Shown: positions 1 through 37,127 of the stretch, in pieces
How the letters are laid out: each line of letters starts with the position of its first letter
Position numbering within the stretch: position 1 is the stretch's first letter
Assembly: GCA_024762995.1 (NCBI GenBank)
Contig: JANTGI010000014.1
Span: 1 to 37,127, forward strand
DNA length: 37,127 bases
Direction: 5' to 3'
Source of the DNA: Saprospiraceae bacterium
GTDB taxonomy: Bacteria > Bacteroidota > Bacteroidia > Chitinophagales > Saprospiraceae
Notes under the pieces: model-generated
Databases searched by the model: none
What the model was told of the DNA's origin: nothing
What the model saw: the letters and a program-made list of their open reading frames with translations, nothing else
Translations under genes and position numbers: made by a program

Positions 1-2
1 TA

Positions 3-854
3 TTTGTTCTTACGTCTTATGATTTGGCGGCTCAGAATGTGAGATTTTCGATGGGTGTGGGGATTGGGTCTGTTCCGGATTACTTAGGGGAACGTGATGA
101 GATTATTGAAGGGACTTCGTATCTTCCGGTGTCTGACTCGATGCTTGAAGTTTCGGAAGTAAAACAAGCGATGCATATAACAACCGAATATAAATCCAAA
201 ATGCAGTTTTCTATTTTTGGGACTGTTGATTTTAGGTTGGGGCGTAAAATGGAGTTAAGTTCTGGTCTGGAGCTATCCCGTTTTGCTTTTAATTCCACTT
301 ATAGGAGTACCGGGAAGGTTTTGACGAAAGTCGTTACGGATACGATACCCATCACTGATTTGTATGTTTTTCATCAGAATCCCGAATGTGACTCAAGTGT
401 TTATTTGCCGCTGGGAGGAAATCAAGGACAACCGGAATTTTCCTTGGTTGATTTACGGATACCGCTGAAGCTGAAGTATGAGTTATTTGATGGATTTAAG
501 GTGAATGTAGGCGGGGTATTGGTTACGCCCATTTATTCCGGACAGAAGGGGACTAAAACGGTGACTAACAAGCATGTAGAAGGGGATAAGACCATTTGTG
601 TTTCTACATACGAAAGCTATCGGGATCATACAGGTAAGGGGTTTAGGCAAATGCGGTGGTCTCTTTTGGGGGGCGTATCCTATGACATAAACCCAAAACT
701 AGAATTGAGTCTCCTTATGGAAAAAAGTATGCAAGGAGTATTTATTAGTCCTTCCGGAAATTTTGCTAAAGACCCTTTTAAACCTGTAAGTACCAGAATA
801 GGACTCAGTTACTATTTTAGCGCAAGCAAAAAAATCAAACAATCTGCAAATTGA
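3..854 (+). CDS. Outer-membrane beta-barrel protein, 5' end cut off by the window
   Basis: The reading frame is open from base 3, and the residues before the TTG at position 24 read FVLTSYDLAAQ, which looks like the end of a signal peptide with cleavage after an A-x-A/Q motif. The true start therefore lies outside the window. The remaining roughly 275 residues show alternating hydrophobic and polar strands, for example the stretches around MQFSIFGTVDFRL and MRWSLLGGVSYDI. The last strand ends in LSYYFSASKK, typical of PorT-like or OmpA-like beta-barrels of Bacteroidota. No enzymatic motif is visible. It could be the C-terminal barrel of a larger protein whose N-terminus is missing. Function is unknown; a surface or porin role is inference. 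Confidence 0.75.
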   Translation, partial: FVLTSYDLAAQNVRFSMGVGIGSVPDYLGERDEIIEGTSYLPVSDSMLEVSEVKQAMHITTEYKSKMQFSIFGTVDFRLGRKMELSSGLELSRFAFNSTYRSTGKVLTKVVTDTIPITDLYVFHQNPECDSSVYLPLGGNQGQPEFSLVDLRIPLKLKYELFDGFKVNVGGVLVTPIYSGQKGTKTVTNKHVEGDKTICVSTYESYRDHTGKGFRQMRWSLLGGVSYDINPKLELSLLMEKSMQGVFISPSGNFAKDPFKPVSTRIGLSYYFSASKKIKQSAN

Positions 855-941
855 ATGGATGTTGAGTCTGATTCGTTTGCTTTTTTTATACAACTTAAGC
901 GGTTTGCGAATCGTAAGAGTTGAGTCTAAACGAATGAAGAC

Positions 942-2678
942 TTGAAAGGAAATACACTACACCGCATCTTTCCATTTCTGGAATGGATGCCCAAAATGAC
1001 CAAGGAGACCTTGACATCTGACTTAATTGCAGGTATCACAGGAACCATTATATCTATTCCGCAGTCGGTTGCCTTTGCGATGATTGCCGGATTGCCACCC
1101 GTTTATGGATTTTATGCGTCGATGATTGCGCCCCCGATAGCGGCTCTATTCGGTTCGTCCAATCAGATGATTTCCGGACCAACGACAGCTATTTCTATTA
1201 TGTCTTTTGCGGCAATTAAGAACTTTGCGGATCCAACGAGTCAATTGGATGACTTCGTGATGTTGTCGATACTGATGGCATTTATGGTGGGGGTGATTCA
1301 GTTGGTGATGGGATTCGCTAAGATGGGCAAGTTGGTCAATTTTGTCTCGCATTCGGTGGTGATAGGATTTACGGCGGGAGCGGGGATATTGATTGCTTTT
1401 AAGCAGTTGAAGCATGTTTTTGGGATACATGTTCCGCAAGGGACGCCACTGATCGGTATCGTAAAATATATTGCGACTCATATTTCGGAAGCCAATTGGT
1501 ATGTTTTTGCGGTGGCGATGGGGACGTTGATTTCAGCGATATTGATTCGATTGGTATTGCCGAAGTTTTATATGCTATTGGCGATGATTATAGGGAGTTT
1601 AATTGCTATTTTTATTGGGGCCGAAGCCCACGGGATAGAGACCGTTGGGGAGATAAAGAAAGCTTTGCCGCCTTTTGAAGTGCCCAATATTACTTGGGAG
1701 AATATGCGCAAATTAGCACCAAGTGCTTTGGCCATCGCTATTTTGGGCTTGGTGGAGGCAGTGGCGATAGCACGTGCGATAGCTTTGCGGACTCGTCAGA
1801 CAATTGATAGTAATCAGGAATTTATAGGTCAAGGATTGGCCAATTTAGTGGTTAGTTTTTTTAAAGGCTATGTGGGTTCGGGTTCGTTTACGCGTTCCGG
1901 AGTCAATCAGCAGGCCGGAGCTAAGACGCCAATGGCGGCAGTTTTTGCGGCGACGTTTTTGGTGATTGTCTTGGTGTTTTTTAAATCTTATGCGGCTTAT
2001 TTGCCTAAGCCGGCGATGGGTGGCATTATTTTATTGGTGGGCTATAATTTGATCGACTTCCACCATATCAAGCAAGTGATTCGGAGTAGTAAGCGAGAAT
2101 TAATCGTCTTGGCGGTGACGGCATTGGGGACGATGTTTATCCCGCGATTGGAGTTTGCGATTTTATTGGGTGTATTAACATCCTTTGTCTTTTATTTGGA
2201 AAGGACATCAAGTCCGCATATCGCTACGATGGCTGTAGCACCTACCGGTAATTTTGTCAATATTAAGCGGGATACAAGTTTGGCAGAATGTCCGCAGTTG
2301 AAAATTATTCGTATAGATGGCTCCATGTATTATGGCTCGGTGGAATCTGTTGCAGAATATTTTGCAGACTTGGGCAAGACGGAGTATAAACATGTACTCA
2401 TCATTTGTCGGGGAATTAATTTTATAGATTTGGCGGCAGCGGAGTGGTTGAGCTATGAAGCCGAAAAATGGAAAGAAAAGGGTGGGGGTTTGTATTTTGC
2501 TAATCTCAAGTTGGTGTCCCAAGATGTCTTGCGTAAAGGTGGATTTTATGATAAAATCGGACCTGAATACTTTTTTACAGACAAAAGGGAAGCGATTTCT
2601 TCCATTTTTAAGCGATTGGATAAGGATATTTGCGCAAGCTGCGAAGTACGGGTGTTTAAGGAGTGTCAATCGATTTGA
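942..2678 (+). CDS. SulP-family inorganic anion transporter with STAS domain
   Basis: The 578-residue protein has the SulP/SLC26 layout. Residues about 25-420 form the membrane core with the signature GTIISIPQSVAFAMIAGLPP, and about 445-550 form a cytoplasmic STAS domain (IIRIDGSMYYGSVESV). Family members move sulfate, bicarbonate or other anions across the inner membrane; the substrate cannot be told here. Start: TTG at 942 gives a natural N-terminus (MKGNTLHRIFPFLEW); the only near alternative is the ATG at 984, which would remove part of the amphipathic lead-in. The C-terminal tail carries three cysteines (CASCEVRVFKEC) after the STAS fold, which I recall in other bacterial SulP proteins. 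It stands alone on its strand, with short gaps to flanking barrel genes. Confidence 0.93.
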   Translation: MKGNTLHRIFPFLEWMPKMTKETLTSDLIAGITGTIISIPQSVAFAMIAGLPPVYGFYASMIAPPIAALFGSSNQMISGPTTAISIMSFAAIKNFADPTSQLDDFVMLSILMAFMVGVIQLVMGFAKMGKLVNFVSHSVVIGFTAGAGILIAFKQLKHVFGIHVPQGTPLIGIVKYIATHISEANWYVFAVAMGTLISAILIRLVLPKFYMLLAMIIGSLIAIFIGAEAHGIETVGEIKKALPPFEVPNITWENMRKLAPSALAIAILGLVEAVAIARAIALRTRQTIDSNQEFIGQGLANLVVSFFKGYVGSGSFTRSGVNQQAGAKTPMAAVFAATFLVIVLVFFKSYAAYLPKPAMGGIILLVGYNLIDFHHIKQVIRSSKRELIVLAVTALGTMFIPRLEFAILLGVLTSFVFYLERTSSPHIATMAVAPTGNFVNIKRDTSLAECPQLKIIRIDGSMYYGSVESVAEYFADLGKTEYKHVLIICRGINFIDLAAAEWLSYEAEKWKEKGGGLYFANLKLVSQDVLRKGGFYDKIGPEYFFTDKREAISSIFKRLDKDICASCEVRVFKECQSI

Positions 2679-2778
2679 GTTATCCGCTGATTAGAGTCTG
2701 CGGCTAGGCATGTTGCCAAAAGTTAAATTAAGTGTTAAGGAAAAATTTGAGCATAGATAAATCGTTTTTTAGGCATTC

Positions 2779-3405
2779 TTGAAAAAAAAACAATTTATCG
2801 TGCAAGTTAAGTATTTTTTCTTAGTCGTCATCTTTTTCTTTATGAGTCGTTCCGGTCAAGCACAGAGTTTTCATTTTGGCTTGAAGGGAGGTGTTGATTT
2901 GGTGACTGCTTACAGTAAGGCATCCAACAACATTTCTTTTGAATTAGGACATGACCAAAGCCCAATTCTTTCGTATAATGCCAATTTCGTGATGGAGTAT
3001 CATGGAGTAGGTAAAATTGGATTTACAGTGGAGCCTGGATTCATAAGGAAAGGATATGGTTTTCCTAATTTTAGTAGTGAAGGTATCCACAAGGTCTATC
3101 TGTCATACATTCAGGTACCTGTGCTCATGGATTATTATATGAGTGATAAGTTTGCGGTGTCAGCCGGAATGGATTTGGGTATTTTCGTGAATCATTTATC
3201 CAATGATTTCTATGAAAATTTTGAGCTTTCAGCGCTCATAGGTTGTAAGTATAAACTATCAGAGCATTTTGATTTGGGTTTGCGGTATGGCCATGGGGTG
3301 ACGCCTTCTTTTAAGTTTCATTTTACCAATGCCAATGGAAATACTGTTGGTCAGATTAGAGATTTTAACCAGTATTTGCAATTGAGTATTGCCTATATTT
3401 TGTGA
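2779..3405 (+). CDS. PorT-like outer-membrane beta-barrel protein
   Basis: The 208-residue protein has a strong signal peptide (residues 1-29, hydrophobic stretch YFFLVVIFFFMSRSG followed by QAQ), then the typical Bacteroidota PorT-family opening FHFGLKGGVDLVT. It shows about eight amphipathic strands and ends in the hydrophobic strand LQLSIAYIL. This is the usual outer-membrane beta-barrel domain of about 180 residues. It starts with TTG at 2779; no in-frame ATG would keep the signal peptide. Members are mostly of unknown function; PorT itself belongs to the T9SS, but similarity at this level does not justify that name. The gene is followed by a 400-base non-coding, repeat-rich region. Confidence 0.85.
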   Translation: MKKKQFIVQVKYFFLVVIFFFMSRSGQAQSFHFGLKGGVDLVTAYSKASNNISFELGHDQSPILSYNANFVMEYHGVGKIGFTVEPGFIRKGYGFPNFSSEGIHKVYLSYIQVPVLMDYYMSDKFAVSAGMDLGIFVNHLSNDFYENFELSALIGCKYKLSEHFDLGLRYGHGVTPSFKFHFTNANGNTVGQIRDFNQYLQLSIAYIL

Positions 3406-3812
3406 GGCTAGGACTTTGGTGGAACGCTTTGTGAGTATAGGAGCCTGCCTACCTACCGCTTCGCTTTTTAGGTGTCAGGCAGGTTGACGGCTCCAGATTG
3501 CTAAGCTCGTAGCCTGCCTACCGATCAGGTAGGCTTGCGGAGAGATTGGTAAGCTGGACTTTTAATCCCGCAGACCTGCCTACTGCCCGAAGGAAGGTAG
3601 GTTTTCTCGGATTTAGCTATTATTGTTCTTGGGGGTTAATGTGTTTAAGTCGCCGAAGGCAAACGTCCGCAGGACACCTGAACCTGCCCGATGCAGGCGG
3701 GCGTCCGCAGGACAAATTGAACCATCACCAGCATAATAGAAGAACCAACAAAAAAATGAACAACTTAGGCCTTTAATTGTCCGTATATTTTACGAAAGTC
3801 TAAAGAAAATCC
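3406..3812. repeat. Intergenic cluster of REP-like palindromes built on GCCTGCCTACC / AACCTGCCCGATGCAGGC
   Basis: This 407-base gap has no credible gene but several hairpins. Positions 3440-3494 have outer arms GGAGCC/GGCTCC and inner arms TGCCT/AGGCA. Positions 3516-3534 form a perfect 7-bp stem (GCCTACC/GGTAGGC) with a 5-base loop. At 3574-3602 the arms are CCTAC/GTAGG. The 13-mer CGTCCGCAGGACA occurs twice, at 3664 and 3702. Bases 3679-3703 are identical, in reverse complement, to bases 12077-12101. The open frame at 3546-3776 is made of these repeats and is not considered a gene. Confidence 0.75.
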
Positions 3813-5060
3813 ATGAGAAAGGTAGAAATTATGGCTCCGGTGGGGTCATTTGAATCTTTGCAGGCAGCCATCCAAGCGGGGGCAGATTCGGTATATTTTG
3901 GTATTGAGCAATTAAATATGCGGGCTAGGTCGTCCATTAATTTTTCTTTGGAAGATTTAAGAGAGATAAAAACGCGGTGTGCGGCACATGGCATTAAGAC
4001 CTATTTGACCTTGAATACGATTCTTTATGACCACGATATAAATTTGATGAAATCCATCATTAAAGCGGCCAAAGATGCGGATGTAGATGCGATTATTGCG
4101 ATGGACCAAGCTGCGATTATGTATGCTAAAGAAGTCGGGTTGACCGTCCATCTTTCTACCCAAATAAATATTACGAATGTTGAAGCCCTAAAATTCTATG
4201 CTCATTTTGCGGATGTCGCCGTGCTTTCCAGAGAATTGACATTGAAGCAGGTGAAGACGATTTGTGAGGAGGTGGAGAAACAACAAGTCAAAGGCCCCAA
4301 CGGGGAGTTGATGCGAATTGAAGTTTTTGTGCATGGGGCGCTTTGTATGGCCGTTTCCGGCAAATGTTACTTGAGTTTGCATACCCATAATTCATCGGCG
4401 AATCGGGGGGCGTGTAAGCAAAACTGTCGCCGGTCTTATGAAGTAAAAGATGATCAAGGTAACGAGTTACTTATTGAAAATGAGTATATTATGTCCCCGA
4501 AAGACCTTTGTACGGTTAATTTTTTGGATAAGATAATTGAAACCGGCGTTTCTGTTTTGAAAATTGAAGGTCGAAGCAAAGGTCCGGACTATGTATATGC
4601 GACGGTGTCTGCTTACGCAAAAGCTCGTGACGCTGCCCTTGCGGGAACATTTACTCCCCAACTTGGTAAAGAGTTGATGGAGGAGTTGGATAAGGTCTAT
4701 AACCGTGGTTTTTGGGGAGGTTATTTTTTGGGTAAAGAACTGGGGGAATGGACTGATTCCGATGGGTCCAAAGCCAAAAGACGGCGCGAATTTGTGGGTA
4801 ATGGTGTAAAATATTTCCCCAAAATAGGTATCGGAGAATTTCGGCTACGTACCGGCAAATTAACCAAAGGGGACAAAATCATGATTACCGGGCCTACTAC
4901 GGGTATTTTTGAGATGGAAGTTGGAGAGATGCGAGTTGATGACCGGGTAGTGGAATCTGTCGGGCCCAATGTGTCTTTTTCGATGGCTACTCCTGAAAAA
5001 GTCCGTGCTTCGGACAAGGTTTTTAGGATTATTGAGCTTCATGAAATTGCGGAGTCGTGA
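3813..5060 (+). CDS. trhP: U32-family protein, probable tRNA 5-hydroxyuridine synthase subunit (TrhP/YegQ-like)
   Basis: The 415-residue protein has a TIM-barrel-like N-terminal half starting VEIMAPVGSFESLQAAIQAG. It carries the U32 signature at residues 170-185 (EVFVHGALCMAVSGKC), then NRGACKQNCRRSYEV. Cysteines 178, 185, 201 and 205 are placed as the four Fe-S ligands described for this family. The C-terminal portion (about 310-415) is the short beta-rich domain of the long U32 proteins. The family is annotated as collagenase-like peptidase, but TrhP members take part in prephenate-dependent hydroxylation of wobble uridine in tRNA, and the length and motifs fit that group. The stop codon overlaps the start of the ferredoxin gene by four bases, so the two are probably translated together. 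The tRNA role is inferred from family; substrate specificity is unproven. Confidence 0.85.
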   Translation: MRKVEIMAPVGSFESLQAAIQAGADSVYFGIEQLNMRARSSINFSLEDLREIKTRCAAHGIKTYLTLNTILYDHDINLMKSIIKAAKDADVDAIIAMDQAAIMYAKEVGLTVHLSTQINITNVEALKFYAHFADVAVLSRELTLKQVKTICEEVEKQQVKGPNGELMRIEVFVHGALCMAVSGKCYLSLHTHNSSANRGACKQNCRRSYEVKDDQGNELLIENEYIMSPKDLCTVNFLDKIIETGVSVLKIEGRSKGPDYVYATVSAYAKARDAALAGTFTPQLGKELMEELDKVYNRGFWGGYFLGKELGEWTDSDGSKAKRRREFVGNGVKYFPKIGIGEFRLRTGKLTKGDKIMITGPTTGIFEMEVGEMRVDDRVVESVGPNVSFSMATPEKVRASDKVFRIIELHEIAES

Positions 5061-5284
5061 TTCAGATTATTCATTTACGACATAAGTGCATCGGCTGTAA
5101 TGCCTGCATCGAGTCTGCCCCCAATCAATGGGTGATGTCGAAAAAAGACGGCAAAAGTTATCTTCGCAAGAGCCGGGAAAAAGGAAAATACTTTATCGTG
5201 GAAGCCGAAGATTGGGAGTATGAAGACAATGCGGAAGCGCAAAAGAATTGCCCCGTGAAGATCATCACCGTGAAGCGACTATGA
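5057..5284 (+). CDS. Small single-cluster ferredoxin, translationally coupled to the U32 gene
   Basis: The 75-residue acidic protein has the pattern C11-x2-C14-x2-C17 followed by a remote C65-P (KNCPVKII), the arrangement of monocluster [4Fe-4S] ferredoxins. It carries electrons in the cytoplasm; the partner is not known from sequence. The GTG start at 5057 overlaps the U32 stop (GTGA), which argues strongly for coupled expression and a functional link with the Fe-S containing U32 protein. There is no second cluster motif and no signal peptide. The GTG start is chosen because no in-frame ATG precedes the cysteine motif. Confidence 0.88.
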   Translation: MIQIIHLRHKCIGCNACIESAPNQWVMSKKDGKSYLRKSREKGKYFIVEAEDWEYEDNAEAQKNCPVKIITVKRL

Positions 5285-5304
5285 ATCTTTTAACGATAAT
5301 TCGC

Positions 5305-5619
5305 CTAGTGACCAAAAATTCCGGGAACGAAATAAATCATCCAAGTAAAAGCTAAAACTGCCATGGCAATGGTGACTCCGCGCATCGTGTCCACCCAAAA
5401 TCTATTTTTTTGATAGTAGCGCATGGGTATCACGTCAATGGCAATCGCTAGTAAGGCGATGGTTCGTTGTCTAAATTCTACACTGATACTATTGGCGAGA
5501 TGTCCGTTTTGCTCCAAAATAGCATATATGCCATGTAACAAAAAATAAACGAGAAGCGGGAGTAATAAGCCAATGCCAATACCTAGCTGTAAGTTGTTTT
5601 TTTGATAAAATTTGGTCAT
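5305..5619 (-). CDS. Small integral membrane protein downstream of tyrS, unknown function
   Basis: The 104-residue protein has three likely membrane segments: about residues 12-33 (GIGIGLLLPLLVYFLLHGIY), 52-66 (IALLAIAIDVIPM) and 78-98 (RGVTIAMAVLAFTWMIYFVP). It has a polar NQ/E-rich loop between the first two and no catalytic motif. It begins only six bases after the tyrS stop, on the same strand, so it is probably co-transcribed. I do not recognise a named family; small three-helix proteins of this kind are common in Bacteroidota as stand-alone hypotheticals. Confidence 0.7.
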   Translation of the reverse strand: MTKFYQKNNLQLGIGIGLLLPLLVYFLLHGIYAILEQNGHLANSISVEFRQRTIALLAIAIDVIPMRYYQKNRFWVDTMRGVTIAMAVLAFTWMIYFVPGIFGH

Positions 5620-5625
5620 AGTGGG

Positions 5626-6900
5626 TTATTTGGCTATTATCATGAATTTGTTCTTTTTGCCATTTTCTATCATCATATATTGGTCATGAAGCAGATGCTC
5701 GGCATTTATTATGGTTTCATGGCTGGTTATTTTTTCTTTATTGACTGAGATTGCTCGGTTTTTCAGGGCTTTTCGTACTTCGCTATTGGAAGAAAGAATA
5801 TTGGTTTTTGTGGACAAAAGCGTCACAATACTCATTCCGGCTTTTAGCTCTTCCAAGGATACTTCAAAACTAGGAATTTCTTGTCCTATCAATGCCAATT
5901 CTGCGGCATCCAAAAGCCTTAACTGCTCCTTAGAAGCCTTTCTGTCAAATAAAATCTTCGTCACTCGAAGCACTGCGTCAAAGTCTTCTTGAGAATGGAT
6001 TCTAACGGTCAATTCTTCTGCCAATAGTCTTTTTAAGCTTTGCGGGTCATCTTTATAGTTGGCTTCCAATTCAAGAATTTCTTCTTTTTTGCGCAAGCTG
6101 AAATATCTGTAATAAGTGGCCAAATCCGCATCATTGGCATTTAACCAAAATTGATAAAACCGGTATGGAGAAGTTAGTTTTGGGTCTAGCCAGATATTTC
6201 CCCCTTCGGACTTGCCAAATTTAGACCCGTCCGCTTTGGTGAGTAGGGGCGTGGTGACCGCAAAAACTTTGGTTCCGTTGAGCTTGCGAGACATCTCGAT
6301 ACCCGCCGTAATGTTGCCATATTGGTCAGAGCCACCCATCTCTACGGTTACGCCCATCTCCTTATTCATTTTGGCAAAGTCATAGCCTTGCAGCAATTGA
6401 TAGCTAAATTCAGTAAAAGACAATCCGCGCTCAATTCTATTTTTGACAGAATCCTTAGACATCATGTAGTTGATGGTTAAGTTTTTGCCTACGTCTCTTA
6501 AAAAATCGAGAACATTCATTTGGTTATAAAAATCCAAATTATTGACCACAACGGCCTTGTTTTCTCCTTTTTCAAACTCAAGAAATTTCATCAATTGTCG
6601 CTGTTGGTGCGCCAAATTATTATCTAATTCTTCATAAGATTTTAGTGTACGTTCTTTGTCTTTTCCGGAAGGGTCACCGATACGTCCGGTTGCTCCTCCC
6701 ATTAGGACTACCGGCTTGTGACCGGATAACTGAAAAAACTTGAGCAACATGATCTGTACATAATTACCAATCGTCATGGACGGGGCCGTCGGGTCAAAGC
6801 CAATATAGCCCAATTTCATGCCGCCGGCCAATTCTTCATCAATGCCAGGTGTCTTATCATGTATCAGTCCGCGCCAAGTTAATTCTTCTAAAAAATCCAT
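5626..6900 (-). CDS. tyrS: Tyrosyl-tRNA synthetase
   Basis: The 424-residue class I synthetase charges tRNA-Tyr. Landmarks include GGATGRIGDPSGK (residues 68-80), the tyrosine-pocket region VEMGGSDQYGNI (about 186-197), the KMSKS-type loop KFGKS at 227-231, and a C-terminal S4 RNA-binding domain at about 355-424. The HIGH motif region reads GFDPTAPSMTIGNYV, so residues 43-46 are TIGN: the usual first histidine is threonine and the last is asparagine. The length is normal and no frameshift is seen, so the gene should be active. A -7 box TACTTTTG lies about 30 bases upstream of the ATG. The small membrane protein gene follows directly. Confidence 0.97.
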   Translation of the reverse strand: MDFLEELTWRGLIHDKTPGIDEELAGGMKLGYIGFDPTAPSMTIGNYVQIMLLKFFQLSGHKPVVLMGGATGRIGDPSGKDKERTLKSYEELDNNLAHQQRQLMKFLEFEKGENKAVVVNNLDFYNQMNVLDFLRDVGKNLTINYMMSKDSVKNRIERGLSFTEFSYQLLQGYDFAKMNKEMGVTVEMGGSDQYGNITAGIEMSRKLNGTKVFAVTTPLLTKADGSKFGKSEGGNIWLDPKLTSPYRFYQFWLNANDADLATYYRYFSLRKKEEILELEANYKDDPQSLKRLLAEELTVRIHSQEDFDAVLRVTKILFDRKASKEQLRLLDAAELALIGQEIPSFEVSLEELKAGMSIVTLLSTKTNILSSNSEVRKALKNRAISVNKEKITSHETIINAEHLLHDQYMMIENGKKNKFMIIAK

Positions 6901-6929
6901 ATTTTGTTTTATTCTTGGAAAATTGTCTG

Positions 6930-6937
6930 CAAAAGTA
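6930..6937 (-). promoter_or_regulatory. Candidate -7 box TACTTTTG for tyrS
   Basis: This is a perfect match to the Bacteroidota TAnnTTTG box on the - strand, followed by CAGAC. It would give a leader of roughly 20-25 bases before the tyrS ATG at 6900. No clear -33 TTG is seen at the right distance. Confidence 0.6.
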
Positions 6938-7010
6938 CTTTATTTTCCCGAAAATATCTCTTATTCGTAGGATTTTGGATAGGATTTCTCCACAATTCTA
7001 TAAGTTCTAT

Positions 7011-7018
7011 TAGCTTTG
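7011..7018 (+). promoter_or_regulatory. Candidate -7 box TAGCTTTG for the FtsX-like permease
   Basis: This is a perfect TAnnTTTG match. It covers the TTG at 7016, so that codon cannot be the translational start if the box is used; this favours the ATG at 7052. A -33 TTG at proper spacing is not evident. Confidence 0.55.
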
Positions 7019-7051
7019 TGCCCGATAGACAAAAAATGCTTGCGCAAAAAT

Positions 7052-8320
7052 ATGAATTTTTCACATTTTATTGCTAAACGTATTGCCTTCGCCGATAAGT
7101 CTTCGTTTTCACGAATTATCGTGCGGATTGCCATTTTTACCGTTGCTTTGAGTATGACGGTGATGATTTTGGCGTCGGCGATGATTAGTGGATTTAAGCG
7201 AGAAATTTCTCATCGCATGTTTGATTTTTGGGGGCATTTGCATGTGACGGATATTGGAGCCAGACGATTTTTGGATGAAGTACCGATGCATATGACGGAT
7301 TCTTTAATGGACGAAATTCGTGGTATTCACTCGGTTTCTTTGATGTCGGCTGAAGACCGAGAATTGCACTCCAAAGGAGGCGTTGTTGGTGTTTACGGTA
7401 CAATTTATAAGCCGGGCATTATCCGCACGAAGAAGGCTATTGAAGGGATTGTGCTCAAAGGGGTTGGGGCAGATTATGATTGGGAATATCTGCTTCCGTA
7501 CCTAAAAGAAGGGCGATTGCCGAATATAAGAGATTCTGTTTCGGAAGATATTTTGTTGTCTGTCCAGACTTCTAATCGCATCAACTTGAAGGTAGGCGAC
7601 AAGATGATTATCTATTTTGTGAAAGCGGGTAAGCAGATTCGTAAGCGGTTTCAGGTTTGTGGATTATATAAAACCGGTTTAGAAGAATTTGACAAAAAAC
7701 TGGCGGTGGTGGATATCCGACGTCTCCAGGATATTTTGCACTGGGATAGGGATGAAGTCAGTACCTTGGAAGTATATGTGGATGATTTGGATGATTTGGA
7801 TATTTTACAAGAGTACTTGTATTATGAAGTCTTACCAAATAATCTTTACGCACAGACTATCGAGCATAAGTTTTCGGCTATATTTGAGTGGTTGCAGTTG
7901 CAAAATGTCAATGAACGAGTAATCATGATTTTGCTTTTGGTGGTTTCTATCGTTAACATGATTACGTCTCTGTTGATTTTGATTTTGGAACGAACCAATA
8001 TGATAGGTATTCTTTCGGCTTTGGGTGCGCAGCGTTGGTCCTTGCGGAAAGTATTTATTTATCAGGCGGCCTATATCATTGTTTATGGTTTAATGATTGG
8101 CAATGTACTCGGATTGGGGTTGGCTTATATCCAAAAGTATTTTCATGTGCTCAAGTTGGATGAAGAGTATTACTATCTGTCCTCTGCGCCGATTGATTTG
8201 AACTATCCGTTTATTTTGTTGCTAAATGTGGTTGTGGTGTTGGTTATTTTGATTAGTTTGATTTTGCCGTCCTATTTAGTAAACAAAATATCCCCGATTA
8301 AGGCCATTCGGTTTAGGTAG
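7052..8320 (+). CDS. FtsX-family ABC transporter permease, LolC/LolE-like
   Basis: The 422-residue inner-membrane protein has the LolC/E-type layout. A first helix lies near the N-terminus (IVRIAIFTVALSMTVMILASAM), followed by a large periplasmic MacB-like domain (about residues 45-270). Three helices follow in the C-terminal FtsX domain (VIMILLLVVSIVNMITSLLIL, the YQAAYIIVYGLMIGNVLGLG region and FILLLNVVVVLVILISLI). It ends with SPIKAIRFR, typical of the family. Relatives extract lipoproteins from the inner membrane together with an ATPase, which is not encoded nearby. The start ATG 7052 (MNFSHFIAKRIAF) is preferred over TTG 7016, which lies inside a promoter box. It is divergent from tyrS. 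Confidence 0.9.
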   Translation: MNFSHFIAKRIAFADKSSFSRIIVRIAIFTVALSMTVMILASAMISGFKREISHRMFDFWGHLHVTDIGARRFLDEVPMHMTDSLMDEIRGIHSVSLMSAEDRELHSKGGVVGVYGTIYKPGIIRTKKAIEGIVLKGVGADYDWEYLLPYLKEGRLPNIRDSVSEDILLSVQTSNRINLKVGDKMIIYFVKAGKQIRKRFQVCGLYKTGLEEFDKKLAVVDIRRLQDILHWDRDEVSTLEVYVDDLDDLDILQEYLYYEVLPNNLYAQTIEHKFSAIFEWLQLQNVNERVIMILLLVVSIVNMITSLLILILERTNMIGILSALGAQRWSLRKVFIYQAAYIIVYGLMIGNVLGLGLAYIQKYFHVLKLDEEYYYLSSAPIDLNYPFILLLNVVVVLVILISLILPSYLVNKISPIKAIRFR

Positions 8321-8325
8321 TGGAG

Positions 8326-8358
8326 TTGGTTAAGTGTCTTGTTACCGAAATAATTTTG
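8326..8358 (+). promoter_or_regulatory. Candidate promoter (TTG, 22-base spacer, TAATTTTG) for the GNAT gene
   Basis: TTG at 8326-8328 and the perfect box TAATTTTG at 8351-8358 are separated by 22 bases, within the usual Bacteroidota -33/-7 spacing. It lies just upstream of the acetyltransferase and argues for its start at ATG 8387 rather than TTG 8360. Confidence 0.6.
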
Positions 8359-8386
8359 CTTGTTAGGCATTGCAAAACTTAAAAAG

Positions 8387-8917
8387 ATGCGTAAATATTC
8401 TGAATTAGAGACCGAACGACTTTTCTTACGTCCAACGGCAATAGATGATGCCGAATTTTTCTTTGAGCTATTGAACACGCCAAAATGGATTCAATATATT
8501 GGGGAGCGTCATATCACTGACATGGAATCCGCTAAGAAGTATATCCAAGAAAAAGTGCTCCCAAAACCGGATAAGGTCGGAGTAAATTTTACAGTGCGCT
8601 TAAAGGAAAATGGCGCAAAAATAGGTTCCTGTGGGCTTTATAGACGAGAAGGATTAGATTATATGGATATTGGATTCGCTTTTTTGCCTGGCTTTGAACA
8701 GCAGGGGTATGCCTATGAAAGTGCCCGTCGTGTATTGGAAATGGGATTTAGTGATTTCGGTATTGATCGGGTTTGTGCGATTACTACGGAAGACAATTTT
8801 CGTTCTCAGCGGCTATTGACCAAGTTAGGGATGGAGTATGAAAAAATAATCCGTATTCCCAATGATGATGTTGATTTGATGCTCTATAATTTGGATGCAG
8901 CGGATTGGAATATGTAA
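8387..8917 (+). CDS. GNAT-family N-acetyltransferase (RimJ/RimL-like)
   Basis: The 176-residue protein opens with the classic RimJ/L beta strand ELETERLFLRPTAIDDAEFF. It contains the acetyl-CoA-binding stretch GFAFLPGFEQQGYAYESARRVLEMGF and the motif ITTEDNFRSQRLLTKLGMEYEK. Family members transfer acetyl groups to protein N-termini or small amines; the substrate is unknown here. The start at ATG 8387 is supported by a promoter box ending at 8358. It converges on the WG-repeat gene, with only 12 bases between the stops. Confidence 0.93.
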   Translation: MRKYSELETERLFLRPTAIDDAEFFFELLNTPKWIQYIGERHITDMESAKKYIQEKVLPKPDKVGVNFTVRLKENGAKIGSCGLYRREGLDYMDIGFAFLPGFEQQGYAYESARRVLEMGFSDFGIDRVCAITTEDNFRSQRLLTKLGMEYEKIIRIPNDDVDLMLYNLDAADWNM

Positions 8918-8929
8918 AAATAGGGCATT

Positions 8930-10090
8930 CTAGTAATCAGATGCGGGCACACTAAAGCGGGCCAAACCCTCCTGAAAATCACGAATATCAGCGTACTGCG
9001 GGGGAATGACATCATGCCCTTCTTTATCAATAAATCCGACTCCGGCTTCGGTCACCACTCTGGCGATGCCGTTTTTGAATGGCCAAACGAGATCATATAC
9101 GGGCGAGATGATAAATTCGCCACTAGTATCCACAAAGCCCCACTTTTGATCGATTTTTGCGGTGGCTAAACCTTCTGAAAAGCGGTAGATTTGGTTGAAG
9201 CCTTCTCCATATTGGAGACCGGAATGATCAATCATAAAATAATTGGCTTCATCTTTAAGTGCCCATCGGTGGCTGCCCAGGTTGATTAGATTTGAAAAAA
9301 TCGGCATTAAAACCCAATCTCCTTGGGAATTGATGACTCCATACAAACTATCCTTACGGACTACTGCACTATGGTTAAAAAAGGGTTGACCTTCAGCTAT
9401 TTTTTGCTCTAAAAACTGATTGGAACTCAGATTGTAATAGCTGGTGATGCCGTCCTTTTCGAGCAGACACCAGTTATCATTGGATTTTTTGTCAAAATAT
9501 ATCAAATCATACTCCGGTTTTAAAATATATTTTCCAAAAGGATCAATTAACCCGAATTTACCCTGATATTGAACAATGGCGGTGCTCAAATAAAATTCAT
9601 AGGCATCTTCAAAGCGTGGTGGGATGACTATCCGGCCGGTAGAGTCAATATATCCGGCCTTATTTTTTATCCAGATAGGTGCCCTGTTATTGTGAAAGTT
9701 ACCGGCTTTGGAGCAGTGCAAGTCAAAAGCAGATTTTCCGGAAGGTCGAATATATAAGCTACGCCCGTCAGGAGTAATTACTTTGGCTAAGTGATTCGAA
9801 AATGAATGTGCTTGCAAATATCCGGGTTTGATGACTTCTTGGCCGGATTGGTTGAGGTAACCCCATAGATAACCTTGACGAAAAGCAGCAAGACCTTCAT
9901 GAAAATCTCTTACTTCTTGATACTTGGCCGGAATAACTACCTCGCCGGATTGATTCATAAAACCCCACAGAAAACCGGTCTCAGGGTACGATTCTTTGGG
10001 TATCCTGGTACGAGAAACTAGTCTATCCCATCTACAATTAATAGACAGGGAGACAGATAAGATACAAAAAATTAATATTTGGTGTCTCAT
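8930..10090 (-). CDS. WG-repeat protein, probable lipoprotein or secreted
   Basis: The 386-residue protein is built of about eight WG (KWG) repeats of roughly 40 residues. Examples are GFLWGFMNQSGEVVIPAKY, GYLWGYLNQSGQEVIKPGY, KFGLIDPFGKYILKPEYD and KWGFVDTSGEFIISPVYD, the last followed by VGFIDKEGHDVIPPQYA. The N-terminus is a signal peptide (ILIFCILSVSLS) ending in INC at position 19, an imperfect lipobox, so lipidation is likely but uncertain. WG proteins are thought to act as protein-interaction scaffolds; no enzymatic role can be assigned. It lies downstream of sucC, separated by a strong terminator, and so should have its own transcript; a promoter is not obvious. Confidence 0.88.
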   Translation of the reverse strand: MRHQILIFCILSVSLSINCRWDRLVSRTRIPKESYPETGFLWGFMNQSGEVVIPAKYQEVRDFHEGLAAFRQGYLWGYLNQSGQEVIKPGYLQAHSFSNHLAKVITPDGRSLYIRPSGKSAFDLHCSKAGNFHNNRAPIWIKNKAGYIDSTGRIVIPPRFEDAYEFYLSTAIVQYQGKFGLIDPFGKYILKPEYDLIYFDKKSNDNWCLLEKDGITSYYNLSSNQFLEQKIAEGQPFFNHSAVVRKDSLYGVINSQGDWVLMPIFSNLINLGSHRWALKDEANYFMIDHSGLQYGEGFNQIYRFSEGLATAKIDQKWGFVDTSGEFIISPVYDLVWPFKNGIARVVTEAGVGFIDKEGHDVIPPQYADIRDFQEGLARFSVPASDY

Positions 10091-10115
10091 ATTCTAAATA
10101 TTGACACCCTCCAAC

Positions 10116-10162
10116 AAAAAAGGGTTGCCTTTAGACTAAAATATCCGGACTAAAAGCAACCC
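10116..10162 (-). terminator. Rho-independent terminator of sucC
   Basis: Read on the - strand, this is a stem of GGGTTGC/GCAACCC plus TTTAG/CTAAA with one internal mismatch, followed by a run of six T. It starts ten bases past the sucC stop. Confidence 0.85.
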
Positions 10163-10171
10163 CATCAATTT

Positions 10172-11359
10172 CTATTTTACCACCTGAGCAACCGCATTGG
10201 CAGCATCCTGTAAGGAAATGGCCGAAATTACATTAAGACCGGAATTGTCAATAATTTTTTTGGCAATATCCGCATTGGTTCCCTGCAATCTAACGATAAT
10301 AGGTACTTTAATGTCCCCGATATTATTGTAGGCATCCACGATACCATTTGCTACGCGGTCACAGCGCACAATACCCCCGAAAATATTCACCAAAATGGCT
10401 TCGACTTTAGGATCTTTTAAGATGATACGAAACGCATTTTCCACACGTTCGGCATCCGCAGTACCCCCGACATCCAAAAAGTTGGCCGGTTCTCCACCGG
10501 AAAGCTTAATCATGTCCATCGTGGCCATGGCAAGACCTGCACCATTTACCATACAACCGATATTGCCATCTAAATTGACATAGTTTAGGTCATATTTTTT
10601 GGCTTCTAACTCGGTCGGGTCATCTTCAAATGGGTCATGCAAAGCTTCCAAATCAGGGTGACGATAAAGGGCACTATCATCTAGCGCTACTTTACAGTCA
10701 ATAGCCATGATTTCGTCGTTGGCAGACTTAAAACAGGGGTTTATTTCAAACAAACTGGCATCACTGCCCAAAAATGCCGCATATAAGGACTTGACAAAAA
10801 CGACCATTTCTTTCAGCGCCTTGCCGGAGAGACCTAGGTTGAAGGCTATTTTGGATGCTTGGAAAGGTCTAAGACCGATGGCCGGATGTATATATTCCTT
10901 AAAAACAAGCTCCGGTGTTTCTTCCGCTACCTGCTCGATATTCATCCCACCTTTTGGTGAATAAATAATCACATTTTGGTGCTTTTCCCGGTCCATTAAG
11001 ACGCTCACATAAAATTCAAGTGGCTCGGAAGGCCCATCGACAAAGACATTTTCTTCAATCAAGACTTGGCGGACCAGTTTGCCCTCCTTAGAAGTTTGAG
11101 GAGTGACTAAGTGCATTCCAAGGATGCTGGAAGCATGAGCTTTTACTTCTTCTAAGTTTTTGGCTATTTTGACGCCTCCACCTTTTCCACGTCCGCCGGC
11201 ATGGATTTGGGCTTTTACAGCACATCCTTTGGAGCCTTCCGCAAATAGTTCTTTAGCGGCAGCAACGGCTTCTTCGGGGGTTTTAGCGACGATGCCCTTT
11301 GGTGTTTTTACTCCATATTTAGAGAGTAATTTCTTCCCTTGATATTCATGAAGGTTCAT
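10172..11359 (-). CDS. sucC: Succinyl-CoA ligase (ADP-forming) beta subunit
   Basis: The 395-residue protein has full family length. It starts MNLHEYQGKKLLSKYGVKTP with an ATP-grasp fold (KAQIHAGGRGKGGGVK). The CoA-ligase C-terminal domain includes NGAGLAMATMDMIKLSGG, ANFLDVGGTADAERV and VNIFGGIVRCDRVANGIV. With SucD (not in this window) it converts succinyl-CoA to succinate with ATP formation in the citric acid cycle. A -7-like box lies about 60 bases upstream and a strong terminator follows, so it is probably a single-gene transcript. Confidence 0.98.
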   Translation of the reverse strand: MNLHEYQGKKLLSKYGVKTPKGIVAKTPEEAVAAAKELFAEGSKGCAVKAQIHAGGRGKGGGVKIAKNLEEVKAHASSILGMHLVTPQTSKEGKLVRQVLIEENVFVDGPSEPLEFYVSVLMDREKHQNVIIYSPKGGMNIEQVAEETPELVFKEYIHPAIGLRPFQASKIAFNLGLSGKALKEMVVFVKSLYAAFLGSDASLFEINPCFKSANDEIMAIDCKVALDDSALYRHPDLEALHDPFEDDPTELEAKKYDLNYVNLDGNIGCMVNGAGLAMATMDMIKLSGGEPANFLDVGGTADAERVENAFRIILKDPKVEAILVNIFGGIVRCDRVANGIVDAYNNIGDIKVPIIVRLQGTNADIAKKIIDNSGLNVISAISLQDAANAVAQVVK

Positions 11360-11421
11360 GTTATAATTTTTTTGGTTAGGTTAATTTCAGCTTGCGCCAA
11401 AAAGGTCGAATAATCGAGTCG

Positions 11422-11429
11422 TAAAGGTA
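11422..11429 (-). promoter_or_regulatory. Candidate -7 box TACCTTTA for sucC
   Basis: Seven of eight positions match TAnnTTTG on the - strand; the leader to the sucC ATG would be about 55 bases. Confidence 0.45.
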
Positions 11430-11560
11430 CTATTTTTTAGTAAAAAGATGCTTAAAAAGAGACCAAAATCATTATATTTCTCTAGAATAAAAAATCAGGG
11501 CATTTGGGACTACCACCAGTCCGAAAAATCTGCTACCTTGGCGGTTCAAAACATTAAGTT

Positions 11561-12049
11561 ATGATTCAGATTTTTGTGACCGGGGGGACTTTCGACAAGG
11601 AGTATAATTTTTTGACCGGGGATTTGTTTTTTAAGGATACGCACTTGCGTGAAATGATGCTGGTAGGGCGTTCCAACATCCCTTTTGATGTCAAAACTTT
11701 AATGATGATCGATAGCTTGGACATGACAGATGATGATCGGGAGATTATTGCTCATAATTGTCGGCGAACCCAATATAAGGACATCATTATCACCCACGGA
11801 ACAGACCGTATGGTCGAAACTGCCAAATACTTGCATAAAAAAAAGATTAAGGACAAAACCATTGTCTTAATGGGGGCGATGATTCCATTTGCTTTCGGGT
11901 CTTCTTCGGATGGTTTTTTTAACCTAGGGGCAGCTATTGCCTTTGCGCAAGTGCTTGAACCCGGGGTCTATGTGGCGATGAACGGACGGTATTTTCGATG
12001 GGATGAAGTTAGAAAGAATACCAAAACCGGATATTTTGAAAAGATTTGA
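11561..12049 (+). CDS. Stand-alone asparaginase N-terminal-domain protein
   Basis: The 162-residue protein matches only the N-terminal half of L-asparaginases. It has the nucleophile loop TGGTFD (residues 7-12) and the second catalytic motif HGTD (79-82) in IIITHGTDRMVETAKYL, followed by KTIVLMGAMIPFAFGSSSD. Complete asparaginases are about 320-350 residues with a second domain that completes the active site; here the frame stops naturally after TKTGYFEKI. The bases after the stop hold repeats and no C-terminal domain, so this is either a genuine single-domain family or a gene truncated by repeat insertion. Single-domain proteins of this size are known in other bacteria, so I favour the former. 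Amidase activity is not assured. Confidence 0.85.
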   Translation: MIQIFVTGGTFDKEYNFLTGDLFFKDTHLREMMLVGRSNIPFDVKTLMMIDSLDMTDDDREIIAHNCRRTQYKDIIITHGTDRMVETAKYLHKKKIKDKTIVLMGAMIPFAFGSSSDGFFNLGAAIAFAQVLEPGVYVAMNGRYFRWDEVRKNTKTGYFEKI

Positions 12050-12070
12050 TGGAGTGGGTGATAGAGGGGG

Positions 12071-12178
12071 CTTCGGCGCCCGCCTGCATCGGGCAGGTTC
12101 AGATGCCTTTGGCGCCCGCCTGCATCGGGCAGGTTTAGTTGCCTTCGGCGTCCGCCTGCTACGGGGAAGTTTGATTGC
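12071..12178. repeat. Three tandem 36-bp units carrying the CGCCCGCCTGCATCGGGCAG palindrome
   Basis: The units start at 12071, 12107 and 12143. The first two are nearly identical; the third has diverged. Each contains the imperfect palindrome also found at 3679-3703 in the opposite orientation. Because 36 is a multiple of three, the region also reads as a 12-residue peptide repeat, which I regard as accidental. Confidence 0.85.
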
Positions 12179-12210
12179 TCGGGTAGATAAAAATCAGTCG
12201 TAGCGCACCG

Positions 12211-12298
12211 CTACACCGATAAACCGTTACACCGTTACACCGTTACACCGTTACACCGTTACACCGTTACACCGTTACACCGTTCTACACCGTTACTT
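12211..12298. repeat. Octamer tandem array (TTACACCG, seven perfect units)
   Basis: Seven perfect TTACACCG units run from 12227 to 12282. They are flanked by degenerate units (CTACACCG, ATAAACCG on the left; a 10-base TTCTACACCG on the right). The array ends three bases before the obgE stop codon. The reverse complement, CGGTGTAA, is the same family as the array at 29489-29624. Confidence 0.95.
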
Positions 12299-12301
12299 AA
12301 A

Positions 12302-13294
12302 TTATTGATTTATCGCCGACCAAAGTCGATCTTTTAAGGCATCCAAACCCTGGTGGGCGACGGAGGAGATAAACATGGATTCAATGTCTTTGGGTAGCTC
12401 TTCTTGGAGCATATCTTGCAATTCGGCGTCAATCAGGTCAGACTTGGTAATGGCTAAGAGCCTGGGTTTGTCCATGAGTTCCGGATTAAACATTTTAAGC
12501 TCATTCAATAGGATTTGGTAATCCTTTTTTATATTTTCAGAATCAGCCGGTATCATGAAGAGTAGGACGGCATTACGTTCGATATGCTTTAAAAATCGAG
12601 CGCCAAGCCCTTTTCCTTCATGGGCTTTTTCAATAATTCCCGGAATATCGGCAATAATAAATGAGCGACTGTCTCGATATGGGACCATGCCTAAGTTGGG
12701 CGTTAAGGTCGTAAACGGATAATTGGCAATTTTTGGTTTTGCCGCCGAAAGCACCGAAAGCAAGGTGGATTTGCCGGCATTGGGGAAACCCACCAGACCC
12801 ACGTCCGCCAATACTTTTAGTTCTAAAATAATCCATCCTTCTTCATTGTCTTCTCCGGGTTGGGCATAACGCGGGACTTGGTTGGTGGCCGATTTAAAGA
12901 AAGAATTGCCTTTGCCGCCGCGTCCCCCTTTGAAAAGGACTTTGGTCTCTTGGTCTTCTACAATTTCAAACAAAATCTCACCGGTTTCAAAGTCTTTGGC
13001 GACGGTGCCTAAGGGGACGTCTATGTAAATGTCTTTGCCATCGGTGCCAAAACAGTTATTTCCGGCTCCATTGCCACCGGATTCCGCTTTGACATGTTTG
13101 GTCCATTTTAGCGAAAGCAAAGTCCATAACTGTGCGTTGCCACGTAGGATGATGCTTCCCCCTTTACCCCCGTCTCCACCATCCGGGCCACCGTTGGGGA
13201 CGTACTTCTCTCTCCGAAAGTGTACGCTGCCTGCACCGCCACGCCCAGATTCAAAAAATACTTTTACGTAGTCCACAAAGTTTTGACCTGCCAT
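12302..13294 (-). CDS. obgE: Obg-family GTPase, ribosome assembly
   Basis: The 330-residue protein has the glycine-rich Obg fold at residues 1-160 ([32 protein letters not shown]) and then a G domain. That domain contains GFPNAGKST (G1), [12 protein letters not shown] (G3 and switch II) and ITKSD at the G4 position in place of the textbook NKxD. It ends shortly after the G domain, without the variable C-terminal extension of some relatives. Obg binds the large ribosomal subunit and is usually essential. It is the last gene of the gldA-to-obgE run and lies 101 bases after adk. Confidence 0.97.
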
Positions 13295-13395
13295 TGTTTA
13301 AGGGTGTTGTAACCCCACCAATGGGGGTAAATTTTCAAGATGTCAACAAAATTCTAGGGCTCATTCTATCTTGGATAGGATGAACTTGGTTGAAA

Positions 13396-13971
13396 TTACA
13401 TCAAGTTATTGATGGCATCAGAAAGTCGTTCGGTAATCTCATCAATGGAGCCGACACCGTTGATTTTTTGAGATTTCCCAAATTTATCGTAGTGCTCAAA
13501 GATAGGCGCTGTTTGCGCGTTAAACACTTTGATTCGATTACGGATAATGGACTCGTCATTGTCATCTGACCGACCGGAATCCTTGCCGCGGTTGAGGATA
13601 CGTGCGACGACTTCATCATCATCTACATCCAGCATGAGTAGTCCGGCGATAGTGGTGTCTTTGTCCGCAAGGAACGCATCCAAAGACTCTGCTTGGGGCA
13701 CCGTCCTTGGGAAGCCATCAAAAATAAAACCGGCCGCATCGGGGTGCTTTTCTACTTTGTTTTGGAGCATTCCAATGGTAATTTCGTCCGGGACCAAGTG
13801 ACCTTTATCCATAAATTCTTTGGCTTTCATGCCCAAAGGTGTCTTGTTGCCAATCTCATGGCGGAACAAATCTCCCGTAGAGATATGCACCAAATTAAAC
13901 TTTTTTTCTAATTTTTTTGCTTGGGTACCTTTACCTGACCCGGGAGGGCCAAATAGAATCAAATTCAACAT
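13396..13971 (-). CDS. adk: Adenylate kinase
   Basis: The 191-residue protein starts MLNLILFGPPGSGKGTQAKK, with the P-loop at residues 8-15. It continues with the AMP-binding HISTGDLFRHEI, FDGFPRTVPQAESL, and the short LID type lacking zinc cysteines (RILNRGKDSGRSDDNDE). It interconverts ATP+AMP and 2 ADP in the cytoplasm. The frame is open upstream to 14076, but that extension would run into the end of the C40 peptidase gene and carries no conserved sequence, so the ATG at 13971 is chosen. The same-strand neighbours suggest co-transcription. Confidence 0.97.
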   Translation of the reverse strand: MLNLILFGPPGSGKGTQAKKLEKKFNLVHISTGDLFRHEIGNKTPLGMKAKEFMDKGHLVPDEITIGMLQNKVEKHPDAAGFIFDGFPRTVPQAESLDAFLADKDTTIAGLLMLDVDDDEVVARILNRGKDSGRSDDNDESIIRNRIKVFNAQTAPIFEHYDKFGKSQKINGVGSIDEITERLSDAINNLM

Positions 13972-14029
13972 AGTTGATGTGTTCGTTTTAGTTATTTTTC
14001 TCCAAAAACGGAGTAGTTGAGCAAACATT

Positions 14030-14581
14030 TTATCTTTTTCTGGCGAGAACATCTCTGCCCAATATATTTCGGGCAAACATTATACGGGGTTTCCAGTATT
14101 TTGATGTAGATATATTGTCGATTTTTACGCCTTTCGATGACGTACTGTGGATAACATAAATGTCTCCCTTTTTGTTTTCGGAAACGATCGCAACGTGATT
14201 GACTTTGCCCCTTTTTCCAAAAAATATTAAATCTCCTTTGTGGACATACCTTAAATTTATCCTTTTACCTACTTTGGCTTGGTCTCTGGAAGTGCGGGGC
14301 AGATTGATTCCTTCCTTTCGGAAAACGTATTTGGTAAAGCCGGAGCAGTCAAAACCGGTTTTGGGGGTGTTGCCGGCATATTTGTATCTAACTCCCAGGT
14401 TTTTTTTGGCCGTATGCACTAATTGATGCCTAAATCTATCTTCGGATGAATTTTTTGGACTCTTTTTGTAGGTGGATTTCCGACTTTGGCGGGTGGCATT
14501 ACATGAAGGGGTAATCAAAGCCACGCCTAGGACAAAGAGTAAGAAATAGGCGAAGGAAGAAAAACGAAATCGTGGGGGCAT
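14030..14581 (-). CDS. NlpC/P60 (C40) cell-wall peptidase lipoprotein
   Basis: The 183-residue protein has a signal peptide with lipobox ITPSC (Cys27), a basic Ser/Lys linker, and an NlpC/P60 domain at about residues 52-165. The catalytic cysteine is in GFDCSGFTKYVF (Cys79), the histidine in KVNHVAIVSE (His129), and a third polar residue likely in YVIHSTSSKG (His145). Such enzymes cut peptide stems of peptidoglycan at D-Glu-linked bonds, in the periplasm anchored to a membrane. The gene sits 20 bases after the DUF4340 gene and upstream of adk in the same run. Confidence 0.93.
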   Translation of the reverse strand: MPPRFRFSSFAYFLLFVLGVALITPSCNATRQSRKSTYKKSPKNSSEDRFRHQLVHTAKKNLGVRYKYAGNTPKTGFDCSGFTKYVFRKEGINLPRTSRDQAKVGKRINLRYVHKGDLIFFGKRGKVNHVAIVSENKKGDIYVIHSTSSKGVKIDNISTSKYWKPRIMFARNILGRDVLARKR

Positions 14582-14601
14582 GATGTCTGTTTTTAGGTAA
14601 T

Positions 14602-15618
14602 TTATTGGTCAAAAAAATCTGCGTATTGCCACAAGACCTTGCCTATCACACGATGCTGGGTCATGTAGCAATGGTTATCTTCATTGATGACAAAATATCT
14701 GTTGACTCCTATCGGGCTATTCGGGTCGCGGTCTTTTGCCAATAGATATTCAATCCCACCTGCTCCGGGGGGGATAAATGGATAAAACTTAGTTTGATGC
14801 TCCATATTATCCTTGTCGGTCAGCGTCAGAGTGGCAAATGGCACGAGTCTATTTAACGAATCCCGCAGGGAGATATTGGGCTCGTATGCTTCTGCGCCTA
14901 TTTTCTCATAAAAACTTAGATAGGTATTGCCTGCACCTAGTTTTAGCGGCTTGGTGATGGGAGGGGTGATGTCGTAGAAAGGTCGAACATCAAATTGATC
15001 GCCTTTATGAGAAAACTTAAACGACCAATTTTTGTGATTGGGATATTCCATACTGACTGCTTTAATGTCGTCGGGTGAGTACTTGAATATGATTTTATTG
15101 ACCCAATCAGATGTCGGCCGGTAATAATTAATGTTTATCGTGCCCACAAATCCTGGAATACCAACCAGATGCGGTTCGTTTGAATTTTCTTTGATAAAGT
15201 AGGTACTATTGCCGTCATTGCTCGGAGCACCGACATAGAACAATTGCAGCAATTTGTCATTTTTGTCATACATCTCCACTTTTACTTTTTTTGTCGCCAA
15301 ACTTTTGAGCATAGTTGGCTTTAGTGAAGCGGGAGTTGCGTAGAGTATGCGCTGTTTGCGTACCGTATTGAGTAGGGTATTGATGACACTTTCATTGCCT
15401 TTTTCTCCATTGTAAAGCCAACCGTCTTTTGTTCTTTCCAATCGGACTTTGACTCCATCCGGATAGATTAGGCCGACTTTATATACGCGCGAAATATCAT
15501 CGATGGCATATAATGACGTACTTGCCGGCATTTCATCATTTTGGTTGGAATGGGTGAGATACCATACCGCTCCGGCTAGAGCGATTAATAAAAGTGTTAG
15601 GCCTATTGTTTTCTTCAT
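14602..15618 (-). CDS. DUF4340 protein of the Gld cluster
   Basis: The 338-residue protein has one N-terminal membrane helix (IGLTLLLIALAGAVWYL) and a large extracytoplasmic part. DUF4340-like motifs include VYKVGLIYPDGVKVRLERTKDGWLY, a QLFYVGAPSNDGNSTYF stretch and DWVNKIIFKY. DUF4340 proteins commonly follow ABC permease/GldG-type genes in bacteria and are thought to act with them, but no biochemical role is established. It is 135 bases downstream of gldG on the same strand. Confidence 0.85.
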   Translation of the reverse strand: MKKTIGLTLLLIALAGAVWYLTHSNQNDEMPASTSLYAIDDISRVYKVGLIYPDGVKVRLERTKDGWLYNGEKGNESVINTLLNTVRKQRILYATPASLKPTMLKSLATKKVKVEMYDKNDKLLQLFYVGAPSNDGNSTYFIKENSNEPHLVGIPGFVGTININYYRPTSDWVNKIIFKYSPDDIKAVSMEYPNHKNWSFKFSHKGDQFDVRPFYDITPPITKPLKLGAGNTYLSFYEKIGAEAYEPNISLRDSLNRLVPFATLTLTDKDNMEHQTKFYPFIPPGAGGIEYLLAKDRDPNSPIGVNRYFVINEDNHCYMTQHRVIGKVLWQYADFFDQ

Positions 15619-15753
15619 TTTTTCTTTTTTGAGTCTTTTCCAAAAGGGTGTTTGCCGTATGATTGGCTTGTCGTGGGAGAGCGACTAGGGCTAAATCCAT
15701 GGGCAAGGTGATGATTCGAGTACCAATAGAGTCATCGTAACAAGCGAAACGAC

Positions 15754-17454
15754 CTATCTGGCATATCGACGCTTGCGCAAATAATTAAATAAAAATCCAC
15801 CTATCAAAAGAAGGACTAACGGCAAGACAATATTAAATAATTGCCATTTGGTTTTTTCTTTTTCTGCTTTTACGGTATCCAAAAGTCTAAGTTTGACATC
15901 TTTTGACCTTGCGGAAATGATGCCTTTGTCTTCTAACAAGTATTCCACTGCATTCAGTATAAAATCTTTGTTGGCGTAGGTTATTCCGGTTTTTTCAAAG
16001 CGGTTGACCCCAAGTGGCAGACTGGTATTGGAGCGATAATCGGCTTCGTTTCTAATAAGGTCTCCGTCCGATATAACGATCATTTTAGTGGAAACGCTTC
16101 TTGATTTTACTTTAATTTTTAAACTATCCAGCCCTTGCTGCATTTCTTGGCTCACTCGGTCTTCATAAAGTGACGGAAATACGCCTTCTAGCAGTACCGC
16201 CATGGGTTGGGGGCCTTTATTAAATTTCTCCGGTTTCGGTGGATAGCGAAGTATCTCAAAACTTATCTCTGTGGGGATAAATTGAGTACGACTGTATTTG
16301 GATGATGCCAGAAGAATGGTCTTTTTGATGGGTGTCTTGGTGCGAATGGTGTCTATGGTAGAACCAAATCTTATCCAAACCCGGTCTAGGCTTTTGACAA
16401 TCGGATGGGTGCCGGCAGGAAGAATCGTTGGCCAATAATACCACCCAAAAAGGTCTAATTGGGGCGCATTACCCACTTGCCCGACGCGTAATGGAATACG
16501 GGCGCACTCCAAGTCTAGTACCATATTGGGCTTTATCCTAGTGCCATACTTGAAGAGTTGGTCATCGAGATTGAGTTGGTAATCGTAGGGTACATACTTG
16601 CCATTTCGGCCCAAACTGTCCAGGCTGACGACTAATTTGTCAATCATCCAAATGACTTTGCCGCCATTCATGATGTATTGATCTAAAACAAATTTTTCCT
16701 TTTCAGAAAAGGCGACCTGCGGTTTGGCGATCAGGACCACATCAATTTGTTGGGGTAGGGTTATCATGGTGTCAAGGTTGGCGATGGCGACATTTGCATT
16801 CACCGAAAGGGATTTTTCCAAGTCTTGAAAGGCAATGGGCGGTAACTCTCCGTGCCCTTGGACAAATACGATATTTGGCTTGGATCGTAATTTAAGTTTT
16901 TGGATGGCACTGGCGAGTTTGTATTCTAACAGGCTGATAGAATTATTGAGTGCAATTTCGGGGTTTAGGGAAGGGTTAGAATTTTCCAAAAGGTTGACTA
17001 TCAGTGCCCGGGTACCATAATGAACCACAGCGACCGGATAAATTTGTTTTTCAGAAGAGCCGGTTTTGTCTTTGACCATTAGCCTGACGGGGGAAATGCC
17101 CCTTTCCGCAAGGGCCTTTCTGGTCTCATTAATTTCTTTGACGGAGCCGACATTGGGGTCATTAAAATAAAAATGGACATAGGAAGATTGAGACCGAAAA
17201 TCTTGCAAAATCTCCTTCGTAGCCTTTTGCAAACGCTTAAAACCTGCGGGAAACTCCCCATCCAAAAGGATTTCTACGGTGACATCATTATCTAGGCTTT
17301 TGAGTAGTTTTTTGGTCGCCTTGGTGAGCGTAAAACGTTTTTCTTCGGTCAAATCAAGTCGCCCGTAGTAGTAATTACCGATGATGTTCAGTAGTAGCAA
17401 TACGCCCAAAAACAGGACATAATTTAGAAGGGATCGGCGCTTATTCTTTTTCAT
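15754..17454 (-). CDS. gldG: Gliding-motility ABC transporter auxiliary protein GldG
   Basis: The 566-residue protein has a helix at residues 10-30 (LLNYVLFLGVLLLLNIIGNYY), followed by the characteristic GRLDLTEEKRFTLTKATKKLL. The middle ABC-type auxiliary domain includes NIVFVQGHGELPPIAFQDL and GKVIWMIDKL. A second helix at about 539-557 (WQLFNIVLPLVLLLIGGFLF) precedes a basic tail RKRRYAR. GldG works with GldF and GldA; in Flavobacterium johnsoniae these genes affect gliding. It begins 29 bases after gldF. Both ends are embedded in the inner membrane, with the bulk outside the cytoplasm. Confidence 0.95.
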   Translation of the reverse strand: MKKNKRRSLLNYVLFLGVLLLLNIIGNYYYGRLDLTEEKRFTLTKATKKLLKSLDNDVTVEILLDGEFPAGFKRLQKATKEILQDFRSQSSYVHFYFNDPNVGSVKEINETRKALAERGISPVRLMVKDKTGSSEKQIYPVAVVHYGTRALIVNLLENSNPSLNPEIALNNSISLLEYKLASAIQKLKLRSKPNIVFVQGHGELPPIAFQDLEKSLSVNANVAIANLDTMITLPQQIDVVLIAKPQVAFSEKEKFVLDQYIMNGGKVIWMIDKLVVSLDSLGRNGKYVPYDYQLNLDDQLFKYGTRIKPNMVLDLECARIPLRVGQVGNAPQLDLFGWYYWPTILPAGTHPIVKSLDRVWIRFGSTIDTIRTKTPIKKTILLASSKYSRTQFIPTEISFEILRYPPKPEKFNKGPQPMAVLLEGVFPSLYEDRVSQEMQQGLDSLKIKVKSRSVSTKMIVISDGDLIRNEADYRSNTSLPLGVNRFEKTGITYANKDFILNAVEYLLEDKGIISARSKDVKLRLLDTVKAEKEKTKWQLFNIVLPLVLLLIGGFLFNYLRKRRYAR

Positions 17455-17483
17455 TTTCTTTGATTCTCTACTTTCGTAAAATA

Positions 17484-18215
17484 TTACCAGCTTCGTTTTT
17501 CCAAACTCAATTGCGCCGCTCCCACGAAGGCGGCCATGACAGAGAAAAAGTAAATTATATTTCGGCTATCAATGACTCCGCGACTTATTTGTTGATAATG
17601 ATATTCAATTCCAAGCATCTGCACGATGTCGTCCACTTTACCCACAAATGCCGGCAGGCGACTTAAAAAATCAAAACCCCAATAAAAAATAAAGGACAAA
17701 AGAGCAGCCAATAAGAAGGCGACAATCTGGTTTTTGGTCAACGAAGAAGCAAAAATCCCTATCGCCGTAAATATTCCGCCTAGCAAGAAAAGCCCTAAAT
17801 AAGAGCCTGCAATTGCTCCGGAGTCCAAATTGCCCTTGGGGAGCCCTAATTGATAGACCGAATAATAAAAAAGTAAGGTCGGAACTAAGGTAATGCCTAC
17901 CAATACCCAGCCCGCTAGGAATTTGGCCATTATTATTTGCAGATCCGTTAAGGGTTTGGTTTCTAAGAACTCAATGGTGCCTTGATTTCTTTCTTCGGCG
18001 ATGGAGCGCATCGTGATGGCCGGAATCAAAAATAAAAATACCATCGGAGCCACGTCAAATAACTGGTCTAAGGTCGCATATTTGTAACCAATAATGCTAA
18101 AATCAGGAAATACCCACATCAATAATCCGATGGATAACAAAAATACCGCCATGACCACATAGCCAATAACCGAGCTAAAAAAGGAGTTGATTTCCTTAAA
18201 AAATAAACTAATCAT
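17484..18215 (-). CDS. gldF: Gliding-motility ABC transporter permease GldF
   Basis: The 243-residue membrane protein has six hydrophobic segments, beginning FFKEINSFFSSVIGYVVMAVFLLSIGLLMW. It carries the ABC-2 permease motif APMVFLFLIPAITMRSIAEERNQGTIEFL and ends with AAFVGAAQLSLEKRSW. The start at ATG 18215 (MISLFFKEIN) is chosen: it gives the usual family length and overlaps the end of gldA by eight bases, which implies translational coupling. The longer frame to 18260 adds a charged non-conserved leader. It forms the membrane channel of the GldAFG transporter. Confidence 0.95.
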   Translation of the reverse strand: MISLFFKEINSFFSSVIGYVVMAVFLLSIGLLMWVFPDFSIIGYKYATLDQLFDVAPMVFLFLIPAITMRSIAEERNQGTIEFLETKPLTDLQIIMAKFLAGWVLVGITLVPTLLFYYSVYQLGLPKGNLDSGAIAGSYLGLFLLGGIFTAIGIFASSLTKNQIVAFLLAALLSFIFYWGFDFLSRLPAFVGKVDDIVQMLGIEYHYQQISRGVIDSRNIIYFFSVMAAFVGAAQLSLEKRSW

Positions 18216-19131
18216 TGGTCGTTTGTTTTTGAGTGAGTTGATGGAATACATCTTCGACACTATGGCTGTCTTTAGTCATTTCCAGGATGACCCAATTGTT
18301 TTTTACCGCAAGGTGGAATACCGCTTCCCTTAAATCCGTGGCAGATTGCCCAAAAATATGGTATTTATTACCTTCCAGTGGCTCAATTTTTTGCACACCC
18401 GGCATCTTTTGGAGCAGCGCAACGGATATCGGCTCCTTAAACCCGACAGTAATGATGGATTCTCCGGCGATGCGCGAAGCCAGTTTTTCGATGGGGTCAT
18501 CGGCCACTAATTGACCTTGGTTGATGATGATGACACGGTCACACATCGCTTGAACTTCTTGCATGATGTGGGTGGACAGTATGACTGTTTTTTCTTGACC
18601 AACGGTTTTGATTAAGTTACGAATATCGACCAGTTGATTGGGGTCAAGACCGGAAGTTGGCTCATCCAAGATAAGTACTTCGGGGTCATGGATTAAGGCT
18701 TGCGCCAAACCTACTCGCTGGCGATAACCCTTGGACAAATTCCCAATCTTTTTGTTTTGTTCCAGGGTCAATCCAACCATTTCTATTTTTTCGGCAACGA
18801 CTTGAGATTTTTTTGAAAGATGGTGGAGTCCTGCTACAAAATGCAGGTATTCTTTCACATACATATCCAAATAAAGCGGGTTGTGTTCCGGTAAATAGCC
18901 GATTTTTTGTCGGACTGCCATCGGATTTTCTTGGGTATCTATCCCACAGACTTCTATCTGACCTTTGGTCGGTGGAATAAAGCAAGTAATCATTTTCATG
19001 GTCGTGGATTTGCCGGCACCGTTAGGTCCGAGAAAGCCTAGGATTTGACCACTTTTTACATCAAACGAAATATCATCAACAGCATGTTGATGACCATATA
19101 TCTTGGTGAGTCCCTTTACTGTTACTGACAT
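18208..19131 (-). CDS. gldA: Gliding-motility ABC transporter ATPase GldA
   Basis: The 307-residue ATPase has Walker A GPNGAGKST at residues 35-43, signature LSKGYRQRVG at 132-141, and Walker B ILDEPTSGLDP. A C-terminal extension of about 90 residues is typical of the ABC-2 drug/Gld group. It powers GldF/GldG. It is the first gene of the run gldA-gldF-gldG-DUF4340-C40-adk-obgE, with a good -7 box about 85 bases upstream. In F. johnsoniae gldA is not next to gldFG, so contiguity here is a lineage feature worth noting. Confidence 0.95.
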   Translation of the reverse strand: MSVTVKGLTKIYGHQHAVDDISFDVKSGQILGFLGPNGAGKSTTMKMITCFIPPTKGQIEVCGIDTQENPMAVRQKIGYLPEHNPLYLDMYVKEYLHFVAGLHHLSKKSQVVAEKIEMVGLTLEQNKKIGNLSKGYRQRVGLAQALIHDPEVLILDEPTSGLDPNQLVDIRNLIKTVGQEKTVILSTHIMQEVQAMCDRVIIINQGQLVADDPIEKLASRIAGESIITVGFKEPISVALLQKMPGVQKIEPLEGNKYHIFGQSATDLREAVFHLAVKNNWVILEMTKDSHSVEDVFHQLTQKQTTND

Positions 19132-19213
19132 TCAATCGGTATTTTTCGCAAATCGTACTGGATAAATCAATGAATCCGCATGTATAACGAAGAAAAAAGG
19201 AAAATTGCGGTTG

Positions 19214-19221
19214 CAAAAGTA
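19214..19221 (-). promoter_or_regulatory. Candidate -7 box TACTTTTG upstream of gldA
   Basis: This perfect TAnnTTTG on the - strand is followed by CAACC, the same local context as the tyrS box. It would give a leader of about 75 bases to gldA. It is the only strong promoter-like site seen ahead of the seven-gene - strand run. Confidence 0.55.
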
Positions 19222-19406
19222 AGAAAATATTGGGGATTCGGTAAATATTTAGGGATTTGGTTTTTTTGGAGCTTATCGGTTACGTTCTGTGCCACTGATT
19301 TTTTTGAGGTCTCCGGTTTATTTTTTTCCTTAATTCCATTGAACAAGCGGCCAGCACTAGGCAGCTTGAAAAAAAGTAATAGTCAGCGGTGGATAATGAA
19401 TAAATT

Positions 19407-20861
19407 CTACCGTATCACCGTATAAATCATCCGTTGGTTTTGGCTCCATAATTCAATGTGAAATAAACCGTTTCCCCAATGACTGACGTCCAGTTGGATA
19501 GAGCGGGTATCTTTGCGCGTTATTTTTGTCGTCAGACGATGCCCTAGTAGGTCGGTGGCTATTATTCTATAATCGGGATTCAAGTTCTGCGGTAGGTCCA
19601 GATGAACGATATCTTTGGCCGGATTAGGATAGGCTTTGCCCAGAAAAGTAGGTGGGGTATAGGTCTCGACTAAATCTAAGTATAACTCGTAGGCTTTAAT
19701 CAAGAAAGGAGAAAGATCCGTGGAAGAACCATCGTTGGATTGGATAGCAACGGTTAGCTTGGTTAACGGGTCATAAAAACATAAGGAGCTATAAATAATG
19801 TATCCCTGATGTCCTATAAATTGATGAGTGCCGTCAGAGATTTTCATTAATCCTAGACCGTATTCAATATTGTTAGCAGGGACAAAGGCGAGCATCTGGT
19901 ACATGCTGGACGGTGTGAGCACGTCACCGTTTAGCAAATGGCTCATCCATTTCGCCGCCAAAATAGGTCTTGAAAAGAAACCACCCGCCGCCCAAGCTGA
20001 AGAATAAACTGAGATGGGCGTTTGACCGATGGCATCAAGATCAAATTTACCTAAACTGGGAAAATCAAACCACACATGGGCAATTTCACCGGGAGCCATC
20101 TCGTAGGGATTTAAAAATAGACTATCCAGACCTTGGGGAGCCAGTAGCTTTTGGCGGACAACTTCATGGTAGGATTGCCCGGTGACTTGCTCGATAATTA
20201 AGCCGGCCAAAACATAGTTGGAATTTGAATAATGCCACCCTTGCCCCGGTAAAAAATAAGCCGACTTCACGAAAGTATTAAGGACTTCTTCGGGCTGCCA
20301 AATTCTGGAAAAATCTTCTCGCATACTGTCCAGCATTGACGGATGCTCCACAAAATCATATACTCCACTGGTATGATTGAGTAGTTGGCGAATCGTTATG
20401 GTAGTCATCACATTCGGGAATGGTGGCAAGTATTTGCCTATGGAGTCTTCTAAATTCACTAGACCTTCTTCTTGAAGTCGGAGCATACAGGCAGCGGTGA
20501 TGGATTTGGAAAGACTGCCCATGCCCAAATACATGTCCGTCGTCATGTCCGCACCCACGTAGGAAATACCGGAAGCACCGACCCATTCATCCCCATTATT
20601 GGCAATTACGGCCGCAGATAGCCCTTTAGAGTCGATATCAACCAATAATTGGTCCAAGGCCATTTGAAAGCTATCCGCTATGGCCGAAGAAAAATCTCCG
20701 CGCGCATGAACGGAAGATGGCAAATCGTGCACTCCTGCCGGAAGGACTATGGTCGATTGGAAACGCGGCAATTGCGTCTCATCCAAGAAAAAAGGTTGCT
20801 GGGCTTGCGCCAAAAAAACGGTGGCGAAAAAAAGGATAATTAAGTGGGTAATATTCTTCAT
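19407..20861 (-). CDS. Secreted serine hydrolase (class C beta-lactamase fold) with T9SS sorting tail
   Basis: The 484-residue protein has signal peptide MKNITHLIILFFATVFLAQA. Its beta-lactamase/DD-peptidase-like domain carries SLSK (residues 116-119, nucleophile Ser116), YSN (211-213) and HQG (351-353, in the place of KTG). The last about 75 residues (YPNPAKDIVHLDL through NGLFHIELWSQNQRMIYTVIR) match the Por secretion-system type A sorting domain, so the enzyme should cross the outer membrane through the T9SS and lose its tail. It is probably an esterase or D-aminopeptidase/carboxypeptidase; beta-lactam hydrolysis is not implied. It is a single gene with its own -7-like box. Confidence 0.93.
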   Translation of the reverse strand: MKNITHLIILFFATVFLAQAQQPFFLDETQLPRFQSTIVLPAGVHDLPSSVHARGDFSSAIADSFQMALDQLLVDIDSKGLSAAVIANNGDEWVGASGISYVGADMTTDMYLGMGSLSKSITAACMLRLQEEGLVNLEDSIGKYLPPFPNVMTTITIRQLLNHTSGVYDFVEHPSMLDSMREDFSRIWQPEEVLNTFVKSAYFLPGQGWHYSNSNYVLAGLIIEQVTGQSYHEVVRQKLLAPQGLDSLFLNPYEMAPGEIAHVWFDFPSLGKFDLDAIGQTPISVYSSAWAAGGFFSRPILAAKWMSHLLNGDVLTPSSMYQMLAFVPANNIEYGLGLMKISDGTHQFIGHQGYIIYSSLCFYDPLTKLTVAIQSNDGSSTDLSPFLIKAYELYLDLVETYTPPTFLGKAYPNPAKDIVHLDLPQNLNPDYRIIATDLLGHRLTTKITRKDTRSIQLDVSHWGNGLFHIELWSQNQRMIYTVIR

Positions 20862-21168
20862 GATATTTTTTGTGTAAATGTAGGATTTAATTTAGATAAT
20901 TTCTAAAATTTAACATTTTGGATTTTGGGCAAAGTTTTTGTAATTCACTTGTTAACCGGTATTAAATAATTCTATTTGCCCGGTAATCTCCCTTATTTTT
21001 TTAACTATTTAGATACCCACAGGTTTTTGCCTGCCGGAAAGACAGGGTCAACAGACACAAAAAAATGCCTATTTTTTTTTCGTCTAAAAACAGGGGCACC
21101 TAAACAGTTACATTTTTTACTTGCTGCCTAGATTAAAGCGGCAGTTCAACACTTAAAAAAAAGGAAGT
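20862..21168. other. Intergenic region, promoter-like box and a weak hairpin only
   Basis: The 307-base AT-rich gap separates the divergent serine hydrolase and the 59-residue gene. It holds a TACATTTA box for the hydrolase (20875-20882, - strand). A weak 5-bp hairpin CTGCC/GGCAG lies at 21124-21144 ahead of the small gene. No open frame or RNA gene is visible. Confidence 0.5.
20875..20882 (-). promoter_or_regulatory. Candidate -7 box TACATTTA for the serine hydrolase
   Basis: Seven of eight positions match TAnnTTTG on the - strand, 14 bases from the ATG at 20861. The leader would be very short, so this is tentative. Confidence 0.35.
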
Positions 21169-21348
21169 ATGACCACATTTCAAAGATTAGTCAAAAACGG
21201 ATTTGAGCAAGGTACGGAGCATGGTAAAGAAATGCAATTAGTCAATGTCATTAACCGGATGTTGAATTATAAATTTCCGGTACGTCAGATCGCAGAAATT
21301 CTGGATGTTGAAGAAAAATTTGTCGCACGATTGGCGGATAAGATGTGA
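21169..21348 (+). CDS. 59-residue protein with helix-turn-helix-like C-terminus
   Basis: The ATG at 21169 follows an A-rich tract ending AAGGAAGT, and the frame ends at TGA 21346-21348. The product has a stretch EQGTEHGKEMQLVNVI and then RQIAEILDVEEKFVARLADKM. This pattern (G-x-x-x-G-K-E run followed by a short HTH ending in an aspartate/valine-rich turn) resembles the C-terminal tail of Rpn/PD-(D/E)XK transposase-family proteins, here without the nuclease part. It may be a remnant or an independent small DNA-binding protein. The coding nature is supported by sensible composition and start context, not by a known family. Confidence 0.6.
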   Translation: MTTFQRLVKNGFEQGTEHGKEMQLVNVINRMLNYKFPVRQIAEILDVEEKFVARLADKM

Positions 21349-21354
21349 TTGGAT

Positions 21355-21386
21355 GCGTAGAGACAAGGCACGCCTTGTCTCTACGC
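21355..21386. repeat. 15-bp perfect inverted repeat (GCGTAGAGACAAGGC)
   Basis: Arms at 21355-21369 and 21372-21386 are exact reverse complements around AC. GTAGAGAC...GTCTCTAC palindromes are, as I recall, widespread as dispersed repeats in Bacteroidota and cyanobacteria. It begins six bases after the small gene's stop and could also act as a transcription terminator, although no T run follows. Confidence 0.85.
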
Positions 21387-21430
21387 GTATTTTGGTACAA
21401 TTTCCTTATGTTAAATCAAAGGAAAAACCC

Positions 21431-21438
21431 TATCTTTA
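21431..21438 (+). promoter_or_regulatory. Possible -7 box TATCTTTA for the formate dehydrogenase operon
   Basis: Seven of eight positions match TAnnTTTG, 21 bases before the fdhD ATG. No -33 TTG at correct spacing is seen. Confidence 0.4.
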
Positions 21439-21459
21439 CCCATCACTAATCCACGAGCT

Positions 21460-22287
21460 ATGCCCTTTAATATTCATCGGTCCACGCATTACCATGATGG
21501 GGAAGAAATTCCACAAAATGAAGCCTTGTTGGCAGAACAAGCCTTAGAGTTACACATTGATAACCAGCCTTTTACGGTAACTATGCGAACGCCGGGCAAG
21601 GATACCGAATTGGCTATGGGGCTTTTACTCTCCGAAGGCATTATTTCGCCGCAAGGCCCGATCCCACAAGCGCATCCATCGGCCACGACCCAATCGACCA
21701 TCATCAATCTGCTTTTTCCGCAAGGATTTCAACCCAAAATAAGCAAAAGATCCATGGTTTCGGTGTCGTCTTGTGGAGTTTGTGGAAAGCAAGATTTGGG
21801 CGACATTGGTTTAGAAACCCATAAAGTGAATAAGGACGGGCAATTTGCTTTTGAAGATGTCGAAGAGTGGTTTGCACAAATGAATGCTTCCCAAACCGAC
21901 TTTATCCAAACCGGTGGCGCACATGCCGCTGCTGCTTTTGACGAAAGTGGCCAATTACTCAGCATCATGGAAGACATCGGTCGGCACAATGCCGTTGATA
22001 AAGTCATTGGTGACTTGTTGTTGCGTGACAAATTAGATGAAGCCTTTGCCCTGACGGTGAGTGGGCGCGTGTCTTTTGAGATTGTTTCTAAGGCTTCTAT
22101 TGCCAATATTCCCGTTTTGGCAGCTGTTTCTGCGGTGTCTAGTCTGGCGGCCGAATGTGCCGAATCGAATTTTCTGACATTATTAGGATTTTGTCGGGGG
22201 GATAGGGCCACTTGCTATGCGCATCCACATAGGTTGGCGAAGGCGAACGACCCTTTCCATTCTGATCCCTTTCATTTTAATCTATAA
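21460..22287 (+). CDS. fdhD: Formate dehydrogenase accessory sulfurtransferase FdhD
   Basis: The 275-residue protein contains the essential pair C105-x-x-C108 in SVSSCGVCGK, the TGGAHAAA motif, the MEDIGRHNAVDKVIG block and LTVSGRVSFEIVSKA, all hallmarks of FdhD. The protein moves sulfur from a cysteine desulfurase (IscS) to the molybdenum cofactor, which formate dehydrogenase needs for activity. It is the first gene of a tight operon, with four bases to the fused NuoE/F subunit gene. The N-terminal region is normal; the C-terminus has an extra HSDPFHFNL tail. Confidence 0.96.
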   Translation: MPFNIHRSTHYHDGEEIPQNEALLAEQALELHIDNQPFTVTMRTPGKDTELAMGLLLSEGIISPQGPIPQAHPSATTQSTIINLLFPQGFQPKISKRSMVSVSSCGVCGKQDLGDIGLETHKVNKDGQFAFEDVEEWFAQMNASQTDFIQTGGAHAAAAFDESGQLLSIMEDIGRHNAVDKVIGDLLLRDKLDEAFALTVSGRVSFEIVSKASIANIPVLAAVSAVSSLAAECAESNFLTLLGFCRGDRATCYAHPHRLAKANDPFHSDPFHFNL

Positions 22288-22291
22288 GCCC

Positions 22292-23950
22292 ATGTCCAAA
22301 AATATCACCCAACTCTCCGGTCGCAAAGGCATCCAAGATAATCTATTCGATAGAATGGGACAGCTCGCCCAACAAACCGGTGCGCCTTCCAAAGAAGAAT
22401 TAGCTAAGTTAGCCGATGAATTCCTACTCGGTAAGGCGACAACTTATGGAACCACCACCTTTTACGACTTCCTAAAGCCCGATAATCAAGGCAAAAAAGT
22501 CTATGTTTGTAACGGCTCAGCCTGCCAAAATGCCCGCACCCAAGGCAAGGTAAAAAATGCCTTGGCAGAACATTTTGAAGGGGCAGAAATCGGGCACATC
22601 ACCTGCCTTGGGCGATGCCACGAAAATGGCGCCTTCCAGTTAAAAGGACATAATTATTCCAACCTGTCGGAAGCGGAGATTCATACGCTCATCACCGAGA
22701 ATGAAGGTCCCAAAACCGACCATTATCACGTCGAATCCCTTGGCAAAGGCACGCTCACCCAAGGTATTCCCGGGGGCGTGGAGCAATTTGCCGAAAGGTG
22801 GACACATCTCCACATGCTGGGACTAAAACCGGCAGATGTTTTGGCAGAAATCAAAGCGTCTCAATTGCGTGGACGGGGTGGAGCCGGCTTTCCCATCGGC
22901 ATCAAATTGGCGGGATTGGCGGCTGAGCAGAGCGAGACTAAGTTCATTATATGTAATGCCGACGAAGGAGATCCGGGCGCCTATTCGGATAGATATTTGC
23001 TGGAGCAGCAGCCCTATTCGGTGTTATTTGGGATGATGATTGCCGGTTTGGCGAGTGGAGCGAATTGGGGGATTTTGTACATCCGGGCGGAGTATCCGGA
23101 AGCGGTGACGATTATCGAAGGCGCCATTAAGACCTTGCGGCAAAAGCAATTGATTGGGCGGAATGCGATTACACCGGACTTTAAATTTGATTTTAAAGTC
23201 ATCAAAGCCCAAGGTGCTTATATCTGTGGAGAAGAAACCGCCTTGATAAATTCCATTGAAGGTCAACGCCCCGAAGTTCGGACACGCCCGCCGTATCCCA
23301 CTCAGGAAGGGTTATTCGGGAAACCGACTGCGGTCAATAATGTGGAGACTTTGGCGGCTTTGCCGAGTTTGTTTCAAGATGGAGCCGCTTACGCAAAAAT
23401 CGGCACGGCTGCATCCACCGGCACCAAATTAATTTCGTTGGACAGCTTTTTCAATCGGCCCGGGATTTATGAAGTGGATATGGGGACACCGTTGACGCAA
23501 GTGATAGAAGAATTGGGTCAAGGTTTTAGAGAAAAAATCAAAGGTTTGCATATCGGCGGGCCTTTGGGGGGCATTGTGCCGACGGAAAAAATCAAGGACT
23601 TGACGATAGATTTTGAGTCTTTTAAAGCCAATGGTTTTTTGTTGGGTCATGCGTCTATTGTCTGCATTCCGGAGACCAAGCCCATGATGGAGTACTTGGA
23701 AGAATTGATGGATTTTGCCGCCTACGAAAGCTGTGGCAAATGCTTCCCTTGTCGCCTAGGTACTCAACGTGCCCTGGAGTTAATCCAAAAAGCCAATCAT
23801 GATAACTATCTGATTGACAAAGGGTTATTTGATGATTTGCTATTTACTTTGGAGACCGGATCCTTATGTGCCCATGGTGGTGGGATTCCTTTGCCGGTGC
23901 GCAATGCGATGACCTATTACAAGGGAGAACTGGAACAATATTTTACGTAA
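22292..23950 (+). CDS. NAD-dependent formate dehydrogenase diaphorase subunit, NuoE-NuoF fusion
   Basis: The 552-residue protein joins two modules. Residues 1-135 are a NuoE/FdsG-like thioredoxin-fold [2Fe-2S] domain (ligands C73, C78, C105, C109). Residues about 150-552 are a NuoF/FdsB-like domain with the FMN/NADH site (GRGGAGF 194-200, CNADEGDPGAYSDR 221-234, CGEETALINSIEGQRP). Its [4Fe-4S] ligands are C481, C484, C487 and C526. It passes electrons from the catalytic subunit to NAD+. The ATG at 22292 is chosen; upstream codons overlap fdhD and encode no conserved sequence. No additional ferredoxin-like domain follows the NuoF part. Its neighbours fdhD and fdhA define the system as formate dehydrogenase rather than complex I. 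Confidence 0.95.
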   Translation: MSKNITQLSGRKGIQDNLFDRMGQLAQQTGAPSKEELAKLADEFLLGKATTYGTTTFYDFLKPDNQGKKVYVCNGSACQNARTQGKVKNALAEHFEGAEIGHITCLGRCHENGAFQLKGHNYSNLSEAEIHTLITENEGPKTDHYHVESLGKGTLTQGIPGGVEQFAERWTHLHMLGLKPADVLAEIKASQLRGRGGAGFPIGIKLAGLAAEQSETKFIICNADEGDPGAYSDRYLLEQQPYSVLFGMMIAGLASGANWGILYIRAEYPEAVTIIEGAIKTLRQKQLIGRNAITPDFKFDFKVIKAQGAYICGEETALINSIEGQRPEVRTRPPYPTQEGLFGKPTAVNNVETLAALPSLFQDGAAYAKIGTAASTGTKLISLDSFFNRPGIYEVDMGTPLTQVIEELGQGFREKIKGLHIGGPLGGIVPTEKIKDLTIDFESFKANGFLLGHASIVCIPETKPMMEYLEELMDFAAYESCGKCFPCRLGTQRALELIQKANHDNYLIDKGLFDDLLFTLETGSLCAHGGGIPLPVRNAMTYYKGELEQYFT

Positions 23951-23995
23951 GTGCTCAATGAACTCTTCCAACAACCAATTTAAACACCCTAAGCG

Positions 23996-26716
23996 ATGAA
24001 AGCCTATATCAACAACGAACCATACGAATTGGAAGCAGGGGAGACCTTACTCCATTTTATCCGTCGCCACAAAGGGGAAGATTATATCCCGACGCTTTGT
24101 GATGCGCCCAATTTATTTCCGTCCGGCTCTTGTCGATTGTGCACGGTCGATGTTAAGCTCGAAAAAGATGGCCCGGCAAAGGCTTTAGCTTCTTGTCACA
24201 CCTTTGTCGGCGAAGGCCAATATATTGATACTCACAGTGATAGCATTCTTCGCTTGCGCAAAAATATTATCGAATTGGTGTTGACGGATCATCCATTGGA
24301 TTGCCTGACTTGTGAAGTCAATAATAACTGCGAACTCCAAACCGTAGCGGCTCAAGTGGGCATCAGAGATGTCCGATATCCCCAGGGCAAAAATCATTTT
24401 GACCGCCCAAAAGACCTGAGTCACCCTTACCTGACCAGCGATATGTCTAAGTGCATCAACTGTTATCGGTGTGTGCGGGCTTGTGACGAAGTGCAAGGGC
24501 AAATGGTCTTGGCCGTAGCGGGGCGTGGATTTGACAGCCACATTATCAAGGGGATGGAAGAGAATTTTGAGCAATCAGATTGCGTGAGTTGTGGTGCTTG
24601 TGTGCAAGCCTGTCCGACGTCGGCCATTTCAGATATTTTTGAGTCTAAGTCGGTGAAAGTAGGGCAGACGGTTCGGACGATTTGCACCTATTGTGGGGTC
24701 GGTTGCAATCTGGATGTGTCTGTTTCTAACGGGCAAATCAACAGTATTACCGCTCCGTATGATGCTGAAGTCAACCAAGGACATACCTGCCTGAAAGGGC
24801 GATATGCCTTTGGATTTTATAATCATCCGGAGCGATTGACGGAGCCGATGATTCGTAAAAACGGGCAGTTAGAACCCGTCTCTTGGGAAGAAGCCTATGA
24901 CTACATTTCCGAAAGGTTGAATCATTTTAAAGTGACTTCCGGGCCGGACAGTATCGCCGCTATTTCGTCATCGAGATGCACCAACGAAGAGAATTATCTC
25001 ATGCAAAAGTTCTTGCGTGCCGTTATCGGAACCAATAACATTGACGGATGTGCCCGAGTTTGTCATTCGCCGACGGCTTTGGGTATGCAGCGCACATTTG
25101 GGACGGGGGCAGCGACCAATTCCGTGGCTGACATTCAGCATACAGATTGTATTATGGTAGTGGGCGCCAATCCCACATCTGCCCATCCGGTTACGGGCGC
25201 AAAGATTAAGCAATTTGCGATGAAGCACAATAATCTCATCGTCATTGATCCCCGCAAAACGGAACTCGCTAAATATGCTAAATATCACCTAGCATTGCGT
25301 CCGGGCACTAATGTAGCGGTACTCAATATGATGATGTACTACATTCTCGAAGAAGGTCTGCAAAATCAAGCTTTTGTGGACAGTCGGACGGAAGGATTTG
25401 CGGCTTTCGCCAAAGAAATACGTGCCATAGATTTGGATGAATTAGAAGCGATAAGCGGTGTCAATCGGATGTTGGTTCGTCGGGCTGCCATCGCGTATGC
25501 TACCGCCCCCAATGCGATGTCCTTCCATGGATTGGGAGTGACCGAACATAGCCAAGGGACTTTTGCGGTGATGCAAATAGCCGATTTGGCTTTGCTGACC
25601 GGTAATATTGGACGAAAGGGCGTAGGCGTCAATCCGTTGCGTGGTCAAAACAATGTGCAAGGAGCGGCAGATATGGGCGTTCAACCCCATCAAGGAGCGG
25701 GTTATTTGGATGTCAACCTTGCGGAAAATATAGACCTTTATCAAAAATTCTATGGGGTTGAGTTGCCCAAAAAAGAAGGTTTGAAAACGCCCCACATGTT
25801 TGACGCAGCCCTTGCGGGAAAATTAAAAGCCCTATGGATTATCGGGGAAGATGTCGTCCAAACTGACCCGAATACCCGGAAAATCATCAAAGCTTTGGAA
25901 AAAACCGACTTGGTCATCGTCCAAGAATTATTCTTGACGGAAACCGCCAAATATGCGGATGTCGTACTCCCGGGGGTATCCTTCTTGGAGAAAAGCGGCA
26001 CTTTCACCAATGGAGAACGCCGGGTGCAGCGTGTCCAAAAAGTAGTCGAACCCATCGGCAACGCCAAGCCGGACGGCCAAATCATCGTTGACATCATGAA
26101 CAAAATGGGCTATGCCCAAGCCCCGTATGCTCCGGACACGATGTTGGAAGAAATCTCCCAAGTGGTCCCCTTCTTTGCGGGCATCACATGGCAAGGATTG
26201 GGCAAAAACGGGCTTCAATGGCCGGTCACTAAAGATGGTCAAGACACCAAGATACTCCATGCAGAGACCTTCAAACGGGGGAAAGGATATTTTGAATTTC
26301 ACCCATTCGCCGAAACCGAAGAATTGGAAGCCAATGCCAAAGATTATCCATTTATCTTGACCACTAATCGAGATTTGGAGCACTACAACTGCGGCGCCAT
26401 GACCCGGCGCACCCATAATGTCGAAATCAATACCGAAGATGTCCTTTGGATTAATCCCGTTGATGCGGCATCCAAAGGTATCAAAGACGGCATGATGGTT
26501 TGTGTCGAATCGCCCCGCGGCAAAGTCGATATCAAGGCCTTCATTACGGAAGGAGTGAAACTGGGCATTTTGAGCACGACCTTCCATTTCCCGGACATTA
26601 TGGTCAACAACCTGACTTCCGATGTGATGGATTCCGAAGCTTTTTGCCCGGAATATAAGGTGGTGGCTGTGCGGATACGGAAGGCGCGAAAGGGGATGAT
26701 GGTCACGAGAGATTAG
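23996..26716 (+). CDS. fdhA: Molybdenum formate dehydrogenase catalytic subunit, NuoG/FdsA type
   Basis: The 906-residue protein carries, in order: a [2Fe-2S] domain (C35, C46, C49, C67) and a His-Cys [4Fe-4S] site (H99, C103, C106, C112). Two ferredoxin clusters follow (C153/156/159/163 and C196/199/202/206), then the molybdopterin Fe4S4 domain (C230, C233, C237, C265). The active-site cysteine Cys356 is in RVCHSPT with the neighbouring His357, so it is the cysteine form, not selenocysteine. The rest is molybdopterin oxidoreductase plus the dinucleotide-binding C-terminal domain (TTNRDLEHYNCGAMTRR). It oxidises formate to CO2 in the cytoplasm; no Tat signal is present. It forms the operon with fdhD and the NuoEF fusion. 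Confidence 0.97.
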   Translation: MKAYINNEPYELEAGETLLHFIRRHKGEDYIPTLCDAPNLFPSGSCRLCTVDVKLEKDGPAKALASCHTFVGEGQYIDTHSDSILRLRKNIIELVLTDHPLDCLTCEVNNNCELQTVAAQVGIRDVRYPQGKNHFDRPKDLSHPYLTSDMSKCINCYRCVRACDEVQGQMVLAVAGRGFDSHIIKGMEENFEQSDCVSCGACVQACPTSAISDIFESKSVKVGQTVRTICTYCGVGCNLDVSVSNGQINSITAPYDAEVNQGHTCLKGRYAFGFYNHPERLTEPMIRKNGQLEPVSWEEAYDYISERLNHFKVTSGPDSIAAISSSRCTNEENYLMQKFLRAVIGTNNIDGCARVCHSPTALGMQRTFGTGAATNSVADIQHTDCIMVVGANPTSAHPVTGAKIKQFAMKHNNLIVIDPRKTELAKYAKYHLALRPGTNVAVLNMMMYYILEEGLQNQAFVDSRTEGFAAFAKEIRAIDLDELEAISGVNRMLVRRAAIAYATAPNAMSFHGLGVTEHSQGTFAVMQIADLALLTGNIGRKGVGVNPLRGQNNVQGAADMGVQPHQGAGYLDVNLAENIDLYQKFYGVELPKKEGLKTPHMFDAALAGKLKALWIIGEDVVQTDPNTRKIIKALEKTDLVIVQELFLTETAKYADVVLPGVSFLEKSGTFTNGERRVQRVQKVVEPIGNAKPDGQIIVDIMNKMGYAQAPYAPDTMLEEISQVVPFFAGITWQGLGKNGLQWPVTKDGQDTKILHAETFKRGKGYFEFHPFAETEELEANAKDYPFILTTNRDLEHYNCGAMTRRTHNVEINTEDVLWINPVDAASKGIKDGMMVCVESPRGKVDIKAFITEGVKLGILSTTFHFPDIMVNNLTSDVMDSEAFCPEYKVVAVRIRKARKGMMVTRD

Positions 26717-26750
26717 ATTTCACAAATCTTTATTTTGTAAATCTCTCGTG
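26704..26750. terminator. Bidirectional hairpin between fdhA and the TonB-dependent receptor gene
   Basis: The 11-bp perfect arms CACGAGAGATT (26704-26714) and AATCTCTCGTG (26740-26750) have an inner stem ACAAA/TTTGT. The left arm overlaps the last codons of fdhA. Placed between convergent genes, it may stop transcription from both sides, although T runs are short. Confidence 0.6.
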
Positions 26751-26762
26751 AATCTCGTGAAC

Positions 26763-29291
26763 CTAAAACTCCATGCGTAGCCGTACATTCAGCCGTCGTG
26801 ATGAAAGGTGATTGGGGACAGCGTATTGGCGTTTGAAAATAGTTTTTATCCAGGTGTAGGAAGCGACGTTGGAGACTTTCATCATGTTGAATACTTCAAA
26901 ACTCAGCCAAGTACTCCGGGTAAATCGCAAGGGATGTCTCGGTCTTTTGGCGGCACGTCCTTCATCCCATAGTAAAAAGGCAAATCCCATGTCCACACGA
27001 TGATAGGCCTTGTACCGATAGGGATTGCGGTAGCGAATATTGTTGTCTTTTATGCCGAAAGGCAATCCGGAGCCTATGGATAAATTCATGTGCATTTTTA
27101 CATTTTTATTGTTTTTTAAGTAATCTTGAAAAAACATGGATAGATTCATGAATTGATCGGTGGGACGGGGTACGTATTTGACAAAAATAGAATCGGGTTT
27201 GCCAATTTCTCGTTTGTAGTGTTCCACGCCGTCTAAGGCTTCTCTCGCACGTAAAAAAGAAAGGTTAATCCAAGACTCGGCATCCGGTACAAATTCGCCA
27301 TTGATGCGCAAGTCCAAACCGGTGACGTAGCCTTTGGCGTTGTTTTCTCCGGCATAACGGATACGGACATTATCTTGGTCGTAGGAGACAAGGTCCCACA
27401 GTCGTTTGTAATAGGCTTCTGTGGTAAACCTGAATTTCTTGGGTACCTTTTTTCCTGCAAAGAAATCCCAAGTAAACCCACCTACAAAGTGCATGGATTT
27501 TTGCGCAAGCACATTTTTATTCACGACACCGCTTAGATTGCGCATCTCTCGATAAAAGGGTGGTTGGTAGTACATGCCTACAGCAAAACGATAGCTTATG
27601 TCTCGTTTTCCCCGCAAGGGCTTATAAGTCAACTGTGCGCGCGGCGTCACAAAAGGTTCTTTATTGGTATCCCAGTATCCGGCTCGGACTCCGGCGACAA
27701 TTTTTATCTCCCGGACACTGTCTTTTTGCACGGTATAAGCATCTTGCACGTAGGCAGAATACCGCATGGAGACCAATTTGTTTTTGGACTTTAAAACACT
27801 GCTCAAAAACAAGGAATCCGGGCTGTACGGGAGAGAGTACAAGGCGGAGTCTAGGCGTTCCCATTCATTCAGTTTGTCGGCAATGTCTTCGCGTTGGATT
27901 TTGGCTCCCCATTGCAAAAAATGGTTTCTTTTTGTTTGGCTATTGTCTTCTAATTGAATTTCCAGACCGCCCTTATGGGCAAAATTGGTCACATTGCTTT
28001 GTAGGTGATTGCGCGCATAGGTGTGTTGTGTGCCCGCTCCCAAAATAGAGACAAAATCCCCTTCTGTTTCACTACCCAATTGGGTGTCCACTTGCCCCAA
28101 TAAGTACTGACCTTGGATGTCAAAACGCTCATATTCATCACTTTGGTAAGAAGAAACCAACCATTTTAGGTAGTACGGATTATGCTCGGTGTTGGACAGG
28201 TAGGTGAGTGAAGTACCCCCGAAAGCAGTGGTAAAATCATCTTTTTCTCCGCCTTCAAAAACAGAATACAGTTTTAGGGCAAAGTTGACTAAGCCGAAGC
28301 TGGTACTACGGGTTTGCGGCGTAAAATGGTAGGTGCTTTTGTTGTAGTTGCCCAAGGCAGCCCATTGCCAATGTGGATTAAAGTCATAAGTGAGATGTGC
28401 CTGTACATCCGTAAAATTGGGTAGATATTCTCCTTCTACATCTAAGGTCGAAAGAAGGTATTTGGTGGTTTTGTAGCGTGCGCCCATTAAGTAGCGAAAT
28501 TTTTTCTTTTTACCGGTGCCTTCGATGTGGGCAGAGCCCCCCAAAAAACTTATCCCGACAGACGCGCGTAACGAGTCCGGTCTCTTGTAGTGAATATCCA
28601 AAACGGAGGACATCTTGTCTCCAAATCTAGGTTGGAATCCACCCGACGAAAAATAAATATCCTTCACCAAATCAATATTCGGAAAGGTCAGCCCTTCTTG
28701 CTGCCCGGAACGAATCAACTGCGGGCGATAAATCTCAAAGTCATTGACATAGACTAGATTCTCATCGTAATTACCACCCCGAACATTATACTGCGAGCTT
28801 AATTCTCCCCCCGATCCACTGCTGACCCCTAGGCCTATACTCGGTAAAACGGCTTCTAAATTGCCGGAAGCATTTGGCATTCGGAGTAGTTTTTTGGCAT
28901 CTTCTCTGACCATGCCGGGTGTTTCGATTTTACTTTCTTTGACGATGACTTCGATATCTGACTCCTCTAATACCAACTCAAAATCCAATTTCTTTTTCTC
29001 ACCGGCACGCATGGCATCCACCACAAAACGTCCACCTTTGTAACCGGCACGAGAGATAATCAGGGTGTGTGGTTTGCCGGCTTCTAAGGTCAAGGAATAG
29101 TGGCCGTTAATATCGGATTGGGCAGATGACGAAGTGCTTTCGACATAAATGGTGGCAAATTCTACCGGCTGCTCCGTCAAAAAATCAGTGACTTGTCCAT
29201 ATATCGTAACGGTAAGACCTTCTTGGGCTTGCGCCAAAAAAGTCATTGTCAAGAATAGAGAAAGTATCGTAAATCGTAAAAAATGCTTCAT
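26763..29291 (-). CDS. TonB-dependent outer-membrane receptor with CarboxypepD_reg-like N-domain
   Basis: The 842-residue protein starts at ATG 29291 with signal peptide MKHFLRFTILSLFLTMTFLA followed by QAQ. A carboxypeptidase-regulatory-like domain follows (about 25-110, TVTIYGQVTDFLTEQPVEFATIYVES). The plug (about 125-235) includes SSGSGGELSSQYNVRGGNYD and RFGDKMSSVLDIHYKRP, and a long beta-barrel ends in LNVRLRMEF with the terminal aromatic expected for outer-membrane insertion. Such receptors import large nutrients using TonB energy; the ligand is unknown and no SusD partner is adjacent. The longer frame to 29318 adds nine residues ahead of the signal peptide and is less likely. Confidence 0.94.
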   Translation of the reverse strand: MKHFLRFTILSLFLTMTFLAQAQEGLTVTIYGQVTDFLTEQPVEFATIYVESTSSSAQSDINGHYSLTLEAGKPHTLIISRAGYKGGRFVVDAMRAGEKKKLDFELVLEESDIEVIVKESKIETPGMVREDAKKLLRMPNASGNLEAVLPSIGLGVSSGSGGELSSQYNVRGGNYDENLVYVNDFEIYRPQLIRSGQQEGLTFPNIDLVKDIYFSSGGFQPRFGDKMSSVLDIHYKRPDSLRASVGISFLGGSAHIEGTGKKKKFRYLMGARYKTTKYLLSTLDVEGEYLPNFTDVQAHLTYDFNPHWQWAALGNYNKSTYHFTPQTRSTSFGLVNFALKLYSVFEGGEKDDFTTAFGGTSLTYLSNTEHNPYYLKWLVSSYQSDEYERFDIQGQYLLGQVDTQLGSETEGDFVSILGAGTQHTYARNHLQSNVTNFAHKGGLEIQLEDNSQTKRNHFLQWGAKIQREDIADKLNEWERLDSALYSLPYSPDSLFLSSVLKSKNKLVSMRYSAYVQDAYTVQKDSVREIKIVAGVRAGYWDTNKEPFVTPRAQLTYKPLRGKRDISYRFAVGMYYQPPFYREMRNLSGVVNKNVLAQKSMHFVGGFTWDFFAGKKVPKKFRFTTEAYYKRLWDLVSYDQDNVRIRYAGENNAKGYVTGLDLRINGEFVPDAESWINLSFLRAREALDGVEHYKREIGKPDSIFVKYVPRPTDQFMNLSMFFQDYLKNNKNVKMHMNLSIGSGLPFGIKDNNIRYRNPYRYKAYHRVDMGFAFLLWDEGRAAKRPRHPLRFTRSTWLSFEVFNMMKVSNVASYTWIKTIFKRQYAVPNHLSSRRLNVRLRMEF

Positions 29292-29488
29292 GGAGAAGTG
29301 ATTAATTAGCTTTCGCAAAAGGGATAAATGGTAATCACCATTGATTAAGTGTCAAAGAAAGACAATTTAGAACGAAAGTTTTGATTTTGTGGTGCTTTTT
29401 TTATTGATTTTATTTGAAGTGTTGGTTTAAGCTTCGGCCTTCTTGGCGCACATAGGCTGTAGCGGTGGGCAGACAGGGACTTCGTGAC

Positions 29489-29624
29489 CGGTATGACGGT
29501 GTTACGGTACAGCGGTATAACGGTGCAACGGTGCAACGGTGCAACAGTATAACGGTGCAACGGTATGACGGTATAGCGGTATAACGGTGCAACGGTGCAA
29601 CGGTACAATGGTACAACGGTATGA
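29489..29624. repeat. Octamer tandem array (CGGTRYAA family, 17 units)
   Basis: Seventeen consecutive 8-base units are readable in register, mostly CGGTGCAA, CGGTATAA, CGGTATGA or CGGTACAA, with single-base variants (CAGTATAA, TGGTACAA). No spacers occur, so it is not a CRISPR array. The unit is the reverse complement family of TTACACCG at 12227-12282, but more diverse. Confidence 0.93.
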
Positions 29625-29705
29625 CTTATTCTTGGTTTTGTCTCAACTCGGTTATAACCCAATAACAACGGGCTTTTTTAAGTGCCGAAACCTATTTAGT
29701 TACTC

Positions 29706-29713
29706 TATTTTTG
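29706..29713 (+). promoter_or_regulatory. Possible -7 box TATTTTTG upstream of the ECF sigma operon
   Basis: This perfect TAnnTTTG match lies about 140 bases before the sigma gene start. The long leader and missing -33 TTG make it tentative. Confidence 0.3.
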
Positions 29714-29855
29714 TCTTTTAGGCAACTATTCGCGCATTTGTTGCACATATTCAAAAGAATAAGGCGATGTTGTCCTACGGTAGATGGAAGATAGTTACAC
29801 CTGATTGGAAATGTTCGGAAGTGATTCGTCTAATTAAATCATCAAACTTGACTTT

Positions 29856-30398
29856 TTGAGAGCAAAGGAAAGAGAATTAATCAAAAAATGCCTTAAAGGT
29901 CACCAGAGTGCACAACGTGCTTTGTATCTGAATTATCGCGTCAAATGGTATATGGTCTGCCTTAGATATGCCCATTGTAAGCCGGATGCAGATGATATGC
30001 TCCAAGAAGGGCTTATTTCCATTTTTCGGGATTTGAAGCAGTTTGATGTGCGCAAAGGAAGTTTTGGGGCTTGGTCCAATCGGGTCTTGGTTAATGCGAT
30101 CTTGCAGTATTTGCGCAAATGGAAGAAATTGAAATTGAACGATGATTTTCAAGAAATGTCTCAAATTCTCATAGAGGATGAAGATGTATTTAGTACGATG
30201 AGTGCAAAGGAGTTAACCCTTCTTATTCAGCAATTGCCCACCGGTTACCGTATTGTTTTTAATTTGTATGTCATTGAAGGATACAAACACAGAGAAATTG
30301 CGGAGTTATTGAATATTTCAGAAAATACTTCAAAGACACAGTTATTAAAAGCGAAGAAAATGTTACGTGTTAGATTGGAGAATATCCTGCAAAGCTAG
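29856..30398 (+). CDS. ECF-type RNA polymerase sigma factor
   Basis: The 180-residue sigma-70 family protein has region 2 at about residues 20-90 (ALYLNYRVKWYMVCLRYA, DADDMLQEGLISIFRDLKQFD, FGAWSNRVLVNAILQYLR). Region 4 lies at about 125-172 (LPTGYRIVFNLYVIEGYKHREIAELLNIS), with the HTH ENTSKTQLLKAKKMLR. It recruits RNA polymerase to its own promoter set, probably including this operon. The start is TTG 29856; no in-frame ATG precedes region 2. It sits four bases upstream of the ATG of a membrane protein that is likely to be its regulator, the typical place of an anti-sigma factor. Confidence 0.94.
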   Translation: MRAKERELIKKCLKGHQSAQRALYLNYRVKWYMVCLRYAHCKPDADDMLQEGLISIFRDLKQFDVRKGSFGAWSNRVLVNAILQYLRKWKKLKLNDDFQEMSQILIEDEDVFSTMSAKELTLLIQQLPTGYRIVFNLYVIEGYKHREIAELLNISENTSKTQLLKAKKMLRVRLENILQS

Positions 30399-30402
30399 AA
30401 AT

Positions 30403-31818
30403 ATGAAGACACCTTTAGAAGATTTTTTTAAGCGTATGTTCTCTACATCTATGGAAGAGGAAGGGTGGAATGTGCCCTCTGATGATATTTGGGAAAAAGC
30501 TTTACCACATTTTCGAGAAGAGAAGACTAACCGAAAATTTTGGATATGGTTGATTAGTCTAGGGATGTTGCTATTGCTGTGTTTGGGGGTTATGGTCAGA
30601 TTTCAAGTATTTACTCCTAAAGAAGCTCCCACCAATCAGGAAAAAGACCTGGTTATTCCGGATAAACAGTTTGCCGAAAAGCAGGATATTCTCCTTAAGC
30701 CTAGTGCGGTGAGAGAACAACCCATAGAGCAGAATATCACCCCAACCAATAGTCTCCAAAGAAAGCATTCCGAAAGGCCCAATACGGGATCATCCGTGAC
30801 TCCATCTTCAAGGAGGCCAGAGAATGTGAAGCTAAGAAGAAAGGATGTCCCGATGGTAAAGCATTTGGTATCTATAACAGACCTTTCGGTGTTAGATGAA
30901 AAAAAGGGTGTGACGATTACATCTTCTGACTCCTTTTCCAAAAGGGGCCCATCCGTACTAATCTTAGAGAATTTGCCTTCTTTAATTCATCATCCCTTAA
31001 AAACTCCGTCTTATCAAATAAGTCGTTTGCAAAATGATATTAAAATTAATAAACCGCGCAAATGGTTTGTTTCAATTCTCGCAGCACCGAGTTTTTCCCG
31101 AATGGATATACGACCTTTGGATGGTAGTCATATAAAAGGGAGTAAGCAGTTTCAATTTTCCGATAATTTTGAAATAGGTGTGAGTAAATTTTTTAGTCAA
31201 CATTGGGGGGTATATACCGGATTGGGATTAATTTCTGTTCGCAGTAAAACAGAGACCAAAAATTCAATTGGGTACAATCCAACAACAGAGCATGTGTGGT
31301 CATCGAGCTCCATGGCGAATGACTTAACTTTTCAAACATCGACTTCTCTAGGCGATTATCGGATGTCATCGGTTGTGATACGACCCAATTCTATGCCTAT
31401 TTCCAATGGCGAAACTATTGATGTCTATTTGACTAATAATCAATTGGTTAGGTATTTGAATATACCTGTTGAGTTGCAATATAAACGTTCTTTTCAATCT
31501 CCTTTTTTGATGTATTCATCAGTAGGAGTAGATATGAACTTTTTGCTTGACGATAAAACCCAAACGGCAGGCAAGATGATGCATGGGCTCGATCAGATGG
31601 CAGCAACACCCATGACTTTGCATCGCATGACCCCGTTGGCTAAAACGGTATGGAGCGCCCATTTAGGCTTAGGTGTGGAAAGAAAAATATGGACTCATTT
31701 ATCAGGATTTGTGGGAGGAAAATACAGATATGGTTTGACTCCATCTGCAAGTCATGTCGGGCAGAAGACATTTCTTCATAGTTTACAGCTAGAAATGGGT
31801 TTTCGGTATGCCTTATAG
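30403..31818 (+). CDS. Membrane protein with cytoplasmic head, single helix, periplasmic linker and outer-membrane-type barrel; candidate anti-sigma factor
   Basis: The 471-residue protein starts at ATG 30403, four bases after the sigma stop. Residues 1-45 form a short head with WNVPSDDIWEKALPHF, resembling the P-x-x-W element at the N-terminus of many Bacteroidota sigma-linked membrane proteins. About 46-67 is one strong transmembrane helix (FWIWLISLGMLLLLCLGVMV). About 70-215 is a polar Lys/Arg/Ser/Pro-rich linker. About 218-471 has beta-barrel character (WFVSILAAPSFSRMDIRPL, HWGVYTGLGLISVRSKT, ending LQLEMGFRYAL). There is no cleavable signal peptide. By position it should control the sigma factor; a link between inner and outer membrane in one chain is inference. 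Alternatively the helix is cleaved or the barrel stays periplasmic. Confidence 0.8.
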   Translation: MKTPLEDFFKRMFSTSMEEEGWNVPSDDIWEKALPHFREEKTNRKFWIWLISLGMLLLLCLGVMVRFQVFTPKEAPTNQEKDLVIPDKQFAEKQDILLKPSAVREQPIEQNITPTNSLQRKHSERPNTGSSVTPSSRRPENVKLRRKDVPMVKHLVSITDLSVLDEKKGVTITSSDSFSKRGPSVLILENLPSLIHHPLKTPSYQISRLQNDIKINKPRKWFVSILAAPSFSRMDIRPLDGSHIKGSKQFQFSDNFEIGVSKFFSQHWGVYTGLGLISVRSKTETKNSIGYNPTTEHVWSSSSMANDLTFQTSTSLGDYRMSSVVIRPNSMPISNGETIDVYLTNNQLVRYLNIPVELQYKRSFQSPFLMYSSVGVDMNFLLDDKTQTAGKMMHGLDQMAATPMTLHRMTPLAKTVWSAHLGLGVERKIWTHLSGFVGGKYRYGLTPSASHVGQKTFLHSLQLEMGFRYAL

Positions 31819-31902
31819 ATTTTTCAGGCAACTGTTTTTGGGAGATTAGCATATTAAAGGTGACAGTCATTTTGACAATTACTCATTTTAATATTATCTC
31901 AA

Positions 31903-32781
31903 ATGAAAAATCTTTTTTTAATTTTAACAGCGGTTGTTTTAACTGTTTTGTCTTCTTGCAAGAAAGATGAAGCCAGTTTTTCAGATCTGACTCTTGACTT
32001 GACGGGGTTAGAAGACTTGGGTGGAAACTTTGTTTATGAAGGATGGTTAGTGGTGGATGGCACACCCATCACTACCGGTACTTTTAGTGTGAATAGTAGT
32101 GGTGTATTGTCCAAGACAAAATTTCCAATAGACAGTGACCAGTTGCAGAAAGCTTCGGATTTTGTGTTGACAATCGAGCCGGCAAATGATTCGGATCCGG
32201 CACCTGCTTCCACACATCTTTTGTCCGGTTCCTTCTCGGGAAATACAGCAATGGTGACCACCGCTACTGTAGCAGACTTTTCAAATGTTTCCGGTAAGTA
32301 TATATTGGCGACTCCTACCAACGGCCCGATGTCCAGTGAAAATAGTGGTATTTGGTTTTTGGATTTGAGCACAGGCGCCCCCACAGAGGGGTTGAAATTG
32401 CCTACGCTATCCAGTGGTTGGAAGTATGAGGGGTGGGTCGTGATTAATGGGACTCCGGTTTCAACAGGTACGTTTACCAATACGAAGGCAACAGATGAGT
32501 TTGATGGTTATAGTGGCCCTATGGCATTAGGAATGGTCAATGGCTCCGATGGCTTTTTTCCCGGAGAAGATTTTTTGAAAGCGGCGCCTACCGGGCTTAG
32601 TTTTCCTACGAATATCGCAGGAGGGAAAGCAGTGATAAGTGTGGAGCCATTTCCGGATAATAGTGCCGCTCCTTTTACGATTAAGCCTTTGGTTGGAGAT
32701 ATTCCTGCCGATGCAGTTGATCATGTTAATTACGAAATGAGTAAAAACACTACTATGCCAATGGGTAGCGTGAGTAGATAG
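31903..32781 (+). CDS. Lipoprotein with two RskA-like anti-sigma sensor modules
   Basis: The 292-residue protein has lipoprotein signal peptide LILTAVVLTVLSSC (Cys19). Two related modules follow: YEGWLVVDGTPITTGTF at residues 45-61 with FVLTIEPANDSDPAPASTHL, and YEGWVVINGTPVSTGTF at 175-191 with AVISVEPFPDNSAAPF. These resemble the extracytoplasmic domain of RskA-type anti-sigma factors, where a W-x-x-x-x-G-x-P-x-x-x-G-x-F strand and an EP-rich strand are conserved, but there is no transmembrane helix or sigma-binding head. It is probably co-transcribed with the sigma and barrel genes (84 bases after the latter). A sensor role is inference. Confidence 0.82.
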   Translation: MKNLFLILTAVVLTVLSSCKKDEASFSDLTLDLTGLEDLGGNFVYEGWLVVDGTPITTGTFSVNSSGVLSKTKFPIDSDQLQKASDFVLTIEPANDSDPAPASTHLLSGSFSGNTAMVTTATVADFSNVSGKYILATPTNGPMSSENSGIWFLDLSTGAPTEGLKLPTLSSGWKYEGWVVINGTPVSTGTFTNTKATDEFDGYSGPMALGMVNGSDGFFPGEDFLKAAPTGLSFPTNIAGGKAVISVEPFPDNSAAPFTIKPLVGDIPADAVDHVNYEMSKNTTMPMGSVSR

Positions 32782-32810
32782 GTAGCTGACTAAACAGTGA
32801 CCTAAACTTT

Positions 32811-32857
32811 CCGGTACAACTGCCGCCAAAAGCATAAACGCTAGGCAGTTGTATCGG
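32811..32857 (+). terminator. Terminator of the ECF sigma operon
   Basis: The 14-bp stem (CCGGTACAACTGCC pairing with GGCAGTTGTATCGG, one G-U wobble) has a 19-base loop and is followed by TTTGTTTGC. It lies about 30 bases after the lipoprotein stop. Confidence 0.75.
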
Positions 32858-32970
32858 TTTGTTTGCTTCCTAGAAGTAGTGGTTTTGCCTATGGCAGTTA
32901 AGTTGCGGAGCTAGGACGTGCGACCATTCCTAAACCTTCGAGTACCCATATACCGGTGTTTTAACAAAGG

Positions 32971-33258
32971 CTAACGAATCACCACGTCCTTTACAAAGTC
33001 TTCCCCTAAGTGTTTGTTGATCAGTGCGATAAGCCGGTCTTTGGACATTACCAATTCATTTTTTAGTGGGGCGGAAGTAATCTTGAGAAAGAGCGTGTTT
33101 TTTCTTAGACTAATCTCTTGAGTGTATCTGTCAATGAGTTTTCCCATTAGTGTGGGCCAAGAATCACGGAGCTTGGCTTCATAAAGCTTGGGCTTCATTT
33201 TTTGTTGTTTGATCATCATCTCAAACAACTCTTTCAAAGGGTGATTATTGTCTTTCAT
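32971..33258 (-). CDS. DUF721 / DciA-like protein
   Basis: The 95-residue protein has the DUF721 pattern KLRDSWPTLMGKLIDRYTQEISLRKNTLFLKITSAPLKNELV. DciA-type proteins of this family help load the replicative helicase in bacteria lacking DnaC; in Bacteroidota this role is likely but not shown here. The ATG directly follows the stop codon of the preceding gene (no gap), so the two are one transcript. No further domain is attached, which matches the short Bacteroidota form. Confidence 0.85.
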   Translation of the reverse strand: MKDNNHPLKELFEMMIKQQKMKPKLYEAKLRDSWPTLMGKLIDRYTQEISLRKNTLFLKITSAPLKNELVMSKDRLIALINKHLGEDFVKDVVIR

Positions 33259-34389
33259 TTATGCTAGTTCGTAAAGCTCTTTGATGAATACACGTCTTTT
33301 TTTGTGGATTTTGGTGTCATAATTGGCCATCAATTGGTGTAGTTTATTGTTGGTTTCCAATTCGGGGTTGCTTTCGCTAAATTTGATATTATTTTTGCGA
33401 AATCCTTCAATAATGGCATTCATAATGATCGCGGGCACTCCTTTGTTTTGCCATTCGGGATGCACACCGATAAGGTATAAGTCGGCTAAGTCATTTTTCT
33501 TTAAAGCTTTTTTGATATAGAAAATGCCAAAAGGGAGAAGCCGGCCATTGGCTTTCTGTAAGGCTTTGGAGAAGGAAGGCATGGTAATCCCAAAGGCAAT
33601 AAGCCGGCCATCTTTGTCGGCCACAAATTTAGTTAGGTCGGGGTTGATAAAAGGGTAGAATCTTTTTTTGTAGAATTCAATTTGCTCGGTGGTAAAGGGG
33701 ACAAAGCCTTCAATATCCGCATAAGATGCTTCCACCAATGGAAAAAATTGGTCCAATAATTTTTGAATATCCTTTTTCTTTTTGACATTGATGTCTTGCA
33801 GGCCATACCTTTCGTAAATGGTCTTGGATAGCCGGATGATTTTTTCGGGTGTTTCTTGGGGGACGGGAGCAATAAACTCAAACCAATCGGCTAATTTTTT
33901 GTAGCCTAGCGATTCCAAGTGCTTGGGATAGTAGCTGTGATTATAAATAGTAGCCATCGTGCTTAATTGGTCAAATCCTTCATAGAGCATTCCGGCTTTG
34001 TCGAAGTTGGTGAATCCAAAAGGGCCTTTAAGCGCTGTCATGCCCCTTGCTTTTGACCAGTCTTCTAAATATTTGAAAAGCGCTTTGGAGACGTCAATTT
34101 TGTTGATAAATTCAATCCAGCCAAATCTCGCGTGTTTGACTCCGGATGCTTCATTTTCCTTATGATTGATGATGGCAGCGGCGCGCCCGACAATTTTACC
34201 GTTATAAAGAGCTAGAATAAGCTGTAACTCAGCGTGTTTTAGTACCGGATTATTTTTGGAAAGATAGCGTTTTTCATCTCTAATTAATGGAGGCACCCAA
34301 TACTGATTACCTGCATAATGCTTGAAGGGAAATCGGACGAATGCATTTAAATCAGCAGAAGAGCTGACTTCTTTTATTTGTATTTTCAT
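33259..34389 (-). CDS. Acetyltransferase-like protein (YghO-like, GNAT C-terminal half)
   Basis: The 376-residue protein starts at ATG 34389 (MKIQIKEVSSSADLNAF). It is recognisable by FPFKHYAGNQYWVPPLIRDEKRYLSKNNP, GRAAAIINHKENEA, GPFGFTNFDKAGMLYEGFD and the GNAT-like segment DLYLIGVHPEWQNKGVPAIIMNAI. Proteins of this type are annotated YghO-like or GNAT family in Bacteroidota; the reaction is unknown. The longer frame to 34473 adds a non-conserved leader. The gene ends exactly where the DciA-like gene starts. Confidence 0.82.
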   Translation of the reverse strand: MKIQIKEVSSSADLNAFVRFPFKHYAGNQYWVPPLIRDEKRYLSKNNPVLKHAELQLILALYNGKIVGRAAAIINHKENEASGVKHARFGWIEFINKIDVSKALFKYLEDWSKARGMTALKGPFGFTNFDKAGMLYEGFDQLSTMATIYNHSYYPKHLESLGYKKLADWFEFIAPVPQETPEKIIRLSKTIYERYGLQDINVKKKKDIQKLLDQFFPLVEASYADIEGFVPFTTEQIEFYKKRFYPFINPDLTKFVADKDGRLIAFGITMPSFSKALQKANGRLLPFGIFYIKKALKKNDLADLYLIGVHPEWQNKGVPAIIMNAIIEGFRKNNIKFSESNPELETNNKLHQLMANYDTKIHKKRRVFIKELYELA

Positions 34390-34531
34390 ATGTTGATTTG
34401 CTTCTCGTAGTACAAAATTATCTAAAATTATCCAACAATGATAATATATCGTTGGGTTTCTTTTTTTTTGCAAAAATATTGGGTTAATTGGTTATAATAA
34501 TTTCACCCCTTCTGGGTTCTATAAAAATAGT

Positions 34532-34539
34532 TATCTTTG
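34532..34539 (+). promoter_or_regulatory. Candidate -7 box TATCTTTG for pbpC
   Basis: This perfect TAnnTTTG lies 46 bases before the TTG start of pbpC, in an AT-rich gap between divergent genes. The -33 element is not clear. Confidence 0.55.
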
Positions 34540-34585
34540 GGAGTCCGGGTAGATTCGGTGTAGATAATGACCAAAAATCGTTAAA

Positions 34586-36946
34586 TTGTTTAAGAAAGGC
34601 AAAAAAAGGAAAATATTTGGATTGATTGGGATTATTGGTGGTATTTGGTTTTGGTTGGCCTTGCCTAATCCCTTGTTTGATGATCCTGTTTCTGTGGTAC
34701 TAGAAGATGAAACGGGTCAATTGCTGGGTGCGCGTTTGGCGGCAGATGAGCAGTGGCGGTTTCCCAAAATGGATACGGTGCCTTTGTCTTTTGCGCAAGC
34801 TATTATTACCTATGAAGATAAGCGATTTGAGCATCATATCGGGGTGGATGTGCGGAGTCTGCTTCGAGCGATTAGACAAAATTTTCGGGCAAATAAGGTG
34901 ATTAGTGGGGCCAGTACGCTTGATATGCAGGTGATGCGGCTTGCGCGAAAAAGAAAAAAACGTACCATTTGGCAGAAGTTGGTGGAAAGCATTTTGGCCG
35001 TAAGGTTAAACATGCGCTATTCCAAAAATGAAATATTGGCCTTTTATGCGTCCAATGCTCCTTTTGGGGGGAATATTGTCGGATTGGAAGCGGCTTCTTG
35101 GCGTTATTTTGGCAAATCACCTAAGCTTTTGTCTGCGGGAGAAGCGGCGGTTTTAGCGGTGTTGCCTAATAATCCATCTTTGGTACGACCTGGAAAAAAC
35201 GAAAAAATTCTTTTGCGTAAGCGGAATAGGTTGTTGGATAAGATGTGGGCGCAAGGTAAGATTGATTCCATTTCTTGTGTGTTGAGTAAGGAGGAGCCCC
35301 TTCCGGGAAAGCCGCATCGTTTGCCGAGTTTGGCTCCGCACTTGTTGAATTACGTCATTACTTCCGGTCACAAAAATAAAAGACCGCCTTCTCGAGTACG
35401 GACCACTATAGATAAGAATTTGCAAATACGAGTCAATCAAATTGTGGACTTGCAACTTCGTCGTTTGAAGGCTAGTGAAGTGAATAACTGTGCGGTTTTG
35501 GTTCTTGATGTGGAAACCGGATGCGCTAAGGCATATGTGGGGAATGCGATTCATACGGGAGGCAATCATGGGGCTCAAGTGGATGTTATTCAGGCCAATC
35601 GAAGCACGGGCAGTGTATTGAAGCCGCTTTTGGTGGGATTGTCGCTTGATGACGGCTTGGTTACGTCCATGAGCTTGCTTCAAGATATCCCTACGCAATA
35701 CGGACGGTATCACCCTGAAAATTTTAACAGGAATTATGCGGGTGTCTTACCCCTTAAAACAGCTTTGATTCGGTCTTTGAATATTCCTTTTGTGCGCTTA
35801 CTTCGGACGTATGGGGTAGAAAAATTTCATCATAATTTGTGGGCACTGGGTTTGAAAAGCTTGGTACATCCTGCGGATTATTACGGGCTTACGCTGGTTT
35901 TAGGAGGGGCAGAAACTAGTCCTTGGCAGGTAGGAGGTGCGTATGCTTCTTTGGCTCGGACACTACGTCATTTTTATGACCAAGATGGTGCTTACCGCTT
36001 GGAAGATATTCATTCCGCTCGATTTGTTTTGCCGCAAGGAAAGGAGGCATCTACCTACACCAATGAAGCACCGATCATGTCTGCCGGAGCGATATGGACG
36101 ACATTTGAGATGATGAAAGCGGTGAAGCGTCCGACCATCGAAGGAGAATGGCAGCGATTTGGGACGGGGCGACCTATAGCTTGGAAAACAGGGACAAGTA
36201 TTGGGTTTCGGGATGCTTGGGCGGTAGGTATGGATCGGGATTATGTGGTGGCGGTCTGGACCGGAAATGCGGATGGGGAAGGACGTGCGGGTTTGACAGG
36301 AGTTCGTATGGCCGCACCGATATTATTTGATGTTTTTAAGCAATTGCCGCAAGGTCAATGGTTTGATCCGCCTTATGATGAATTGGTGGCTCAACCGATA
36401 TGTGCACAGAGCGGTTATTTGCCTAAGGAGGGTTGTCCGGTCGATACCATTCAGGGTTTGGCGAATGTCGTTGATTTACCGGTATGTCGTTATCATGTTC
36501 GGACTAATTTGGATGCCGGTCATCGATTTCGGGTGACCCGAGACTGCGCCAAGTCAGAAGATATTCTTCCGGTCTCTATTTTTAGCTTGAAACCGATAGA
36601 AGCGTATTATTATAAGTTGCATCATCCTGATTATCAAGGGCTTCCGCCATTTAGGAAAGGGTGTGAGCCATCAGGATATAATCCGATGCAATTGATCTAT
36701 CCCCGCGAACCTAATAAGATTTTTGTGCCGATAGGATTGGAAGGAGAAAAGGAGAAGACGGTATTTGAAGTAGCTTATGATTATCCTGAAGAGCCGTTGT
36801 ATTGGCATTTGGATAATCAGTTTTTGGGACAGACCAGACATTTTCATCAAATGGGACTACGTCCTACGGTGGGCAAGCATGTGTTGACGGTGGTGGATAA
36901 GGAGGGGCATCGGTTGGTGCAGAGGTTTGAGATTGTGGGGGAGTAG
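34586..36946 (+). CDS. pbpC: Penicillin-binding protein 1C (transglycosylase/transpeptidase)
   Basis: The 786-residue protein has one N-terminal membrane helix (IFGLIGIIGGIWFWLALP). A GT51 glycosyltransferase domain follows (catalytic Glu77 in YEDKRFEHHIGVD, GASTLDMQVMRLARKRK). The transpeptidase domain carries S342-x-x-K345 (STGSVLKPL), SLN (396-398) and KTGTS (533-537). The C-terminal BiPBP_C-like domain spans about 690-786 and ends VQRFEIVGE. It polymerises and cross-links peptidoglycan in the periplasm. The start is TTG 34586, needed to keep the basic leader and helix. The stop is followed within five bases by a 28-bp tandem array. Confidence 0.96.
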   Translation: MFKKGKKRKIFGLIGIIGGIWFWLALPNPLFDDPVSVVLEDETGQLLGARLAADEQWRFPKMDTVPLSFAQAIITYEDKRFEHHIGVDVRSLLRAIRQNFRANKVISGASTLDMQVMRLARKRKKRTIWQKLVESILAVRLNMRYSKNEILAFYASNAPFGGNIVGLEAASWRYFGKSPKLLSAGEAAVLAVLPNNPSLVRPGKNEKILLRKRNRLLDKMWAQGKIDSISCVLSKEEPLPGKPHRLPSLAPHLLNYVITSGHKNKRPPSRVRTTIDKNLQIRVNQIVDLQLRRLKASEVNNCAVLVLDVETGCAKAYVGNAIHTGGNHGAQVDVIQANRSTGSVLKPLLVGLSLDDGLVTSMSLLQDIPTQYGRYHPENFNRNYAGVLPLKTALIRSLNIPFVRLLRTYGVEKFHHNLWALGLKSLVHPADYYGLTLVLGGAETSPWQVGGAYASLARTLRHFYDQDGAYRLEDIHSARFVLPQGKEASTYTNEAPIMSAGAIWTTFEMMKAVKRPTIEGEWQRFGTGRPIAWKTGTSIGFRDAWAVGMDRDYVVAVWTGNADGEGRAGLTGVRMAAPILFDVFKQLPQGQWFDPPYDELVAQPICAQSGYLPKEGCPVDTIQGLANVVDLPVCRYHVRTNLDAGHRFRVTRDCAKSEDILPVSIFSLKPIEAYYYKLHHPDYQGLPPFRKGCEPSGYNPMQLIYPREPNKIFVPIGLEGEKEKTVFEVAYDYPEEPLYWHLDNQFLGQTRHFHQMGLRPTVGKHVLTVVDKEGHRLVQRFEIVGE

Positions 36947-36950
36947 AGGA

Positions 36951-37127
36951 GGTCTTTGGTGCGCTCCCTGTGGTCGCTTTTGGTCTTTGGTGCGCAGCAA
37001 GCTGCTTTTGGTCTTTGGTGCGCAGCAAGCTGCTTTTGGTGTTGGGTGCGCAGCAAGCTGCTTTTGGTCTTTGGTGTGCAGCAAGCTGCTTTTGGTCTTT
37101 GGTGCGCAGCAAGCTGCTTTTGGTGTT
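36951..37127. repeat. 28-bp minisatellite downstream of pbpC, running off the window
   Basis: Units start at 36951 (diverged, 31 bases), 36982, 37010, 37038, 37066 and 37094, and a seventh is cut at 37122. Each regular unit is GGTCTTTGGTGCGCAGC then AAGCTGCTTTT, with a GCAGC-AA-GCTGC palindrome in the middle. Units differ by one to four bases. No unique spacers exist, so this is not CRISPR. Its end lies outside the window. Confidence 0.95.

Follow-up and report, generated by a model that had tools for sequence, protein, structure and literature searches.

The pairs Dma1/Das1 and Dma2/Das2 of Bacteroides thetaiotaomicron were reportedly described by Pardue in PNAS in 2024. Dma proteins, as PMC13088901 presents them, combine an anti-sigma head, one membrane helix, a long disordered tether, and a C-terminal barrel; the name ECF21 is given to Das2 and to the cognate sigma factor of Dma1, and the NigD1 gene is reported to be expressed more strongly when Dma1 is lost. 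In Phocaeicola vulgatus and Bacteroides fragilis, the EcfO-Reo system governs nigD genes, which encode surface lipoproteins, and the inducers given for it in PMC9308784 and PMC13114119 are BcpT (a toxin that binds lipid A-core), bacteroidetocin A (which inhibits BamA), and, in B. fragilis, oxygen. The same two sources report a 33-fold induction of the EcfO sigma gene by BcpT and low similarity between species for the anti-sigma factor Reo. These three papers (PMC9308784, PMC13114119, and PMC13088901) establish the trans-envelope class of anti-sigma factor genetically. Genetic studies of Dma and Reo are few and come from Bacteroides and Phocaeicola.

The DNA analyzed here (the window) is the whole stretch of 37,127 nucleotides from a Saprospiraceae bacterium. 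Positions 29856-32781 hold an ECF sigma gene, a gene for a 471-aa barrel protein, and a lipoprotein gene, and a hairpin lies after them. The arrangement is very probably an ECF sigma/anti-sigma operon of the Dma/Reo type, with an anti-sigma chain predicted to consist of head, helix, tether, and barrel. The features of the operon and of this chain are as follows.

29856..30398, + strand: ECF sigma factor, 180 aa, TTG start (Pfam, TIGR02937, G003 homolog)
30403..31818, + strand: Dma/Reo-type anti-sigma factor, 471 aa, predicted trans-envelope (AlphaFold2, Pfam, VIA-align)
30403..30531, + strand: residues 1-43, cytoplasmic head, presumed sigma-binding (model; kept in relatives)
30532..30612, + strand: residues 44-70, single inner-membrane helix (model, hydrophobicity)
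30613..31050, + strand: residues 71-216, disordered periplasmic tether (low pLDDT, composition)
31051..31818, + strand: residues 217-471, 8-strand outer-membrane beta barrel (Pfam, model, VIA-align)
31903..32781, + strand: lipoprotein, 292 aa, two RskA_C matches, probable regulon product (Pfam, lipobox, G003 identity)
32811..32857, + strand: 14-pair hairpin, likely operon terminator (folding energy)

A predicted chain from the cytoplasm to the outer membrane

The product of 29856-30398 passed Pfam for both Sigma70_r2 (1.3e-13) and r4_2 (1.9e-16) and matched TIGR02937 at 9.5e-26, the families matched being general ECF families. It is 59% identical to its homolog in genome G003, and in the sigma tree it clusters with six Saprospiraceae sequences with support of 99/93. 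The stop codon of the sigma gene lies 4 bases before the start of the barrel-protein gene.

AlphaFold2 modeled the 471-aa protein with a mean pLDDT of 68.0. Its head contains helices at residues 4-14 and 27-36 and the motif W..PSD.IW, with a pLDDT of about 60-71; the two-helix head is conserved among relatives, and by analogy with the published Dma proteins it is presumed to bind the sigma factor. The membrane helix at residues 44-70 has its positive residues towards the head and is the sole hydrophobic stretch of the chain. Residues 70-216 (about 146 residues) have a pLDDT below 50, residue 126 excepted, and their commonest residues are S, K, and P, with L. Eight long strands follow within residues 221-470, mostly with a pLDDT of 85-96, block means dropping to 57-78, and Pfam OMP_b-brl_2 (PF13568) matched residues 247-448 at 30.7 bits against a cut-off of 27. 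Foldseek, given the complete model, mixed large barrels with small ones in its ranking, at low TM-scores (0.10-0.26 by query length), and we therefore relied on VIA-align, in which residues 214-471 aligned with NspA (Z 14.6), OmpA (13.9; model entry 14.6), OprF (13.5), and OmpW (13.0). A PDB sequence search with a profile returned weak barrel fragments only.

The original prediction had described a sigma gene followed after four bases by a head/helix/linker/barrel protein, and Pfam, AlphaFold2, and VIA-align confirmed it, including the barrel in the C-terminal part. Its proposal of a single chain that holds the sigma factor and extends from cytoplasm to outer membrane agrees with the results from sequence and structure; because this trans-envelope idea matches the published Dma/Reo class, it is right in outline but not new. 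Judging from these published relatives, the 43-residue head would hold the sigma factor at the inner membrane. One predicted helix would cross that membrane, the predicted disordered tether of about 146 residues would cross the periplasm, and the predicted 8-strand barrel would sit in the outer membrane. A barrel left unassembled, or disturbed by outer-membrane damage, might then cause the chain to be changed or cut and the sigma factor freed. Free sigma factor would drive transcription of its own operon at 29720 and of the lipoprotein gene at 31826, promoters predicted from sequence conservation.

The prediction also placed a terminator after the lipoprotein gene. The hairpin at 32811-32857 is strong (−28.5 kcal/mol, z −4.79, equaled by 0 of 200 shuffles), but its T-tract is interrupted, and a consensus terminator scan of 29300-33300 found no terminator-like site, leaving this hairpin uncalled.

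Conservation of the sigma-partner pair

Searched as a single sequence, the barrel protein found matches in 11 of 60 genomes, its own genome counted; its identity to relatives was 15-21% (21% for G003). The protein being too divergent for plain homology, the search was moved to the sigma profile. Of the 80 named sigma loci, 74 have a downstream frame, and the complete downstream genes number 70. Behind 66 of the 74 family sigma genes lies a partner with a membrane helix beginning at residue 28-100. Sigma-partner spacing has a median of −1 base over the 74 pairs, and OMP_b-brl_2 is present in 30 of 71 scanned partners, the window counted. We did not accept a spread of the family beyond Bacteroidota on the strength of MAGs titled Treponema (L113) and Sphingomonadales (L099), for which misbinning seems likelier.

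In 13 neighborhoods of matches from relatives, a homologous sigma gene lies immediately 5′ in 10, the other three being one partial sigma frame and two contig ends. Conservation of the gene order, which had been expected, holds for sigma factor and partner; the full order of sigma, partner, and lipoprotein occurs in 4 of 13 lipoprotein neighborhoods: the window, G003, G021, and G078.

In 9 of the 70 complete downstream genes, a T9SS type B sorting domain takes the place of the barrel, accompanied in some partners by a PKD domain; Crocinitomix catalasitica ATCC 23190 (L155) provides an example. The AlphaFold2 model of one such partner (L165) was poor (mean pLDDT 51.8, pTM 0.27, block means of 40-87 over residues 221-373), and this observation therefore rests on Pfam, NCBIfam, and alignment. 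These nine sequences suggest a family of inner-membrane-tethered baits that would report on different outer-membrane export machines. We raise only tentatively, as something that could well be wrong, the wider idea that the sigma family uses tethered decoy substrates whose C-terminal cargo suits the export machine under surveillance: for BAM a barrel, as in the window protein and other Dma proteins, and for T9SS a sorting domain. Success or failure in exporting the bait would then set sigma activity. If the barrel forms did respond to BAM and those with a sorting domain to T9SS, the cargo would be the sensor. The sorting-domain partners make sensing by trans-envelope anti-sigma factors a comparison open to test.

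Promoter-like elements and the lipoprotein

Two promoter-like sites match AGGCAACY-N16-CAYATW exactly.

29720..29749, + strand: predicted autoregulatory ECF promoter, AGGCAACT-N16-CACATA (−35, −10)
31826..31855, + strand: second ECF promoter-like site, AGGCAACT-N16-CATATT, in the 84-base gap ahead of the lipoprotein gene

The same −35-like element was found 5′ of homologous sigma genes. A sigma-70 promoter scan gave 10 sites, equal to the shuffle mean. The 3.68-Mb genome holds three exact copies of this pattern, at 29720, at 31826, and on contig C36, the last one antisense inside a gene. Shortened to GGCAACY-N16-CAYATW, the pattern occurs six times (reversed control, 0), three of the four non-operon sites being antisense within genes and one intergenic with no co-oriented gene behind it. 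With a T added (the AGGCAACYNNT form), a base picked after the sites had been seen, only 29720 and 31826 match exactly, and one-mismatch sites number 2 against 2 in the reversed control. Across 19 relatives the exact pattern gave 15 sites (reversed control, 2), of which 4 are at known operons, 3 are ahead of envelope genes (L083, L084, and L087), and 8 lie within genes, antisense, or with no co-oriented gene facing.

GCAACC was the top enriched hexamer 20-120 bases 5′ of the named-locus sigma genes (22/77 versus 12/469 control genes, p 1.6e-12; 29/77 versus 15/469 when matches in the gene start or less than 20 bases from it are counted), followed in rank by T-rich hexamers. GGCAAC came top in a second set made up of relatives with the window left out (9/12 versus 17/469, p 1.8e-10). 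Hexamers found in fewer than 6 (named loci) or 3 (relatives) regions were unscored, and the control genes include partner genes. Gene starts were assigned mechanically, except at L018, L029, and L044, where they were set by hand; L025, L019, and L021 offered no usable sigma start. Conservation of the element before many family sigma genes offers a route to predicting the regulon from sequence. The ECF motif inferred in PMC9723704 differs from our element by a CGT in its −10 region, and the main text of that paper contains neither GGCAAC nor GCAACC.

Within 300 bases behind the 70 named-locus partner genes, (A/G)GCAAC(C/T) was found in 5 cases, in none of which it follows the partner closely, as it does in the window, and the 200 bases before the second sigma-partner pair of the same genome contain no (A/G)GCAACC. 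Among 12 of the 13 lipoprotein neighborhoods (L054 left out), the element is exact in the window and L046, has one base changed in L045, is replaced by a looser GACAAC in L018 and L044, and is missing from 7. The promoter-like site ahead of the third gene is not a general feature.

The lipoprotein has the lipobox LSSC, with Cys19, and matches RskA_C over two stretches (46.1 bits, cut-off 29.4), which agrees with its earlier description as a two-module RskA-like lipoprotein. RskA_C used as a family query of its own genome found nothing, though the protein passes the Pfam cut-off. No anti-sigma head or domain was found in it, its sole membrane segment is the lipoprotein signal, and it lacks the single-chain combination of head, membrane helix, and RskA_C that marks RskA anti-sigma factors. 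It scored 30.3 bits against NCBIfam antisigma (cut-off 100) and 11.4 bits, over residues 3-36 only, against the NigD1/NigD2 family NF051862 (cut-off 60), below the level of NigD membership; a PDB sequence search gave no match. The suggestion that RskA functions are here split and rearranged is unsupported, the anti-sigma chain being complete in itself and no lipoprotein relative having been found when the ORFs at the 80 named sigma loci were searched.

The lipoprotein had also been proposed as a second sensor, which would bind the barrel or tether, either in the periplasm or on the surface, and tune sigma release in the manner of RseB with RseA. The gene comes after a sigma-partner pair in four cases (the window, G003, G021, and G078), which speaks for this role, as does its 65% identity to the G003 counterpart, above that of the sigma factor (59%) and the barrel protein (21%). 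It is nevertheless unlikely, given the separate promoter-like site, the want of any relative found among ORFs of the 80 named sigma loci, and the absence of such a sigma gene nearby in 9 of 13 lipoprotein neighborhoods (two of the nine being weak matches). Because of its own sigma-type site and these nine neighborhoods, the lipoprotein is likelier, from sequence context, to be a product of the sigma regulon than a sensor, a role that NigD lipoproteins play under EcfO-Reo.

For the 471-aa protein itself, the modest Pfam barrel match (30.7 bits against 27) would suit an inner-membrane anti-sigma factor whose barrel-like domain never inserts and acts only as a periplasmic sensor. The eight model strands over 221-470, the Z-scores of 13-14.6 to NspA, OmpA, OprF, and OmpW, and a linker whose length would suffice to bridge the periplasm make this quite improbable. 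We give hardly any credence to the idea that the sigma and barrel genes merely adjoin, uncoupled in function, for which no evidence was found: their adjacency is kept across distant genomes, with the median gap of −1 base over 74 pairs, and a conserved element stands ahead of the pair.

Comparison with known systems

The Dma/Reo-type reading places the locus closest to Dma1/Das1 and Dma2/Das2, with which it shares a head followed by a single helix, a disordered tether, a C-terminal barrel, and an adjoining ECF sigma gene, a likeness set by architecture and gene neighborhood. It differs from these pairs in that its sigma factor groups with Saprospiraceae sequences and its lipoprotein is of RskA_C-like and not of NigD type. 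With EcfO-Reo it shares a sigma gene followed by a gene for a large, predicted periplasm-spanning barrel anti-sigma factor and the low similarity of this factor between species, and the EcfO-Reo regulon includes surface lipoproteins (nigD). RskA-type anti-sigma factors resemble the window lipoprotein in the two RskA_C stretches, but the lipoprotein lacks their head and membrane helix, and the 471-aa anti-sigma chain has no RskA_C match. For the T9SS-type partners, the closest precedent found is PorA-PorXY-SigP of Porphyromonas gingivalis, in which, according to PMC7712824, the T9SS C-terminal-domain protein PorA acts upstream of an ECF sigma factor; PorA, however, is a separate surface protein working via a two-component system and not a chain of anti-sigma and sorting domains. 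The operon is thus a probable new Saprospiraceae example of the Dma/Reo design previously described in gut Bacteroides, and the GCAACC enrichment and the T9SS-type partners go beyond the Dma/Reo accounts as given in the accessible parts of those papers.

The sigma operon and the predicted fold of its second product

The original prediction had described an ECF sigma gene followed by genes for a possible trans-envelope anti-sigma factor and an RskA-like lipoprotein. This description matches the genes that we read here and their Pfam domains.

29856-30398, ECF sigma gene, sigma regions 2 and 4
30403-31818, gene for the 471-aa protein, outer-membrane barrel domain over the cut-off
31903-32781, lipoprotein gene, RskA_C in two stretches

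The operon ends in a 14-pair hairpin, which was not among the calls of a consensus terminator scan. An AlphaFold2 model of the 471-aa protein (input alignment of 21 sequences, mean pLDDT 68.0) predicted a head of two helices, with pLDDT block means of 60-71. In this model, residues 44-70 form a membrane helix, residues 70-216 are a disordered tether, and eight long strands lie within 221-470, with pLDDT mostly 85-96 and dips of 57-78. VIA-align placed residues 214-471 on NspA, OmpA, OprF, and OmpW (Z 13.0-14.6, rmsd 2.6-3.4 A), which we take to be 8-strand barrels. The domain borders originally proposed were correct.

Tandem arrays of the 8-base units ACGGTACA / CACCGTTA lie at 29496-29621 and 12206-12296, and similar units stand upstream of sigma genes at two other loci of this genome (L180 and L183). 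The former array shares bases with a reading frame of 107 aa (29345-29668), which seems to be an artefact of the repeats. Another tandem array, with a 28-base unit, 5.3 copies, and 95% matches, occupies the window end (36976-37124).

Sigma-partner pairs in relatives

With the 471-aa protein as the query, matches were found in 11 of 60 genomes, its own included, and a homologous sigma gene lay directly upstream in 10 of the 13 neighbourhoods around them. Loci L019 and L021 have contig ends where that gene would stand. At L025, the barrel-type gene is intact and the sigma reading frame observed upstream of 5556 was incomplete, reflecting either decay or an assembly error. In the window's own genome, the barrel-protein profile recovered the window gene and a second pair on contig C123 (L180, 582-2423), where the sigma gene precedes a 418-aa protein with a head, a helix, and a long tail. 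Short partners follow related sigma genes on contigs C3 (L182, 135 aa) and C110 (L183, 175 aa).

A scan of named genomes with sigma alignment A2 gave 578 confirmed stretches, of which the best 80 were kept. No intact sigma frame was found at the match in one of them, and five others lacked a downstream frame, leaving 74. Among these loci from the best 80 of 578, the median gap between the sigma gene and its partner, the gene directly after it, was -1 base, and 66 of the 74 partners had a hydrophobic helix whose first residue lay within 28-100. The 70 complete downstream genes and the window's gene made up a Pfam set of 71, still within the best 80 of 578, in which OMP_b-brl_2 matched 30 and OMP_b-brl matched 20 at E 0.01, in sets that may overlap. 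Not all of the 70 are true partners, since L146, at least, encodes a secreted protein. At L167, L143, L150, L156, L108, and L122, profile matches and alignment suggest that the head motif occurs 2-4 times before the membrane helix, as if such partners could hold more than one sigma factor.

Nine of the 70 named partners (best 80 of 578) end in Pfam CHU_C, a type IX secretion (T9SS) signal: L099, L106, L108, L118, L122, L123, L155 (Crocinitomix catalasitica ATCC 23190), L165, and L166. In these proteins, the head and hydrophobic helix are followed at the C terminus by a T9SS type B sorting domain in place of the barrel. All nine passed the Pfam CHU_C cut-off, and six (L099, L106, L123, L155, L165, and L166) passed that of NCBIfam TIGR04131, with L108, L118, and L122 falling under the latter. 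Their aligned C termini share the consensus PNVFTPNGDGxND, four (L099, L106, L155, and L165) have a PKD match over a Pfam cut-off, and the promoter-like element treated below precedes four of their sigma genes (L099, L106, L122, and L166). These partners are clustered on the sigma tree (4 changes, where shuffling gave 8.7 on average and none of 500 shuffles needed so few) and may have one origin. Titles and abstract starts, with most subscription journals beyond reach, yielded no single chain that combines an anti-sigma factor with a T9SS sorting domain; PorA (PMC7712824) is the closest precedent. The combination is perhaps new, and these partners are a lead outside the window worth a study of its own.

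A shared promoter-like element and the role of the lipoprotein

The relatives' sigma genes have a common upstream AGGCAAC(C/T), followed in several by CA(C/T)AT at roughly constant spacing. This element was first spotted by eye in the relatives and afterwards tested by hexamer counts. At the named loci, the region 20-120 bases before the sigma genes was compared with 469 other genes of the loci, counting hexamers that occurred in 6 or more regions. GCAACC was the top enriched hexamer (22 of 77 versus 12 of 469, Fisher p 1.6e-12; best 80 of 578) in this set, which is independent of the element's discovery, kin sequences not being independent events. Before the relatives' sigma genes, window excluded, it was GGCAAC (9/12 versus 17/469, p 1.8e-10). 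The hexamer is not universal, being absent from at least about 55% of the named sigma genes among the best 80 of 578.

In the window's own genome, AGGCAACY-N16-CAYATW matches exactly at three sites, and the reversed pattern minus its leading A matches at none.

29720, before the sigma gene
31826, before the lipoprotein gene
contig C36, antisense within a gene

The genome's second sigma-partner pair lacks the hexamer upstream. In relatives, three sites outside the sigma operon stand before genes for lipoproteins or secreted proteins and mark candidate regulon members.

L083, 521-493
L084, 1789-1817
L087, 1823-1851

The lipoprotein, encoded last in the three-gene order, had been proposed as a second sensor. 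It has matches in 12 of 100 genomes, its own counted, giving 13 neighbourhoods (the window, L018, and 11 more; a G052 match at a contig end was left out). That order was seen in four of them (the window, L018, L044, and L046), whereas the other nine, which include weak matches (L053 and L054) and short contigs (L048 and L050), had no sigma gene of this type within the stretch. In genomes G008 and G036, the Dma-type gene and the lipoprotein gene are on separate contigs. Between the window and genome G003, identity is 65% for the lipoproteins versus 21% for the barrel proteins. Across 12 neighbourhoods, the element before the lipoprotein gene is exact in the window and L046, has one base altered at L045 (a stand-alone copy in G008), is a looser GACAAC in L018 and L044, and is absent from seven. 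Because it shares this promoter-like site with the sigma gene, the lipoprotein is a likely sigma target, which is what the analysis adds inside the window. Its location mostly away from such a sigma gene, together with the upstream site, fits a regulon product with its own job better than a sensor subunit.

Proposed signalling and known trans-envelope anti-sigma factors

We propose that the head would bind the sigma factor, that the barrel assembly machine (BAM) would insert the predicted barrel, that the tether would pass on failure or disturbance, and that released sigma factor would activate the predicted promoters at 29720 and 31826. At 0.36 nm per residue, full extension would give the 146-residue tether a calculated reach of ~50 nm, which exceeds a periplasm. 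The tether therefore need not be under tension, so that a signal by proteolysis of the uninserted or damaged chain seems more plausible than a mechanical pull. Bacteroidetocin A is reported to inhibit BamA (PMC9308784), and ecfO-reo to show the strongest induction of all genes under either BcpT or bacteroidetocin A (PMC13114119).

A trans-envelope anti-sigma factor is right in outline and not novel: the observation was sound, and its interpretation was half right and already in print. PMC9308784 (2022) predicts a periplasm-spanning Phocaeicola anti-sigma factor with an outer-membrane barrel, and PMC13088901 defines the Dma family, a name that others cite to a 2024 PNAS paper, by a four-part architecture and adjacency to an ECF sigma gene. 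The corresponding members of the EcfO and Das1 regulons are NigD lipoproteins (PMC13114119 and PMC13088901); unlike these, the window's lipoprotein is not NigD. The 471-aa protein is predicted to have the same four parts as the Dma family and likewise adjoins an ECF sigma gene, and the operon is very probably a member of the known Dma/Reo kind.
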